Shown: positions 1 to 64,000 of the stretch, in pieces
How positions within the stretch are numbered: the stretch's first letter is position 1
How the letters are laid out: each line of letters begins with the position of its first letter
Assembly: GCF_025751585.1 (NCBI RefSeq)
Contig: NZ_JAOWKX010000001.1
Span: forward strand, 496,259 to 560,258
DNA length: 64,000 nt
Reading direction: 5' to 3'
Origin: Fluctibacter corallii
GTDB taxonomy: Bacteria > Pseudomonadota > Gammaproteobacteria > Enterobacterales > Alteromonadaceae
Notes under the pieces: model-generated
Told to the model about the DNA's origin: nothing
What the model saw: only the letters and a program-made list of their open reading frames with translations
Database searches by the model: none
Program-made: the position numbers and the translations under genes

Positions 1-702
1 GACACTCGCCGCAAGCGTTTCATCTTGTCTGTGCAAAGCATCAATAAATACCGCGAGCTGGCGTCCAAACTGGATGGTATCTGCCAACGAAAACGCAGTC
101 GGTAGAATTTTTCTGGCCGCAGAGGTAGACACGCTAATGCCTGAATAACACACCACCCAATACCAATTTTCAAACGTTGGTAGTGGCAGTGCCACGCGAT
201 CACCTGACTCTGCCATTAAACTCAAGCCGCCCAAAAAACAGGGTGCAACATTGTCATAATGCACGCTCCCCGAAATACTGCCCTCGAGTTCTCCCATCAT
301 GCGTAATAATTCATCATCACTAAATGGCGAGCCATGGTACACATTCAATCCATGAAACGCCGCCACAATTGAACTGGCACTCGAGCCCAAGCCACTACCT
401 ACAGGAAGATGCTTATTTAAGGTCAGCGACAATGGTTTTGCAGATTTTCCCTTCGCTTCAAGTGCTTTAAGATAAAACGCATAACAGCGTGTAACAATAT
501 TTTCAGCAGGTTTGCCCGGCAGCTTATGCGCAAAGCGACCTTCTACTGATAAGGAGAAACTATCACTTGGGTGTACAGTTACGGTATCGCCCAACACTGC
601 TCCATCAATTGGAGCAAGTGCTGCACCAAGTAAATCAAATCCAAGACTAACATTTCCAATTGAGGCGGGGGCGTAGGCCGTTAACATCTCCGAGTCCGGC
701 AT
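1..702 (-). CDS. thrB: Homoserine kinase, N-terminal part (runs off the window)
   Basis: Homoserine kinase phosphorylates homoserine to O-phosphohomoserine in threonine synthesis. Reading leftwards from ATG at 702, 234 codons stay open to the window edge; the full protein should be near 315-320 residues, so the C-terminus is missing only because the window ends. The GHMP-kinase phosphate-binding motif is clear around residues 95-106 (PVGSGLGSSASS), and the N-terminus (ASIGNVSLGFDLLGAAL) is typical of ThrB. The start lies one base after the thrA stop codon, so the two genes are almost certainly co-transcribed and translationally coupled. Regulation should come from the thr leader upstream of thrA. 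thrC probably follows outside the window. Confidence 0.96.
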   Translation of the reverse strand, partial: MPDSEMLTAYAPASIGNVSLGFDLLGAALAPIDGAVLGDTVTVHPSDSFSLSVEGRFAHKLPGKPAENIVTRCYAFYLKALEAKGKSAKPLSLTLNKHLPVGSGLGSSASSIVAAFHGLNVYHGSPFSDDELLRMMGELEGSISGSVHYDNVAPCFLGGLSLMAESGDRVALPLPTFENWYWVVCYSGISVSTSAARKILPTAFSLADTIQFGRQLAVFIDALHRQDETLAASV

Positions 703-703
703 A

Positions 704-3166
704 CTATATATCCTGCTTCCATGGCATTGTGCGCAGCACATCTGCAAACACCCCAGCAGCGGTGACTTCCGCCCCAGCGCCATATCCTCTAATTACGTAA
801 GGAATAGGCTGGTAATAATGGCTATGAATGGCTAACGCATTTTCACCATCCTTGATTTTGTATAACGGATGATCGGCATCTACGGCTTTGATTTTCACGT
901 TACATTTTCCTTTTTCTATCGCGCCAACATATCGTAACACTTTACCTTCCGCACGCGCAGACGCAACCCGTTGTGCATACTCTTTATCCAATAGCTTTAG
1001 ATTATTCATAAATGTCGCGACATCGCCACTATCGTCAAACGAGGCAGGAAGCACCGATTCAATGTCTATTTCTGATAATTCTAACGACAAGTCAGCTTCT
1101 CTTGCCATAATCAACAGCTTTCTTGCGACATCCATTCCACTTAAGTCATCGCGTGGATCGGGTTCAGTAAATCCGTTTTCTTTTGCTGATGCCGTTGCTT
1201 CAGAAAGTGACAACCCTTCATCTAATTTGCCAAATACATATGACAATGATCCCGATAAGATGCCTTCAAAGCGCAATAGTTCGTCACCGGCGTAAATTAA
1301 TTTTTGCAAGTTATCGATGACGGGCAATCCCGCACCGACAGTAGTTTCATACAAGAACTGTCGATTGGTTTTCTGCGCCGTCTCGCGCAACGTTTGATAA
1401 TATTCTATGTCGCGTGTATTGGCTTTTTTATTGGGCGTTACGACATGGAAGCCCGCAGACATCATATCTTGATATTGGCCTGCAATCTCTTCGCTGCTCG
1501 TGCAATCAATGATAACTGGATTAACCAAACTGTTGCTCTGAACAAAGTCTGACAGCGCTTTAAGCGTCAGAGGCACCTGCGCTTCACTTAATTGAGTCTG
1601 CCAATCATTGGCAAGTTCAATACCGCCAGAAGCAAGTAACAAATGTTTACTATTTGCAATGCCATACACAGACAGGCTAATACCTTTATCCAGCAACAGC
1701 GCTTGCTGGCGCTGCATTTGAGCAAGGAGTTCCTGACCCACAGTTCCGCACCCAATCAAAAAGACATCAATTGAATGCAGATTGGAGAAAAAATTTTGAT
1801 GCACCACCTTTACTGCTTCTTTCGCCTTGTGGCTTTCAATTACCGTAGAGATAGAGCGCTCAGATGAGCCTTGGGCGATCGCCACGTTATTCACGCGAGC
1901 CTGCGCAAGCGAGCTGAAAAACTTAGCTGCCAAGCCCTTTGATTGACGCATGCCATCTCCCACCAGCGTTACGATAGCAAGATCATGACGCACTTCGATA
2001 GGATCGAGTAAGTGGTTTGCCAGTTCCAAAGAGAATGCATCTTGTAAACTGGTTAAGGCGCGCTCCGCATCCTTACTATGAATACAGAAACTGATGCTGT
2101 ACTCAGACGAAGACTGGGTAATTAAACTGATTGAAATATTGGCGTTTGACATCACTTCAAACACGCGACTTGCCATCCCAACCATGCCTTTCATGCCAGG
2201 GCCTGCCACGTTAAACATGGTCATGTTATCAAGGTGGGAGATACCTTTAACATTCGTCCATACCGTTGAAGACTCGTTGCTGATCAAAGTGCCGGGAGCT
2301 GCTGGATTCAATGTATTTCGAATGAGGCAAGGAATATGGTGCTGAGCTATCGGCCCAATGGTTTTAGGGTGAAGCACCTTCGCACCAAAATACGACAACT
2401 CCATGGCTTCTTGGTACGTTAACTTGTCGAGTAATACAGCGCCTTCAACCTGATTAGGATCGGCATTATACACACCGTCTACGTCTGTCCAGATTTCACA
2501 ACATTGCGCATCTAAGCATGCAGCAAGAATGGCCGCTGAATAATCAGACCCATTACGGCCTAATGTGACTTTTTCTCCCACTTCATTTGCAGCAACAAAG
2601 CCAGGCATGATGAGGATTTTACCGTCGAAATCAGATTTATCAGAAAAACGTGCTTTGCTTTGAGTCACATCAGCAATGCTATCGAGATACTCCCCTTCAG
2701 CCACAATGTAATCGACTGGGTCAATGATCTGATTTTTATGACCGAGTGCAGTTAATATCTCACTAAAAATAGTAACGCTGATGTATTCACCCATTGATAA
2801 AATTCGCGCTTCGATTTCAGGCGGTGCGCAATTCAGCATTTTCATGCCTTCAAGATTAATAGAAAGCTCTGATAAGGTAGTAAGGATAAAGTCTTTAACC
2901 AAGTCTGTACGAAAGTCGCTAAGCTGCGTTGATAAATCATCAGCAATACCGTTTAGGGTCATCGTCAGCTTGGCATAAAGCTCCGCATAATCTTGGCCTA
3001 GCGTCGCTTGGTCGCATAGCAAGCTCAGTGCGTTGGTTACGCCTTTCGGGGCTGAAAGCACTACCGCTGCCCCTGATTCGTGATGCGCATCTAAACAGAT
3101 ATCTTTTACGCGCAGATATCGTTCTGCATCGGCAAGGGACGAGCCCCCAAACTTTAACACCTTCAT
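704..3166 (-). CDS. thrA: Bifunctional aspartokinase I / homoserine dehydrogenase I
   Basis: Catalyses the first and third steps of threonine synthesis: aspartate phosphorylation and NAD(P)H reduction of aspartate semialdehyde. At 820 residues it matches the usual ThrA length. Domains in order: aspartokinase (residues about 1-290, starting [12 protein letters not shown]), two ACT-type regulatory domains (about 310-460), the homoserine dehydrogenase Rossmann region ([14 protein letters not shown], about 465-480) and its catalytic domain, with [17 protein letters not shown] and the [15 protein letters not shown] segment. I chose ATG at 3166 rather than an in-frame TTG one codon upstream because GGGAGAG sits at the right distance. 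It is followed after one base by thrB. A leader peptide and attenuator lie about 530-660 bases upstream, separated from it by palindromic repeats. Confidence 0.98.
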
Positions 3167-3296
3167 CAATCTCTCCCAAAAACCTTATTTCAATTCGTAT
3201 TATGACGTTTGAGTTTTCACTCCCTCAAACATTCACCTTTCTGTCGTAGGTGTTAACTTACCCTTAGGCCAACGATTCGGAGCGCAACGGTTTCTT

Positions 3297-3380
3297 GAAG
3301 CGTTTAACGCCGTATTGCTGAGCTCCAGCCATTTCTCTTTTATCCTTCCTCTATTTAAAAAATCGATAAATTTAAAATAT
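3297..3380. repeat. Partial copy of the thr-leader palindromic repeat
   Basis: This stretch holds only the right arm of the large palindrome (GAAGCGTTTAACGCCGTATT...) plus the AT-rich tail found after the next copy (CTATTTAAAAAATCGATAAA). It matches positions 3488-3568 with only one or two differences. The left arm and centre are absent, so this is a truncated copy or the scar of a deletion between copies. Confidence 0.85.
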
Positions 3381-3412
3381 CGTTAATCTAAATGGTCGGT
3401 ATATTTAAAATA

Positions 3413-3524
3413 TCTGGGCGATTGCAAGACAAGGCAAACGCTTTCGAAGCGCGCGCTGTGTACGTAGAGTACATGAGCACGGTGAGTGAAGCGTTTAACG
3501 CCGTATTGCTGAGCTCCAGCCATT
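3413..3524. repeat. Large imperfect palindrome, copy A
   Basis: A unit of about 112 bases whose left arm (GCAAGACAAGGCAAACGCTT) is the imperfect reverse complement of its right arm (GAAGCGTTTAACGCCGTATTGC). The centre TGTAC-GTAGA-GTACA is a perfect 5-bp stem with a 5-base loop. It can fold as one long hairpin in DNA or RNA. It has no coding signal, although it is open in some frames and is easily mis-annotated as a small protein. It lies inside the threonine operon leader region. Confidence 0.88.
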
Positions 3525-3570
3525 TCTCTTTTATCCTTCTTCTATTTAAAAAATCGATAAATTTAAAATG

Positions 3571-3682
3571 TCTGGGCGATTGCAAGACAAGGCAAACGGT
3601 TTCGAAGCGCGCGCAGTGTACGTAGAGTACATGAGCACGGTGAGTGAAGCGTTTAACGCCGTATTGCTGAGCTCCAGCCATT
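3571..3682. repeat. Large imperfect palindrome, copy B
   Basis: This second full copy is nearly identical to copy A, offset by 158 bases, and separated from it by the AT-rich linker at 3525-3570. Visible differences from copy A are single bases, for example ACGCTTTCG versus ACGGTTTCG in the left arm. It ends just downstream (in the transcript sense) of the thr attenuator, with about ten bases between them. Confidence 0.88.
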
Positions 3683-3695
3683 TTAAATCAAAAAA

Positions 3696-3734
3696 AAAGC
3701 CCGCTTCTTATCTCTAGTGTAAGTCGCGGGCTTT
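3696..3734 (-). terminator. Threonine operon attenuator (intrinsic terminator)
   Basis: Reading the minus strand, AAAGCCCGC (3734-3726) pairs with GCGGGCTTT (3704-3696) across a 21-base loop and is followed by eight T. It starts about 20 bases after the leader-peptide stop codon, the normal arrangement of an amino-acid-operon attenuator. It lies upstream of thrA in the same transcript, so it should stop transcription when the leader is translated without stalling. Confidence 0.85.
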
Positions 3735-3754
3735 CGTTTATTTTGTGTTAGGTA

Positions 3755-3823
3755 CTAGCCAGCGACCATCCTCGTAAGGGTGGTAATCATCATCATGCTG
3801 GTGGTGCCGTTCATCATTTTCAT
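3755..3823 (-). CDS. thrL: thr operon leader peptide
   Basis: A 22-residue ORF that is too short for usual gene finders. It starts at ATG 3823 and ends TAG at 3755. The middle reads TTSMMMITTLTRMVAG, with five Thr codons (four ACC, one ACG), one Ile and seven Met codons. E. coli thrL is likewise a short Thr/Ile-rich peptide followed by an attenuator. Here the attenuator (3696-3734) follows at the right distance, and thrA is the next gene on the strand. The high methionine content is unlike the enterobacterial leader. The ribosome-binding site is weak (GAAG). The only upstream gene is the response regulator, which ends 74 bases before this start. Confidence 0.8.
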   Translation of the reverse strand: MKMMNGTTSMMMITTLTRMVAG

Positions 3824-3897
3824 AACTTCAATCTGCCGTATAGACGTCTATAAGTCAACAGGTAAATGTCGATTATTTACACTTTGGCCTTTTTTGG

Positions 3898-4263
3898 TTA
3901 GTACAAACCAAATTTGACGAGCACTTCTTCTAAGCGAGGCTTGTCTACGGGTTTGGCGATAAAATCAAGCGCTCCTAGCTGTGCGACACGTCGGCGCATT
4001 TCTGGCTGGATGTCGCCTGAGATAACGATGGTGTACACTTCGATTGAATGCTTTTTTATTTGCTCGAGCACTTCGATACCGTCCATGACTGGCATGGTGA
4101 GATCTAAAAACAGCAGCGCGAACTGACGTTCGAACAAATACTGCATTGCCTCTGCACCATTATTGGCGAGCGTTATTTCAGTTGCGAGCTCGTCGGGAAG
4201 ACTTCGCTTCACCATCTTTTGTGCGATGGCTGAATCATCACAAATAAGCACTGGAAAACTCAC
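3898..4263 (-). CDS. Single-domain response regulator (CheY-like receiver)
   Basis: A 121-residue protein that consists only of a receiver domain. The acidic pair is D9-D10 (ICDDS), the phospho-acceptor Asp is about residue 54 in LFLDLTMP, the switch Ser is in VISGD, and the conserved Lys is in AKPVDKP near residue 104. It has no output domain, so it probably acts by protein contact, as CheY or a phosphorelay intermediate does. The start is GTG at 4263, supported by GGAAGGG six bases upstream. It diverges from aceK across 150 bases, and its partner kinase is not in the window. It is not obviously the flagellar CheY, because no che genes adjoin. Confidence 0.9.
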   Translation of the reverse strand: MSFPVLICDDSAIAQKMVKRSLPDELATEITLANNGAEAMQYLFERQFALLFLDLTMPVMDGIEVLEQIKKHSIEVYTIVISGDIQPEMRRRVAQLGALDFIAKPVDKPRLEEVLVKFGLY

Positions 4264-4415
4264 GTGCTGCCCTTCCTTTTCCTGATTGTTATTGTTTTGT
4301 CGTGTTGTCGTTTTTTTAAAAACGTGACGCGATAATACGTCAAAAACTTATTAGTTGGCTGGATATGGTGAAAAAACCGTGGTAAATACACCTCACAACC
4401 CAACAATTCCTTCGG

Positions 4416-6200
4416 ATGCATACTTTGACAGAAATCACCACGTCAGTTCAAGAAAAAGTCGCTTATCTTATTCTTCAGGGATTTGAAAAGAATTTTAGAT
4501 GGTTTGGTCGAATTACTAAAGGTGCGCAGGAAAGATTTGAACAAGCTCAGTGGCAGGCTACGCATCAGGCAGTGAAGGAACGCATTGCAACGTATGATCA
4601 AAGCTTGTCAGACGTAGTCGCTGAAATTTACCAAATTATTCATCCACATCAGGTAGATAGTCAATTTTGGCGGCACCTTAAATTGGCGTATGTGGGTCTG
4701 TTGGATCAACATCCGCAATATGAATTGGCGGAAACATTTTATAACTCGGTGATTGGCAGAATTTTCACTCACACGGTGGTGGATGATGCGCTTATGTTTC
4801 TTTTGCCGAGCCGTTGCTTTGTTGCCGGACAAGACCGTAATAAAGTCGTGAATAGCTTTGATACCACTGGGACAGTGAGAAATATGTTGGAAGATATTTT
4901 TCGTATCTACCGCTTCCATATTCCCTTTGAAAACCGTGAACGGGACATGCAAAACCTTGATACCGCGCTTAGGGCAAGGTTGAGTAAAGAGCAATTAGCC
5001 GCAGTACACACGGTCGAAATATTAAAGCCTATTTTCTTTCGAAGCAAAGCCGCGTATTTAATTGGTCGCATTTGCATGCCGGAAGAAACCCTGCCATTTG
5101 TGATTGCATTGTTGGTCAACGACGACAAAACCTTAGTAGTAGATGCTTTATTGACTCATCGTCACGACCTGAGTGTCATTTTTGGATTTGCCCGCTCTTA
5201 TTTTATGGCTGACACGCAATACCCCGCAGAGGTGGTCGCATTCTTACAAGAGTTACTGCCAAACAAAAAGCACTTTGAATTGTATATATCGCTAGGCCAT
5301 TATAAACACGGCAAAACAGTATTTTATCGCAACTTCCTTGCTCATTTAGACAGCTCAGACGACCAATTTGAAGCTGCCCCTGGCATACGTGGCTTAGTGA
5401 TGGCCGTGTTTCACCTTCCCTCGTATGGTGTTGTGTTTAAAATCATTAAAGACGAATTTCCAGAAAGCAAAAAGATCACGCGAGAACACGTTAAGGATTG
5501 CTATCGCTTAGTAAAAATGTCGGATCGTGTCGGACGTATGGCTGATACGCATGAATACGTTAATTTCAGGCTTCCTCGTCACCGTATGTCGCAAGCGTTA
5601 ATTGATGAATTACTTGAAGTGGCAGCCAGTAGTATTGAACTAACTGAAGATGAAGTGATTATCAAGCACATGTACATCGAGCGAAAAATGACGCCGCTCA
5701 ATTTGTATTTGGAGCAAGAGAGCGACCCTGAAAAGATTGAAAACGCCATTAACGAATTGGGCCTTTGTATTAAACAAATTGCCAGAGCGAATATTTTTCC
5801 AGGCGATATGCTACATAAAAATTTTGGTATCACGCGTCATGGTCGAGTTATATTTTATGATTATGATGAAATTTGCCTAATGAAGGACCGCGTATTCAGA
5901 GAGCTGCCAAAAAGCGATGACCCCTTTGCGTTAGATGTGATGTCTGTCTCGCCACAAGATGTATTTCCTGAACAATTCGAGCACTTCATTGTTGGCAAAC
6001 GCGAATTAAAGGCATTACTTAAACAGTTGCACCCCAACCTGATGGATCCGGGCTACTGGCGTGCTATCCAGCAAAAAGCAGGCACAGGGGAAATTCACCA
6101 TTTTAGTCCTTACAGTGAATGTAAACGCTTTAACTCAAGATGGTATTCAGAGAAACACCATGTTGATCCGAACGCAACCCAAGCAACAAACAACAGCTAA
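4416..6200 (+). CDS. aceK: Isocitrate dehydrogenase kinase/phosphatase
   Basis: AceK phosphorylates and dephosphorylates isocitrate dehydrogenase to divide carbon between the TCA cycle and the glyoxylate shunt. The 594 residues span the whole family length (about 575-600). The N-terminal regulatory half is followed by the nucleotide-binding segment around residues 317-345 (APGIRGLVMAVFHLPSYG), and the kinase core includes ERKMTPLNLYL and the NFGITRHGRVIFYDYDE segment. It is not preceded by aceA/aceB, so it is unlinked from the glyoxylate operon, unlike in E. coli. The deaminase-like gene starts two bases after its stop, implying an operon. Confidence 0.97.
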   Translation: MHTLTEITTSVQEKVAYLILQGFEKNFRWFGRITKGAQERFEQAQWQATHQAVKERIATYDQSLSDVVAEIYQIIHPHQVDSQFWRHLKLAYVGLLDQHPQYELAETFYNSVIGRIFTHTVVDDALMFLLPSRCFVAGQDRNKVVNSFDTTGTVRNMLEDIFRIYRFHIPFENRERDMQNLDTALRARLSKEQLAAVHTVEILKPIFFRSKAAYLIGRICMPEETLPFVIALLVNDDKTLVVDALLTHRHDLSVIFGFARSYFMADTQYPAEVVAFLQELLPNKKHFELYISLGHYKHGKTVFYRNFLAHLDSSDDQFEAAPGIRGLVMAVFHLPSYGVVFKIIKDEFPESKKITREHVKDCYRLVKMSDRVGRMADTHEYVNFRLPRHRMSQALIDELLEVAASSIELTEDEVIIKHMYIERKMTPLNLYLEQESDPEKIENAINELGLCIKQIARANIFPGDMLHKNFGITRHGRVIFYDYDEICLMKDRVFRELPKSDDPFALDVMSVSPQDVFPEQFEHFIVGKRELKALLKQLHPNLMDPGYWRAIQQKAGTGEIHHFSPYSECKRFNSRWYSEKHHVDPNATQATNNS

Positions 6201-6202
6201 CT

Positions 6203-7102
6203 ATGCAGTCGCTGATCAATCGCCTCCAGCTTCCATCACCAGAGCAATCCATTACCTGGCCGTGGAATAACCCGAACAAGGTTGATGTGTGGATGAAACG
6301 AGATGATTGTATTCATCCCATTATTTCGGGCAACAAGTGGCGTAAGCTTAAATATGCGTTGTCAGACATTGAGCAGCGTAATATTCACACTGTCATCAGT
6401 TTTGGTGGTGGATATTCGAATCATATTCACGCCCTTGCCTACTGCTGTCACCAGCTTAATTTAGCTTGTAAACTGATTATTAGAGGCGATTACAGTCAAC
6501 ATCTTACACCAACACTAGAAGACTGCATTGCTTGGGGAGCAGAGTTACATTTTGTTGATCGAAAGACTTATCGCTTGCGCGATGACGCAAATTACTTGAA
6601 TACCTTAATACAACAAACTCCAAACGCAATGATTATTCCAGAAGGGGGAAGTCAAGCTCAAGCAATCCAAGGAACGCAAGAGATTATCAGAGAGCTACAG
6701 CAACAGTATGATTATGTACTTGCACCTGTAGGCAGTGGCGGCACGTTGGCTGGCTTGATAGCCGGCAGCCATGCATTGAATACGCGCATCCACGGTATCG
6801 CCGTACTTAAAGGTAAAGACTATCTTGAGACGTTAGTCACTGCACTCTACCCGCAAGCCAGTCATGATAATTCATGGACTATTCACCATGATTTTCATCA
6901 TGGCGGGTACGCGAAATCCTCTTCGCAGTTGCTTGATGATATTAATATCTTCAAACAACATACCGGCATAGCAACCGACCCCGTGTATAGTGGCAAATTG
7001 ATTTCGGCTGCCAAGCATTTAATCGGACAAGGAACCTTTCCGATACGTAGCCGTTTACTGCTCCTTCATACCGGTGGATTACAAGGCGCAAGATCCGAAT
7101 AA
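6203..7102 (+). CDS. PLP-dependent ACC deaminase / D-cysteine desulfhydrase family enzyme
   Basis: Fold-type II PLP enzyme of 299 residues. The PLP-binding Lys is K45 within SGNKWRKLKYAL, the signature of the ACC deaminase/D-cysteine desulfhydrase family. FGGGYSNH follows, and the glycine-rich phosphate-binding loop APVGSGGTLAGL is near residue 175. Members cleave D-cysteine or 1-aminocyclopropane-1-carboxylate, but the sequence alone does not settle the substrate. I favour a DcyD-like desulfhydrase because true ACC deaminases are longer (about 338 residues). It starts at ATG 6203, two bases after aceK, with no clear ribosome-binding site of its own, so translation is probably coupled. Confidence 0.85.
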   Translation: MQSLINRLQLPSPEQSITWPWNNPNKVDVWMKRDDCIHPIISGNKWRKLKYALSDIEQRNIHTVISFGGGYSNHIHALAYCCHQLNLACKLIIRGDYSQHLTPTLEDCIAWGAELHFVDRKTYRLRDDANYLNTLIQQTPNAMIIPEGGSQAQAIQGTQEIIRELQQQYDYVLAPVGSGGTLAGLIAGSHALNTRIHGIAVLKGKDYLETLVTALYPQASHDNSWTIHHDFHHGGYAKSSSQLLDDINIFKQHTGIATDPVYSGKLISAAKHLIGQGTFPIRSRLLLLHTGGLQGARSE

Positions 7103-7326
7103 GCCGTAAGCAACCAGCGAGTTAATCACGCGGTTAAATCAGAATTTGCTACACTCATACCTCTATGAATTCTCTTTCACACAATCATATACATGGGTAT
7201 TGACGATCCATCATATTGATATGAGTGAACAATTTTACGCCAAGATAGCGAAATGATGTTTGCGTGATAAATGATTGGTGATAGCATTCGCCCGTTTTAC
7301 AAATTCAAACAAGTTAGGAACCGAAT

Positions 7327-8529
7327 ATGTCACGAGTGTTGATAATTGGTGCAGGTGGTGTTGCCACAGTAACTGTAAAAAAATGTGCTCGACTACCAGA
7401 GCATTTTAATGAAATTTATTTGGCGAGCCGTACCGTTTCTAAATGTGAAGCGTTGCAAAAAGAAGTCGGCGCAGATCGCGTAAAAGGCGTGTTTGCCGTT
7501 GATGCTGACGATGCAAAGCAAGTAGAAGCCCTTATCAACGACGTAAAACCAGATTTAGTCGTTAACTTAGCGCTACCGTATCAAGATCTGCCGATTATGG
7601 ACGCATGCTTGGCGACTGGCGTTGATTATCTTGATACCGCGAACTACGAGCCAAAAGACGAAGCAAAGTTTGAATATTCGTGGCAGTGGGCATATCAAGA
7701 GCGTTTCCAAGAAAAAGGCATCATGGCGCTATTAGGTAGCGGCTTCGATCCGGGCGTAACCAACGTTTACACGGCGTATGCAGCCAAACATTATTTTGAC
7801 GAAATTCACTATCTAGATATTGTTGACTGTAACGGTGGCGATCATGGCCAAGCGTTTGCTACTAACTTCAATCCAGAAATTAACATTCGTGAAATTACCC
7901 AGCGCGGTCGTTTTTGGGAAAATGGCGAGTGGAAAGAAACCGATCCACTGAGCGTACGTGAAGATCTGCACTATCAAAACATTGGTGAGCGTGCATCATA
8001 CTTAATGTTCCACGAAGAACTAGAGTCATTAGTGAAGCATTTCCCATCCTTGAAGCGCGCACGTTTCTGGATGACATTCGGTGATGCTTATCTTAATCAC
8101 CTTCGCGTTCTAGAAGGAATAGGCATGACAAGCATCGAGCCTGTTGAATTCCAAGGTCAAAAAATCGTTCCACTAGAGTTTTTGAAGGCCGTATTGCCTA
8201 ACCCAGGTTCACTGGCTGAAGGCTATACAGGCATGACGTGTATCGGCACATACATTACGGGTATTAAAGATGGCAAAGAAAAAACCATCTTTATTTACAA
8301 CAATTGCGATCACGCCAAGTGTAACGATGAAGTCGGCGCTCAAGCCGTATCATACACCACAGGTGTGCCTGCCATGATTGGTGCAGCATTAATGCTTAAC
8401 GGCACGTGGAAGAAGTCAGGTGTATGGAATATGGAGCAATTTGATCCAGACCCATTCATGGACATGCTCAACGAGCACGGGCTGCCTTGGCATGTGATGG
8501 AATGTGACGAAAGCCCATTTAAAAAGTAA
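7327..8529 (+). CDS. Carboxynorspermidine dehydrogenase (synthase), saccharopine dehydrogenase family
   Basis: Forms carboxynorspermidine or carboxyspermidine from aspartate semialdehyde and a diamine using NADPH, the first step of the alternative polyamine route known in Vibrio. The 400-residue protein opens with a Rossmann motif (LIIGAGGVATVTVKK, residues 5-19), followed by the family segments LYLATRTVSK-like (residues about 35-40) and LLGSGFDPGVTNVYTAYAAKH. It is paired with nspC 60 bases downstream, the pathway's decarboxylase, which supports the specific function over lysine-forming saccharopine dehydrogenase. The start ATG at 7327 is preceded by AGGAACCGAAT. The 224 bases upstream hold no gene and probably the promoter. 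Confidence 0.93.
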   Translation: MSRVLIIGAGGVATVTVKKCARLPEHFNEIYLASRTVSKCEALQKEVGADRVKGVFAVDADDAKQVEALINDVKPDLVVNLALPYQDLPIMDACLATGVDYLDTANYEPKDEAKFEYSWQWAYQERFQEKGIMALLGSGFDPGVTNVYTAYAAKHYFDEIHYLDIVDCNGGDHGQAFATNFNPEINIREITQRGRFWENGEWKETDPLSVREDLHYQNIGERASYLMFHEELESLVKHFPSLKRARFWMTFGDAYLNHLRVLEGIGMTSIEPVEFQGQKIVPLEFLKAVLPNPGSLAEGYTGMTCIGTYITGIKDGKEKTIFIYNNCDHAKCNDEVGAQAVSYTTGVPAMIGAALMLNGTWKKSGVWNMEQFDPDPFMDMLNEHGLPWHVMECDESPFKK

Positions 8530-8537
8530 TCCCCTGT

Positions 8538-8568
8538 ATTGTGCGTCATTCGGCGCACAATGTTTTTT
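8538..8568 (+). terminator. Intrinsic terminator-like hairpin between the two carboxynorspermidine genes
   Basis: ATTGTGCG (8538-8545) pairs with CGCACAAT (8554-8561) around an 8-base loop, and a run of six T follows at 8563-8568. It lies nine bases after the first gene's stop codon and about 20 bases before the nspC start. It looks like a genuine terminator or partial attenuator that could lower nspC expression relative to its upstream partner. Confidence 0.75.
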
Positions 8569-8589
8569 GGCCTGTTGACGGAGAGTGTT

Positions 8590-9735
8590 GTGAGCCAATC
8601 TGACCCCATGTTTGATCCCCAAATACCTAGCCCATGTTACGTATGTGAAGAAAGCAAGCTAGAAGAAAACCTTAAACTGATGCAGCGCGTACAGAATGAG
8701 TCTGGCGTTGATATTATTCTTGCGCTGAAAGGCTTTGCAATGTGGTCGACATTTGACTTGGTTGGCCAGTACCTCAAGGGGTGCACCGCCAGTTCCGTTT
8801 GGGAAGCACAACTTGCTCACGAATGCATGGGCAAAGAAGTGCATGCATACGCACCAGCGTATAAACCGCAAGATATTGAGGCTTTACTTCCACTCGTTAA
8901 CCACATTTCATTTAACAGCTTAAGTCAGTGGCAACGCTATAAAGATCAGGTATTGGCAGCGAATATTTCCGCTGGTATTCGGGTTAATCCCGAGCATCGT
9001 GAAGCTGAAACAGAGCTTTACGATCCAAGCGCTCCGGGCTCACGTTTAGGTATTAAAGCCAGTACACTGGAAGGCCAAGATTTATCGGGCATCGAGGGCT
9101 TTCATGTTCACAATTTATGCGAATGCGACTCCTTTGCCGCCGAGCGCACGATAGCTGCGGTAGAAGAAAAATTCGCAAAATGGTTACCCAACCTTAAGTG
9201 GATAAACTTTGGTGGTGGGCACCTTATGACCCGCGAAGGCTACGATGTGGATCATCTGATTGGTACTTTAAAGGCATTCAAGCAGCGTCATCCTCACCTC
9301 AGCGTGATCATGGAACCTGGTTCAGCCGTTGCTTGGCAAACTGGCCCACTCATCGCAGAAGTGGTAGATATTGTAGAAAACAAAGAAAAAATCGCGATAT
9401 TAGATATTTCAGCAACGGCACACATGCCAGACGTACTTGAAATGCCTTATCGCCCCGCGATTCGACACGCAGGGGAAGCTGGTGACAAAGCCTATGATTA
9501 CAAAATTGGTGGTAATTCTTGTTTAGCGGGCGATGTTATTGACGTCTATAGCTTCGATCATGAATTACAAGTAGGTGAACGCATTGTCTTTGAAGATATG
9601 ATCCACTACACCATGGTTAAAACTACGTTCTTTAATGGTGTTGGGCACCCGTCTATTGCAATCAAACGTAAAGATGGCAGAGTAGAGGTTGTTCGCAAAT
9701 TTAACTTTCAAGATTTCAAAAGCCGCTTGTCTTAA
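8590..9735 (+). CDS. nspC: Carboxynorspermidine decarboxylase
   Basis: PLP-dependent fold-III decarboxylase that converts carboxynorspermidine/carboxyspermidine to the free triamine. I set the start at GTG 8590, preceded by GGAGAG at good spacing. An upstream in-frame ATG at 8539 would put the first 17 codons inside a terminator hairpin. The chosen start gives 381 residues, close to the known NspC length (about 377). The PLP Lys is K47 in ILALKGFAMW. The glycine-rich WINFGGGHLMTREGY segment and the VIMEPGSAVAW motif follow, with GNSCLAGDV near the C-terminus. It works directly on the product of the gene before it. Confidence 0.95.
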   Translation: MSQSDPMFDPQIPSPCYVCEESKLEENLKLMQRVQNESGVDIILALKGFAMWSTFDLVGQYLKGCTASSVWEAQLAHECMGKEVHAYAPAYKPQDIEALLPLVNHISFNSLSQWQRYKDQVLAANISAGIRVNPEHREAETELYDPSAPGSRLGIKASTLEGQDLSGIEGFHVHNLCECDSFAAERTIAAVEEKFAKWLPNLKWINFGGGHLMTREGYDVDHLIGTLKAFKQRHPHLSVIMEPGSAVAWQTGPLIAEVVDIVENKEKIAILDISATAHMPDVLEMPYRPAIRHAGEAGDKAYDYKIGGNSCLAGDVIDVYSFDHELQVGERIVFEDMIHYTMVKTTFFNGVGHPSIAIKRKDGRVEVVRKFNFQDFKSRLS

Positions 9736-9756
9736 TCAAACTCAATTTATGGTACC

Positions 9757-9790
9757 GAGGGAGGATGAATAGTCTTAATTCCCCTCCCTC
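9757..9790 (+). terminator. Possible hairpin after nspC
   Basis: GAGGGAGG (9757-9764) can pair with CCTCCCTC (9783-9790) across an 18-base loop, just downstream of the nspC stop. There is no T run after it, so it is a weak terminator candidate or an mRNA 3' stabilising hairpin. Confidence 0.35.
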
Positions 9791-9836
9791 TAAACCTTCC
9801 CTATCGTGGTAAATACACGCCATTGATACGCGTCTC

Positions 9837-11225
9837 TTAGCGGCTTGACTCCATCAGACTTTTTTCTCGACCTTTTTTAATCAAATGCGCGAATTGGGTG
9901 TCAATAGGATAACGGCGTTTACTCCAACCTAATCGTACAATCACCATATCTTCAGAGGGAATGGCCATGACGATCTGAGAGCGGCTTCCCATCATCGCAT
10001 AAGCATCCTCTGGCAACAGCGGCCAGCGTTTTGCTTCTCCGCCCGAGTTAAGCCACACCTGATAGCCATATCGGCGCTCATTGATACTGGCATTTGGCGT
10101 TTTCATTTGATGAGCAAACGCTGGTGAATATACTCGGTGTCCATTAATTTCGCCGTTATTTAACATCAACAAACCGAGCTTTGCCCAATCTCTTGAGGTG
10201 GCATATATGTAAGAACTACCTACAAATACTCCAGACGCGTCGACTTCAAATAACAAATGACGCAAGTTAAGTGGCGCAATTAACGTCTGGTGAAGGTACG
10301 CAAGATTAGCGGATAAGTCGCCCCCCGTATGGGCGTAAATGATACGCGACAATAAATTCGTGGTACCTGATGAATACGAAAAGTGTTTACCAGGCTCTCT
10401 TTCTAGTGGTGCGCGCATCGCAACGTCAGATGCACTAGGAGCATGGAACAACATATGCGTGGCATCGCTACCCGGGGCGTAGGTCTCATCAAACCCTAAA
10501 CCTGATGTCATGGTCAATAAATCTTCAATATTTACATCTGCTCGCTCATCTTCCAGCCAAGATGTAAATAATTGATCATCGCGCAACGACAGTTGATTAT
10601 TCATCACAAGATTACCTATCAACATGGCGGTTACGGATTTTCCCATCGACCAACCCAGTAACGGTGTGTTTTGGTCGATACCTTTTCCGTAGCTTTCTGC
10701 GACAATTTTTCCATTTTTGACAATAATTAGCGCACGCGTATGACGACCCGCAATGTTGTCATTACGGAGCATGGTATCCGTTAACGTCTGCCACGTTTTC
10801 GACGTAGTCGTTACTTCATGTCCTTGCGGCCATACTTGTTTTAGCTGTTGTTCCGCTGCGCCAACTGGTTGTAAAGGTTGAGCTCTTAGAGGCGCGTCGC
10901 CATTTTCAAGGGTACACCCAATACCATCGCGATATAGCGCGTTTTTTTCGCCCATTCCCCAAAGCGTTGCTGTGACACGTTTGTTGCCATCGTCGTAGCG
11001 CAGCTCTACTAAACGATTAGCTGAAGAATAACTGGCAAGGTCATTCATGATACGTTCGTGTGAGAAGTTTGAAATATACCGAGACGAGCATGCAATTTTG
11101 GCTCCAAGTCCGGTAGCCACACGTACAACATCAGGTAAATTCCAGAGGGGAATTCGCAAAAAGTAATACAAAGCGAAAGACAACACTAATACGATTGCGA
11201 CAGAGAAATATAACAGCTTTTTCAT
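9837..11225 (-). CDS. Serine hydrolase of the beta-lactamase (class C) family, membrane-anchored
   Basis: A 462-residue protein with an N-terminal signal anchor (hydrophobic residues about 4-24) and a class-C beta-lactamase/6-aminohexanoate-dimer-hydrolase-like domain. The catalytic SxxK is S193-M-G-K196 in LGWSMGKSVTAM, and the second-motif Tyr is Y284 in HFSYSSGTTNLL. The family includes esterases, peptidases and NylB-type amidases, so I do not claim antibiotic resistance. The start is ATG 11225, with AAGGAAG upstream; the longer reading frame adds eight residues that look unnatural for a signal sequence. It lies 35 bases after the AraC-type regulator on the same strand and is probably its operon partner. 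Confidence 0.87.
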   Translation of the reverse strand: MKKLLYFSVAIVLVLSFALYYFLRIPLWNLPDVVRVATGLGAKIACSSRYISNFSHERIMNDLASYSSANRLVELRYDDGNKRVTATLWGMGEKNALYRDGIGCTLENGDAPLRAQPLQPVGAAEQQLKQVWPQGHEVTTTSKTWQTLTDTMLRNDNIAGRHTRALIIVKNGKIVAESYGKGIDQNTPLLGWSMGKSVTAMLIGNLVMNNQLSLRDDQLFTSWLEDERADVNIEDLLTMTSGLGFDETYAPGSDATHMLFHAPSASDVAMRAPLEREPGKHFSYSSGTTNLLSRIIYAHTGGDLSANLAYLHQTLIAPLNLRHLLFEVDASGVFVGSSYIYATSRDWAKLGLLMLNNGEINGHRVYSPAFAHQMKTPNASINERRYGYQVWLNSGGEAKRWPLLPEDAYAMMGSRSQIVMAIPSEDMVIVRLGWSKRRYPIDTQFAHLIKKGREKSLMESSR

Positions 11226-11260
11226 TGACTTCCTTAGCGCGCTATCCACTCGTTATGTTG

Positions 11261-12169
11261 TTACGATTTATGTCGTATTTGTGCCTGTTCAACGTACCCT
11301 TCTGGTCGACGCCCTACAAACCGTTTGAACACGGTTGCAAAGCTTTGCTTAGAGAAGAAGCCTGCATCACGCGCAGCATCCATAAGTTTCTCGGCAGAAA
11401 GTAAACCGCTATCAATTGCCCGCTTTATAGCCCACACTCGATGACTATTAATAAAATCACAAAAGTTTAAGCCAGCCTCTTGCGCAATCGCCTGCATCAG
11501 ATCTCGCTCACTCACATGTAAATGAGGAGACAAATCAGACACCGTTAAATCTGCGCGTCGATAGAGTTTTTCTCGTGTAACTACATCTTCAATCTGTTTA
11601 AACAGCGCCTTAGCCATTTCACGTTTATGAAGGTCGACATCTAAAGTAGGCAAATATTCCTCTTTTTCAGCCGCCGCCAGATGAACATATAGCCGCTTAA
11701 CTAAAATAGCGCGAATTATGCTGATACCCATTAGAACACAACCAATATACGTCATCATCTGAATGTACTGAAACACGTAGTCTGCGCGTAATTCTGTAAA
11801 GAAGAAAAGCAAATAAAGCGACGACAATATCATCATGACAACCAGTGCCGGATACATCCACGCTAATTTTGTTTCTTCAGCATCAGAGTTGTGTGCGAAT
11901 GCAGCCCGGTGATATGCCCTTACATAACGTATGGCGATCAAAGCACAAATAGCTTGTAACACACTCGCATACAAATAGATCTCAGTGAGGCTATCAGCCA
12001 AAACTAAAATTAAAAAGGCAGGAACCAATGATAAAGTTCCGTGTAGATGTTTGACCGAGCGGCCATAAACCAAAAACTGGGTCAGCAGCAACATCACTGG
12101 CCCCAGTAATAGAAATAACGCTATCTGCCACTGTACTTGCGCAGACCATTCCCCAAAATTTTGCAGCAT
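11261..12169 (-). CDS. Membrane-bound AraC-family transcriptional regulator
   Basis: The N-terminal two thirds (to about residue 180) carry six or seven hydrophobic helices. The C-terminal 100 residues form an AraC-type double helix-turn-helix: the segment beginning LTVSDLSPHLHVSERDLMQAI, then DAARDAGFFSKQSFATVFKRFVGRRPEGY, which is the family signature. Such proteins are thought to sense membrane or envelope signals, but the ligand here is unknown. The start is uncertain. ATG 12169 puts about a dozen residues before the first helix; an in-frame GTG at 12220 would add 17 residues. The serine hydrolase follows 35 bases downstream and is the obvious first candidate target. Confidence 0.87.
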   Translation of the reverse strand: MLQNFGEWSAQVQWQIALFLLLGPVMLLLTQFLVYGRSVKHLHGTLSLVPAFLILVLADSLTEIYLYASVLQAICALIAIRYVRAYHRAAFAHNSDAEETKLAWMYPALVVMMILSSLYLLFFFTELRADYVFQYIQMMTYIGCVLMGISIIRAILVKRLYVHLAAAEKEEYLPTLDVDLHKREMAKALFKQIEDVVTREKLYRRADLTVSDLSPHLHVSERDLMQAIAQEAGLNFCDFINSHRVWAIKRAIDSGLLSAEKLMDAARDAGFFSKQSFATVFKRFVGRRPEGYVEQAQIRHKS

Positions 12170-12274
12170 ACTTTTTGTTCTTTTATTGACTATGCATTCG
12201 CCAGTGTAAAACAAAACCACATGCTAGCATACTGATTTAAAACATAATTCTCTCTTAAAGGTAAAAACTGTACT

Positions 12275-13159
12275 TTAGTCTTTACCTTGCAGAGCTAATC
12301 CCCGTTGATACAACGCGTTCTTTTTAACAGTATAGTGGGTTGCCACAATCGCTGCTGCCTTTTTTAAAGGCAAACTGTCACACAATAGCAGAAGCAACGA
12401 CTCCGCCTCTTCAGGAATGTCCGACTCTTCATTTTCAACACCCGCCACCATCAATACAAATTCGCCTCTTTGATGGTTAGGATCACGTTGCAACCACGAC
12501 AATACATTTTGAGCCTCATCGGCATAAAAAGTTTCAAAGGTCTTGGTTAACTCTTTTGCTACTACCAATTGCCTGTCAGCGCCTAGCACCTCAGATATCA
12601 TAGACACGGTATCCTCTATACGCCTTGGCGATTCGTAGAAGATAGTGGTAGCCGTTTGCTTGATTAAGCGGGATAAAGCATGTTCTTTTGCTTGCTGTTT
12701 AACAGGCAAAAAGCCCTCAAATATAAATTTATCGGTGGCTAACCCAGCTGCACACAAAGCAGTAATGGCTGCACATGCGCCAGGAATAGGTACGACCTTC
12801 ACTCCAGCGTCTCGACAATAGTTAACAAGGGTATAACCCGGATCGCTAATTAACGGTGTTCCCGCATCAGAAATAAGTGCGACATTCTCTCCATTGCGCA
12901 TGCGTTCCACGAGCTGCTTTCCACGCTGCGCTTCATTATGATCATGTAATGAAATGAGCTTGGTAGAAATCTCATATTGTTGAAGTAGCTTTTGACTATG
13001 CCGTGTGTCTTCTGCCGCTATAACATCCACGTCTTTAAGAATACGTAACGCACGCTGCGTAATATCTTCCAGATTGCCAATAGGGGTAGCAACAATATAC
13101 AGTGTTCCAACGTCCTGCACGATCAGACGTACCTTTTTTTGAGTTAATCTTCGTGACAT
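12275..13159 (-). CDS. rsmI: 16S rRNA 2'-O-ribose C1402 methyltransferase
   Basis: RsmI methylates the ribose of C1402 in the 16S rRNA decoding centre using SAM. At 294 residues it matches the family. Clear signatures are GTLYIVATPIGNLEDITQRAL near the N-terminus, the AAEDTRHSQKLL segment, and ALISDAGTPLISDPGY followed by VVPIPGACAAITAL. It diverges from lpoA with only 38 bases between starts, the same arrangement as yraL/yraM in E. coli, so the two promoters must overlap or lie within coding sequence. The exact start is not certain; a GTG 13 codons downstream, giving VQDVGTLYIV, is an alternative. Confidence 0.96.
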   Translation of the reverse strand: MSRRLTQKKVRLIVQDVGTLYIVATPIGNLEDITQRALRILKDVDVIAAEDTRHSQKLLQQYEISTKLISLHDHNEAQRGKQLVERMRNGENVALISDAGTPLISDPGYTLVNYCRDAGVKVVPIPGACAAITALCAAGLATDKFIFEGFLPVKQQAKEHALSRLIKQTATTIFYESPRRIEDTVSMISEVLGADRQLVVAKELTKTFETFYADEAQNVLSWLQRDPNHQRGEFVLMVAGVENEESDIPEEAESLLLLLCDSLPLKKAAAIVATHYTVKKNALYQRGLALQGKD

Positions 13160-13197
13160 TTTAAACTAGTGCCATACAAATAGGTGGGATTATTTTT

Positions 13198-15129
13198 GTG
13201 AAAAGTATTTTTAACTGGATTGGCATCGTAGCACTAAGCATTTTTCTCGTTGCCTGTGGCTCTGCACCTAAACCCAAAGCCGTATCTCAACCTGTAGAAA
13301 AACAACCAAAGACAGTTGTGAAAGCAGCAAAAACACCATCAGACCTAATACGAGACGCTGAAGTTACCTTTATGCAAACTGGGAGTACGCTTCAACGTAA
13401 CCTCCTCTTGCTAAAAGCTGCCGATTTATATGCTCAGGACAGCCAATGCAAAGAAGCAAAAACGATCATTTCAACGTTGTTGCCTGAAATGTCTGATAAA
13501 GATGAACGCACCTATGCCTTTGTTATTCTCGCAGAATGTTTAATTCGTACCTCTCCTGTCGACTATAAAATATTGTCAGCATACATTGATAACATGACAC
13601 CGCATTCGGAATATCGGGGAAGAGTGAATGCACTACACGCTCGTCTTCATCTGCATCAGACTGCATGGCTAGATGCTGCCAATGCTTTTGACAAAAGTGA
13701 CTTACCCGACACCGAACGTGCAATAAATATATGGAATGCATTATTACAACTTTCGTTAGCTGATTTAGAGGAGGCCTCTCTGCGCGCGCGTAATTTACGT
13801 TCTTATTTGCAGTTAGCCATTATCGTAAGACAATATGCCTTGAACCCAGTCCACTTACAGGCAGCCATAAACGATTGGCAAAATCGGCACCTCCAACACC
13901 CATTGGCAACCAATCCTCCTCCCGTATTAGCTAAATTGCTCGAGACCCCAACTGTCGACACATCTAGAATCAGCATTCTATTGCCGCTAACGGGTCGCTT
14001 GAGCCAGCAAGGGCAAGCAATAAAAGAGGGGATCATGGCTGCGTATTTTCAAGACGCATCTTCAAATGTAAATGTCGCTACGCTACCGGTGCTTACTTTT
14101 GTCGATACAAACACATACGATGAAGAAAACTCATCCGAACTGATAGCTAATTCGTCTGTCATTATTGGCCCATTATTAAAGGAAAATATTCGCCGAGTGC
14201 TTCCTAGTTTAACAAGCGAGGTGACCCTGCTTGCCCTGAACAGAATAGACACAGAGATACCCTCTAGATCTAACATCACATTCAATGAAAATAACGCTTT
14301 AGATACCACGGAAACTCATCCAAACGTTGCCCAACCTTTGTCTACTAATAGCCAATATTATTTTGCACTTGCTCCAGAGGACGAAGCCGTTCAACTGGCA
14401 AAAAAGGTTAAAAAAACGGGGGCTAAATTTCCTGTAGTTGTGGCTCACGATAGTGCGACCGCACGACGAATGGCTGACACGTTTATATCGTCATGGAAAC
14501 ACTTTGAAACCAAAGATCAATCTACTCCGTTGGTCACCTATTTTAATGACAACGACCAGCTTCGTGAAGGTATAACATCCATACTCGACGTCGCGCAAAG
14601 TAAGGCAAGAATTAAGCAAATTGAAAACTTGGTTCGCAAAGAGCTACATTCGGTTCCCAGGAACCGCAGAGATATTGACGCCATCATTGTATTTGCAGAC
14701 CCCAAACAAACTGAGTTATTAAACCCAATTATTGAATCTAGCCTTAGCCCGTTTAACAGAAAAGTGGTTCCTGTCTTTGCATCCTCAAGAAGCTATAGCC
14801 AACAATTGAATCAAAATAGCCTCAGAGATCTCAAAAACCTGACTTTTACTGATATGCCCTGGATGTTACCCTCTCACCGCTGGTCAGATTTACAGCAAGA
14901 AGCGCAAGCTCTGTGGCCGCAACGAAATGATACCTTACAGCGGCTGTTTGCTTTAGGTTATGATGCTTACACGATCAGCCCCTATTTACATCATCTCCGA
15001 CTTACCCCCAATCAATCAATTCAGGGATTAACCGGAGAGCTCAAAATAAACCCGCAGGGAGTGATTTATCGAACACTCCCTTATGCACAAATAAACAATA
15101 ACGAGGTGCAAAGGATTGCCAGCGACTAA
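13198..15129 (+). CDS. lpoA: Penicillin-binding protein activator lipoprotein LpoA
   Basis: An outer-membrane lipoprotein that stimulates PBP1A peptidoglycan synthesis from outside. The N-terminal signal ends in a lipobox (LVAC, Cys20), and the start is GTG 13198. The N-terminal region (about 45-230) is TPR-like helical. The C-terminal part (about 255-640) is a periplasmic-binding-protein type I fold, opening ISILLPLTGRLSQQGQAIKEG, as in the LppC family. It has 643 residues against 678 in E. coli. Its stop overlaps the yraN start by 14 bases. The neighbours rsmI, yraN, diaA and dolP repeat the enterobacterial order. Confidence 0.94.
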   Translation: MKSIFNWIGIVALSIFLVACGSAPKPKAVSQPVEKQPKTVVKAAKTPSDLIRDAEVTFMQTGSTLQRNLLLLKAADLYAQDSQCKEAKTIISTLLPEMSDKDERTYAFVILAECLIRTSPVDYKILSAYIDNMTPHSEYRGRVNALHARLHLHQTAWLDAANAFDKSDLPDTERAINIWNALLQLSLADLEEASLRARNLRSYLQLAIIVRQYALNPVHLQAAINDWQNRHLQHPLATNPPPVLAKLLETPTVDTSRISILLPLTGRLSQQGQAIKEGIMAAYFQDASSNVNVATLPVLTFVDTNTYDEENSSELIANSSVIIGPLLKENIRRVLPSLTSEVTLLALNRIDTEIPSRSNITFNENNALDTTETHPNVAQPLSTNSQYYFALAPEDEAVQLAKKVKKTGAKFPVVVAHDSATARRMADTFISSWKHFETKDQSTPLVTYFNDNDQLREGITSILDVAQSKARIKQIENLVRKELHSVPRNRRDIDAIIVFADPKQTELLNPIIESSLSPFNRKVVPVFASSRSYSQQLNQNSLRDLKNLTFTDMPWMLPSHRWSDLQQEAQALWPQRNDTLQRLFALGYDAYTISPYLHHLRLTPNQSIQGLTGELKINPQGVIYRTLPYAQINNNEVQRIASD

Positions 15130-15475
15130 AGGATTATGGTCGAAACTACGAGGCTATGCGGCAGAATCGTCTGCAAGGCGTTATTTGGAAGGACAAGGAC
15201 TCAACTTCATCCAGAAAAATTATCTGTGTCGGCAAGGTGAAATAGATTTAATCATGCAGGATGGTGCAGAATGGGTCTTTGTTGAGGTAAAATTCAGGCA
15301 TAATCAGCAACATGGTCGTGCCGAAGAATACTTTCACGCGAATAAGCGCCGTAAGTTTGAGAAAGCGGTTCTTCACTTTTTGCATAGCAAGCATATCAAT
15401 CCGGCTCATGTACCATTTAGAATTGATGTGGTTGCCATTAACAAAGACCAGCTGTCATGGTTTAAGTGCGTTTAG
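15116..15475 (+). CDS. yraN: YraN family (UPF0102) nuclease-fold protein
   Basis: A 119-residue protein of the UPF0102 family, with the restriction-endonuclease-like core visible: RGYAAESSARRYLE, then GEIDLIMQDGAEWVFVEVKFR, whose E-D...E-V-K pattern is the PD-(D/E)xK-type active site. Its biological role is poorly defined. The start is a TTG at 15116 overlapping the end of lpoA by 14 bases. No ATG or GTG in frame fits the family N-terminus better, so translation is probably coupled to lpoA. Confidence 0.92.
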   Translation: MPATKGLWSKLRGYAAESSARRYLEGQGLNFIQKNYLCRQGEIDLIMQDGAEWVFVEVKFRHNQQHGRAEEYFHANKRRKFEKAVLHFLHSKHINPAHVPFRIDVVAINKDQLSWFKCV

Positions 15476-16099
<624 letters not shown>

Positions 16100-16110
16100 G
16101 GGTAAAGATA

Positions 16111-16692
16111 ATGCAAATCACGTTCAGCAAATATAAGCTGATTGCACTGTTTGTTGCCTTAGGCCTGCTGCAAGGCTGCGCCGCTGTCGTGGTTGGCGCA
16201 GGACTTGGCGCCGCATCAGTTGCCCACGATCGGCGCACAGTAGGAACGCAACTAGATGACAAAACCCTTGCCGGAAAAGTCATTGCGCGATTAGCTAAAA
16301 ATAAAGCACTTGAAGAAGGTGCGAATATCAATGTGCTGGTATTTAACGGCGTATTATTGCTTACAGGGCAAGCTCCTACCGAGTCTTTGAGAGCCGAAGC
16401 GCATAAAATTGCCGCTGCCGTACCTCATATCAAAAAGACCCACAATTTGATTAGAATTGGGCATCCAATCGCGCCATCGACTGCGGCTCACGATGTATGG
16501 TTGGCATCTAAAGTCAGAGCGCAGCTTTTAACAGATAAGCGCATTGATGGTCTGCATATCAGCATCACAGTTGAAGACTCTGAAGTGTTTCTCATGGGAT
16601 TGGTTAAATCTAATGAAGCCAACGTAGCGGTAGATATAGTAAGAAACATCAACGGCGTCACCCAAGTGGTCAAAGCCTTTGAGTATTTGTGA
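16111..16692 (+). CDS. dolP: Outer-membrane lipoprotein with two BON domains (DolP/YraP)
   Basis: Small lipoprotein of 193 residues (191 in E. coli). The signal peptide ends in LLQGC, and two BON domains follow at about residues 50-115 (IARLAKNKALEEGANINVLVFNGVLLLTG) and about 125-190 (VRAQLLTDKRIDGLHISITVEDSEVFLMG). DolP supports outer-membrane integrity and BAM function and concentrates at division sites. It is the last gene of the lpoA-yraN-diaA-dolP cluster, eleven bases after diaA. The conserved block stops here and AT-rich accessory sequence begins. Confidence 0.95.
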   Translation: MQITFSKYKLIALFVALGLLQGCAAVVVGAGLGAASVAHDRRTVGTQLDDKTLAGKVIARLAKNKALEEGANINVLVFNGVLLLTGQAPTESLRAEAHKIAAAVPHIKKTHNLIRIGHPIAPSTAAHDVWLASKVRAQLLTDKRIDGLHISITVEDSEVFLMGLVKSNEANVAVDIVRNINGVTQVVKAFEYL

Positions 16693-16757
16693 GGCCGCGG
16701 AAAATCATGCGGCAAAAAAAGCGGAGCTGAGACAGCCAAATTTTATAGCAATGTCCC

Positions 16758-16797
16758 ATCTACAGAGATGTTAAAATTTTATTAACTCTCTGTAGAT
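16758..16797. terminator. 40-base near-perfect palindrome downstream of dolP
   Basis: ATCTACAGAGA (16758-16768) is the exact reverse complement of TCTCTGTAGAT (16787-16797). Inside it GTTAA and TTAAC also pair, leaving a 7-base AT loop. On the plus strand TAATCTAATTTTTC follows, so it may terminate the dolP transcript. Its symmetry and length would also suit a protein-binding or recombination site. Confidence 0.55.
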
Positions 16798-17112
16798 AAT
16801 CTAATTTTTCAAGTGAATCGATTCGTGCATATTATCACATCAAATAGATTTTTCATCTACTCAAGAAATGATTGAATTTCTATCAGACACTACATTAAGG
16901 CGAAAACTAACACCCTTTCTTTAAAACGCACTTCAAGTTGACAAGTGTATTATTTCAACCATTTCAAATCTAGAGTATTTTAAAAAATATAACATATATC
17001 ATATACAATCTAAAACTCTCAACTTTACATTTGTAACTTCAGTATAAGAATGATAAATTCCCTGCGCCGTTGAAGCATCATCGGCATTAAATTTTTAAAA
17101 ACTGGATTAATT
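16798..17112. other. AT-rich gene-free stretch before the accessory genes
   Basis: No credible coding region is visible. The composition drops sharply in GC compared with dolP, which marks the left side of the accessory island. The promoter of the following secreted protein must lie here, but no hexamer pair is convincing against the AT-rich background. Confidence 0.6.
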
Positions 17113-17667
17113 ATGGATAATATAAAAACCTTAGCATGGAATAAATGCGACTCAGCTTTTATCACGTTCTTTGCATTATTTTTCTCATGTCTTTTTCCAT
17201 CCAACTCTTACGCAATAAATGATGAGTTAGAGTACTGTGATACAGGAAGTTCAAGCTATGATGAGGCTATATGCGAAGAGGTGGAGAGCTACTATGAACA
17301 TATAACGGTTATTGGTCAGCGACCTCCTTCTACGGGCCCAGTATATTTACCTGTTGTTGTTGTCGGAGGTTCTCAGGGATCAGGAGGAATTGGAGTAAGT
17401 TCAGGCGGACCTGGATTAGGTTCAGCGGAGAGGCAGAGGGAGAAATGTCTAGAAACAGCACAAGATCTATATGGACCTTGCTATAGTAAACGAGAGAATG
17501 CATCAATCGTTGCTTTTGAAGTGTGTGCGGGCCTAGCCGCTTTCCTTCCCAGTAATGCTCTTAGAGTATCGGCCGTTGCAGCTTGCGGATATACCCGCAG
17601 AGAAGCCAGTACTGATAACCAAAATTACTGTTTAGGCGAAGTCGCCGATGCACAGGGAAGGTGTTAA
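17113..17667 (+). CDS. Secreted Cys- and Gly-rich protein of unknown function
   Basis: I do not recognise a named family. The 184-residue product begins with a Sec signal peptide (hydrophobic residues about 15-35, cleavage after SNSYA). The mature part has eight cysteines, an even number that suits disulfides in the periplasm or outside. It contains a TVIGQRPPSTG motif, a hydrophobic Val stretch and a Gly/Ser-rich linker (VVVVGGSQGSGG), then a C-terminal Cys-containing helical region. Proteins with a similar V-x-G-x-R-P-P segment occur in Alteromonadales and Xanthomonadales as uncharacterised exported proteins; this is recollection, not a search. It is the first of three AT-rich genes on the same strand. 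Confidence 0.75.
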   Translation: MDNIKTLAWNKCDSAFITFFALFFSCLFPSNSYAINDELEYCDTGSSSYDEAICEEVESYYEHITVIGQRPPSTGPVYLPVVVVGGSQGSGGIGVSSGGPGLGSAERQREKCLETAQDLYGPCYSKRENASIVAFEVCAGLAAFLPSNALRVSAVAACGYTRREASTDNQNYCLGEVADAQGRC

Positions 17668-17726
17668 CCTTTAGTTATAAAAGGTGGCTCGTATATTATG
17701 CGTAGCCACTTAAGCATGGAAAGTAT

Positions 17727-19718
17727 ATGAAAAAGTATATTTTAATTCTTATGATCTTGGTTTTTATTGGTATCTTTCATCATCTATACAATACGCCGAC
17801 CAGCCAAAAAAAACTAGATGATAAAGCTCTTACGGTTGGTAAAGCTACTACAATTGATGAACAGTATTTTTTTGAACCTTTATCAAACCTACCAATAAAC
17901 AATGACATCGATAAAAACGATTATTTTTGCGAAAAATATCTTTATAAACTTTCAATATCTAAGGGTAAAATTAATGAAGTCACAAATGCAATTATTGAAA
18001 TAATAGTCTCTAACTATATAAAATATGGAGATGATAAAGTAATAGATTTTTCGTCTTTATTAAGTGGAGTAGGAGTAAATAAATCTCGTGCAATTCGATA
18101 CGATAATGTGAAATTATTCTCAAACTTCCAAACACTCAGTAATCGTTTGCCCACAGCTACTCCCAAAAGTATGTATTTACTAAACCAGAAATTTAATAAC
18201 GCCTCACTCAAAAGCTTAACGAGCGAAATAAAAAAGAAATCTTTAGAGAAAAATGCTCTCTACCTTTCAAATGGAAAACTTAAAACCCTACTCAGCTATA
18301 TTATAGAAAGATATCATTCATCAGCCGAATTTGATATAGATATCCTTATTGATTTAAACTTCGATATTACCGAGTTTGATCTAAAAGTTGCCACATCAAA
18401 CAATTTACCAAAGTTACATTTAGAAAAACTATATAACGCAAGTACCGTAGACGCAAATTTTATTTTTACTGATAATTTAGTGTATGAATCTCTTGCAACA
18501 GTCGCTCTAAAATCAGGAAGTTATGAAAATACGATATTTTGGAAAAATTACGGCAGCTCACTTACTCCTGACATATTTAATTTAAAATTATTAACCAGTT
18601 TGGAAGAAATATATCCACCAAATGAAATCAAAAACATTCTTAGGGAGTCACTTAGCGAGACGTTTTCATTTAACGAATATACTCGACTTATTACTAAATA
18701 TAATTTTTCAGAATTTGACTTGAAGAATATCACTATAATTGATAGTCTGGATAGTGTTCTTGATGAGAAGCAGATCATTCAGTCTCATGAAATAAAAAAT
18801 GATGTATTTAGTTATTTAGTTAATACGCTTTTACCAAAGTTTGATACAAAAAATAAATGTTTTGAACCATTAGGAAAAAGATTAGCCGAGTATGTATTTT
18901 CAAATTACAAATCGAAACCCAACATAGTAGAAAAACATGCAAACTTATATACAAATAAAGATTTTAGTTCAGAGATATTTGAAGCTGAGCTGAAATATGA
19001 TGACTCCAAGATAATAGAACAAACTTTATCCGCTCTTGGAGATTTAGAAGGAAAACGAGCGGTTCACCAATACAGAAAAACTGTACGTAAAAAATTAGTA
19101 GAGGGCATAGAGAAAGAGATTGAAGAAAACGATGAGCTTAAAGCGTTAAGCTATATTATAGAAGAGGCAATCAAACTTGCCCAAAAAGGTTTATGGTCTG
19201 AGGCTATCCAACTGCTTAATAATAGCGGCCTCGAGGACAATACGGCTTATGACACGTTAATTTATATAGCTTTGTCACATAAAGCGCCGATAGAAGTTAT
19301 GCTCGATCTTCTTGAAAAGGGAGCAACTTTACCTCTAGATTCAAACCGCATTCTAATAGCTACAAATAATGTCAAAGCAGCAGAAGCTCTTTTGGAACAT
19401 GGCTTAAATTTGGGTTTTTCTCAAGCTCCATTGTTTGAACCTATTACCTTTGCCGTAAGCGTAGAATCCTTAGAGATGCTAAAGTTTTTACTTTCAAATG
19501 GGGTGAGCGTACCAAAGATTGAATTGGGTTTCGACCCGTTACTAATAGTGTTGGATAATTTCAATATATCTTTCTCAGAGCCTGAATATATAGAGGTATT
19601 ACTTTTTGCTGGAAACCCAGTTAATCACAGCCACTATAAGATGGTTGAAGAAATGAAATCTATAGATCCTATTTCATATCAATATATCAGCAACTACTTC
19701 CCAGAGTTAATTTATTAG
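17727..19718 (+). CDS. Membrane-anchored protein with C-terminal ankyrin-like repeats, unknown function
   Basis: A 663-residue, very AT-rich gene. One N-terminal transmembrane segment (residues about 4-20, ILILMILVFIGIFHHL) should place the rest in the periplasm. Residues about 30-440 are helical with no family I know. A charged helical stretch follows (KLVEGIEKEIEENDELKAL). Residues about 500-650 look like ankyrin repeats, for example PIEVMLDLLEKGATLPLD, AAEALLEHGLNLGF and SLEMLKFLLSNGVSVPK. A GGAAAG ribosome-binding site precedes ATG 17727. It lies 59 bases after the secreted Cys-rich gene and 19 bases before a small membrane protein. The repeats suggest protein binding; no function is claimed. 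Confidence 0.78.
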   Translation: MKKYILILMILVFIGIFHHLYNTPTSQKKLDDKALTVGKATTIDEQYFFEPLSNLPINNDIDKNDYFCEKYLYKLSISKGKINEVTNAIIEIIVSNYIKYGDDKVIDFSSLLSGVGVNKSRAIRYDNVKLFSNFQTLSNRLPTATPKSMYLLNQKFNNASLKSLTSEIKKKSLEKNALYLSNGKLKTLLSYIIERYHSSAEFDIDILIDLNFDITEFDLKVATSNNLPKLHLEKLYNASTVDANFIFTDNLVYESLATVALKSGSYENTIFWKNYGSSLTPDIFNLKLLTSLEEIYPPNEIKNILRESLSETFSFNEYTRLITKYNFSEFDLKNITIIDSLDSVLDEKQIIQSHEIKNDVFSYLVNTLLPKFDTKNKCFEPLGKRLAEYVFSNYKSKPNIVEKHANLYTNKDFSSEIFEAELKYDDSKIIEQTLSALGDLEGKRAVHQYRKTVRKKLVEGIEKEIEENDELKALSYIIEEAIKLAQKGLWSEAIQLLNNSGLEDNTAYDTLIYIALSHKAPIEVMLDLLEKGATLPLDSNRILIATNNVKAAEALLEHGLNLGFSQAPLFEPITFAVSVESLEMLKFLLSNGVSVPKIELGFDPLLIVLDNFNISFSEPEYIEVLLFAGNPVNHSHYKMVEEMKSIDPISYQYISNYFPELIY

Positions 19719-19737
19719 ATTTTTAAGGAGAGTGACT

Positions 19738-19941
19738 ATGTACTTCAAGGATTTTTCTAGGCGAGACTTAATAGAATATGTAGCTGTGGGTTCATTACTT
19801 TTTGTGCTAGTCGGATTTGTAGATTTGAGCCTACCAACTATTATACTGAGTATTTTACTAGCATACACTCACGAACAGACCATTAAACAGAGAATCCAAA
19901 TAAGAAAATTAAACGTCAATATTGAAAAGAATTCAGAATAA
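19738..19941 (+). CDS. Small membrane protein, unknown function
   Basis: A 67-residue protein with a hydrophobic core (YVAVGSLLFVLVGFVDLS, then PTIILSILLAYTH) that could form one or two membrane helices, followed by a basic tail. AAGGAG is seven bases before ATG 19738, a strong ribosome-binding site; an in-frame GTG two codons upstream is too close to it. It is 19 bases after the ankyrin-like gene, so the two are probably co-transcribed. I recognise no family. Confidence 0.65.
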   Translation: MYFKDFSRRDLIEYVAVGSLLFVLVGFVDLSLPTIILSILLAYTHEQTIKQRIQIRKLNVNIEKNSE

Positions 19942-20169
19942 CTTCAATACACTCTATTTTGAGGCTCTAATTGATCTTTGAGACAGTCTATCACTGCATC
20001 TCCTGTATATGGGATGCAGTGATATAAAAACTGACTAAATGTGAAGCACCCCCTAACCTCTTGTTCACTTCCCAATTAGACATCAGCCTTTTGAATTTGC
20101 GCAACAACCGGTAATTTTTGTGGGGTACGCCGCCAGTGCCACATGGGCCTTTTATAGATGCTGTAGTGC

Positions 20170-21046
<877 letters not shown>

Positions 21047-21395
21047 TTAACACGAGTGTTTCATAGAGTCCAACATCAATAGAGCGGAAGCCTTTTTAAA
21101 GTGTCCATTTATTGTTCAAGTCGTACGATTTGTTTCTCTAAATCACGTATCTCTCGTTGTTCAACTGTCATTGGAGAAGCATGCGGCGTCTTTCCTGCAC
21201 GTTCTTCACATAACTGCTTTACCCACTTTCCAATCGTGGAATAGCCGACACCCATTGCTACAGATGCTTCTTTATTGCTGTAACCTTGATCAGCAACTAA
21301 TTGTGCAGTCTCAAGGAAAGCGTTCTGAATTCAGGAGTGAAATTGGAGCCTTTCTTCTTTGCCAATTCGGCATCTAAATTTTGCTTTGCTGCCAT
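21047..21395 (-). pseudogene. IS3-family transposase OrfA, frameshifted
   Basis: Starting at ATG 21395, the first 24 codons read into NFTPEFR, where the frame is lost. In another frame LETAQLVADQGYSNKEAS continues with MGVGYSTIGKWVKQL (the helix-turn-helix) and IRDLEKQIVRLEQ (the leucine-zipper-like end). After a stop, FKKASALLM continues in a third frame. These are the conserved landmarks of IS3-group OrfA. At least two frame changes inactivate it. Confidence 0.88.
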
Positions 21396-21439
21396 AATAA
21401 CAGCTCTAATCAGGTGGTCAAATCAACTATGCCACCACA

Positions 21440-21881
21440 TGCGCAACTAACTGGAATTCTTTCATAAGATAGGCTGCAAGGCAACCTTAAAGCTCCCCTA
21501 ACTATTTAATCCTTGCCATTTTTCTCAGTTCAGGGAGACCAGTAATTAAAAACCAGCAAATAATTACAAGCGGATAGAGATAACATTAATACCTTAATCC
21601 TATATCGCGAGGAAATTCACATCGCCTAAGCCATAGAAAACCTAACAGTGAGATTCGCAACCCACAATAAAACGTAAGCTATACACCTTTGATGCCGTAA
21701 ATAAAAAGCTGATTAACCATGTTATTTGAAGTGCGTCAAAAAAAATTGCAATACCTATATGAACTGGCGACAAGCGATGAGCCGTTTTATGATTGAATTT
21801 GAAAAACGGCTCACCGCTCATGTTTAACACTGGCAGATACACCGAATCTGTTACAGGGTCAATAAAAGTGGTTTGTAGTAG
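21440..21881. other. Gene-free stretch between IS remnant and DUF2989-like lipoprotein
   Basis: About 440 bases with no convincing coding region. A 66-codon open frame on the minus strand (21642-21842) has no ribosome-binding site and no recognisable motif. This is probably decayed sequence at the right edge of the accessory island. Confidence 0.5.
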
Positions 21882-22736
21882 TTAAATAAGCTTTTTAGGA
21901 AATGCCGACATATCTCGGCTCAGCCATTTTGCATCAAAGAGCAACGAATCCACCTCTTTTTGAGCTTTATTAATCTCTCTGTCCGACATGTTTTGATAGA
22001 GCTTAAAGTAGTCGGCATTGATTTTGGCTTGCTGCTCATCTCTTGCGCTATATAACCCTTGCCAAATTGCTGCCTTTAATTTATCGCCTTTATTCAAATA
22101 GTACCCAACATAAAACTCATACACTCTAGGCTGAATATCGGATATCACGTCAGCGCGCTTAAGTGCTTTTTTCGCGTAAGTTCTCGCCCTTTCTGGACTT
22201 TCAGCTGCAAACTCCATCATCAACGCTACAAACACATCGGTATGGACCTGCTTCACCATATCTACACCGTTCATCATTGACTCCAGATAATCACGCTTCT
22301 GGGTCTTCTTCCATAACCAAAGATTAACTTCAGGTCTTACAATTCCATTTGTTTCTTTGATGATCTGCTTCTGCATTTCGGGAATATTGACGATGGTTTG
22401 CATCTGCGACTGCTTATCTTTTTTGCGCCGAATATTCTCAGAAATATACGCATCCTCTAAACAGACTTTATATTTATCAAGCGTAGATAGCGCTTCGTAA
22501 GCACTTAAGGATGACTGTTTCTCTCTATGAATAGCTAAAGCTTTAATCGTGTCACTACGTGGAATAGTGCATAGCGCACCAGAATGGGTAGAGTCGCAAA
22601 TATCGCCATATTCATCACAGATTGTCCAGATAGAGCTTTCTGACACAGGTTGCTTTTCACAGCCTTGTAAAAGCACTAGCAAACTAATCAATATGAGCAG
22701 TGGGTTTACCACTGATTTTTGCTTAATTAAATCCAT
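21882..22736 (-). CDS. Lipoprotein, probably DUF2989 family
   Basis: A 284-residue lipoprotein with a signal peptide ending in the lipobox LLQGC. The N-terminal Cys-rich segment (IWTICDEYGDICDSTHSG then LCTIPRSDTIKAL) resembles the DUF2989 lipoproteins of Vibrio and Shewanella. That assignment is from memory and should be checked with a profile search. The C-terminal part is helical and TPR-like (ERARTYAKKALKRAD). ATG 22736 is preferred over TTG 22745 because GAGG sits between them. It is on the same strand as sspB, about 200 bases downstream, and separated from it by a terminator, so it probably has its own promoter. Confidence 0.75.
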   Translation of the reverse strand: MDLIKQKSVVNPLLILISLLVLLQGCEKQPVSESSIWTICDEYGDICDSTHSGALCTIPRSDTIKALAIHREKQSSLSAYEALSTLDKYKVCLEDAYISENIRRKKDKQSQMQTIVNIPEMQKQIIKETNGIVRPEVNLWLWKKTQKRDYLESMMNGVDMVKQVHTDVFVALMMEFAAESPERARTYAKKALKRADVISDIQPRVYEFYVGYYLNKGDKLKAAIWQGLYSARDEQQAKINADYFKLYQNMSDREINKAQKEVDSLLFDAKWLSRDMSAFPKKLI

Positions 22737-22917
22737 AATCCTCAATCTTGACAGCGATATATTCAGGAATCTTCAAAAGTATATCAGAACTAATTAAGAT
22801 TGAAGCTTGTTTCGTAGACAATACTCAGAGCCACCTTTTTTCTATTCTGGCAAGAGGGCATCGTAGACGGGTCCACAAAAGCGTTTGTTAGATAGAGCAA
22901 ATATTATAGGACTGGCA

Positions 22918-22941
22918 GAAAAAAGACGCCGAAGCGTCTTT
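22918..22941 (-). terminator. Intrinsic terminator after sspB
   Basis: On the minus strand AAAGACGC pairs with GCGTCTTT around a TTCG tetraloop, followed by a run of T. It begins directly after the sspB stop codon. The plus strand also has a short T run, so it could act in both directions. Confidence 0.9.
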
Positions 22942-23460
22942 TTATTTTACAATCTTAAGGGTCGGTTTTCCTTTAGGACGTGGAGGCGCTCCTTCAGGTG
23001 CCGATGTTTCAGAAGTGATGTTAACCCCCGACGAAGTCTCAGATGATGCCTTGGGCGAAGTCTCGGATGAAGTCTCGGATGAAGTCTCCGACGAGGTCTC
23101 GGGCAACGCATCAATCGTACCCTCGGCCTCATCATAATCTTCCGGCGTAAATACCGTACCAGCACCATTCTCACGCGCGTAAATAGCAAGTACTGCGCGA
23201 TATGGAACGCAAAGTGAACGGGCTACACCACCAAATCGGGCTTCAAACGTGATGTCCACATTCCCCATATTCAACTTTACGCACGCGCCTGTAGAGATGT
23301 TTAAGACGATTTGACCGTCTTTCACATGCTCTTGAGGGACGAGCGTGCCAGATATCGTTGCATCTACAACAATATAGGGCGTTAGGTCGTTATCAACGAT
23401 CCACTCATAAAAAGCACGCAGTAGATAAGGTTGATTTGATGTCATTTTAAATGAGGACAT
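22942..23460 (-). CDS. sspB: ClpXP protease specificity-enhancing factor SspB
   Basis: SspB tethers ssrA-tagged and other substrates to ClpXP. The folded substrate-binding domain is at residues about 6-115 (PYLLRAFYEWIVDNDLTPYIVVDA, then VLNISTGACVKLNMGN and RFGGVARSLCVPYRAVLAIYARENG). A flexible linker follows, and the C-terminus GKPTLKIVK is the ClpX-docking tail, comparable to PALRVVK in E. coli. The linker is unusual: it contains an ETSS-type repeat of about four to five units encoded by 12-base tandem DNA repeats. It starts nine bases after the sspA stop. An internal ATG five codons in (23445) is an alternative start. Confidence 0.95.
   Translation of the reverse strand: MSSFKMTSNQPYLLRAFYEWIVDNDLTPYIVVDATISGTLVPQEHVKDGQIVLNISTGACVKLNMGNVDITFEARFGGVARSLCVPYRAVLAIYARENGAGTVFTPEDYDEAEGTIDALPETSSETSSETSSETSPKASSETSSGVNITSETSAPEGAPPRPKGKPTLKIVK
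23030..23103 (-). repeat. 12-base tandem repeat inside sspB linker
   Basis: Units of the form GAGACTTCATCC/GAGACTTCGTCG repeat several times in frame and encode ETSS. One degenerate unit reads SPKAS. Copy number can change by replication slippage without breaking the frame, which would lengthen or shorten only the flexible tether. Confidence 0.85.
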
Positions 23461-23469
23461 GGCGCAATC

Positions 23470-24102
23470 TTACAATGGATCTCGAATCTCTCTTTCTTGG
23501 TCAGTCAATGACGCTTTGAAAGAGTTTCGATCAAAAATTCGGCTCATGTAACCATGAATTTCTTTGCTACCATTGCCTGTTAACTCGATACCTAGCAACG
23601 GCAAACGCCAAAGTAGCGGTGCCAAGTAACAATCAACTAAGCTAAACTCTTCACTCATAAAATATGGTGTTTCAGCAAAAAGTGGTGCAATGCTCAACAG
23701 CCCTTCACGTAATTCTGAGCGCGCAGTGTCAACGTCACCTTCTTTCTTAAGTACTTTTTCTGCTAACACGTACCAGTCATTTTGGATACGATGCATCATC
23801 AAACGACTCTGACCACGAGAAACCGGATAAACAGGCATCAATGGAGGATGCGGAAAGCGCTCATCCAAATATTCCATAATGATATGAGAGTTGTACAATA
23901 CCAACTCACGATCAACCAATGTAGGTACCGTACCATAAGGATTAAGATCAATCAGATCTTCAGGCAGGTTATTTGGATCTGTGTAGCTGATTTCTACGCC
24001 TACCCCTTTCTCAGCAAGAACAATTCTTACTTGGTGACTATAAATGTCTGACGTGTCCGAAAACAGAGTCATGATAGAGCGTTTATTTGCGGCTACAGCC
24101 AT
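23470..24102 (-). CDS. sspA: Stringent starvation protein A (RNA-polymerase-associated, GST fold)
   Basis: SspA binds RNA polymerase and alters transcription during starvation and acid stress. The 210 residues follow E. coli SspA closely, starting MAVAANKRSIMTLFS, then IYSHQVRIVLAEKGV and MEYLDERFPHPPLMPVYPVSRG, and near the C-terminus FSLVDCYLAPLLWRLP. It has a thioredoxin-like N-terminal and an all-helical C-terminal GST domain. GGAGGA six bases before ATG 24102 fixes the start. It is followed by sspB in the usual order, and the petC terminator separates it from the bc1 operon upstream. Confidence 0.98.
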   Translation of the reverse strand: MAVAANKRSIMTLFSDTSDIYSHQVRIVLAEKGVGVEISYTDPNNLPEDLIDLNPYGTVPTLVDRELVLYNSHIIMEYLDERFPHPPLMPVYPVSRGQSRLMMHRIQNDWYVLAEKVLKKEGDVDTARSELREGLLSIAPLFAETPYFMSEEFSLVDCYLAPLLWRLPLLGIELTGNGSKEIHGYMSRIFDRNSFKASLTDQEREIRDPL

Positions 24103-24225
24103 TAACTATCCTCCAGGAACTGTGTCATCCTCGTTTTACGTTATCGACAATATTAAGCCGACCCACCTTGGAATATATAGCTATTCCTGAAGATTCAAAA
24201 AACAGATGACAATAATGTTATTTAG

Positions 24226-24262
24226 CAAAAAAGGGGCAAAACCCTTTCGGTTCTACCCCTTC
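24226..24262 (-). terminator. Intrinsic terminator after petC
   Basis: On the minus strand AAGGGG...ACC pairs with GGT...CCCCTT (24261-24231) around a GAAA loop, with a small internal mismatch, and is followed by TTTTTTG. It ends the petABC transcript about 30 bases after the petC stop. Confidence 0.85.
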
Positions 24263-24288
24263 GCGATTATACCTTATTTTTTGGCAGA

Positions 24289-25023
24289 TTAATGCACGTC
24301 ACGCCAATATTCTTTCTTCAACAACAATGCGAAGACAAAAAATACGAAGATAAACACTAGCGCCCAACGACCAATACTCTCTGATTTTAAGCGCGTAGGT
24401 TCGCCGGTATATACCAAGTAGTTAACTAAATCCAGTACAGCTTTATCGTATTCTTCAGCACTGAGTTCGCCACTACCGTCGGCTTTTATGCCTACATCAC
24501 GTTCTACTTCTTCACCATCCACCATCGCTTTTTCTGTTGTTAAACGAGGAACTCCCTGAAGACCTTGCAGCACATGCGGCATCCCAACATCAGGGAATAC
24601 TTTGTTATTCACACCGAATGGTCGGTTTTCGTCTACATAAAAAGTACGAAGGTACGTATATAGCCAGTCTGCACCACGAACACGCGCAACCAATGTTAAA
24701 TCAGGAGGCGGTGCACCAAACCATTTAGCAGCTGACTCAATTGGCATCGCATTTTTAATATGAACACCAACACTCTCACCAGTAAACTGAAGATGCTCTT
24801 GGCCTAATTCTAGCGGAATATCCAAGTCTTCAAAGGTACGCTGATAGCGTTGATATTGCATCTGGTGACATCCCAAGCAATAGTTTTGGAAAATTTTTGC
24901 ACCACTTTGTAACGACGCTTTATCAGTCAAGTCATACTCTGCTGTGTCTAACGGGTAGTTAGACCCTGCAGAAAACGCAACACCTGGTACCAGAAGTGCG
25001 ATGATCATTAAAAGTTTTTTCAT
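24289..25023 (-). CDS. petC: Ubiquinol-cytochrome c reductase, cytochrome c1
   Basis: Haem-c subunit of the bc1 complex that passes electrons from the Rieske protein to soluble cytochrome c. The Sec signal peptide is residues 1-18. The CxxCH haem site is C49-LG-C52-H53, and a probable axial Met is in VFPDVGMPHVLQG. A C-terminal membrane anchor is at about 222-240 (ALVFIFVFFVFALLL). The 244-residue length is typical. The start ATG overlaps the petB stop by four bases (ATGA), so translation is coupled. Confidence 0.98.
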   Translation of the reverse strand: MKKLLMIIALLVPGVAFSAGSNYPLDTAEYDLTDKASLQSGAKIFQNYCLGCHQMQYQRYQRTFEDLDIPLELGQEHLQFTGESVGVHIKNAMPIESAAKWFGAPPPDLTLVARVRGADWLYTYLRTFYVDENRPFGVNNKVFPDVGMPHVLQGLQGVPRLTTEKAMVDGEEVERDVGIKADGSGELSAEEYDKAVLDLVNYLVYTGEPTRLKSESIGRWALVFIFVFFVFALLLKKEYWRDVH

Positions 25024-26285
25024 TTAGTAATCCTCTCTGGTACAGGCTTAGTGTTCTCATTTTTACTGTACATCCATAATAATCCGAAGAAACCGAAGTA
25101 CATTAAAGTGGCGATCTGAGACGCAACAATCTTCCAGTTCTCCTGAGGCGTTCCACCAAGGTAACCTAAGAAAATGAATACAATCGCGAATACGATCAGG
25201 TTCCATTTATGGATGCCTGCACGGTAGCGCCAAGAACGTACTTTTCCACGATCAATCCAAGGCAACAATGCTAACGCAATTATCGCTGCAAACATTGCAA
25301 TAACACCGAATAGTTTTTCTGGAACTGCTTTCAGAATCGCGTAAAACGGAGTGAAATACCATACAGGGAAAATGTGTTCAGGCGTTTTGAGTGGGTTGGC
25401 AATTTCAAAGTTAGGATGCTCTAGGAATTTGCCTCCCATTTCAGGCGCAAAGAACAGTACATAGCAGAAACCAAACAAGAATATCGTAAAGGCTACTAAG
25501 TCTTTTAATACGATATGTGGGAAGAAAGGAACAACATCGTCAACAATGTCATACTTGTTCGTATAGTATTCATGCATCTTAAATTTGGTTTTCTCTTCTT
25601 CCGATAAAGAGCCTTTAGGACGCTTCACTTCAACGCCATCAGGATTGTTAGAACCCACCTCATGAAGTGCCACAATATGTAGGAATACCAAAATAACAAT
25701 AACCAAAGGCAATGCGATAACATGCAATGCGAAGAAACGGTTCAAGGTAGCGCCAGAAATAACATAATCACCTTGAATCCATACTACCAAATCTTCACCA
25801 ATGACAGGAATTGCACCAAACAATGATACGATTACCTGCGCGCCCCAGTAAGACATTTGTCCCCAAGGAAGTACATATCCCATGAAGGCTTCAGCCATAA
25901 GCGCTAAATAGATGAACATCCCGAACAGCCACAGTAATTCACGCGGTTTCTGATAAGAACCGTAAATCATGCCTCTGAACATGTGCATATACACTACGAT
26001 GAAGAATGCAGATGCACCCGTAGAATGCATATAACGAAGCAACCAGCCGTATTCAACATCACGCATGATATATTCTACTGAAGCAAATGCTTGCTCTGCA
26101 GACGGTGTATAGCTCATCGTTAGCCAAATACCAGTTACGATCTGGTTTACCAAAACGATAGTCGCTAGGAAACCAAATACGTACCAGAAGTTCATATTTT
26201 TAGGTGCAGGGTATTGGATGGCGTGCATATTCGCAACGCGCATCATTGGAATGCGTTTTTCAATCCAGTCTAAAAATGCGTTCAT
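25020..26285 (-). CDS. petB: Ubiquinol-cytochrome c reductase, cytochrome b
   Basis: The integral membrane subunit of the bc1 complex, carrying two b haems and the two quinone sites. It has 421 residues and at least eight hydrophobic helices. LLRYMHSTGASAFFIVVYMHMFRG and RFFALHVIALPLVIVILVFLHIVALHEVGSNNP contain the haem-ligand His pairs. The Qo-site PEWY motif reads PVWY here (FPVWYFTPFYAILKAVP), a variant I recall from beta/gammaproteobacteria. It begins five bases after petA and overlaps petC, so the order is petA-petB-petC in one operon. Confidence 0.98.
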   Translation of the reverse strand: MNAFLDWIEKRIPMMRVANMHAIQYPAPKNMNFWYVFGFLATIVLVNQIVTGIWLTMSYTPSAEQAFASVEYIMRDVEYGWLLRYMHSTGASAFFIVVYMHMFRGMIYGSYQKPRELLWLFGMFIYLALMAEAFMGYVLPWGQMSYWGAQVIVSLFGAIPVIGEDLVVWIQGDYVISGATLNRFFALHVIALPLVIVILVFLHIVALHEVGSNNPDGVEVKRPKGSLSEEEKTKFKMHEYYTNKYDIVDDVVPFFPHIVLKDLVAFTIFLFGFCYVLFFAPEMGGKFLEHPNFEIANPLKTPEHIFPVWYFTPFYAILKAVPEKLFGVIAMFAAIIALALLPWIDRGKVRSWRYRAGIHKWNLIVFAIVFIFLGYLGGTPQENWKIVASQIATLMYFGFFGLLWMYSKNENTKPVPERITK

Positions 26286-26290
26286 GCTGA

Positions 26291-26920
26291 TTAAGCCTCC
26301 GCCTCAGAACCAATCAAAATGGTTGAATCGTCGATATACATGTAAGGCGGCACAACTAGGTTTAGTGGCGCGGGAACACTTTCAAATACGCGGCCAGCCA
26401 TGTCGAACTTAGAGCCGTGACAAGGACAGAAAAAGCCATCTTGCACACCTTCAACAATCTCTTCAAATGCACCATCTTTCAGGTGTTGAGGAGAGCAGCC
26501 CAAGTGCGTACAAATACCGACTAAAACCAAATATTCTTCTTTTAAAGAACGGTATCTATTTTGAGCGAAAGTAGGTTGCTGCTCTTGTTCAGAATTAGGG
26601 TCTTTCAACTTATCTTCGTGACCTGCAAGCGCCTCCAAAATTTCTGGCGTACGACGCACAATCCATACAGGCTTGCTTCGCCACATTACACGAATAAGCT
26701 GGCCGGGCTCAACTTTGCTAATATCTACTTCCACGTCGGCACCCGCAGCACGTGCTTTCGCACTCGGGTTCCAAGAAGCAACAAAAGGTACAGCCGCACC
26801 TACAGCACCGGCGCCACCAACAACTGCAGTCGCAATTGTCAGAAATCGACGACGTGTGTTGTCTTGCGGTTCGCTGTTGGCTAAAGACGAATCGTTAGCA
26901 TCTACAGATACATCGCTCAT
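26291..26920 (-). CDS. petA: Ubiquinol-cytochrome c reductase, Rieske iron-sulfur subunit
   Basis: 2Fe-2S subunit of the bc1 complex. I place the start at ATG 26920, with GGAG upstream, giving 209 residues; the longer open frame adds 20 unlikely residues. A twin-arginine-type anchor (TRRRFLTIATAVVGGAGAVGA, residues 22-42) targets the folded protein to the membrane. The cluster-binding boxes are CTHLGC and CPCHGS near residues 138-170. It heads the petABC operon. A Fur-box-like sequence lies about 225 bases upstream. Confidence 0.97.
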   Translation of the reverse strand: MSDVSVDANDSSLANSEPQDNTRRRFLTIATAVVGGAGAVGAAVPFVASWNPSAKARAAGADVEVDISKVEPGQLIRVMWRSKPVWIVRRTPEILEALAGHEDKLKDPNSEQEQQPTFAQNRYRSLKEEYLVLVGICTHLGCSPQHLKDGAFEEIVEGVQDGFFCPCHGSKFDMAGRVFESVPAPLNLVVPPYMYIDDSTILIGSEAEA

Positions 26921-27143
26921 CCACTTTTCTCCAAGGGTCGGATTACAGTGATACTTCTCGTGTTGTTCCCTTATACGCAAAAATTGCCGAATTGGTTGAC
27001 AAAATCACTAAGGCGAAAATCACAAGAAATCATGGTTTTACTTATAACAGGAAATGATAAAAGAAAACCCCTGAAAAAGACAAGGAAATAGATAAGAAAA
27101 GCCGAATAAATCAATGCTATGGTGTAAATAAAACGGCCTTCTT

Positions 27144-27162
27144 GAGAACCATTCTCATTATC
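27144..27162. promoter_or_regulatory. Candidate Fur box upstream of petABC
   Basis: On the minus strand the 19 bases GATAATGAGAATGGTTCTC agree with the Fur consensus GATAATGATAATCATTATC at 15 of 19 positions by my count. GATAAT could at the same time be a -10 element for petABC. Iron control of an iron-rich complex is plausible, but the site is unproven. The rest of the 26921-27288 interval shows no gene; an 80-codon open frame there lacks any support. Confidence 0.45.
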
Positions 27163-27288
27163 AGAAAATATCCCTCTCAAAGCCAGCGCCAAATGAAAAT
27201 AAAATGTTGCCAAACTTTACCTTTACCTAACATATGAATTTAAAGATCTGCGCCACGTTACCGTTGCCACACAACTCGCCTCAAAGGC

Positions 27289-27316
27289 AAAAAAAAACCC
27301 GGCAAATGCCGGGTTT
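27289..27316 (-). terminator. Intrinsic terminator after rpsI
   Basis: On the minus strand AAACCCGGCA (27316-27307) pairs with TGCCGGGTTT (27304-27295) with a minimal loop, and T runs on for nine bases. It separates the ribosomal-protein operon from petABC. Confidence 0.92.
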
Positions 27317-27348
27317 CTTGTAATGCTGTACACAATGTACAAAACGAA

Positions 27349-27741
27349 TTAACGCTTTGAGAACTGTGGACGCTTACGTGCTTTGTGAAGACCCACTTTC
27401 TTACGTTCAACGCGACGTGCATCACGTGTAACGAAGCCAGCCTTACGTAGAGTAGGACGAAGTGTCTCATCAAACTCCATAAGAGCACGTGTAATACCGT
27501 GACGGATTGCACCAGCTTGACCGCTGATACCACCACCAGTAACCGTTACGTACAAGTCGAACTTTTCAGTCATTTCAACAAGCTCTAGAGGCTGACGTAC
27601 AACCATGCGAGCTGTTTCACGACCGAAGAACTCGTCTAGTGGACGCTTGTTTACAACGATATTACCGCTACCTGGACGAAGGAATACACGAGCGGTAGAG
27701 CTTTTGCGGCGGCCAGTGCCGTAGTATTGAGTATCTGCCAT
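27349..27741 (-). CDS. rpsI: 30S ribosomal protein S9
   Basis: Small-subunit protein whose C-terminal tail reaches the P site. At 130 residues it is full length, with [20 protein letters not shown] at the N-terminus and the hallmark basic end [13 protein letters not shown]. It follows rplM with a 12-base gap, the universal order, and ends at a strong terminator. Confidence 0.99.
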
Positions 27742-27753
27742 TTTTCTCGCTCC

Positions 27754-28182
27754 TTAGATGTCCAAAACTTGAGGCTGTTGAGCAGCATGCTTGTGCTCAG
27801 AGCCAGCGTAGACTTTCATCTTGCGGAACATTGCACGGCCAAGTGGACCTTTTGGCAACATACCTTTAACCGCTTTTTCGATGATCATTTCAGGCTTGTG
27901 AGCCTGAAGCTTTTCAAAGTTAGTCTCTTTAAGACCACCTGGGTAACCCGTGTGAGAGTAGTACATTTTGCCTTGGGCTTTGTTGCCCGTAACAGTTACT
28001 TTCTCAGCATTGATTACAACAATGTAGTCCCCTGTGTCCACGTGAGGCGTGTACTCAGGCTTATGCTTACCGCGTAGGCGGCGAGCGATTTCAGTGGCCA
28101 AACGACCAAGCGTTTTGTCCGCGGCGTCAACCACGTACCAGTCACGTTTTACCGTTTCTGGCTTTGCAACAAAAGTTTTCAT
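27754..28182 (-). CDS. rplM: 50S ribosomal protein L13
   Basis: Early-assembly large-subunit protein of 142 residues, the exact family length. It starts [20 protein letters not shown] and contains [19 protein letters not shown] and [18 protein letters not shown]. It leads the rplM-rpsI operon. In E. coli, L13 represses its own mRNA through the leader; the leader here (about 150 bases) carries a hairpin at 28301-28317 that could serve the same purpose, though this is inference. Confidence 0.99.
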
Positions 28183-28300
28183 CTAACGTTACCCGAAAAT
28201 CTAAAAATAGTTACTAGGCGTTTTCTGTACCCAGCTTGTTTACTGAAAACAGAAAACTCTACAAATCAAGGCATTGACCCCTTCGAGCCCCCTGATTCTT

Positions 28301-28317
28301 CCGCTTTCCCAAAGCGG
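28301..28317 (-). promoter_or_regulatory. Hairpin in the rplM mRNA leader
   Basis: CCGCTTT and AAAGCGG form a perfect 7-bp stem with a GGG loop, directly downstream of the rplM promoter in the transcript. Position and form fit a ribosomal-protein leader element, possibly an L13 autoregulatory site. There is no T run after it, so it is not a simple terminator. Confidence 0.45.
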
Positions 28318-28338
28318 GTGTAACTGGGCAGGGCGCGA

Positions 28339-28365
28339 ATTATACAGAAACTTTAGAAAAAAGCG
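28339..28365 (-). promoter_or_regulatory. rplM-rpsI promoter
   Basis: The minus strand holds a perfect -10 TATAAT (28344-28339), followed by the GC-rich discriminator TCGCGCC typical of growth-rate and ppGpp-controlled ribosomal promoters. The -35 is not clear-cut: CTCGCT lies at 17-base spacing and TTGTAC is slightly too far upstream. The leader from here to the ATG is about 150 bases. Confidence 0.7.
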
Positions 28366-28554
28366 AGTACAAATATCAGACTATTTATATCTGTTTCACT
28401 GTGACGGTTGGAAACGCAATATTAAATTCCTATGAATTTCGGCATCTTATGCTTTGCAAAGGGACAAATATTAGTCTAAACCTTGGAATGAGATGCAATT
28501 GCACCTTACGCAAAGATGAACCTCAACGATATCGCCTTACATTAAGGGGACACT

Positions 28555-28995
28555 ATGAAACACACACATAGCATCAGGAGCGTTTTCATCGCCACATTAT
28601 GCACATTAGCGAGTCTATGGATATTCTCTGCGGCGCATGCACAAGTTGCGGTGATCGTTCATCCTTCAAATAGTTCAGAACTGGACGAAGGAACAATTAA
28701 AAAGATTTTCTTAGGCAAAACAACCAAGTTTAATGATGGTAAAATTGCCCTGCCCCTCAATGGCGCAAAAGACTCCGCGCCCCGCGAATACTTTAACAAC
28801 ACCGTTTTAGGCAGAACCACCAATCAGGTTAACAGCTATTGGTCGAAGCTCGTGTTTACGGGCAAAGGAGAAATGCCAAAAGAAGTCGATTCAGATGCAG
28901 AAGTTGTCAGCACGGTAGCAGCTAATCAGGGTGCGATTGGCTATGTAGATCCGTCTGCGGTTAATGATTCTGTTAAAGTCGTCGCTAACTTTTAA
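28555..28995 (+). CDS. Small periplasmic PstS-like (phosphate-binding family) protein
   Basis: A 146-residue exported protein with a signal peptide (cleavage after AAHA, about residue 29). Its single domain resembles the short phosphate ABC transporter substrate-binding-like proteins: VAVIVHPSNSSELDEGTIKKIFLG near the N-terminus, then YFNNTVLGRTTNQVNSYWSKLVFTGKG and ANQGAIGYVDPSAV. It is half the size of true PstS and has no ABC transporter genes beside it, so it is unlikely to be a complete uptake receptor. A porin follows eleven bases later, and AGGGGA precedes the ATG. Phosphate binding is inferred from family only. Confidence 0.82.
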   Translation: MKHTHSIRSVFIATLCTLASLWIFSAAHAQVAVIVHPSNSSELDEGTIKKIFLGKTTKFNDGKIALPLNGAKDSAPREYFNNTVLGRTTNQVNSYWSKLVFTGKGEMPKEVDSDAEVVSTVAANQGAIGYVDPSAVNDSVKVVANF

Positions 28996-29006
28996 GGGGA
29001 ACAAAA

Positions 29007-30158
29007 ATGAAACATAAATTATCGCTTACTTCCCTTTTACTCGCTGTACTGGTCCTATTTACTAGTCAAACTCTTGCAGAGGTTAAATTCAGTGGTTATG
29101 GCTCCATTGTTGTCGGTAAAACCTTTGGCGAAATCGACGACCCGTTAAATCCCGGCCAAACACGAGACGAAATATTTACTGCAGACTTTTACGATGTTGG
29201 TCAATACGATAATGATCTTAGCTTCAAGCCAGAGACGGTGTTTGCTATACAAGCTCGGTCAGATTTAGGAGAGGGCTTAAGCGTCACCGCGCAACTTGTT
29301 GCCAAAGGCACTGACGATTTTGAGCCGGAGTTCGATTGGTATTACATCACCTACAAACCCACGGATGACTGGACCTTACTCGCTGGTCGCCGAAACATTC
29401 CTATGTACTATTTTTCAGAGTTTTCAGAGGTGGGATATGCGTATCCTTGGATGCGTCCTCCATCAAATCTGTACTGGTGGCAAGTCACTCAATTTAACAG
29501 TGTGCAAGCCATTTACACCTTCGACTGGGGCGATCTCACTAATAGCTTGAACTTCTTCTACGGCAACGAATACAGCGACGACAATAAAGAGATGCTTTTC
29601 TACGATAGACTTTTCGGTGGAAACGCGACCCGCATAGATGAAATCTGGACAAACATCACCGGCTTTAACTGGAATATGTCGGGGGAAATGTTCGACTTAC
29701 GCTTTGTTTACTTCAGAAATGACCGTGACAGAGACACCTATAACCCTGATGGTTCGATCACCGTCGCAGATACTTACGATCAGTTTTTCGTAGGCTTAGG
29801 CGGGGTTATCAACCTTGATCCAATTACTCTTCTATTCGACTACAACTACGTAGAATATGACGATGTCGTTGGAACTGTTTACCCGACATGGTTATTGTCA
29901 GCAGTGTATACCATTGGTGATTTTCAACCTTACATCTCCTATTCCAAAGCCGATCACGAGCAGGACAAGGAACCATTTGTTACAGAAGACTTGGAAGAGC
30001 ACTATGTATTGGGTATCGGTTTGCGCTACAACTTCCATCCACAAGCGGCACTCAAAATTCAGTATGATAAGTTCAAAGATCAAGGCGATGCAGCGACATT
30101 CTACAATTTCCATGGCGATGCCGAAAACATTGCTATCGGAGTCGACTTCATCTTTTAG
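29007..30158 (+). CDS. Outer-membrane porin-like beta-barrel protein
   Basis: A 383-residue outer-membrane protein. Signal peptide residues 1-24 end in TLA, and mature alternating strands begin VKFSGYGSIVVGK. The sequence continues with porin-like hairpins (WYYITYKPTDDWTLLAGRRNIP, YISYSKADHEQ) and a C-terminal aromatic strand ending VDFIF, the BAM recognition signal. It resembles general or phosphate-type porins, but the substrate is unknown. It forms an operon with the PstS-like gene eleven bases upstream and has its own AAGGGGA ribosome-binding site. A terminator follows the stop. Confidence 0.85.
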   Translation: MKHKLSLTSLLLAVLVLFTSQTLAEVKFSGYGSIVVGKTFGEIDDPLNPGQTRDEIFTADFYDVGQYDNDLSFKPETVFAIQARSDLGEGLSVTAQLVAKGTDDFEPEFDWYYITYKPTDDWTLLAGRRNIPMYYFSEFSEVGYAYPWMRPPSNLYWWQVTQFNSVQAIYTFDWGDLTNSLNFFYGNEYSDDNKEMLFYDRLFGGNATRIDEIWTNITGFNWNMSGEMFDLRFVYFRNDRDRDTYNPDGSITVADTYDQFFVGLGGVINLDPITLLFDYNYVEYDDVVGTVYPTWLLSAVYTIGDFQPYISYSKADHEQDKEPFVTEDLEEHYVLGIGLRYNFHPQAALKIQYDKFKDQGDAATFYNFHGDAENIAIGVDFIF

Positions 30159-30177
30159 TCCATCCTATACGTTTGTT

Positions 30178-30200
30178 AGGCCGCATCATGCGGCCTTTTT
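30178..30200 (+). terminator. Intrinsic terminator after the porin gene
   Basis: GGCCGCAT (30179-30186) pairs with ATGCGGCC (30188-30195) and is followed by TTTTT. It closes the PstS-like/porin transcript 20 bases after the stop codon. Confidence 0.9.
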
Positions 30201-30301
30201 CATTACCATCAGCGATATTTGTCTTATTCCAACCAAGCGCTAACAAAGGATTTCAACCCTAACCAGTGGATAGAATTTCATCCACGTTCTACGCTTTCTT
30301 T

Positions 30302-31168
30302 ATGACTAGATATGCATTGTTTTTACTCATCCTTAGCCACAGTTTCCACGTGATGGGTAACACCTACATATATACCAGTTACCGTGGTTCAGACGACCAG
30401 CGAAGCTACTTCGTTGAAGCACTTAAACTTGCTCTGGAAAAAACCCAGCACGACCATGGTGATTACCGTATTGAGCCAGCCCAAATGCATATGAATCAAG
30501 AGCGTCAAATTGTCGCCGTACAACAGGGCTTAGCTGATGTTATGTGGACGATGACAACCGACGAAAGAGAAGAAAAATTACTTCCGGTACGATTTCCACT
30601 ATTGAAAGGGTATGTTGGCAAACGCGTTTTAGTGATTCATCGGTCGCGCGAGAAAGAGTTCGGAGCAAAGCGAAAAAAAACTGAATTGCAAAAAAAGCTT
30701 GCGGTACAAGGGCTTAATTGGCCTGACTCAATCATACTATCCCATAACCAATTCAATGTGCAGACTGTCGATTGGGGAATGTGGTACGAAAACATGTTCA
30801 AGTTACTCGCAGAAGGAAAAGCCGATTACTTTCCTAGAAGCATTATTGAAGTTCATCAGGAACTCAGCCGTTTACGCGATCCGAACTTCGTCATATCGCA
30901 ATATCATCTAATCGAATATCCGGCTTTTATATATTTCTTTGTGAGTAATGACAAAAGAATATTCGCGAAACGATTATTGACAGGTCTTAAACGGGCAAAG
31001 CAATCTGGGGAACTACAAACGCTATTCGAAAGTTTTCCTGAACATCAACGGGCTGACGAACTAATCACGCGAGGATTTGAGCAACATTATCGGTTAGAAA
31101 ACCCATTGTTAACCGTCAAACCTGTTGGTTTCAAAAATTGGCGTGCCAAAGTTCGCACACTGAACTAA
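30302..31168 (+). CDS. Periplasmic substrate-binding-like protein (SBP family 3 type)
   Basis: A 288-residue exported protein from ATG 30302, which gives a clean signal peptide (MTRYALFLLILSHSFHVMG). A GTG at 30266 would add 12 residues. The body resembles extracellular solute-binding proteins: an early YRGSDDQRSYFVEALKLAL, GLADVMWTMTTDEREEKLLPVRFPL in the ligand-lobe region, and LLTGLKRAKQSGELQTLFES near the end. No permease or ATPase genes adjoin, so it could be a stand-alone sensor or orphan receptor. Ligand unknown. Confidence 0.72.
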   Translation: MTRYALFLLILSHSFHVMGNTYIYTSYRGSDDQRSYFVEALKLALEKTQHDHGDYRIEPAQMHMNQERQIVAVQQGLADVMWTMTTDEREEKLLPVRFPLLKGYVGKRVLVIHRSREKEFGAKRKKTELQKKLAVQGLNWPDSIILSHNQFNVQTVDWGMWYENMFKLLAEGKADYFPRSIIEVHQELSRLRDPNFVISQYHLIEYPAFIYFFVSNDKRIFAKRLLTGLKRAKQSGELQTLFESFPEHQRADELITRGFEQHYRLENPLLTVKPVGFKNWRAKVRTLN

Positions 31169-31263
31169 GCTATTAATATCGGTGAGAAAATCAATAAAAT
31201 TACTCCCGAATTATTTACATTTGCCTATAGTTAAGTTTGCGCTGGATTTTTGGAACACACTCT

Positions 31264-31722
31264 ATGCATAATTTTTCTGATGTACGCGAATTGCTTCACC
31301 ACAATCAACGTTTTCACGATCGCGCCAGTTTGTATTACCGCGAGCTGGCAAGTAAAGTGTCTGACGAACGCGTGAGAATGCTATTAGACACTCTCAGTAC
31401 GCATGAAGTGATACTTTCGAATGAATTAAAGCGCTATGTAGAGCAAGCCCCAGACGCCATTTTGAATACCTACTACCAGTTTGATCATGAATACGACGTT
31501 AATGAGCTGTTTGCCATTGCTTCAGCCCCTCACGAATGCAACGTCAATGATATTGAGCAGCTTGCCACACGATTAGATGATTATTTACAAACGCTATACA
31601 GCAAAATGGCACAAGGCGTAGACTCTGAAAATGTGAGAGAAGTATTCGAAAATCTCTCAAACCATATGCAAGAGGAGAAGAAGAAGCTCTCTACTGACTT
31701 ATACTCCATGCTTGATATTTAG
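31264..31722 (+). CDS. Ferritin-like helical-bundle protein, function uncertain
   Basis: A 152-residue protein that is almost entirely helical. The spacing of acidic and His residues (HHNQRFHDRASLYYRELA, LSTHEVILSNELKRYV, NHMQEEKKKLSTDLYSML) suggests a four-helix, ferritin- or rubrerythrin-like bundle. A full set of di-iron ligands is not certain, so it may not bind metal. ATG 31264 is preferred over an in-frame TTG at 31237. It stands alone, with no obvious operon partner. Confidence 0.6.
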   Translation: MHNFSDVRELLHHNQRFHDRASLYYRELASKVSDERVRMLLDTLSTHEVILSNELKRYVEQAPDAILNTYYQFDHEYDVNELFAIASAPHECNVNDIEQLATRLDDYLQTLYSKMAQGVDSENVREVFENLSNHMQEEKKKLSTDLYSMLDI

Positions 31723-31956
31723 CTTTAAGTCGGCTTAAAACCAACATCACTTAACTCAACACCAAGAAAAATTGGTGAATACCTATGATTGGTAAAAACC
31801 ATTGCCAATGCTGCAAATTTTCTGATAGGTTTGACATCCCCGTAATATCGCCTTTGCAACAAGCTCGCTCAGTGGCAAACATTATCTGATAGGTATGCCG
31901 TGATGCTTGCCGTGGCATTAAAAAATCAAATACGGGATCAACGAAGGAAAAAACAG

Positions 31957-34050
31957 ATGATCAAATTCAGCAACGTTGCGATTGCGGTAATTACTGCAAC
32001 TTCGCTCAGTTTACCTGCTGTTTCGGCCACCAAGGACGGCAGCAACAAAGTAGGTAAACCTATTATATCTTCTAAAATTGTTGGTGGTGAAGAAGCCACA
32101 CAAGGCGACTACCCTTGGATGACTGCCCTCGTGACCGTCTCAACCGAAGTCGATACCACTCTCACCGTTGGAACTGATATTATCGGTAGTAATGCATTTA
32201 GTAATGGTGTGTCTGGCGACGCAACAGCAGAAATTGCTAGCTGTGGCCTAGGTGGAGAAGTCTGTACAGAAGTACAAGACAAAATATGCTTAATTGAGCG
32301 TGGTGAATTTAACTTTTCTACTAAAGCGCAGAATTGTGAAGAAGGCGGCGGTATAGGCGCAATCATTTATAATAATGAATCTGGCCCGTTGAGCAGTGGC
32401 ACACTAGGTGACGATTTTGCAGGCACCATTCCTGTTATTGGTATTTCTCAAGAAGATGGGCAGGCACTGTTAGATCGGGTAGGCGAGATAGCAAGCATTA
32501 GCGTCGCTGCAACAGAAAACCTTGTTCAAGATTCCAGCTGTGGTGCATCTTACCTAGGAAATGGTTGGGTACTTACCGCTTCTCATTGTGTCGACTCGGA
32601 AGCCTCAGCCTCACTTAAAGTTAACATTGGTGAATATGATCTAAGAGATGGCGCTGAAAATGCGGTAGATATTGAACGCATCTATTTACACCCAGATTAT
32701 AACGACTCAACATTGGATTCTGATATTGCTTTACTAAAGCTTACGCAAAATGTTGAAGCAGCAACGGTTACAGTAGCGAACAAAACACAAACAGAATCTT
32801 TTGAAAATGCTGCGTCGCTTACAACTGCTATTGGTTGGGGTGGTCGCACAGGCTATGAGCCAGGAGAAGGGCCTACATCAGATTTCCCCAGCATTTTACA
32901 TCAAGTTAATACAAACCTAATGACCAACGAAGTGTGCGCACAAACATTAGCCACATCATATGGTGAAGAAGATCCTGCTTTAGCAGGCATCACCGAACGT
33001 ATGATTTGTGCTGATGTTCCCGACGGCGGGAAAGCTACCTGTCAAGGAGACAGCGGCGGCCCACTGCTCGTTCAGGAAGGAAATGAATGGATTCAAGTAG
33101 GTATAACTAGCTGGGGAAGTGGTTGTGCAGCGAAAGGCTACCCGAGTGTATACGCTCGTATATCTGCCTTTGAAGATTGGCGTCTCGCCACCATGACAGG
33201 TATCACTCTGCTCAACGCAAAAACGTTCCCGACAATTCGTGTTGGACAAAGCACAACGCAAACATTGACCTTAATTAACAACTCGAATTCAGCACAAACT
33301 ATCGACCTGACTACATCAGGTACAACTGATATCGTGTTAAATAGTGCTGCATGTCAGACCATAGAAGCAAACGCGTCGTGTGATGTCACTGCGACCTATA
33401 CTCCAACTCAAGCTGAAGAGGTGTCTCTAGACATTACCATCACTGCTGGTGATACCAGTGTGAAAACGTATGGTGCAAGCGTAAATGGTCGTGCGCTGAT
33501 TGAAGCAACCGACGTACAAACTGCCTTTGCCTCTCTTGGCACTACTGCCTCTTGGTACACAGGTGGGAACAATGCCTGGATGGTTAACACCGAAGGTCAT
33601 GTAGAAAGCGGTGATATCAATGATAGCCAATATGCTTTGCTTGAAACCACGATTACAGAAACTGGTACGCTAACGTTCGAATGGTTTGTTTCTTCAGAAG
33701 CGAATGAGGACGACCCAGAAGCACCATACGACGCGCTATATTTAGTCGTGAATGGTCAGTTGATTGACTTTATCTCTGGTGAAGTTCCTTTCACTGAGAA
33801 AAGCGTAGACCTCACAGAAGAAACGAATCTTGTGCAATGGATATACGAAAAAGACGGGTCTACCAGTGCATTTGAAGACAAAGGCGCTTTACGCAATGTA
33901 TCTTTTGCCTCTGATACACCAGTCACTCCGCCACCAGTTGAACCACCGCCACCGGTTGAGCCTCCTCAACCTAGAAGCTCTGGCGGCTCGTTTGGTATCT
34001 CTGCACTATTGCTTCTACCTTTATTGTGGATGCGCAGACGCTTCAAATAA
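31957..34050 (+). CDS. Secreted S1-family serine protease with inserted PA-like domain and GlyGly-CTERM
   Basis: A 697-residue secreted protease. The start ATG 31957 follows AAGGAA. Signal peptide is about 1-24. A propeptide ends before IVGG at about residue 41. Residues about 62-189 hold a PA-like domain (ICLIERGEFNFSTKA, GAIIYNNESGPL, IPVIGISQEDG), inserted between the new N-terminus and the CGASYLGNGWVLTASHC block. The triad is His210, Asp256 and Ser366 (GDSGGP). The S1-pocket position 189 is Ala (KATCQGDSGG), so trypsin specificity is doubtful. A beta-sandwich follows (about 410-515), then a lectin- or jelly-roll-like domain (about 525-650), a PPPVEPP linker, and a GlyGly-CTERM tail (SSGGSFGISALLLLPLLWMR). 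Export is probably by type II secretion. A close paralogue follows. Confidence 0.93.
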   Translation: MIKFSNVAIAVITATSLSLPAVSATKDGSNKVGKPIISSKIVGGEEATQGDYPWMTALVTVSTEVDTTLTVGTDIIGSNAFSNGVSGDATAEIASCGLGGEVCTEVQDKICLIERGEFNFSTKAQNCEEGGGIGAIIYNNESGPLSSGTLGDDFAGTIPVIGISQEDGQALLDRVGEIASISVAATENLVQDSSCGASYLGNGWVLTASHCVDSEASASLKVNIGEYDLRDGAENAVDIERIYLHPDYNDSTLDSDIALLKLTQNVEAATVTVANKTQTESFENAASLTTAIGWGGRTGYEPGEGPTSDFPSILHQVNTNLMTNEVCAQTLATSYGEEDPALAGITERMICADVPDGGKATCQGDSGGPLLVQEGNEWIQVGITSWGSGCAAKGYPSVYARISAFEDWRLATMTGITLLNAKTFPTIRVGQSTTQTLTLINNSNSAQTIDLTTSGTTDIVLNSAACQTIEANASCDVTATYTPTQAEEVSLDITITAGDTSVKTYGASVNGRALIEATDVQTAFASLGTTASWYTGGNNAWMVNTEGHVESGDINDSQYALLETTITETGTLTFEWFVSSEANEDDPEAPYDALYLVVNGQLIDFISGEVPFTEKSVDLTEETNLVQWIYEKDGSTSAFEDKGALRNVSFASDTPVTPPPVEPPPPVEPPQPRSSGGSFGISALLLLPLLWMRRRFK

Positions 34051-34065
34051 AAAACAATCGTTATC

Positions 34066-34089
34066 AAGCCCGGTTATCCGGGCTTTTTT
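34066..34089 (+). terminator. Intrinsic terminator between the two protease genes
   Basis: AAGCCCGG (34066-34073) and CCGGGCTT (34078-34085) form the stem with a TTAT loop, followed by a T run. The two proteases are therefore separate transcripts. Confidence 0.92.
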
Positions 34090-34262
34090 ATTCGCTTTGC
34101 TCTCATATTAATTGACTCACTGCTCAATACATATTGATTCAACATCCCCCCAGATATCCACTAAACTTAATGTGGGTAATTTACGTAAAAAAATAAATTA
34201 TTTCGCTTAACTCCGCTGGATTATCACATTGGCAAAGCCTCAACAGGCTACAGGTAAACGAT

Positions 34263-36395
34263 ATGAGCAAGTTTAGTAAAATCGCCGTGGCAGTTGCTAC
34301 AGCATTGGCAACACAGTTTTCTCTCACTTTCACAACCAGTGCGGCAGCTGTCAATAAACCATCCGTTACGCCAAAAATTGTTGGAGGTGAAGAAGCACAG
34401 AACGGTGAATTTCCCTGGATGAGTGCGCTATATGAAGTCTCTAACAATAGTACATCGCAATTGCGTGTCGCCGGCGTTGAAATAAATAGCTCAGGTTTTC
34501 GCGAAAGTCCGTTTGCAGACGTAACAGGACAATTAGTCAACTGTGGACAGGGACAATCACTGTGTGAAGGCGTTCTCAACCAGGTTTGCTTAATCGAGCG
34601 AGGCGACAATACATTTTTGGATAAAGCGTTAACGTGCGAAGCCTCTGGAGGAATAGGTGCGATAATCTATAACAATGAAGCAGGTGACATAGAAGCTGGC
34701 ACACTGACAAGCGACTATTATGGCACGATCCCTGTTGTATCAGTTTCACAAGAAACTGGGCAGTCTCTATTAACGCAAATAGGTAGTGATGTCTCACTCT
34801 CTGTCAGTATTTCAGACTTGAGCACTGAAACCTTTACCTGCGGTGCAACCTACTTAGGAGAGGGTTGGTTACTGACGGCTGCGCATTGTATACCAATTGA
34901 CGCGACGCAACGGCTCAAAGTAGGCATTGGTGATTATGAAGTATTTGTAGGTACTCCCTCTAACATTACCGCTGTCTACATTCATCCAGATTTTAACGAG
35001 GTAACCTTTGACAGCGACTATGCGCTACTTCGAGCCAATGGCGGCGTTAGTGAAACTATTCGCCTCGCTGACATTGCGACCACGGATGCATTTGTGAATG
35101 CCAATAGTGTAACCACGGCAATTGGTTGGGGAGGACGCATTGGTTACGAACCCGGCGAAGGACCTACAGGGGATTTTCCTGCTCGACTTCATAAAGTTGA
35201 TACAAACTTACTCACGAATAGCCAATGCATTCAAACTTATGCGTCATCAAACGGCACCCCTGTCGAAAATACTTTCATTACAGACAACATGGTATGTGCT
35301 GATGTACCAGAGGGAGGGAAAGCGACCTGTCAGGGCGACAGCGGCGGGCCAATTCTCGTCAACGATGGTTCGGAGTGGATTCAAATTGGTATAACAAGTT
35401 TTGGGCAAGGATGCGGGGCACAAGGATACCCAAGTGTCTATACTCGATTGGCGCGATTCGATAATTGGCGAGACATCACCATGAATGGCGTGATTTTTAA
35501 TCCAAGCTTTTCAGTTCCTACTCTTACTGTTGGAGAAACGTTAGCACTCCCTATCGTCGCCCATAATAATTTTAATGACGCCTTAAATATCGGTATACAA
35601 CAGACAAACATTCCATTTGCATCTATTGAAAATGGACAATGTAACAACGTACCGAGTGGAGGTGTGTGTGAAAGGATAGTCACCTTTGCGCCATCAGAAG
35701 CCGGAACCTTTACAGCCAATTTTGACATTACCTCTGATGAAAACCAATTTCAAAAAAGAGATTTAACCCGAAACATTATCGTTCTCGATAAAAGTGAGGC
35801 TTTTCAAGCTCTGTTTACCGTGGATGATGACGAGAACATCGTTTGGTCGACGGGAGGCAACGCCGACTGGCAAATTGCGAACGGTACAAATGCACAAAGT
35901 GGCGATATTAATGATTCTCAAGCAAGCTATTTAAAAGCGACTGTATATGGTAAAGGCGTACTCACTTTTGATTGGCGCGTTTCCTCAGAAGTCAGTTCTT
36001 CTCCAGATACGGTCTTTGACGGCTTATATTTGTACGTAAATGACAGGCTACTAGATGTTATTTCTGGCGAAAATGCATTCGCAAAAAAAACGGTTAATCT
36101 TGTAAGTGAAGTAAACCGAGTCGAGTGGGTTTATCGCAAAGATGAATCTGTTTCTAGCGGAAGAGACAATGCCGACATAAAAAACGTAAATCTACGGCTG
36201 ATAACGAAAACGCCACCGCCTTCACCCAGCCCTGCGCCGAGTCCAACTCCTAGCCCAGCTCCGAGTCCATCACCCAGTCCTACGCCAAGCCCAAGCCCAG
36301 CGCCAACTCCAGCTCCGAGCTCTGGCGGAGGCTCAACAGGCGTGTTGATGGCTGGCTTATTACCTATTTTGTGGTATCGGCGCAGACCAAAATAG
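34263..36395 (+). CDS. Second S1-family serine protease with inserted PA-like domain and GlyGly-CTERM
   Basis: A 710-residue paralogue of the preceding protease with the same architecture. Signal peptide is about 1-28 and IVGG at 39-42. A PA-like insertion occupies about 60-188 (CLIERGDNTFLDKALTC, GAIIYNNEAGDI, IPVVSVSQETG). The triad is His208, Asp252 and Ser360, with Ala354 at the S1 189-equivalent. A beta-sandwich and a jelly-roll-like domain (WRVSSEVSSSPDTVFDGLYLY) come next. A long Pro-Ser linker (PSPAPSPTPSPAPSPSP) precedes the GlyGly-CTERM tail. It should be anchored or released by rhombosortase after type II secretion, but neither system is in this window. The sequence has diverged enough from its neighbour to be an old duplication. 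Confidence 0.93.
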   Translation: MSKFSKIAVAVATALATQFSLTFTTSAAAVNKPSVTPKIVGGEEAQNGEFPWMSALYEVSNNSTSQLRVAGVEINSSGFRESPFADVTGQLVNCGQGQSLCEGVLNQVCLIERGDNTFLDKALTCEASGGIGAIIYNNEAGDIEAGTLTSDYYGTIPVVSVSQETGQSLLTQIGSDVSLSVSISDLSTETFTCGATYLGEGWLLTAAHCIPIDATQRLKVGIGDYEVFVGTPSNITAVYIHPDFNEVTFDSDYALLRANGGVSETIRLADIATTDAFVNANSVTTAIGWGGRIGYEPGEGPTGDFPARLHKVDTNLLTNSQCIQTYASSNGTPVENTFITDNMVCADVPEGGKATCQGDSGGPILVNDGSEWIQIGITSFGQGCGAQGYPSVYTRLARFDNWRDITMNGVIFNPSFSVPTLTVGETLALPIVAHNNFNDALNIGIQQTNIPFASIENGQCNNVPSGGVCERIVTFAPSEAGTFTANFDITSDENQFQKRDLTRNIIVLDKSEAFQALFTVDDDENIVWSTGGNADWQIANGTNAQSGDINDSQASYLKATVYGKGVLTFDWRVSSEVSSSPDTVFDGLYLYVNDRLLDVISGENAFAKKTVNLVSEVNRVEWVYRKDESVSSGRDNADIKNVNLRLITKTPPPSPSPAPSPTPSPAPSPSPSPTPSPSPAPTPAPSSGGGSTGVLMAGLLPILWYRRRPK

Positions 36396-36420
36396 AAATC
36401 TAGTTAAGAAAAATCTAGCA

Positions 36421-37503
36421 TTAATAGCGAAGTATCACGACGCGGTTGCGACCTTCATTTTTGGCTTGGTACAAAGCTTGGTCTGCTCGCTCGAACATTC
36501 GATTTTGATCTTTGGCTGCATCAGGTTCACATACACAGCCTCCCACACTGACTGTGACCGAAAGAGGCTCCCCATCGTGACGAATAAAGGTTTTGCTTAC
36601 TTTATCTCTTATTCGTTCTGCTAACCGCGACACGTCTTCAACATGAGCGACCGCGATTAACACAGCAAATTCCTCACCACCAATACGTGCAACGGTATCA
36701 GACTTACGCTGGCATACTCGCTGTATTGTTTCTGCCACTTTAACAATCACCTTATCGCCTGTAGCATGCCCAAAGGTGTCATTAACCCGTTTAAAATGAT
36801 CGATATCAATAATCAGCAAGCTTAAATTAGCTTGCGTTCTTATGTGAGTATTCCACCCAAGCGACAACGCATTATCAAAAAATCGACGATTACCGATACC
36901 TGTGAGAGCATCTTTGTTAGACAGCGCTTTAAGTTTCTGTTGTTGTTCAATTAATTGCGCGTACTCTCGGTTGAGGCGCGTTACCTGAATACTCATGAAA
37001 ATCGCATACAGCGCCATTAACATTCCAAGAACGCGGTTTTCTGTGGCAAAAAATACCGATGCGATAAATGGAGGCGCCACAGTACAGAATAAATACGCGA
37101 GTGACAAAGTACGATTTGGTGAAAAGCTCACCGTACCGCCAGACACAAAAGCAAAATTCGCCATCATCAGAAAAAGATAAATACTTTGATGGGCAGGTAA
37201 AACCATAGACACCGCAAACATCGAACTGAGAATTAACGTAGGAATAAGTGCATTGAAGTACAACAACCCCCGCCACATGGTTTTACTTCGACGCCTAAGC
37301 GTATCTGAAGAATAGTATGCCAACAGCCTGAGTATGCCTAAAAGCAGTAAGGCGAACGAGAGAGACCAAAAAATAGTAGGCTGTTGAAGGTGGTACCCTG
37401 CGCCACCGCCGATAATTAACCAAGCCGCGAGATAAACATAAGCGCCATTCAGCGCGCGCTCTTCAAGATCAGTGGCAATCCGCTGCTCCATAGGTGCGTT
37501 CAT
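36421..37503 (-). CDS. Diguanylate cyclase with N-terminal membrane domain
   Basis: Makes cyclic di-GMP from two GTP. Residues about 25-180 form five or six membrane helices (a possible sensor with no recognised ligand). The C-terminal GGDEF domain (about 195-360) has the active GGEEF motif (VARIGGEEFAVLI). It also has the RKSD inhibitory I-site five residues before that motif, so product inhibition is likely. The start ATG 37503 has AGGAAG seven bases upstream; another ATG at 37509 lies too close to it. It converges on the second protease with a 25-base gap and diverges from ahpC. Confidence 0.94.
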   Translation of the reverse strand: MNAPMEQRIATDLEERALNGAYVYLAAWLIIGGGAGYHLQQPTIFWSLSFALLLLGILRLLAYYSSDTLRRRSKTMWRGLLYFNALIPTLILSSMFAVSMVLPAHQSIYLFLMMANFAFVSGGTVSFSPNRTLSLAYLFCTVAPPFIASVFFATENRVLGMLMALYAIFMSIQVTRLNREYAQLIEQQQKLKALSNKDALTGIGNRRFFDNALSLGWNTHIRTQANLSLLIIDIDHFKRVNDTFGHATGDKVIVKVAETIQRVCQRKSDTVARIGGEEFAVLIAVAHVEDVSRLAERIRDKVSKTFIRHDGEPLSVTVSVGGCVCEPDAAKDQNRMFERADQALYQAKNEGRNRVVILRY

Positions 37504-37608
37504 GCACATACTTCCTTTTTATTATTGTTATTGATTATTTTTAGTGCCTGATTATGTTAAAAATTTATCCCCATTCCGTCAATCTTCTTCAGCTCCTCTA
37601 CATTTGAA

Positions 37609-37645
37609 ATCGATTTATACGATTAATTCAATCTACTTGATTCAT
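37609..37645 (+). promoter_or_regulatory. Candidate OxyR operator upstream of ahpC
   Basis: ATCG, CGAT, ATCT and TCAT are spaced by exactly seven bases each (37609-37645), the 4-7-4-7-4-7-4 layout of OxyR sites (ATAG/CTAT repeats). The first pair is symmetric and the second only partly. It sits 99 bases before the ahpC start, a sensible place for an activator. The match is suggestive and needs a matrix search. Confidence 0.4.
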
Positions 37646-37743
37646 TTTAAATAATTAAATCACTTCTCTATTATTAGCGTAAATGAATTGACGCGGTGAC
37701 ATTAACCGCACTGTTTGAACCTAAGTACATAGAGGAATTATCC

Positions 37744-38307
37744 ATGGCTAAAATCAATCAAATGATCCCTGAATTCACTGCTGAAGCATTTCACAACGGT
37801 GAGTTTAAAACCATCACGAGTGAAGACGTAAAAGGTAAGTGGTCAATTTTCTTATTCTACCCAGCAGACTTCACCTTTGTTTGCCCTACAGAACTCGAAG
37901 ATATGGCAAAAATTTATGAGGAGCTGCAAGGTTTGGGTGTAGAAGTGTATTCAGTCTCTACTGACACTCACTTCGTTCACAAAGCATGGCACGATGCGAG
38001 TGACGCGATTGGCAAAATCAACTACCCAATGATTGGTGACCCAACAGGTAAAATCACACGCGGTTTCGACGTGATGATCGAAGAAGCAGGCCAAGCTTTG
38101 CGTGGTACGTTCTTGGCTAACCCTGAAGGCATCATCAAAGTGGCTGAAATCCACGACCTAGGCATCGGCCGTTCAGCAAAAGACATGCTGCGTAAAGTAA
38201 AAGCAGCACAGTATGTAGCAAACAACGATGGCGAAGTATGCCCAGCTGCATGGGAAGAAGGTGAAAAAACCCTAACCCCTAGCCTAGACCTAGTAGGTAA
38301 AATTTAA
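37744..38307 (+). CDS. ahpC: Alkyl hydroperoxide reductase, peroxiredoxin subunit
   Basis: Typical 2-Cys peroxiredoxin that reduces H2O2 and organic peroxides. The start at ATG 37744 (GAGGAA upstream) gives 187 residues, exactly E. coli AhpC. The peroxidatic Cys is C47 in [12 protein letters not shown], and the resolving Cys is near 166 in [10 protein letters not shown]. The longer reading frame to 37696 adds 16 unnatural residues. It is followed after 82 bases by its reductase ahpF. Confidence 0.98.
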
Positions 38308-38389
38308 TTCCTGCCAGTCTACATCGGTGGCTTCGGCCACCGCATGCCGAATCAATACTTCGTCTAACACGCATTTAAGAGGTTATGTC

Positions 38390-39943
38390 ATGTTATCACA
38401 AGAAATATTATCAGCCATTTCGCAGTACACAGCATCAATGCAACATGCCGTGACTCTGGTGCTGCAAACAGGCGAACACAGCAAGCGCGATGAATTAAAA
38501 ACATTTTTAGACGGCATTGCTGGTGCATCAGACAAATTAACGCTAGAAGAGCGAGATAGTGCTCTACCCAGCCCCATCAGCTTTTCAGTAGAAGTTAACA
38601 ACGAGCCAACCGGCATTATATTCTCGGGTATTCCTGGTGGGCACGAATTCAACTCACTCATTCTTGCTATTCTTCAAGCCGGCGGCGTAAGCTTGAAGTT
38701 AGACGACACCATTCAGAATATGGTGCGTAAAGTAACGCAACCACTGCGCTTTGAGGTATTTGTGAGCCTAAGTTGTCACAATTGCCCAGATGTGGTTCAA
38801 GCACTGAACCAATTCGCTCTGCTTAACCCGAATATTCAAACAGAAATGATCGACGGAGGATTATTTCAAGATCGCGTTGACCAATATGGATTACAAGGCG
38901 TACCTGCGGTTTACCTAAACGGGAAACCCTTCGCAAACGGCAAGATCGACACGGCGAAATTACTGGATAAACTGATTGAAACCAACCCTGAAGTGGTTTC
39001 ACAATCTGACAACCAAGAAGCACTTCCACTGCAAGATGTGACCGTCATTGGTGGAGGCCCAGCGGGCGTTTCAGCGGCAATTTATGCTGCACGTAAAGGA
39101 TTGAACGTAACGATGATTGCCGATCGTATGGGCGGTCAGGTTAAAGATACCATGGGAATCGAGAACCTGATCTCTGTAAACAAAACCACGGGCCCAGAAT
39201 TAACCAGCGCACTTGTGGGTCACATGAACGACTACCCAGTTACGTTAAAAGAGCATTTACGCGTCGAAAAAATTGACAAAGGGGAAATCAAAACCCTTCA
39301 CCTATCATCTGGTGAAATTATTCAGTCTAAAACCGTCATTGTTTCGACGGGTGCGAAATGGCGAGAGCTCGGCGTACCTGGAGAAGCCGAAAATATCGGA
39401 AATGGCGTAGCATATTGCCCACATTGTGACGGGCCATTCTTCAAAGGCAAAGATGTTGCAGTGATCGGCGGCGGTAACTCGGGGGTAGAGGCTGCACTCG
39501 ACCTAGCTGGTATCGTGAAGTCAGTCACCGTGTTTGAGTTTATGCCAGAACTGAAAGCCGACAAAGTGTTGGTTGAGCAACTGGCTAAACGCGACAATAT
39601 TAACGTGATCACCAACGCTGCAACAAAACAGATTCTGGCTGACAATGGCAAGGTGAACGCCATTGAGTATCAAGAACGTGAAACAGGCGACATAAAGCAA
39701 CTGCCGCTAGCTGGCGTATTTGTACAAATAGGACTTGTGCCTAATTCACAAGTGTTAGAGGGCGTAGTGGAGTTGAGTCAGTACGGTGAAATCATTATTA
39801 ATGAAAAGGGTGAAACCAGCGAACCTGGCATATTTGCCTGCGGTGATGTAACGACCGTACCTTACAAACAGATAGTGATCGCAATGGGTGAAGGCGCCAA
39901 AGCCTCACTTGCAGCATTCGACTACCTTCTAAAACATCATTAA
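38390..39943 (+). CDS. ahpF: Alkyl hydroperoxide reductase subunit F
   Basis: FAD enzyme that passes electrons from NADH to AhpC. From ATG 38390 (AAGAGG upstream) it is 517 residues, close to E. coli (521). The N-terminal tandem thioredoxin-like domain has the CHNC disulfide ([12 protein letters not shown]). The C-terminal thioredoxin-reductase-like part has the FAD motif [19 protein letters not shown], the active-site CPHC ([12 protein letters not shown]), and the NADH motif [17 protein letters not shown]. The AhpC-AhpF order is canonical. A hairpin terminator follows. Confidence 0.98.
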
Positions 39944-39960
39944 TTAATGACATTGTGATT

Positions 39961-39999
39961 GGCACGTAGCTTTATCAAACCATAGGCTACGTGCCACTT
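39961..39999 (+). terminator. Intrinsic terminator after ahpF
   Basis: GGCACGTAGC (39961-39970) pairs with GCTACGTGCC (39986-39995) across a 15-base loop and is followed by ACTTTTC. It is a stable stem with a short T run just after the ahpF stop. Confidence 0.7.
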
Positions 40000-40088
40000 T
40001 TCGATGCAAAAATGTCGCAGTCACGGTCTCTCGAATTTTATGCGTTCGTGCTTCACTTTTCGTCAGTGGCTGTTTCCCCAATCGCCTA

Positions 40089-40889
40089 TTAACAATAGGA
40101 CAAACACCCACCCAGTTGCGACTGTTCTTCTTCTCTGAGGGTCAATACTTCGAAACCATTTGAAGTAACCAATACCGTGTGCTCCCATTGCGCGGATAGT
40201 TTTCTGTCGCGGGTTACGACCGTCCAGTTGTCTTTTTTAGTCTTGGTTTTTGCGGTTCCTTGGTTCACCATTGGTTCAATGGTGAAGGTCATGCCTTCCA
40301 CCAGCGCTTGGCCTGTTCCGCGACGTCCAACATGCAGCACTTGGGGCGATTCGTGCATTTCGCGGCCAATTCCGTGCCCGCAATAATCTTTCACTACTGC
40401 GTAATGGTGCATTTCAGCGTGTTTTTGAATCGCGTATCCAATATCACCCAACGTTGCACCTGGGCGCACCACTTCGATGCCTTTCCACATTGCCTCGTAA
40501 GTGACATCACACAGTTTTTTCGCCAATGGGGATACCTGACCCACCATATACATTTTACTGCTATCTGCGATAAAGCCGTTCTTTTCCAACGTGATATCAA
40601 CATTAATAATATCGCCAGACTTCAGTGTTTTCTGTAAGGAAGGCACACCATGACACACCACTTCATTGAGCGATGTATTTAATGCGTACTGATAACCATA
40701 TTGGCCTTTACTTGCAGGACGGGCTTTAAGGGTGTTGATGATATAGTCTTCGACAAAATCGTTAATATCCATTGTCGAGATACCTGCTTTTATTACAGGA
40801 TCCAACGCCTTGAATACATTCGCCAATAAACGCCCAGATTCGCGCATAAGCTGAATCTCTTCAGGCGTTTTAATTATGATGTCATTCAT
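40089..40889 (-). CDS. map: Type I methionine aminopeptidase (second, non-ribosomal-context copy)
   Basis: Removes the N-terminal Met from new proteins. All five metal ligands of the pita-bread fold can be read: Asp in IINVDITL, Asp in FIADSSKMY, His in DYCGHGIGREMH, Glu in MTFTIEPMVN and Glu in AQWEHTVLV. The 266 residues match type I MetAPs. It is not beside rpsB or a ribosomal-protein gene, the usual place of the housekeeping map, so I suspect it is an additional copy. Its start overlaps the stop of a ParD-like gene by eight bases, giving tight coupling. The C-terminus EEQSQLGGCLSYC is an unusual Cys-bearing extension. Confidence 0.95.
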   Translation of the reverse strand: MNDIIIKTPEEIQLMRESGRLLANVFKALDPVIKAGISTMDINDFVEDYIINTLKARPASKGQYGYQYALNTSLNEVVCHGVPSLQKTLKSGDIINVDITLEKNGFIADSSKMYMVGQVSPLAKKLCDVTYEAMWKGIEVVRPGATLGDIGYAIQKHAEMHHYAVVKDYCGHGIGREMHESPQVLHVGRRGTGQALVEGMTFTIEPMVNQGTAKTKTKKDNWTVVTRDRKLSAQWEHTVLVTSNGFEVLTLREEEQSQLGGCLSYC

Positions 40890-41088
40890 TAATCACCCGC
40901 TTAAGCGGCTTGGATTCAACTTGCAACTGCTGTTGAATGATTTCGGTAAACGACAATGTAGGGTTAGCTTCTGCCAATTGGCCGATTTTCATCCAAAATT
41001 CAGCTTGTGCATTAATAGAACGCACCATAACTGCACTAACCGACCGCAGCTCTTCATGCATCTCATCTGATATTTTAACAATTCCCAT
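40882..41088 (-). CDS. ParD-like antitoxin-family protein
   Basis: A 68-residue protein from ATG 41088, recognisable as the ParD-like family (I recall Pfam PF11903). Its N-terminal beta strand and helices (GIVKISDEMHEELRSVSAV) form a ribbon-helix-helix-type start, followed by NAQAEFWMKIGQLAEANP and a basic tail. Such proteins are annotated as antitoxins, but here the next gene is a methionine aminopeptidase, not a ParE toxin. A longer frame to 41169 adds 27 unlikely residues. The 7-3-7 palindrome at 41112-41128 may be its own operator. It is expected to be co-transcribed with map. Confidence 0.8.
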   Translation of the reverse strand: MGIVKISDEMHEELRSVSAVMVRSINAQAEFWMKIGQLAEANPTLSFTEIIQQQLQVESKPLKRVINE

Positions 41089-41111
41089 AATATACGCTTT
41101 GCATATAAAAC

Positions 41112-41128
41112 ATATACACAATGTATAT
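41112..41128. promoter_or_regulatory. Operator-like palindrome upstream of the ParD-like gene
   Basis: ATATACA-CAA-TGTATAT is a perfect 7-bp inverted repeat separated by three bases, centred about 30 bases before the ParD-like start. Type II antitoxins usually repress their own operon by binding such palindromes, so this is a plausible autoregulatory site. AT-rich sequence makes chance palindromes likelier, so confidence is moderate. Confidence 0.45.
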
Positions 41129-41241
41129 TGCAAACCTATTTTTGGCAAATGTTTGTTGAACGCGCGCACTGCGAATAAACAACAGGGCTTGTTAGATACC
41201 AGTTACGTGGAATGCCTCAAGTAAACGCCATTTTTGACACG

Positions 41242-42048
41242 TTATTCCTTAGCTTTAACTCGCAGCCAATAGGATTCCATCTCTTCCAAGCTAGCTTGCT
41301 CTGGGGATTTGTTGTCAGATTTCATCATCGTTTCGAGTGCCCGAAAGCGAGTGGTAAATTTGTGATTGGCTTTACGTAACGCTATGTCAGGGTTTACCTG
41401 TAAATGTCGAGATAGATTCACCACAGCAAAGAGTAAATCGCCAATCTCTTCTTCAACCGCTTGTTGGTTGATGGTGTCTTTGTCTAATTCTGCGACCACC
41501 TCATCAATCTCTTCTTTGATTTTTTCAATCACGGGCGCTGGCGCAGACCAGTCAAAGCCAACTTTTGCACATAACTTTTGAATCTTAGTCGCTTTGTTGA
41601 GTGGTGCCATGCCGGTTGGAATGGTGGCAAGCACACTGTCATCAATGTCGCCTTTGGCCTCACGCTCACGCCGTTTGATGTCTTCCCATTGCTGATGCAG
41701 TTGTTCATCTGTGGGAGAAGCAGCTTGGTCAAATACATGCGGATGCCGCCTAATGAGCTTGTCACTGATTTGCTCCGCAATGTCTTCTAAATCAAACAGG
41801 TTTTGTTCTTGCCCCAGCTGCGCATAAAACACCACTTGAAACAGCAAATCTCCTAACTCATCTTTGACATCACTAGGTGTGCCGTATTCAATCGCATCTG
41901 CAACTTCATAGGCTTCTTCAATAGTATGAGGGACGATGGTTTTAAAGGTTTGCTTTTGATCCCAAGGGCAGCCCGATTCAGGATCGCGAAGTCGTGCCAT
42001 TATTTCCAGTAAGCGGGTAATATTCGGAAGCTCAGATACTTGTGTCAT
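41242..42048 (-). CDS. mazG: Nucleoside triphosphate pyrophosphohydrolase
   Basis: MazG hydrolyses NTPs and dNTPs to NMPs and can lower cellular ppGpp. It has 268 residues with two MazG domains. The first contains CPWDQKQTFKTIVPHTIEEAYE and DELGDLLFQVVFYAQLGQE, the second EEEIGDLLFAVVNLSRHL. The EExxE and ExxD metal-binding pairs are intact. It lies 53 bases downstream of relA, the same arrangement as in E. coli, where both take part in nutrient stress. Confidence 0.96.
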   Translation of the reverse strand: MTQVSELPNITRLLEIMARLRDPESGCPWDQKQTFKTIVPHTIEEAYEVADAIEYGTPSDVKDELGDLLFQVVFYAQLGQEQNLFDLEDIAEQISDKLIRRHPHVFDQAASPTDEQLHQQWEDIKRREREAKGDIDDSVLATIPTGMAPLNKATKIQKLCAKVGFDWSAPAPVIEKIKEEIDEVVAELDKDTINQQAVEEEIGDLLFAVVNLSRHLQVNPDIALRKANHKFTTRFRALETMMKSDNKSPEQASLEEMESYWLRVKAKE

Positions 42049-42101
42049 GCCCTTTCCCTCTTTAACACTTAAACGCTATCAGGCTCGCAGCTGCGATAGG
42101 A

Positions 42102-44255
42102 CTAATGATCTAACCGCACCACATCGCTAACGCCTTTTACCTGTAGCAAGCGCGTAATCGTTTTTGACAGTGAGTGTAAATCTCTCACCTCTAATTTTAG
42201 CGTGATTTTTGCAGTATGCTCCTGCGCATTACTACTACTTATCACCCCCAACAAGCCAATTTTTTCATTGGCCAGCACCGTTGTGATATCACGTAAAATG
42301 CCGTCTCTATCAACACTATAAATATCAATATTCGTTTGAAAACCGCCCGTCACATCCGTTACCCAATTTACTTCAATTTGTCGCTCAGGGTGTTGATCTA
42401 ACAGGTGATTAAGTTGATCGCAGTTCTCTCTGTGCACGCTTACGCCGCGCCCTTGGGTGATGTAGCCCATGATCGGGTCGCCAGGCAATGGCTGACAACA
42501 TTTCGCCAATTGTGTCATCAGGTTTCCTACCCCTTCTACCACAATCGAATCTTTAGACGCTTTGCTCACCGCTTTACGCGTCTTCAGACGAGGATCAACT
42601 TCAGGAGGCGGCGCATTGCGTTGCTGCAAGAAATTCACCACTTGCATGATACGAATATCACCACCACCAATAGCTGCATACAAATCATCTAAAGATTGCA
42701 CATTGAACCGTTCGCACGCTTCGGCAGCCTCTTTTAGCGGAATACCTACCTTGCTTAGCTCTTGCTCCAAGATTTCTTTGCCTGCTTGCAAGTTTTTATC
42801 TTTGTCTTGTTTTTTAAACCACGTGTGGATTTTTGCGCGGGCACGAGAAGAGTGAACATAGCCAAGCCCTGGATGCATCCAATCTCGGCTTGGATTAAGG
42901 GCTTTACCCGTTAAGATTTCAATTTGATCGCCCGTTTGTAACTGATACGTAAATGGCACAATACGCCCTGCAACTTTTGCCCCAATACAGCGGTGACCAA
43001 CATTACTGTGAATATAATACGCAAAATCCAGCGGCGTTGAGCCCGCGGGCAAGTCAACCACATCGCCACGCGGCGTAAATACGTAGACCCGATCATCAAA
43101 AACCTGACTACGAAGCTCTTCCATTAAATCGCCCGCTTCCGCGACCTCTTCCTGCCACGCCAGTATTTTGCGCAACCAGTTAATACGCTCTTCATAGCCT
43201 GAACGCTCGGAACCACCACCTTCTTTATACTTCCAGTGCGCTGCTACGCCCAACTCTGCATCTTGGTGCATTTGATGGGTACGAATTTGTATTTCTATCG
43301 ACTTTCCTTCAGGCCCTACCACTACGGTATGAATAGATTGGTAGCCATTGGGTTTAGGCGTCGCGATATAGTCATCAAACTCTCTGGGGATATGCTTCCA
43401 GATAGAATGCACTACTCCTAGTGCGCTATAACAATCTTGCAAGCGGTCAGCGATGATGCGTACCGCACGAATATCAAACAGCTCAGTGAAAGAAAGCTGC
43501 TTTTTCTGCATTTTCTTCCAGATACTGAAAATATGCTTAGGGCGGCCATATACCTGCGCCTTGATATTAGCTTCGTCAAGCGCACCCTGAAGATGATCAA
43601 CAAAATCAACAATATATTGTTCTCTGTCTGCACGGCGTTCATCTAGCAAGCCCGCAATTTGTTTATAGGTATCTGGGTGAAGGTAACGAAAAGATAAGTC
43701 TTCCAATTCCCACTTAAGTTGCCCAATGCCTAATCGGTTCGCCAAAGGCGCATAAATATTGGCGCACTCTCGTGCCACCATAACACGCGTTTCTTCGTCT
43801 TCTTCTTTGATTTGTTGCAATACGCAGATACGTTCGGCCAACTTAATCAAGACCGCGCGAACATCTTCAACCATAGCCAAAAGCATACGACGAAGATTAT
43901 CAATTTGCGTTTCGCTGGCTTTCCCTCCAGAGCGCGGTTGAAGTGTGCGAATCGCATCCATTCGCCTTACGCCGACAATCAGTTTCTGAATCCCCTCTGA
44001 AAAGACCTCTTTAATCTCATCATCGGGAATATCGTGTCGCTGACAATAAGGGTAAACCAGAGCAGCTTGGAGGGTTTCATCATCCATGTTCAGTTCATGC
44101 AGGATTTCCACCATTTCCTGCCCAACCAACAAGTCTTGAGGTCGATCAGATACGTCAATCAACTTTTGCCGCGTTTCATCCGACAAAGCCAAACTCTGTA
44201 GCCACTCGTGAAACTCAGGGCGTTCAGGCTCATGTACTTTGCGGGTTGAAACCAT
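42102..44255 (-). CDS. relA: (p)ppGpp synthetase RelA
   Basis: Ribosome-associated synthetase that makes (p)ppGpp when uncharged tRNA enters the A site. It has 717 residues (744 in E. coli). The N-terminal hydrolase domain is degenerate: the HD motif is replaced by YP in ALVYPYCQRHDI, as in RelA rather than SpoT. The synthetase domain contains FDIRAVRIIADRLQDCYSALG and NGYQSIHTVVVGPEG with EIQIRTHQMH. A TGS domain (DRVYVFTPRGDVVDLPAGS), a zinc-finger or helical region (LAKCCQPLPGDPIMGYI), and a C-terminal ACT/RRM domain follow. It is 29 bases after rlmD in the same operon. Confidence 0.97.
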   Translation of the reverse strand: MVSTRKVHEPERPEFHEWLQSLALSDETRQKLIDVSDRPQDLLVGQEMVEILHELNMDDETLQAALVYPYCQRHDIPDDEIKEVFSEGIQKLIVGVRRMDAIRTLQPRSGGKASETQIDNLRRMLLAMVEDVRAVLIKLAERICVLQQIKEEDEETRVMVARECANIYAPLANRLGIGQLKWELEDLSFRYLHPDTYKQIAGLLDERRADREQYIVDFVDHLQGALDEANIKAQVYGRPKHIFSIWKKMQKKQLSFTELFDIRAVRIIADRLQDCYSALGVVHSIWKHIPREFDDYIATPKPNGYQSIHTVVVGPEGKSIEIQIRTHQMHQDAELGVAAHWKYKEGGGSERSGYEERINWLRKILAWQEEVAEAGDLMEELRSQVFDDRVYVFTPRGDVVDLPAGSTPLDFAYYIHSNVGHRCIGAKVAGRIVPFTYQLQTGDQIEILTGKALNPSRDWMHPGLGYVHSSRARAKIHTWFKKQDKDKNLQAGKEILEQELSKVGIPLKEAAEACERFNVQSLDDLYAAIGGGDIRIMQVVNFLQQRNAPPPEVDPRLKTRKAVSKASKDSIVVEGVGNLMTQLAKCCQPLPGDPIMGYITQGRGVSVHRENCDQLNHLLDQHPERQIEVNWVTDVTGGFQTNIDIYSVDRDGILRDITTVLANEKIGLLGVISSSNAQEHTAKITLKLEVRDLHSLSKTITRLLQVKGVSDVVRLDH

Positions 44256-44284
44256 AGCGTATTTCCTTCTATTAAAACGACGAA

Positions 44285-45637
44285 TTAGGTACGCACGAAT
44301 AATGCCATTAATTCTGTATGGGACGTCTGAGGAAACATATCCATAAGTGACACTTTCTGCAACTGGAATCCGTTGTTTGTCAGAATTTCTGCGTCACGGA
44401 CAAATGTCGCAGGATTACAAGAGACGTAAACAACATGGCTCACATTGGTTTTGCCTAAATGCGCAACTACGTTTTGCGCACCATCACGGGCAGGATCTAA
44501 AAGTACTTTGCTACATTGTTTGAATAATGTGCCCGAAAAAGTAGCTCCTTCGCTCAGATCCGCTTGCACAAATGTGGCATTGTCGATGCCATTTTTTTGT
44601 GCATTGCTGCTTGCCCGTTGCACCATTTCAGTGACCCCTTCCACCCCTGTCACAGAGGCAACTCGGTTGGCAATAGGCAGGCTGAAATTTCCTAATCCAC
44701 AAAATAAATCAACGACATGATCCTGTTTGGTCAAAGCCAGCCAGTCAATCGCCTGAGCCACCATGGCTTGATTAATGTCAGGATTGACCTGAATAAAATC
44801 ATTCGGTGCCACCGCCAAACGGATGTTGGGTTCTGGGCAATACTCAATATATTGCATCTCTCGATTTAACGAGATGAATTGATTCGGTTTGATTTCAAGC
44901 ACAACATGCACGTTTTGCGCAGTGGCAAAGCTGGAGAGGGTATCAATATCCTGCTGGCTTAGCTGACGCGTAACACGAAAACACAGCTGTAGTGGGATCT
45001 CTCCTTCCCCTTCTAGCATACTAATATGGCCAATATGTGAGGGCGACTTAAGCGATTGCATTAGTGCTTGTAAAGGAGGCAGCATGTCAGACAACGTAGC
45101 GCGCATGATGCCACAATGTTGAATTGAGATGACCGACTTACTGCTTTTACCGCGAAATCCAAGGCGAATATCGTTACGATTGCGCGCATCTACGGCTAAA
45201 CGAGATTTACGTCGATAGCCAGTAGTACGAGCCTGTAAAGGAGCGCTCCAGTCCCATTGCTGCGCACTGACTCGTTGTAACAGTGAGTCAACTGCCTGTT
45301 GCTTTGCGGCAAAGATCCCATCGGAATCAGCATGCTGCAACTGGCATCCACCACATTGCTGATAGTACTCACAAAATGGCGTAACCCGCATTGGAGAAGG
45401 TTGCTCTACAGAATGAATATGCCCCGACCAATAGCGAGACTTCTTATGTGTAATCTTCACCTTAGCCTGATCATCTGGTAAGCCGCCATCAACAAAAATC
45501 ACCGCGCCTTCGTGACGCGCAACCCCGCGGCCTTGATGATCCACATTGTCAATTGAAACAGAGAGAATTTCACCGTGCTGCTTGGCTTTAGACGCTTGTC
45601 GAGACTTACCTCGAGCGGGTTTAAATATACGCGCCAT
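44285..45637 (-). CDS. rlmD: 23S rRNA (uracil-1939-C5)-methyltransferase
   Basis: A 450-residue SAM-dependent RNA methyltransferase. The N-terminal TRAM domain is followed by the 4Fe-4S cluster cysteines (CEYYQQCGGCQLQ), then the SAM-binding motif DLFCGLGNFSLPIA. The catalytic Cys lies in VYVSCNPATFVRDA. The basic start (ARIFKPARGKSRQASKAK) is usual. It shares one base with the acpS stop (TGATG) and precedes relA, the order seen in E. coli (rlmD-relA-mazG). Confidence 0.96.
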   Translation of the reverse strand: MARIFKPARGKSRQASKAKQHGEILSVSIDNVDHQGRGVARHEGAVIFVDGGLPDDQAKVKITHKKSRYWSGHIHSVEQPSPMRVTPFCEYYQQCGGCQLQHADSDGIFAAKQQAVDSLLQRVSAQQWDWSAPLQARTTGYRRKSRLAVDARNRNDIRLGFRGKSSKSVISIQHCGIMRATLSDMLPPLQALMQSLKSPSHIGHISMLEGEGEIPLQLCFRVTRQLSQQDIDTLSSFATAQNVHVVLEIKPNQFISLNREMQYIEYCPEPNIRLAVAPNDFIQVNPDINQAMVAQAIDWLALTKQDHVVDLFCGLGNFSLPIANRVASVTGVEGVTEMVQRASSNAQKNGIDNATFVQADLSEGATFSGTLFKQCSKVLLDPARDGAQNVVAHLGKTNVSHVVYVSCNPATFVRDAEILTNNGFQLQKVSLMDMFPQTSHTELMALFVRT

Positions 45638-46020
45638 CAGAAGGTCCCCTCAAGTACCACAGTAGCCACGGCATAATGCTGCTCATCTGAGATAGAAATG
45701 TGGCTACTGGTAATGTTACGCAGCTCACATTGGCGTGCAAACTCACCAGAGAAAACAAGGTAGGGCTGACCAGATTCATAATTTCTTACTTCTACATGTT
45801 GCCAACTCATGCCATTGCCTATACCAATTCCAATCGCTTTCACCGCCGCTTCTTTTGCCGCAAAACGTTTGGCCAAAAATCGAACTGGTTGAGAATGTGA
45901 ATTAAAACGCTCGAACTCAGCGTCTGTCAGTATACGCCGAGCCAGTTTGTCCGATTTTTGTAAATGCGCATCCAAACGCCCAATTTCGATAATGTCCGTA
46001 CCAATACCCACAATAGCCAT
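45637..46020 (-). CDS. acpS: Holo-[acyl-carrier-protein] synthase
   Basis: Transfers 4'-phosphopantetheine from CoA to apo-ACP. The 127-residue protein has both AcpS signatures: VGIGTDIIEIGRL with the Mg-binding Asp near residue 8, and AKRFAAKEAAVKAIGIG with the catalytic Glu near 58. It is translationally coupled to pdxJ upstream (adjacent, touching codons at 46020) and to rlmD downstream. The pdxJ-acpS pairing is standard in gammaproteobacteria. Confidence 0.97.
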   Translation of the reverse strand: MAIVGIGTDIIEIGRLDAHLQKSDKLARRILTDAEFERFNSHSQPVRFLAKRFAAKEAAVKAIGIGIGNGMSWQHVEVRNYESGQPYLVFSGEFARQCELRNITSSHISISDEQHYAVATVVLEGTF

Positions 46021-46754
46021 TATCTACGACGCGCTTCCAGCATAAGTTGTTTCATATCAGCCACCGCTTTAGCTAATCCATCAAAGGCTGCGCGTGCGAT
46101 AATAGCGTGACCAATGTTAAGCTCAATCACTTCATCAATCGCAGCAATGGGTTTCACATTATGGTAATGCAAACCGTGTCCCGCGTTCACTTTTAGCCCT
46201 TTCTGGTGCGCATATTTAATGCCTTCGATCAATTTTGCTAGCTCTTTTTCCTGCTCAGTTTCGTTGGTCGCTTCAGCATATTGACCTGTATGAATTTCAA
46301 TGTACGGTGCGCCCGTTTCAACAGCAGCATCAATTTGTTCTTTTTCGGCATCAATAAATAAAGATACTTGAATACCTTCAGAGGCTAAACGTCCGCAAGC
46401 AGCACTTATACGCGCAAGATTTCCTGCGACATCTAAGCCACCTTCAGTGGTTAACTCTTCGCGCTTTTCCGGCACTAAACAACAAAATTCAGGTTGAGTT
46501 TTCGTAGCAATGACCAGCATTTCTTCAGTTACTGCCATTTCTAGGTTCATACGCGTGTTTAGGGTTTGACGCAACAACGCCACATCGCGATCAGTAATAT
46601 GACGGCGATCTTCACGCAAATGGACGGTGATACCATCCGCGCCTGCACGCTCTGCTACATCGGCGGCATGCACAGGATCGGGATAAGATGTGCCACGCGC
46701 ATTGCGAAGCGTGGCGATATGATCAATATTCACGCCTAAAAGAATGTCTTTCAT
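46020..46754 (-). CDS. pdxJ: Pyridoxine 5'-phosphate synthase
   Basis: Condenses deoxyxylulose-5-phosphate with 3-amino-2-oxopropyl phosphate to make pyridoxine 5'-phosphate. The start ATG 46754 gives 244 residues beginning [21 protein letters not shown], the universal N-terminus. A longer open frame reaching 46871 merely overlaps rec[20 protein letters not shown]-like and [12 protein letters not shown] segments are present. It overlaps the recO stop by four bases. pdxA, which makes its co-substrate, lies at 58.7 kb. Confidence 0.97.
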
Positions 46755-47458
46755 CGTTGCTGCTCCATGTGCAGAAATAACTCTCTGCTTTTTAAAGGTT
46801 TCGTGCCCAGAATAGGTAGAAAGGCCTGACGCATTATGTGTTTTGACCACTTTAATGACATCGGATGCCAATGTCGCTGAGCAATATCTATTATAATATT
46901 TCCCGGAATTTGCGCGCGCAAACCATTTACAGGTGCGCAGGTAAATCCCTGCTCGTTAATGTATTGGTAGTAAGAATCAGGAAGAATAGATTCACCTGTT
47001 TCGCAATCATAATCCCAATCGGGGGTGTAACCCAGTTCATCCAGTAACAGTAATTCAAAATTACGTAATAACGGTTCTAACGGTGCGTTTTCTGTTAGCG
47101 CTTGCAGCGCATCTGTGTAAGCATCGAAGACGTTTGGAAACGCCACCTCAATAGGCAAACAACGACTTAACAATTCATTGAGATACATGCCTGAAAACAT
47201 TGCTCTTCCCACTAAAGGGAAGGGTTTTGATACCGACTCCACACTACCGGCATTCTTAAGCTCATTACGTCCATACACAGTGACAAGAATCGGCTGAAAC
47301 GGTTGAAGCAAACTTTTGCGATCGCTTTTACTGCCCCGCACCCCCTTGCAAACGGCATGCACTTTGCCTTCTTCTTGGGTGAAAAATTCAGCCAGATAGC
47401 TCGTTTCTCTGTACGGGCGACGATGCAGCAAAAAAGCATTAAGGTTATCGCGTTTCAC
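46751..47458 (-). CDS. recO: DNA repair protein RecO
   Basis: Loads RecA at gaps with RecF and RecR. It has 235 residues: an N-terminal OB fold ([28 protein letters not shown]) and a helical C-terminal domain, without the zinc-finger cysteines seen in some RecO. The start is GTG 47458; no better ATG is in frame. The recO-pdxJ-acpS order is conserved in gammaproteobacteria. Confidence 0.95.
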
Positions 47459-47469
47459 TCAATATTCCG

Positions 47470-47748
47470 CTATGTGATGCGCAACCGCACAACCTTCATG
47501 TATTCGAACTCTACGCCTGCAATCTCTTCAGCTTGAGGGTAATATGTCAAATTCACCCGCGCCCCCTTCAGGTTTTTATAAGGTTGCTTGCGGCGATACT
47601 TGAATGGCACATCAATGCCATCAATCATAAGCGTATTCAGATACCAATCGCCGTCCTCTCGCTGCACATGAGACGACACCTTCACATTTTCAGTGTGGGT
47701 GAGATTCTGATGAGTTGTCAGTAATGCTTGAATGTCTTTACTTGTCAT
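47470..47748 (-). CDS. Conserved small protein upstream of recO, unknown function
   Basis: A 92-residue soluble protein from ATG 47748 (an upstream TTG two codons earlier is less likely). It reads as alternating short strands (DWYLNTLMIDGIDVPFKYRR, VNLTYYPQAEEIAGVEFEYMKVV), suggesting a small beta-rich fold. I do not recognise the family. It ends eleven bases before recO and so probably heads that operon. Confidence 0.7.
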   Translation of the reverse strand: MTSKDIQALLTTHQNLTHTENVKVSSHVQREDGDWYLNTLMIDGIDVPFKYRRKQPYKNLKGARVNLTYYPQAEEIAGVEFEYMKVVRLRIT

Positions 47749-47835
47749 TTGCAAAAACTAAGTTCGACCGTAGCTAATCATGATATCATCGAATGAAATA
47801 AAAATAACAATTTAGCCGTAATTTAAAGGACATTT

Positions 47836-48498
47836 ATGCAGGGAAACATTCAACGCGTAGCGCTATTCATTTTGTCTTTTTCGCTATTAACTGCATGCGA
47901 CACTCAGCCCGTTAAAACCGAATCCATGCTATACCGCGAACGTGCAGACAATGAAGCGAATACAATGTTATCCAGCGCTGAATCCCTGATCAAGCAAGTA
48001 GACAAAACGCAATTAATCCAGCATGTATATGAATTGCAAAAAATTAACTCAATGCTGAAAGATGTCGCTGAGGTATACAGAAACAAATCCATTCTAGACT
48101 GGAAAGGGCAACGTTATTTGGCACTCCAAGGTCAGTTGAATAGCTATCACCGCCCATTATCTCTAGCTGCAATTCCTCTTCTCCAGCAACTCCATAATGA
48201 AACCAAGCTACTCAGGGAACAAGTTGAGCAGGCAAAAACGCGTCCCCAATCTGCCAGTTCACGCAGCCCTGATGACATGGTCAACTATCTATCTAAACAC
48301 TACAACCAACGCATATCAGCATGTTGTTTGATGTCTTTATCTGACATAGAGCAACTTCTACCTACAAATGAGACTTATATTCCGCTTAAACGATTGATTT
48401 TAAATATCAATTTATCACTAACAAGAATGATTAAAGAGGAGGGATACGGAGATACCTTATTACGAGAAATTAACCAATTAGATTCACAATTGCGTTAA
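47836..48498 (+). CDS. Lipoprotein of unknown function
   Basis: A 220-residue lipoprotein with the lipobox LLTAC at Cys21. The rest is helical with coiled-coil character (SSAESLIKQVDKTQLIQHVYELQKIN, LLREQVEQAKT) and a double Cys (SACCLMSL). It is divergent from the recO operon and convergent with the HEPN-like gene. I recognise no named family. Confidence 0.72.
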   Translation: MQGNIQRVALFILSFSLLTACDTQPVKTESMLYRERADNEANTMLSSAESLIKQVDKTQLIQHVYELQKINSMLKDVAEVYRNKSILDWKGQRYLALQGQLNSYHRPLSLAAIPLLQQLHNETKLLREQVEQAKTRPQSASSRSPDDMVNYLSKHYNQRISACCLMSLSDIEQLLPTNETYIPLKRLILNINLSLTRMIKEEGYGDTLLREINQLDSQLR

Positions 48499-48528
48499 AC
48501 CTTGAGGCAACGACTCTCCGCATTAATA

Positions 48529-49089
48529 TTAGGATTGTACTTCGTCTATTTGCTTACTGGAAAGCAATGCCATTAGCTTGTAGCACAACTCGATATAATG
48601 GACCGCTTCCGCGCTGCCAACTTGGTAATTCTTAGCATGCGCAACTTTGTTACGCAGGCGGCGCAATTCGTTAAATAATTTACCGCGTTTCTGGTCAATC
48701 AAACCTTCTTGCAACAAGGTCTTTTCCATTACTTTATAGCGAGTATTCACATTTAGGTCGACATTCACATTGGCGGTTTGAATCATTTTTTCTGCAGCCA
48801 GCTCTACGCCTCTCCATGCCTCAAGTACAGCAGCGTTGGGTAAGCTATTTGCAGACTCAATCAATGACAATTTTTTATCATTATCAAACTCAGGAAAGGC
48901 CTCACGCGCGTCTTTAGACGCTTCTTCTAACGCCTCGCCAAACTCAATTTCAAGCTCTTTATATTTTACTTTTTTTGCGAGGGGTAATAGTTGTAATAAA
49001 GGTGTTTTTAAAACAACCGCGCATGACATGACAACAATAGGCCAAGCAAGCCTATCCACTAACTCAATAATAAATTGCATCCAATGCAT
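48529..49089 (-). CDS. Membrane-anchored protein with HEPN-like C-terminal motif
   Basis: A 186-residue protein with one N-terminal membrane helix (LAWPIVVMSCAVVLKTPLLQLL). It continues into a charged coiled-coil-like linker (KYKELEIEFGEALEEASKDARE) and a helical domain. That domain contains LRRLRNKVAH, which fits the R-x4-6-H motif of HEPN and DUF4145-like proteins. HEPN domains include RNases, but many are non-catalytic, so activity is not implied. The start is ATG 49089 with AAGGA upstream. It is 15 bases downstream of the YbaN-like gene on the same strand. Confidence 0.72.
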   Translation of the reverse strand: MHWMQFIIELVDRLAWPIVVMSCAVVLKTPLLQLLPLAKKVKYKELEIEFGEALEEASKDAREAFPEFDNDKKLSLIESANSLPNAAVLEAWRGVELAAEKMIQTANVNVDLNVNTRYKVMEKTLLQEGLIDQKRGKLFNELRRLRNKVAHAKNYQVGSAEAVHYIELCYKLMALLSSKQIDEVQS

Positions 49090-49104
49090 GCTTGTTCCTT
49101 AACG

Positions 49105-49464
49105 CTACTTAGGTTCGGCTCGCGTCACTAAAAACATGGCGATCAATAAAAAAAACACTGCCAAGCCCGTTAATAGCAACATATTATTTGAACGAGAGTA
49201 CAGTATTCCCCAACTCAGAATCAGCATCAACACCGCAATATATTTACTTTTTCTTGAAATGGCTTTTTGTTGCTCCCAATCAATCAGTAACTTACCCAAT
49301 TGGGGGTGATCATATAACCATTGGTGCAAACGCGCTGAGCCTCTAGCGGCAAACCATGCAGTTAACAATAAAAAAGGAACTGTTGGTAAACCGGGCAAAA
49401 ATACCCCCAGAAGTGCCAAAGCGAGAAACAAATAAGCAAAAACCAGTGAAATGACTTTTTTCAT
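49105..49464 (-). CDS. YbaN-family (DUF454) inner-membrane protein
   Basis: A 119-residue membrane protein with the DUF454 signature near the start: FLALALLGVFLPGLPTVPFLLL, followed by AAWFAARGSARLHQWL-like sequence (residues about 35-50) and KYIAVLMLILSWGIL. Three to four helices are expected. Function is unknown in all species. It lies 16 bases after recJ on the same strand. Confidence 0.9.
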   Translation of the reverse strand: MKKVISLVFAYLFLALALLGVFLPGLPTVPFLLLTAWFAARGSARLHQWLYDHPQLGKLLIDWEQQKAISRKSKYIAVLMLILSWGILYSRSNNMLLLTGLAVFFLLIAMFLVTRAEPK

Positions 49465-49480
49465 AATGATTTGAACGAGA

Positions 49481-51208
49481 TCAATTCAACGGCTCCAATC
49501 CTTCCACTAGCAGTTGTAAGCTTACTTTGCCTCTAAATTCATTAATATCAAGCTTATAAACAGCGCGTATTCGCTTAACACTCGCTTGAGGCCAAATGGC
49601 GGTATCGACATTAAATGCAATTGCGTCAACCAGTTGACCAGTGGGAGTAGACAACATCATTTTTAAGTGCTTTTGTCCGACAATGCGTTGCTCGAGCAAT
49701 GCAAACTCACCGTCAAAACAAGGCTCTTCATACCCTTGCCCCCAAGGACCCGCGTCTTTCAACAACTTTGCAAATTGCAAATTAAAGTCATTAAGCGCTA
49801 ATTCCCCGTCGGTAATATAGACATTTTCGAGATTTTTTCCGCGTAAGTTCGCTTCTGCACATTCGGTAAATGCCCGCTGAAACTCGTCCAAATGGCTCAA
49901 TGGCAATGACAGTCCAGCCGCCATCGCATGACCACCAAATTTATCAATAACGTTGGGATATTTGGTATTGATCTCTTCTAACAAATCACGAATATGCAAC
50001 CCAGGAATAGAGCGAGCCGAGCCTTTCAACGTGTCATCATCCTGATGTGCAAATGCAATCGTCGGCCTGTAATACTTTTCTTTAATCCGGCCCGCCACAA
50101 TACCAATAACACCTTGATGAAAATCAGGTTTGTACAACACAATGCCATGCGGAAGCTGATGTTCATTAAACTGAATCGTATTCAGTGAAGTTTCGGCCTC
50201 TACTTGCATAGACGACTCTATTTCACGGCGCTCACGATTAAGGCTGTCGAGTTGCGCGGCAATATGTCTCACACGATGCACATCATCACTCAACAAACAC
50301 TCAATACCCATCGACATATCATCAAGCCTACCTGCGGCATTGAGCCGTGGACCCAGTACAAAGCCTAAGTCACTGGCCGCCAATTGCGTTTGCTTACGTC
50401 CAGCAACATCCAGTAACGCCTGAATGCCTGGTCGACAATGACCACTGCGTATGCGTTGTAGCCCCTGATGCACAAGAATTCGATTGTTATCATCTAACTT
50501 AACCACATCCGCTACTGTGCCTAGCGCGACAATATCCAAAAACTCAGCTAAATTAGGCACGGCAAGTTGTTGGCTTTCAAACCACCCTCGCTCCATTAGC
50601 CCAGCGCGTAAAGCGAGCATAAGATAAAATGCAACGCCCACGCCTGCAATGCTCTTTGATGCAAAGTCACAGCCATATTGATTCGGATTAACAATAGCGT
50701 CAGCGGGTGGCAACGTTTCGGAAGGCAAGTGGTGATCGGTGATAACCACGTCAATGCCCAAGGACTTTGCTCGCTCGACACCGTCGAAACAAGATATGCC
50801 GTTATCTACAGTAATGATGACATCTGCGCCTTGCTGATGCGCAACATCTACGATTTGTGGGCTTAGGCCATACCCGAAGTCAAATCGATTGGGCACGAGG
50901 TAGTCATGATTTTTGCTGCCCATTTTACTAAGCGACAACAACACTAACGCTGTACTGGTGGCACCATCGGCGTCAAAGTCTCCAACGATGATAATGCGTT
51001 TGCTCTGCGCTAAAGCCCGCTCAAGTACCAATACAGCCTCAGTCATGCCACGCATTGACTTGTAATGCAATAAGCCTTTAAGTCCAGTCTCTAACTCAGA
51101 CGGCTCACTTATCCCTCTACTGGCATAGATTTGACGAAGTGTTGCATGGGTGACAGATGACAAATGCGTATCGTCGACCTTTGGACGACGAGAAATGGAT
51201 AAAGGCAT
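49481..51208 (-). CDS. recJ: Single-stranded-DNA-specific exonuclease RecJ
   Basis: 5'-3' exonuclease used in recombination and mismatch repair. It has 575 residues (577 in E. coli). The DHH-family motifs are present: IIVGDFDADGATSTALVLLS, ITVDNGISCFDGV and VVITDHHLPSE, with GPRLNAAGRLDDM later. The DHHA1 and OB domains complete it (IVAGRIKEKYYRPTIAFA, GSARSIPGLHIRDLL). It is preceded by dsbC, as in E. coli, but a terminator (51241-51270) separates the two. Confidence 0.97.
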   Translation of the reverse strand: MPLSISRRPKVDDTHLSSVTHATLRQIYASRGISEPSELETGLKGLLHYKSMRGMTEAVLVLERALAQSKRIIIVGDFDADGATSTALVLLSLSKMGSKNHDYLVPNRFDFGYGLSPQIVDVAHQQGADVIITVDNGISCFDGVERAKSLGIDVVITDHHLPSETLPPADAIVNPNQYGCDFASKSIAGVGVAFYLMLALRAGLMERGWFESQQLAVPNLAEFLDIVALGTVADVVKLDDNNRILVHQGLQRIRSGHCRPGIQALLDVAGRKQTQLAASDLGFVLGPRLNAAGRLDDMSMGIECLLSDDVHRVRHIAAQLDSLNRERREIESSMQVEAETSLNTIQFNEHQLPHGIVLYKPDFHQGVIGIVAGRIKEKYYRPTIAFAHQDDDTLKGSARSIPGLHIRDLLEEINTKYPNVIDKFGGHAMAAGLSLPLSHLDEFQRAFTECAEANLRGKNLENVYITDGELALNDFNLQFAKLLKDAGPWGQGYEEPCFDGEFALLEQRIVGQKHLKMMLSTPTGQLVDAIAFNVDTAIWPQASVKRIRAVYKLDINEFRGKVSLQLLVEGLEPLN

Positions 51209-51240
51209 AGCGTGATGAACAAAAATATAGAAATTAAGCT

Positions 51241-51270
51241 AAAAAAATAAAGAGGCTTTCGCCTCTTTAT
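51241..51270 (-). terminator. Intrinsic terminator after dsbC
   Basis: On the minus strand ATAAAGAGGC pairs with GCCTCTTTAT around a GAAA loop and is followed by a run of seven T. It lies directly after the dsbC stop and 30 bases before recJ, so recJ needs its own promoter or readthrough. Confidence 0.92.
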
Positions 51271-51272
51271 CA

Positions 51273-51998
51273 TTAAATTTGTTTGAGAGATTGTAGCAGC
51301 ATTGGGGCCGGTTGATAACCGCCAATCAACGAACCATCAGGAAGGATAATATTAGGTGTACCTGTCACGCCCACTAACTGACCAAACTCATACTGCTCGG
51401 CAACAGGATTCTCACATTTTGCAGGCTTAACTGCATCGCCACTTTTAGCCGTCGTCATCGCTTCAAGCGGGTCCTTTGCACACCACACCGATACCATGTC
51501 TTCGAACGACTGGCTCTGCATGCCGCCTCGCGGGAATGCTAAATAACGAACCGTAATACCAAGATCATTGTATTCCGCAATTTGACTGTGCAATCTGCGG
51601 CAGTAGCCACAAGTAATGTCAGTGAACACATTTACCACATACTTTTCATCTTTAGCTTTGAACACAATGGCGTCGTTTTCAAACTTCTTTAGCCCTTCAT
51701 TACGAATTTCGCCCAGTGCTTCCTCTGTTTCATTACGCATATCCTCATCCAAGTTGAAGATACGCGCTTGCATGAAATACTTGCCATCTTGACTGATATA
51801 GAAAAGCCCACGGTTTGTGATCACCTGGAGTAATCCATCAACAGGTGCATCAGCTACACTACTGACTTCCAGCCCTAACACTTTTTCAACTTTATCAATT
51901 GCTGGCGCATGGTTTTCTTGCGCAAAAACCTGATGCGAAAAAGCAGCCATACAAGCGATGGATGAAACCAGTATCGCTTTTTTAAACCATGAATTCAT
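51273..51998 (-). CDS. dsbC: Periplasmic thiol:disulfide isomerase DsbC
   Basis: Rearranges wrong disulfides in secreted proteins. From ATG 51998 (AGGAAA upstream) it is 241 residues: signal peptide about 1-26 (ending VFAQ), N-terminal dimerisation domain, and thioredoxin-like catalytic domain with the CGYC active site (DITCGYCRRLHSQ). YLAFPRGGMQSQ and GVTGTPNIILPDG follow. Its products would help the Cys-containing secreted proteases in this window. The longer frame to 52013 starts at TTG and has no support. Confidence 0.96.
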   Translation of the reverse strand: MNSWFKKAILVSSIACMAAFSHQVFAQENHAPAIDKVEKVLGLEVSSVADAPVDGLLQVITNRGLFYISQDGKYFMQARIFNLDEDMRNETEEALGEIRNEGLKKFENDAIVFKAKDEKYVVNVFTDITCGYCRRLHSQIAEYNDLGITVRYLAFPRGGMQSQSFEDMVSVWCAKDPLEAMTTAKSGDAVKPAKCENPVAEQYEFGQLVGVTGTPNIILPDGSLIGGYQPAPMLLQSLKQI

Positions 51999-52363
51999 AT
52001 TCTTTCCTATCAAATCTAAACCTCTTATTCCTTAAGACCGGAATAAGTTAAAAATATTCCTTTTATTTCTTTATTACCGCGTAACAAAGAAAACACATAC
52101 CTTATTTGGTATTGTGTGCGCTATCATTTAGCAGCTATGTTGCAAATGTATGACGCCCAAAAGGCGACAAAAAATAGACGTATTAACGAGACTACCATTT
52201 CCACAACCATCGCATACTATTCGATTCGATGCCAGAACGTTTAGCGCACGTATTACTTGTTACATCGAACGGGAAACAAAATATCCGAATTACGTATTAA
52301 TGAAAAGAGATAATGTCAATCGTCGCTAGCTCCACCTCATTGATGAGTCATTTATTTCGCAAA
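51999..52363. other. Gene-free interval between dsbC and djlA
   Basis: About 365 bases without a convincing gene. CTTATTCC (52024-52031) and GGAATAAG (52040-52047) form a perfect 8-bp stem in the presumed dsbC leader. The dsbC promoter is expected here. An 86-codon plus-strand frame (52313-52573) is an antisense shadow of djlA. Confidence 0.5.
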
Positions 52364-53230
52364 TTATTTCATTCCACGCTCTTGTTTAATCATTTCATAC
52401 GCTGCCTGAATATCTTGCGCTTTGTTTTTTGCTATCTCCATCGCTTGTTTGGGCAAGCCTTTAGATACCAGCTTATCTGGGTGATGCTCACTCATGAGCT
52501 TTCTATATGCTTTTTTAATGGCGCGATCATCGTCGCTTTTATTAACCCCCAAAATCTTATAAGCATCTTGTAAAGTAGGGCCTTTAGGCGCGCTTTGGTG
52601 GGTTCGTTGGCGATATTGATGCTGCGACTGTCCAGTTTGGCTTTGATAACGAGTATGTTGACGAAAACGCACCTCAGCTTCAAACATTGACATTAAATAC
52701 AGCAATTCATTTTGCTTAAACCCTAAGCCCTCAGCAACATTTTCTAACACCCGTTGCTCTGCTGCGTCTACGCTGCCATCTGCATAAGCTGATTGAATCA
52801 GAATTTCTAAAAAAACTTGCTTAATATCACGACGCCCGTGACAACTTTCACTAAAAGACTTCAGGGTTTTCAGTAACGGGAAATCCCGTTCTTTACCCTC
52901 ACGAAAAGCTTGCTGGGCTTCTTTACGCACATCGCCTTCGAGTCCCATTTCGTCCATAAGTGCGGTAGCGACCCGAATTTCTTCAGATTTCACCTGACCA
53001 TCCGCTTTCGCGATATGTCCCATTACGGAAAAGAGCGCATGAAAGAACACCGCTTGAGATTTAATTTGATCCTGAGACGTGAAGAAGCGACTAAACCCGC
53101 CTTGTTGGCTGAAATCCTGGCTGTAGCCACGATCAAACATGTGACCCACTATGAATCCCAAAATGGCTCCGGGTATACGGCCAAACATGAAACCAAACAA
53201 CGTACCTAATACTTTTCCCCAAATGGGCAT
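52364..53230 (-). CDS. djlA: DnaJ-like membrane co-chaperone DjlA
   Basis: A DnaK co-chaperone anchored by an N-terminal glycine-rich membrane segment (VLGTLFGFMFGRIPGAILGFIVGHMFD). The 288 residues continue with a TerB-like helical domain (about 60-180; HALFSVMGHIAKADGQVKSEE) and a C-terminal J domain (about 215-288) with the HPD motif (SEHHPDKLVSKG). The DjlA-next-to-lptD arrangement is the same as in E. coli, though here murU and amgK lie between them. Confidence 0.95.
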   Translation of the reverse strand: MPIWGKVLGTLFGFMFGRIPGAILGFIVGHMFDRGYSQDFSQQGGFSRFFTSQDQIKSQAVFFHALFSVMGHIAKADGQVKSEEIRVATALMDEMGLEGDVRKEAQQAFREGKERDFPLLKTLKSFSESCHGRRDIKQVFLEILIQSAYADGSVDAAEQRVLENVAEGLGFKQNELLYLMSMFEAEVRFRQHTRYQSQTGQSQHQYRQRTHQSAPKGPTLQDAYKILGVNKSDDDRAIKKAYRKLMSEHHPDKLVSKGLPKQAMEIAKNKAQDIQAAYEMIKQERGMK

Positions 53231-53920
53231 TTACCACTCCAACTCATTTAGCCAGGCCAACCGCTCTGGCGTTCCAACATCACACCAAAACCCATTATGA
53301 AGGTGACCGGTCAACACACCGCGCTCAGCCATGTGTCTTAACATAGGCCCTAACGGTAACTTATCAACCGCGAGCGAGTCAAAACAACGTTTGTGATATA
53401 TAGCAATACCTGCAAACGTATAGCTCGCGCTATTTTCAGATTTAAGTGACACAAAAGGCGAAGTAAAAGCAAAGTCCCCTTTTGGATGATGAATAGGATT
53501 ATCTACTAACACGATATGTGCATCATTATTGACATTGAGCTGCTGACTCGTTTCGATAACATCACTCAAATCGACATCATGAAAAATATCGCCATTCACC
53601 ACCAAAAATTGATCTGAATAGTCATCTGGGCACAGCAATGGCAACGCCTTAATAATGCCTCCGGCAGTCTCTAGCGCACTACCTTCATCAGAATAATGAA
53701 TGCGGCAACGAAAGCGTGAGCCATCACCGAGATAATCAGAAATATGCTGCCCCAACCATGCCAAATTAATCACAATATCGCTTATGCCCGCTGACACTAA
53801 TTTCTTAATTTGGTGTTCGATAATAGGGATGCCTTTCACTTTTAAAAGTGGTTTCGGTGTTGAATCCGTAAGGGGGCGCATACGCTCGCCGCGGCCTGCT
53901 GCCAGAATCATTGCTCTCAT
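53231..53920 (-). CDS. murU: N-acetylmuramate alpha-1-phosphate uridylyltransferase
   Basis: A 229-residue nucleotidyltransferase that makes UDP-MurNAc in the peptidoglycan recycling bypass that avoids fosfomycin-sensitive steps. The signature MILAAGRGERMRPLTDSTPKPLL is at the N-terminus, with VVNGDIFHDVDLSD (metal-binding Asp) and FWCDVGTPERL at the end. It overlaps amgK by four bases, as in Pseudomonas, where amgK-murU also neighbour lptD. A general sugar-phosphate nucleotidyltransferase role cannot be excluded. Confidence 0.92.
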   Translation of the reverse strand: MRAMILAAGRGERMRPLTDSTPKPLLKVKGIPIIEHQIKKLVSAGISDIVINLAWLGQHISDYLGDGSRFRCRIHYSDEGSALETAGGIIKALPLLCPDDYSDQFLVVNGDIFHDVDLSDVIETSQQLNVNNDAHIVLVDNPIHHPKGDFAFTSPFVSLKSENSASYTFAGIAIYHKRCFDSLAVDKLPLGPMLRHMAERGVLTGHLHNGFWCDVGTPERLAWLNELEW

Positions 53921-54912
53921 AACACGTTTTTCTCAAATGCAGGAATCACACGCATTTCAATCAAATTAGCAAAGTCATGCAAATCAGTATATCGGCGTGC
54001 AATAACCGGAATATATGATAAGGCAGTAGGAATGTCGTCCAAATACACTGACTTACCGTCTCGCAAATGCAATCGCGCAAAAATACCAGCTGCTTTTGCA
54101 TGTCGTTGTATACCCGTTAAATCAAACCAACGTCTGAATGTTGAAAGCGGATACTGTGAATAATCGCGTTGGTGCAACGCGCTCAACTGCGCGTCTACCC
54201 ACTGTTCGGGCCAAGCCTTGTAACAGTCTCTTAATAGTGATACCGCATCGTAGGTAATCGGCCCACAAACAGCATCTTGAAAATCAATCACACCAATTTC
54301 ATCGTCACCGACAATCATCAGATTTCTTGAATGGAAATCGCGATGACATCCTACTTGCGGCTGCGCCAGCATATTGTTGGCTAATACGATCTCGGCGTCT
54401 CTTAGCACTCGCTGTTCCTTTTCATCTAACTTAAGGCTGAGAAGTTTATTCACTAACCACTCAGTGAATAAACCAAAATCGCGATCGAGCAACGCCTGAT
54501 CATAAAACTTCATGTTGCCCTGGGCTGTGCGTGTACAGGATTGAATTGCCGGAAGCTGTTTTAACGCAGACTGATACCAATCTGATACAGACTTGGATTC
54601 AAAAATTGACGCAAACTGCTTGTCTCCAAAGTCCTCTAATACGTAAAAACCTTGCTCAACATTCACAGCCAGCACTGCGGGCACTCTCACGCCATGCTGG
54701 CTATACGCTTCTGCGACTGCTATAAAACGATTTACATCTTCCGTTTCAGGCGGTGCATCAACGGCAATATAGCTTTTTTGGTTTGACTGAAAACGAAAAT
54801 ATCGCCGAAAACTCGCATCACCCGATACGATGTTTAAAGACGTAAAAGAAAATTGTGAATGTTGCTTTAGCCAGGAAACCAATTGCTCCTGTCGTTTAAC
54901 TTGATGACTCAC
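53917..54912 (-). CDS. amgK: Anomeric MurNAc/GlcNAc kinase
   Basis: An aminoglycoside-phosphotransferase-fold kinase of 331 residues that phosphorylates MurNAc at C1 for MurU. The catalytic loop is CHRDFHSRNLMIVGD, with the metal-binding Asp in GVIDFQDAVCGP. Early sequence ASFRRYFRFQSNQKSYIAVDAPP is typical of AmgK. It diverges from lptD with 188 bases between starts, so the two may share regulation. The overlap with murU supports the assignment. Confidence 0.93.
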   Translation of the reverse strand: MSHQVKRQEQLVSWLKQHSQFSFTSLNIVSGDASFRRYFRFQSNQKSYIAVDAPPETEDVNRFIAVAEAYSQHGVRVPAVLAVNVEQGFYVLEDFGDKQFASIFESKSVSDWYQSALKQLPAIQSCTRTAQGNMKFYDQALLDRDFGLFTEWLVNKLLSLKLDEKEQRVLRDAEIVLANNMLAQPQVGCHRDFHSRNLMIVGDDEIGVIDFQDAVCGPITYDAVSLLRDCYKAWPEQWVDAQLSALHQRDYSQYPLSTFRRWFDLTGIQRHAKAAGIFARLHLRDGKSVYLDDIPTALSYIPVIARRYTDLHDFANLIEMRVIPAFEKNVL

Positions 54913-55100
54913 AGCACCCCCTTGTATATCAAGGTTACTATACCCAAATGCGGTGAGAGATTAAAAGGCGACAAGAAACTAAATTCAGATATTTATCGTT
55001 TTTTTTAGTTGTTTACTGGCAAAACATATTCAAAGCCTTAAAATCGACATTTAATTTTCGATTTCTTGGCACCAACGGGATTCAATAATTTATAAACTGT

Positions 55101-57317
55101 ATGGAAAATAAACAGCGCTATCTTATTCCTCTGGCTCTTTTTTCTGGCTGCGTGAACGCTCAACACAGTCAATGTCTGGTGCCGCTTACAGAACTACAGA
55201 CCTCTCCTGCTATCCAGAAGGGTCAAATCATTGTTGAATCTGATCGCGCAGACATTAACCAAACAACATATGCAAACTTCGAAGGAAAAGTCACGATTTT
55301 CAACGACAGCGGTTATATTGCTGCTAATCAGGCGCGAATTGATAAGTTATCTCAAACCATGCGTGCATCAGGCGATGTGAACTATAGAAATCAGCAAATA
55401 GACGTTATCACTGAAGACATCAACATAAACCTACTAACAGGCAATCTTAGCATAACAGAATCAGAGTATCGGTTAGCGCACTTTAATGGTCGCGGTAATG
55501 CCGAGCAGATATCTCTAAACGCAGAAAGCGGCTTGAGACTGGAAGACGTTAGCTTTACAACCTGCCCGGCTCAATCTGAAGACTGGAAAATTAAAGCGTC
55601 TAGTATCAGCTTAAACCCAGAAAAGCCATGGGGCGAGGCGACCAATACGCGCTTCTACATCAAAGATGTTCCCGTCTTTTATTTACCGTATTTTGCGTTT
55701 CCAATTACAAATCAGCGTCAAACTGGTTTTCTTTATCCAGAGATATCCACCTCAAGCAGCACAGGGTTAACCTACGAGCAACCTTTTTACTGGAATATTG
55801 CACCGAATTACGACTTAACCTTTGCACCAAGATTGATGACCAACCGAGGATTGCAATTAAAAACGGAAGCTCGCTATCTGGTTGACCAACACACGGGACA
55901 AATCAACGTAGAATATTTAGATCACGATAAAGATCTGCCGAGCGAAGATTCACGCTACTTCTTCCGCTATATTCATCTGGGACAATTGTCAGACAATTGG
56001 CTAATTAGCGCGAATTTGAACAGAATAAGCGATGATAACTACATACTTGATTTAGATTCCGATTTCTATAGCCGTGCAGATACCCATCTGAGTCAAAATT
56101 TAGGGCTAAGTTATTTCTCTGACAATCTGGATTTCTCTTTCGAGCTAAAAGATTTTGAATTAATAGGTGATCACCCATCTAGTTACCGTGCATTGCCAGA
56201 GTTAAAACTGAACTATAAAACTGATGTGTTAGCTGGGTTTGAGTTTAGCATGCACTCCGAACTGGCATATTTCGACAATGAGTCTGACCTATCGCCAGAT
56301 GCGACACGTTTTCATCTAGCTCCTACACTCTCATTCCCGCTCTATTCAGCATGGGGCGAATTTGTCGCCGAAGCAAGCCTTCTAAATACGTATTATCGAC
56401 AAGAAGACATAAAAAATACCGCTCTAAAGAAAGAAGTAACACGCTCATTAGGCCAAGTAAGGCTATACGGTGCACTGAACTTCGAGCGTGATGGCACGTG
56501 GTTGGGTCAACCTGTAACACAAACGTTTGAGCCAAAAGTTCAATATTTATATACCAGTTATGAAGATCAATCCATGATTGGTCTATATGATACTACTCGT
56601 CTACTCAATGATTTCGATGGGCTATTTAGAGGTCAGGAATTTACTGGTCTTGATAGAATTAGCGATCACAATCAAGTGACTCTTGGTGCAACATCTCGAA
56701 TACTTGATGAAAATAATCGGGAACAATTTAAGGTAAGTATTGGTCAGATTTTCTATCTTTCCGACAACAAAGTGCTCGAAGCGTCCAAAGAGAACAATCG
56801 CTCAGCACTTGCCGGAGAGGTTGACTGGCAGTTAGGTAGTCGTTGGTTTGCGCACACTGAATTTCAAATTTCCACGCAATCTGAAAAGTTAGAAAGAAGT
56901 AGCATTTCACTAGAATACCAATTAAGTGATAATAAACTCGTCCAGCTTTCACACCGATACGTGCGTAATTTATCAGGTGAAGAAATTGATCAAGTAGGTA
57001 TTACTGCAAGTTGGCCAATTGACAACGACTGGCACTGGGTTGGTCGATGGTATAAGGACTGGGATAGAGGCCGTACCATTGAAAGCTACCTTGGCTTACA
57101 ATACAACTCATGTTGTTGGTCGGTACAGCTGATAGCACAAAGACACCTAACCAATCGATTTAATGAACAAGGAGTGCGAGACAGTGAAGAGTTTGATTCA
57201 AGTGTAAACTTGCGCTTTAGCTTTAAATTTGGTGAAGAAGGTAGACAACCTAAAGCAAATCGCATGTTGAATGATGGCTTGTTTGGATATCGACAGCCTT
57301 ACCTTCTGAATAAATAA
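55101..57317 (+). CDS. lptD: LPS-assembly protein LptD
   Basis: Outer-membrane translocon that inserts lipopolysaccharide with LptE. It has 738 residues: signal peptide about 1-21, an N-terminal beta-taco domain (IIVESDRADINQTTYANFEGKV) with an early Cys (SQCLVP), and a 26-stranded barrel. The adjacent Cys pair near residue 672 (NSCCWSVQL) is the conserved partner for the essential disulfides, but the two-plus-two cysteine set should be checked by alignment. DsbC, needed for LptD disulfide formation, is encoded nearby. surA follows 33 bases later. Confidence 0.97.
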   Translation: MENKQRYLIPLALFSGCVNAQHSQCLVPLTELQTSPAIQKGQIIVESDRADINQTTYANFEGKVTIFNDSGYIAANQARIDKLSQTMRASGDVNYRNQQIDVITEDININLLTGNLSITESEYRLAHFNGRGNAEQISLNAESGLRLEDVSFTTCPAQSEDWKIKASSISLNPEKPWGEATNTRFYIKDVPVFYLPYFAFPITNQRQTGFLYPEISTSSSTGLTYEQPFYWNIAPNYDLTFAPRLMTNRGLQLKTEARYLVDQHTGQINVEYLDHDKDLPSEDSRYFFRYIHLGQLSDNWLISANLNRISDDNYILDLDSDFYSRADTHLSQNLGLSYFSDNLDFSFELKDFELIGDHPSSYRALPELKLNYKTDVLAGFEFSMHSELAYFDNESDLSPDATRFHLAPTLSFPLYSAWGEFVAEASLLNTYYRQEDIKNTALKKEVTRSLGQVRLYGALNFERDGTWLGQPVTQTFEPKVQYLYTSYEDQSMIGLYDTTRLLNDFDGLFRGQEFTGLDRISDHNQVTLGATSRILDENNREQFKVSIGQIFYLSDNKVLEASKENNRSALAGEVDWQLGSRWFAHTEFQISTQSEKLERSSISLEYQLSDNKLVQLSHRYVRNLSGEEIDQVGITASWPIDNDWHWVGRWYKDWDRGRTIESYLGLQYNSCCWSVQLIAQRHLTNRFNEQGVRDSEEFDSSVNLRFSFKFGEEGRQPKANRMLNDGLFGYRQPYLLNK

Positions 57318-57350
57318 CACGTAATTTTTAAAATAACTAAGTAAATAACT

Positions 57351-58676
57351 ATGAAATCAATGGCAGTATTCACAAAACTTTCTTTCTGGATGTGTGCGTT
57401 GGCTCTCGCTGTCACTTCAATGACAACTAGCGCTAAACAAACGTCATTAGATCGCGTCGCAGTAATTGTCGATCAAAGCGTTATATTAGAGAGCGAAGTG
57501 AGCGATCTTGTCGCGACAGTTAAACGCAACGCTATCGCAAACAACCAATCATTGCCCTCTGACCGAGCACTAAGAGTGCAAGCAATTGAAAGGCTAATTA
57601 CAACACACCTGCAAATGGATATGGCCAAAAGAATGGGTATCCAGGTGAGTGATCCTCAATTAGACCAAACGATTGCCAATATTGCCGCACAAAATAACTT
57701 TTCCATGCAACAGTTAAGAGAAAATATTGAGCGTGACGGAATTAGTTTTGAGCGTTATCGTGAAGATATACGACAAGAGATGATTATTGGCGAAGTCAGA
57801 AGAGCTAATGTTCGTCGTCGCATCTACATCACACCACAGGAAATTAATAATTTAGTTAAATTAATTGATGAACAGGGTGCAGAACAAGCTGAATACAAAC
57901 TAGGGCATATACTCATTGGCTTACCCCCAGAGCCTACAGATGATGACATCGCCACCGCTAGAAACAATGCAGAGCGAATTCTTGAGCGCCTCAACAAAGA
58001 TGGCGACTTTGCCAAGTTGGCTATCGCTAACTCATCTGGTGCAAAGGCACTTGAAGGCGGAGACATGGGGTGGTTAAACATTAATTCTATGCCGACATTG
58101 TTTGCTGAAGCCGTTCAAGGTAAGAGCGAGGGTGAACTGATAGGCCCAATTCGAAGCGGAGCAGGGTTTCATATACTTCAAATTCAAGGCTTACGTGGTA
58201 TAGAAGTCGTAAAAATCGAAGAGGTTAAAGCCCGTCATATTCTTATCAAGCCATCTCTGATTTTAAGTGAAGAGCGCGCTAAAGAGCAGTTAGCTGAATT
58301 TCGCCAACAGCTTATTGACGGCGAAGCAGAATTTGAAGAATTAGCAAAAGAGCACTCAGCCGACCCAGGCTCTGCACTACGTGGTGGAGATTTAGGCTGG
58401 GCCAATCCAGAGATTTATGTCCCCGCGTTTAAAGATACGCTTGCCTCGCTTGAGAAAGACGAATACAGCCAGCCATTTCGTTCTTCCCATGGTTGGCACT
58501 TAGTACAATTAATTGACAGACGCATTGATGATGCAACCGACAAACGCAAAGAAGAGAAAGCCTATCAGTTGCTGTATAAACGAAAATTTGCAGAAGAAAC
58601 CGATGCATGGTTACGTGAAATGCGAGACGCAGCCTATATTGAAGTAATTAACCCTGCTGATGCTGGTGAGAGCTAA
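57351..58676 (+). CDS. surA: Periplasmic chaperone/peptidyl-prolyl isomerase SurA
   Basis: Escorts unfolded outer-membrane proteins, LptD among them, to the BAM complex. It has 441 residues: signal peptide about 1-28, an N-terminal chaperone domain (VDQSVILESEVSDLVATVKRNA), and two parvulin domains (YKLGHILIGLPPEPTDD; ARHILIKPSLILSEERAKE). A C-terminal helix ends it. The context lptD-surA-pdxA-rsmA-apaG-apaH is the standard order. pdxA begins three bases after the stop. Confidence 0.97.
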   Translation: MKSMAVFTKLSFWMCALALAVTSMTTSAKQTSLDRVAVIVDQSVILESEVSDLVATVKRNAIANNQSLPSDRALRVQAIERLITTHLQMDMAKRMGIQVSDPQLDQTIANIAAQNNFSMQQLRENIERDGISFERYREDIRQEMIIGEVRRANVRRRIYITPQEINNLVKLIDEQGAEQAEYKLGHILIGLPPEPTDDDIATARNNAERILERLNKDGDFAKLAIANSSGAKALEGGDMGWLNINSMPTLFAEAVQGKSEGELIGPIRSGAGFHILQIQGLRGIEVVKIEEVKARHILIKPSLILSEERAKEQLAEFRQQLIDGEAEFEELAKEHSADPGSALRGGDLGWANPEIYVPAFKDTLASLEKDEYSQPFRSSHGWHLVQLIDRRIDDATDKRKEEKAYQLLYKRKFAEETDAWLREMRDAAYIEVINPADAGES

Positions 58677-58679
58677 TCT

Positions 58680-59666
58680 ATGACGCTAAGAATAGCTGTA
58701 ACGCCTGGAGAACCCGCTGGAATAGGGCCAGATCTATTACTTCAAGTTGCAAGTCGTTCCTGGCAAGCTCAGCTCATTGCCTTTGCAGATATTACGTTAC
58801 TAGAAACACGCGCTAAGCTGCTTGGTATTGACATTGAGCTGATACCCTATGAAGGCAACAGCAGCCAGCCCAAGAGCAGTCAAGCTGGCCAATTATTTGT
58901 TAAGCACATACCGATGCGTACTAAGTGTGTTCCAGGTGAATTGAATAGCGACAACGGGCACTATGTGGTAGAAACATTACGCCAAGCATGCCAAGAAAAC
59001 ATGAACGATGCGTTCGATGCCGTCGTAACAGGCCCTGTACACAAAGGGATTATCAATCAAGCAGGCATATCCTTCAGCGGACACACTGAGTTTTTTGCTG
59101 CCGAATCTAATACAACAGACGTCGTCATGATGTTAGCCACAGAGGGGCTGCGCGTCGTGTTAGCCACTACCCATATTCCTCTGGCATATGTTGCAAAGGC
59201 AATAACACAAGACAGACTAAACAAAGTACTGCATATTGTTAATACTGACCTACGCCTTAAGTTCGGTATCAAACGGCCACATATTTTTGTTTGCGGTTTA
59301 AACCCTCATGCAGGGGAAAATGGGCATTTGGGTCGTGAAGAAATAGAGGTTATTGAGCCCGCCTTGGAAGCTTTGAGAAGTGAAGGAATGCATATAACAG
59401 GCCCCTTGCCTGCCGATACAATGTTTCAACCCAAATATATGCAACAGGCTGATGCTATCCTCGCGATGTATCATGACCAAGGCTTACCCGTACTTAAACA
59501 TAAAGGCTTTGGTGCGTCTGTAAATATCACCCTTGGCTTACCTTTTATTCGAACGTCTGTCGATCACGGCACCGCGCTTGATTTAGCTGGCACAGGCAAC
59601 ATTGATGATGGCAGTATGACCTTAGCCATCACAGAAGCCATCCACCTTGCAGAAAAGAAACTATGA
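58680..59666 (+). CDS. pdxA: 4-hydroxythreonine-4-phosphate dehydrogenase
   Basis: NAD-dependent oxidation and decarboxylation giving 3-amino-2-oxopropyl phosphate for PdxJ. It has 328 residues (329 in E. coli). Landmarks are [17 protein letters not shown] at the start, [22 protein letters not shown], the metal-binding [13 protein letters not shown], and [24 protein letters not shown]. It overlaps rsmA by four bases (ATGA). Confidence 0.97.
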
Positions 59667-60469
59667 GTAAACAGCATTTAGGCCACACCGCCCGTAAAAG
59701 GTTTGGTCAAAACTTTCTACATGACCCTTTTGTTATTGATCAGATTGTGTCGGCAATTAACCCCCAAAAAGGCGAAAACCTAGTTGAAATTGGTCCAGGT
59801 CTTGCTGCGCTAACTGAGCCGGTTTGTGAACGTATTGACACCTTGACCGTCGTTGAATTAGACAGAGATTTAGCTTCGCGTTTGCGTAGTCATCCATTCA
59901 TTTCTTCAAAACTCAATATTGTCGAGGCAGATGCGCTAAAGTTCGACTTTGCAACTCTCATGACCGATGATCGTCCACTTCGTGTGTTTGGAAACCTTCC
60001 TTACAACATTTCGACGCCTTTGATGTTTCACCTGTTTGAGTTTGTGGGTAAAGTAAAAGATATGCACTTTATGCTGCAAAAAGAGGTGGTTAATCGTTTG
60101 GCAGCAATGCCCGGCAACAAAAACTATGGTCGCCTATCTGTTATGGCGCAATATTATTGTCAGGTTGTGCCCGTTTTACATGTGCCACCAGGCGCATTTA
60201 ATCCGCCCCCAAAAGTCGACTCTGCGGTAGTCAGATTGGTGCCTTATCACACGCCTCCTGTCGAGGTCGACAACGTTGATATGCTGAATACCGTATGCGC
60301 AAATGCCTTTAATCAGCGCCGTAAAACAATTAGAAACAGTCTTAAAGAACTGCTTAGTGAAGAGGACATCGAACAAGCTGGTATCAGCCCAGATCTGCGA
60401 GCAGAAAAACTGTCGCTGTCCGATTTTGCAAACCTTGCAAACATAGCCAGCCATAAAGTAGGAAACTAA
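59663..60469 (+). CDS. rsmA: 16S rRNA A1518/A1519 dimethyltransferase
   Basis: Also called KsgA. It dimethylates two adjacent adenosines in the 3' helix of 16S rRNA, a late assembly checkpoint. The 268 residues hold [15 protein letters not shown], the SAM-binding [14 protein letters not shown], and the catalytic NLPYNIST motif. The C-terminal helical domain follows. It is translationally coupled to pdxA. apaG begins immediately after the stop. Confidence 0.97.
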
Positions 60470-60470
60470 T

Positions 60471-60863
60471 ATGCAAGAACGGGAACGAGAAAAGTTGCAG
60501 CAAAATGTAGGCATTGAAGTGTCCACTCAGTTTGTTGAAAAAGACGACTTAGAAAAAGATAAACATGCATTTGCTTACGAAATTACCATTCGCAATGAAA
60601 ATAGTATTCCCGTTCAATTATTAAACCGCTATTGGCTGATTACCGATGGAAACGGTAAACAAACGCAAGTGCAAGGACCTGGAGTAGTAGGAAAACAACC
60701 CGTCATTGAATCTGGTAAATCGTTTACCTATTCAAGCGGCGCTATTCTAGATACACCAATTGGGACAATGGAAGGCTTTTATGAAATGACAGCAGGAGAA
60801 GAGGTGACTTTCAAGGTGTCAATTCCTGTTTTCCGCCTTGCTGTTCCCAATCTGGTTAACTAG
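60471..60863 (+). CDS. apaG: ApaG protein (CorD)
   Basis: A 130-residue protein with the fibronectin-III-like ApaG fold. The N-terminal region VSTQFVEKDDLEKDKHAFAYEITIRNEN and the nucleotide-binding GPGVVGKQPVIESGKSFTYSSGA are typical. Its exact role is unclear (cobalt/magnesium homeostasis in enterics). It starts one base after rsmA and precedes apaH. Confidence 0.95.
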   Translation: MQEREREKLQQNVGIEVSTQFVEKDDLEKDKHAFAYEITIRNENSIPVQLLNRYWLITDGNGKQTQVQGPGVVGKQPVIESGKSFTYSSGAILDTPIGTMEGFYEMTAGEEVTFKVSIPVFRLAVPNLVN

Positions 60864-60864
60864 T

Positions 60865-61677
60865 TTGGCAAACTATATTATCGGAGACATTCAGGGGTGC
60901 TTCCAAGGTTTACAAAAGCTACTTGCCAAGGTGGACTTCAACCCATCTAAAGACGTGCTGTGGAGTGTTGGCGATCTTGTTGCTCGAGGTGAGGATTCAT
61001 TAGGTACACTGATTTATTTAATGGAGCTAAAAGACAGCTTTCGTACAGTGTTGGGCAACCACGACTTACACCTACTTTCTATCGCGTCGGGCATAAAACC
61101 CGCTAAAAAAAATGATAATTTGACTGACTTACTTGCGTCGCCAGATATCAACAAGATATGTCAGTGGCTACGAGAAAAACCACTGGCGCTATCACTTGAT
61201 GAGCATAACCACATTGTTCACGCGGGGCTTTATCCTCAATGGTCGACGCGAGAATTACATCAGTATTCTAAAGAGGTAGAATCACAGTTATCCTCAAACG
61301 ATTATGAAGCACTATTGAAGAATATGTATGGCTCGGGTGCGCAAACATGGTCCGAATCGTTGAGTGGCTACCCTCGTTTAAAATTCATTATTGATGCCTG
61401 CACCCGCATGCGCTTTTTACATCAAGATTATGCACTGGATTTTAAATGTAAAACCGCGCCCGATGTATCATGTGATGACCCAAAACTGCTACCGTGGTTC
61501 ACGGCACCCAACCCCAACCTTAACGCTCAAGAACGTATATTTTTTGGTCACTGGGCCTCGCTAATGGGCAACACACAAACAAATACGTTTATTGGTTTAG
61601 ACACGGGATATGTCTGGGGTAACACTATGACGCTTTTTCATTTCGAGAAGAATGAAAAAGTAAGTATTGATTTTTAA
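60865..61677 (+). CDS. apaH: Diadenosine tetraphosphatase (symmetrical)
   Basis: Hydrolyses Ap4A to two ADP; it also acts on Np4-capped RNAs. The start is TTG 60865, one base after the apaG stop, giving MANYIIGDIQGC as in known ApaH. An upstream in-frame TTG would sit inside apaG. The 270 residues carry the metallophosphatase motifs GDIQG, GDLVARGEDS and GNHDLH, and the late HAGLYPQW. It ends the lptD-to-apaH run. Confidence 0.95.
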   Translation: MANYIIGDIQGCFQGLQKLLAKVDFNPSKDVLWSVGDLVARGEDSLGTLIYLMELKDSFRTVLGNHDLHLLSIASGIKPAKKNDNLTDLLASPDINKICQWLREKPLALSLDEHNHIVHAGLYPQWSTRELHQYSKEVESQLSSNDYEALLKNMYGSGAQTWSESLSGYPRLKFIIDACTRMRFLHQDYALDFKCKTAPDVSCDDPKLLPWFTAPNPNLNAQERIFFGHWASLMGNTQTNTFIGLDTGYVWGNTMTLFHFEKNEKVSIDF

Positions 61678-61701
61678 AGAAAAAAGTCGATTCGTCGATA
61701 A
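61675..61701 (+). promoter_or_regulatory. Sigma-28 (FliA) promoter upstream of the chemoreceptor
   Basis: TAAA (61675-61678), 15 bases, then GTCGATAA (61694-61701). The sigma-28 consensus is TAAA-N15-GCCGATAA, so 11 of 12 positions match with ideal spacing. It overlaps the apaH stop codon. The chemoreceptor ATG is about 200 bases downstream. Flagellar-class control of a chemoreceptor is expected biologically. Confidence 0.75.
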
Positions 61702-61904
61702 AACTTAGGTCGAACTAAGTTTACTTAGTCATTAGGGATGTAGCTTGTCAGACCAGACAACACAACGATTTGCTACTTTTTTTTAACGTAGTAAACGGGT
61801 AAAGTTGTGGGCTTGCGTAACGTTTTTAGTCTCTAGTTCAATGTTACACCTGTACTTGAACAAACATAATTTGCGTGCAAAAAAGCAGTATCAGGGGAAT
61901 TTAC

Positions 61905-63929
61905 ATGAAAATAACAGTTGCTATGCGTGTAATCGGTGGTTTTGCCATCATTTCACTCTTGCTGATCGTCATCAGTGCTGTTTCGCTCGTCAGCTTAAAC
62001 AGCATTGACAGCGCGACCGAAGAAGTGAATACACTCGCCATTCCAACACTTAAAGGAAGCACGCAGCTCAAGTCCTCATTTATTAATATGGGAAGATTGA
62101 CCGTTGAAGCGTATTACGAAGGAGAGCTTGCTGTTTTAGAAGACGAAATTGCTAAATTTCAAACAAGCCAGCAAACGTTTGAAGAGGAATTCTCACACCT
62201 GAAAAGTGTGGTCAGCAGACAGCCAGAATTGAACAAAACGCTCACCAGTGTCGATCAAATTTACCAAAGCTATCTCAGTAACGTCAATGAGATGTTCACT
62301 AGCCACACAGCAGACTTACAAACAGCCAATGCATTACAAGATGTCGTAGACGAGGTTGAAGAAAACGCAGACGACGCATCGACACTGCTGCTCGATTTTG
62401 CCGACTTAGACGAAGTGCAATCTAATGACTCACTTGCTCAAGCATCAGAAATGGGCAGCAAATTAGAAACAACGCTTCTCTCTTTGCTTACCGTAAGCGC
62501 AGATTACATTAAAACCAAAAACCTTACCCGTGCACAAACCATAGGAAATGAGGTGCGTATTGTTGTCGACGAAGTTGAAAGACAGATGGCAGCGATGCAA
62601 GAAGCCGCGGGTGGACAGGATTCTTCAGGCACATTAGATGAAATTTCTGAGTTGGTTGACTCAGTCGTCAATAAAGTGAAATCTAGCAGCGGATTACTCG
62701 CCACGCAGGTTGATCGCCTAAATAAACAAATTAAAGCCAAGCAAGCGCTTGATGCGTCTGAGATAAATATTCAAGAAGCGTCAGAAGTGCTCAATAAACT
62801 ACTAGCTCAAGCCGAAGCAATGAGCGCGAATGCAGCATCTGATGTTGAAGGGGCGGTATCAAGCGGCACATTGCAAGTAGCCATATTTGTGATCATTTCG
62901 TTGGTTGTTGCAACGGGTATTGCGTATATGAGTGTCAGAGCGATTACAGTGCCACTTGATAAAGTAAACGAAGTGCTTCACGTTGTCTCATCTGGCGATC
63001 TAACCCGTCGTCTTGATGATTCATCGGATGATGAATTTGGTGAGCTAGCAAAGAGTGTAAATAACCTGATTGCGAGCCTTAAAGATCTGATTACTGGCAT
63101 TAGCAGCCGTGCAGCACAACTTGCGGCAGCATCTGAGCAAACATCTGCAGTTACAACCCAGACAACAGCATCGATTCATGATCAGAAGTCACAAGTTGCT
63201 CAAGTAGCAACCGCCACTACTGAGATGCATAGTACGTCACAAATGGTGACTCAGAATGCAGAAGATACGCTTAATCAGATTCGTCATGCAGATGATGAAG
63301 CAGAGAAAGTTAAAGCCATATCACTGGAAAATAAACGTACTATCGAAGTATTAGCCAAAGATGTTGAAGAAGCCGCCGAAGTGATCAACAAACTACACCA
63401 AGACAGCGCGAGTATTGGCGGTATTCTTGATGTTATTCGCGGTGTAGCCGACCAAACCAACCTATTAGCCCTGAATGCTGCTATTGAAGCTGCGCGTGCT
63501 GGTGAACAAGGTCGTGGTTTCGCAGTAGTTGCAGACGAGGTACGTACTTTAGCGAGTCGCACACAGGAATCAACGCAAGAAATCAATTCTATGATTGAAG
63601 TGTTGCAGGCGGGTGCTGAAAAAGCCGTTTCAGTCATGAATCAAGGCAAAGAGCAAACGACAGTATGTGTGGAGCAGACCGAAAAAGCGACTCAAGCGCT
63701 AGATCTCATAACTGAGGCGGTTCACAAAGCCCACGATGTCAGCTCTCAAATCGAGCAATCTGCGCGCGAACAGAACGTTGTATCTCAAGAAATCAGCGAA
63801 AAGCTTGAAACTATCGTAGGTATCGCAGAAGAGACGGCGACAGGCGCTCAGCAGACCTCCGAGTCAAGTTTGGAAGTCGCAAAGTTAGCTGAAGAGCTAC
63901 AGGCATCAATTAAACAATTTAAAGTGTAA
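61905..63929 (+). CDS. Methyl-accepting chemotaxis protein
   Basis: A transmembrane chemoreceptor of 674 residues from ATG 61905 (GGGG seven bases upstream). TM1 is residues about 9-28. A large helical periplasmic sensor region occupies about 30-325, longer than a simple four-helix bundle. TM2 is about 328-350 and HAMP is about 350-405 ([25 protein letters not shown]). The cytoplasmic signalling hairpin has its hallmark tip ([20 protein letters not shown], then [19 protein letters not shown]). No CheR-binding pentapeptide is visible at the C-terminus ([10 protein letters not shown]). The ligand is unknown. Confidence 0.95.
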
Positions 63930-63955
63930 TAAGCTAAATTTAAATGAAGTTCTAA

Positions 63956-63982
63956 AAAGCCCGCATTTAAGCGGGCTTTTCC
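63956..63982 (+). terminator. Intrinsic terminator after the chemoreceptor gene
   Basis: AAAAGCCCGC (63956-63965) pairs with GCGGGCTTTT (63972-63981) around a 6-base AT loop, ending in TTTT. It lies 27 bases after the stop codon. Confidence 0.9.
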
Positions 63983-64000
63983 ATGGAAAATCAAAGAGTT

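Follow-up and report, generated by a model that had tools for sequence, protein, structure and literature searches.

A PA domain in the 37-loop of two tandem S1A proteases of Fluctibacter corallii

The locus and the scaffold of its two proteases

The window, a stretch of 64,000 nucleotides from the Fluctibacter corallii genome, contains two complete tandem open reading frames on the + strand, at 31957-34050 (697 amino acids) and 34263-36395 (710 amino acids). For the first gene, the mechanical ORF call opens at an in-frame GTG at 31900, upstream of the start at 31957. Both products are built on a VesB/VesC-type S1A scaffold and carry GlyGly-CTERM tails. The features are as follows.

31957-34050, + strand: protease 1 (P0001), 697 amino acids, with signal peptide, propeptide, S1A protease with PA insert, Ig-like domain, C-terminal domain, Pro-rich linker and GlyGly-CTERM tail
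31957-32028, + strand: putative signal peptide of protease 1, residues 1-24, assigned by eye (AVSA)
32029-32076, + strand: propeptide of protease 1, residues 25-40, its last residue being Lys40 before Ile41, from the sequence and the alignment with the VesC N-terminus
32077-32136, + strand: IVGG and first S1 strand of protease 1, residues 41-60, from the VesC alignment and the AF2 model
32137-32535, + strand: inserted segment in the 37-loop of protease 1, residues 61-193, with the Pfam PA match at 32242-32469
32536-33192, + strand: remaining S1 domain of protease 1, residues 194-412, from Pfam and alignment
32584-32586, 32722-32724 and 33052-33054, + strand: triad codons of protease 1 (His210, Asp256 and Ser366, respectively)
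33034-33036 and 33145-33147, + strand: pocket codons of protease 1 (Ala360, position 189, and Ser397, position 226, respectively)
33196-33456, + strand: candidate Ig-like domain of protease 1 (choice-of-anchor D or VesB-type Ig), scoring below both curated cut-offs, with a Foldseek match to VesC
33979-34047, + strand: GlyGly-CTERM sorting signal of protease 1, 20.4 bits (cut-off 15.5)
34066-34085, + strand: terminator-like hairpin between the two genes, 8 pairs, 6 of them G-C, with a T-rich tail
34263-36395, + strand: protease 2 (P0002), tandem paralogue, 710 amino acids, architecture as in protease 1
34437-34835, + strand: inserted segment of protease 2, residues 59-191, with the Pfam PA match at 34521-34769
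34836-35477, + strand: remaining S1 domain of protease 2, residues 192-405, with His208, Asp252 and Ser360, Ala at position 189 and Ser at position 226
36324-36386, + strand: GlyGly-CTERM sorting signal of protease 2, 18.5 bits (same cut-off)

Terminator-like sites are not enriched in the region (4, compared to a mean of 4.4 in shuffles). The genome that carries the two sorting signals also encodes a rhombosortase (TIGR03902, 162 bits, cut-off 84) and the type II secretin GspD (TIGR02517, 538 bits). The Ig-like model PF22544 gave 23.2 bits for protease 1, below its cut-off of 25.5, and was not listed for protease 2, and choice-of-anchor D gave 33.1 and 22.4 bits for proteases 1 and 2, respectively, below its cut-off of 45. 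The S1A and GlyGly-CTERM parts, and probably the Ig-like one, are shared with VesC and VesB of Vibrio cholerae (6bqm and 4lk4), S1A enzymes that depend on the type II secretion system (T2SS) and rhombosortase. VesC is the best match of protease 1 in both sequence and fold, with an alignment that extends over the C-terminal domain, and it is listed among the GlyGly-CTERM proteins in the available part of PMC6219818. An earlier sequence-only reading of this DNA was silent on the GlyGly-CTERM and rhombosortase context, on the VesB/VesC scaffold and on the missing Asp189 described below.

The insert is a PA domain at the tip of a hairpin

The sequence-only reading had placed about 125 residues resembling a PA domain between IVGG and the His57 block of both proteases, and the Pfam matches and the alignment with VesC bear out both the segment and its coordinates. 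The Pfam PA model (PF02225, gathering score 23.9) matches residues 96-171 of protease 1 with 60.0 bits and residues 87-169 of protease 2 with 50.4 bits. These matches lie between IVGG (I41 and I39, respectively) and the His57 block (CGASYLG...TASHC and CGATYLG...TAAHC, respectively), and their scores rule out an ordinary expansion of an S1 loop. The Trypsin model (PF00089, gathering score 20.6) scores 166 and 151.5 bits, with matches that begin only at model positions 24 and 16, respectively; the insert-free homologues L116 and L137, taken as controls, cover it end to end (1-220). When protease 1 is aligned with VesC (phmmer), its residues 37-60 correspond to VesC 7-30 and the alignment resumes at residue 194, corresponding to VesC 37, so that a stretch of 133 residues replaces 6 residues of VesC. 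His210, Asp256 and Ser366 are retained in protease 1, as are the cysteines at the C42, C58, C191 and C220 positions. Both proteases have the marks of S1A enzymes, namely, the His57-Asp102-Ser195 triad, GDSGGP with Asp194 and an IVGG-type N-terminus.

We had further been led to expect a chymotrypsin fold split by the insert and a new N-terminus forced to reach across it, and here the structure models point the other way. The AF2 models of proteases 1 and 2 have pLDDT values of 90.1 and 84.6 and pTM values of 0.72 and 0.71, respectively; protease 1 was modelled as the mature form, with the start set at Ile41 by choice, and protease 2 with its propeptide. According to DSSP, in both models the first S1 strand extends into the insert, and the strand that leads back extends into C42 (strands 55-71 and 178-201 in the P0001 model). 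The insert lies in the 37-loop, a hairpin linking strands one and two of the chymotrypsin fold, so the fold itself is unbroken and the new N-terminus has no need to span the insert. Protease 1 has this fold as judged by VIA-align, where the 50 rows shown gave Z scores of 33.2-34.6 and rmsd values of 1.5-2.0 Å over 217-235 residues. For chains with chymotrypsin numbering, the aligned range begins with model residue 1 on chain residue 16, as in solved S1 proteases. The list also includes the zymogen 8s0l with an equally good fit, and the Ile41 start was chosen, so the fit does not amount to proof that the N-terminus docks. The best Foldseek matches of protease 1 were VesC (E value of 3.0e-35; 479 columns, rmsd of 8.2) and VesB (2.7e-21). 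All Foldseek and VIA-align rows shown were S1 chains, with no solved PA fold among them.

Distribution, PA relatives and the S1 pocket

The layout is confirmed as real and is also found in related bacteria. A survey of genomes found full-length matches in 42 or more of the 295 genomes from this family and, thinly spread, elsewhere in the Gammaproteobacteria; these counts, like those of a contig scan, are lower bounds. Its recurrence in further genomes excludes both chance and an assembly artefact. Among 31 family members, Pfam at E<=0.001 found Trypsin in all 31 and PA in 27, and the remaining four (L061, L078, L095 and L096) scored 56-93 bits against an insert profile that has L061 and L078 among its own rows. 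All 31 members have the four PA cysteines, the GG motif, His57, Asp102 and Ser195 without variation; L024 is the one member that lacks IVGG. L185 (G732), a possible case from outside the class, has no PA domain as judged by eye. Viral contigs yielded no relative, and in plasmid and phage records the matches were limited to the PA parts of peptidases of families S8, M28 and M36.

The S1-core tree places an Alteromonadales-type PA clade (20 rows) apart from the other PA rows (one-clade AU test, p = 0.0462; bootstrap unsettled). The PA tree, poorly resolved with its 117 columns, is compatible with one clade (p = 0.488). There may have been one insertion or two, as the S1-core tree points to two and the PA tree accepts a single clade.

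The closest PA domains that we found have four cysteines and are themselves insertions, in S8 subtilases. Twelve S8 PA domains score 104-126 bits against the insert profile, and four cysteines, the number in the S1 inserts, are present in 11 of them and in 12 of 35 from S8 enzymes. Against solved structures, the profile found the PA domains of M28 and S8 enzymes, the transferrin receptor and RNF128, with no S1 chain among its 34 matches. The rhombosortase-dependent M36 metallopeptidases (NF038111) contain a related PA segment as well (62 bits, best stretch at residues 103-194, far below the whole-protein cut-off); by name they share the sorting route but, unlike the S1 pair, they have a metallopeptidase catalytic domain. 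A PA domain inserted in the catalytic domain is a well-known layout in S8 subtilases. The S8 subtilase P57 of Photobacterium sp. A5-7 resembles our pair in having its PA domain inside a serine protease catalytic domain, but the catalytic fold is unrelated to S1, and hence the insertion site is another one. Our literature searches found no published description of a PA domain inserted in the S1 fold among the matches listed, so the layout does not appear there as an already described S1 subfamily; the 37-loop insertion is a variant for which we found no description, whereas a PA domain inside a catalytic domain is in itself known. A Caldilinea brachyurin-T was considered in this respect, but its C-terminal Trypsin domain is absent in the S8 enzyme studied, and the accessible part of PMC8780967 contains nothing that makes a case for PA in S1.

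Asp189, which trypsin-specific S1A enzymes (Arg/Lys at P1) have at the bottom of the S1 pocket, is absent from both window proteases, which have Ala189 and Ser226; VesC has Asp in the alignment. For a wider comparison of pockets, we used 104 rows minus 22 rows of Streptomyces/Kitasatospora type (Met189, no PA domain). Asp189 is absent in 29 of the 32 PA-bearing core rows compared to 5 of the 50 PA-less rows, and it is kept in four PA members (L078, L095, L096 and L196). Only 1 to 4 independent contrasts are available, too few for a test, and a coupling between the PA domain and loss of Asp189 is not claimed. Crab collagenase (brachyurin) has an S1 pocket with Gly189 and Asp226, a pair matched by 15/32 PA rows, while the window pair has neither Asp; crab brachyurins are not known to have a PA domain. 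No pattern was seen by eye between the P1 residue at a protein's own activation site and its pocket. Self-activation at Lys-Ile looks unlikely for the window pair, judging from a pocket with Ala189 and Ser226 faced with Lys at P1. Among the five S1 matches in the genome, none was seen with Asp189, and no candidate activator stands out there. VesB is made as a zymogen, cleaved at Arg32-Ile33, and appears to auto-activate (PMC6219818, in part), which the window pair, from its residues, probably cannot do.

Possible roles of the PA domain

We lean, by a small measure, towards reading the pair as secreted VesB/VesC-type S1A proteases in which a PA domain in the 37-loop is an exosite for large substrates and which a different protease activates. 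The 37-loop would have received a PA domain with four cysteines whose closest counterparts are in S8 subtilases from related bacteria. The proteins would be exported by Sec and cross the outer membrane through the T2SS, and rhombosortase would process the GlyGly-CTERM tail, so that the enzyme remains at the cell surface. A second protease would cleave after the Lys that precedes IVGG, the new Ile16 N-terminus would dock with Asp194 in the ordinary manner, and the PA domain, borne by a long hairpin and probably close to the primed side of the cleft, may bind large protein substrates. Counting against this account, TIGR03501 was matched at E<=0.01 in only 4/31 family members in a single-protein scan.

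The 37-loop borders the catalytic cleft, and both substrate binding and gating by the insert are plausible. At such a site, the PA domain could be a lid or size filter that overhangs the cleft and excludes large substrates, as proposed for subtilases, with an enzyme that prefers peptides. We regard this as unlikely. The PA domain has been described as lid-like above a protease active site (PMC2605481, in part), and deletion of the PA domain of the subtilase AcpII gave more activity on gelatin, casein and collagen, so a PA domain can also restrain. The PA domain of P57, however, binds collagen directly, which favours recruitment over exclusion, and in other subtilases structures or deletions suggest a role in substrate binding (all in the available part of PMC5177683). 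It is more doubtful that the PA domain does no more than stabilise the protein or aid its secretion, as a module with two possible disulfides and contacts with the T2SS or the surface but no role in substrate choice. The invariant cysteines and the related PA segment of the M36 peptidases would fit such a module, but the PA-less VesB/VesC-type proteins L116 and L137 have a tail of this type along with an Ig-like domain, and the PA domain is thus dispensable for the sorting route. The proposal of the sequence-only reading that an insert across the path of the N-terminus delays or controls zymogen activation found no support, and we consider it very improbable. In sequence the insert does lie between IVGG and the remaining catalytic domain, but it sits in a hairpin loop with both ends adjacent, the mature model aligns from residue 1 with residue 16 of solved enzymes, and the protease 2 model with its propeptide has the same strands in and out of the insert.

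A broader reading of the exosite account is speculative and, in our view, unlikely. The 37-loop insertion would have made VesC-type trypsins PA-directed, with S1 pockets relaxed or rebuilt (Ala, Ser or Gly at 189, often with Asp226), targeting by the PA exosite instead of Arg/Lys at P1, and a need for an upstream Lys/Arg-specific activator. If true, this would be a hybrid protease class in a two-step surface cascade that degrades polymeric protein. The family consists of probable surface proteases whose specificity is unreadable from the usual trypsin rule. Findings on the PA domain of subtilases differ between binding in P57 and restraint in AcpII, and a PA domain of this kind in a serine protease of unrelated fold, with PA-less relatives at hand, would allow a clean comparison of what it contributes. 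One genome, G134, holds one PA-bearing and one PA-less S1 protease.

Domain layout and fold of the tandem proteases

The two proteases are encoded by adjacent genes, listed here with two ORFs that precede them:
31957-34050, + strand: protease 1 (P0001), 697 aa
34263-36395, + strand: protease 2 (P0002), 710 aa
30266-31168 and 31237-31722: two upstream ORFs, adjoining a porin-like gene

The tandem products share 45% identity across the full alignment. Both consist, in order, of a signal peptide and a propeptide (both assigned by eye), an S1A domain whose triad is intact, an Ig-like domain (match below curated cut-offs), another beta-rich domain that the models show, a Pro-rich linker and GlyGly-CTERM, a C-terminal sorting signal. 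The latter scored 20.4 bits in protease 1 and 18.5 bits in protease 2 (cut-off, 15.5); it was the only model above cut-off when the pair was scanned with NCBIfam, and genome-wide at E<=0.001 it matched this pair only. A rhombosortase gene (162 bits; cut-off, 84) is present in the genome, as is one for a T2SS secretin (538 bits). Layout, sorting signal and machinery together correspond to the plan of the Vibrio cholerae proteases VesB and VesC. The excerpts consulted describe VesB as a zymogen secreted via the T2SS, cleaved at Arg-Ile apparently by VesB itself and requiring rhombosortase for correct maturation (PMC6219818). Other members inspected by eye have a glycine-rich, hydrophobic and basic tail, and TIGR03501 matched only 4 of 31 members at E<=0.01. 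Protease 2 is the more diverged copy (branch lengths of 0.46 versus 0.13 in one tree and 1.34 versus 0.40 in another), and its Pro/Ser-rich linker is longer. Neither of the two upstream ORFs matched Pfam or NCBIfam at E<=1e-5; downstream lie genes for a GGDEF protein, AhpC and AhpF.

Pfam Trypsin matched with 166 bits (protease 1) and 151.5 bits (protease 2), beginning only at model positions 24 and 16; in two insert-less homologues the model was covered from 1 to 220. N-terminal to this match, Pfam PA scored 60.0 and 50.4 bits, respectively (cut-off, 23.9 bits). When P0001 is aligned with VesC, residues 37-60 correspond to VesC 7-30 and the next block starts at 194 (VesC 37), so that 133 residues stand in P0001 where VesC has 6. 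In standard chymotrypsin numbering this position, between the strand following IVGG and Cys42, is the 37-loop.

AlphaFold2 models were obtained for protease 1 starting at Ile41 (pLDDT 90.1, pTM 0.72) and for protease 2 including the propeptide (pLDDT 84.6, pTM 0.71). In both, the first S1 strand continues unbroken into the insert (P0001 55-71), and a second long strand leaves the insert and runs on as the Cys42 strand (P0001 178-201). Judging from the secondary-structure string, their spacing would be compatible with a single antiparallel ribbon. Foldseek returned VesC (rmsd 8.2, 479 columns) and VesB as top matches. VIA-align gave Z scores of 33.2-34.6 and an rmsd of 1.5-2.0 A over 217-235 residues in the 50 rows shown. 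For chains with chymotrypsin numbering, model residue 1 corresponds to chain residue 16 at the start of the aligned range; since the rows include the zymogen 8s0l, this gives the location of the N-terminus and not its docking. On these models, the S1 fold is not split by the PA insert. The sequence-only reading had the new N-terminus reaching across the insert, which the continuous strands and the alignment of residue 1 with residue 16 do not support.

Distribution and origin of the PA domain

All distribution counts are lower bounds, and the genome samples overlap. Within the same family, full-length matches to the IVGG-PA-His57 profile were found in at least 47 places in at least 42 of 295 genomes and in at least 11 of 52 genera (read from the results table), with two copies in at least 5 genomes. 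They scored 208-249 bits versus 133 or less for the PA-only matches listed, a clear gap. The order sample contained at least 7 of 295 genomes with a full-length match, the class sample at least 7 of 369, as well as a further genome (G565) in which the two parts are split between two contigs, and the phylum sample at least 3 of 398, every one from the window's own family. Among the matches listed in the contig scan, 17 of 60 loci are named carriers (L080-L096), from Aliiglaciecola, Aestuariibacter, Paraglaciecola, Colwellia, Psychrosphaera, a Thiotrichales MAG, a Gammaproteobacteria MAG and Granulosicoccaceae MAGs. The other 43 have partial query coverage, except L123, where both query ends lie within 159 bases, that is, without the insert. 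The window pair and the tandem pair of G1116, G1097 and G1134 fall in separate tree regions, so tandem pairs arose more than once. At the latter loci (L192, L193 and L194), where the duplication is independent, the copies carry Ser versus Gly at position 189.

In a search with the insert profile, PA domains of S8 subtilases (assigned by motif) scored up to 126 bits, and a Pfam scan of ten PA-only relatives identified S8 with PA in all ten. Four cysteines are present in 31 of 31 full inserts (the 32nd, from L053, is cut off and stands outside this count) and in 12 of 35 S8 PA domains, 11 of which rank among the 12 best. With the poorly resolved PA tree, a single clade of S1 inserts was not rejected (p 0.488). 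With the S1-core tree, a single clade of PA carriers was mildly rejected (p 0.0462), and the PA-less row L069 adjoins PA rows. Either a single insertion plus loss or exchange, or two insertions, would account for this history. PA-bearing S1 proteases are a real, coherent subfamily. In the parts of the open-access full text consulted, PA insertion was found for S8 and none inside S1; in the portion consulted, a survey of prokaryotic serine proteases from 2008 names subtilisins alone as carriers of PA inserts, and the terms 'protease-associated' and PF02225 are absent from the GlyGly-CTERM paper.

S1 pocket and possible role of the PA domain

The pocket of the window pair consists of Ala189, Thr190, Gly216 and Ser226. 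Among PA-bearing rows of the S1-core alignment, Asp189 occurs in 3 of 32, and Gly189 with Asp226 in 15 of 32. In the PA-less rows, Asp189 occurs in 45 of 50 and Asp226 in none, after 22 Met189 rows of the Streptomyces/Kitasatospora type had been dropped from the total of 104. Distinct PA-less rows from one of the searches have Asp189 in 27 of 28; a later-found PA-bearing locus (L196) has it also. As there are only 1 to 4 independent contrasts, this pattern is an association that does not establish a causal link. Lys precedes Ile16 in both window proteins. The genome's remaining three S1 matches are DegQ-like, DegS-like and an odd 284-aa protein, in which an Asp189 pocket is absent by eye. At L020, L023, L051 and L077, Gln, Leu, Pro or Phe, not Lys/Arg, precedes the IVGG-type N-terminus. 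The PA-bearing protease of L024 (G273; - strand) retains its triad and Asp194 but has no IVGG at all, prompting the question of what occupies the activation pocket in this protein.

We infer the mechanism as follows. The simplest reading is that the PA domain would be an exosite of a surface protease acting on bulky protein substrates. The 37-loop adjoins the primed subsites and has an exosite role in some S1 proteases. The main rival is that the PA domain would be a lid. According to the excerpts consulted, subtilase PA domains bind or restrict substrates: that of P57 binds collagen, and removal of PA alters the specificity of PrtP and raises the activity of AcpII (PMC5177683).

A small lipoprotein-like family beside S1 proteases

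Directly downstream of VesB-type S1 proteases, PA-bearing or PA-less, we observed a small lipoprotein-like family, encoded by separate ORFs at five loci:
L097, 5131-5499
L137, 5498-5938
L103, 5390-5893
L078, 3357-3770
L093, 5188-5658 (identical sequence in L049)

These five ORFs and the L096 tail matched no Pfam or NCBIfam family above cut-off, and in the window's genome the family gave a single match (E 0.24) containing stops. Among the collected loci, in which 113 S1 ORFs (duplicates counted) are followed by at least 500 bases, 10 ORFs of the family (9 distinct) were found at E<=0.001. The proteins have a lipobox-like Cys (by eye) and a conserved GC...F...R...D-x-C, and could be partners or inhibitors of the S1 protease. 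At L048, L053, L095 and L096 the family is fused as a C-terminal tail behind a GlyGly-CTERM-like segment, making this segment internal.
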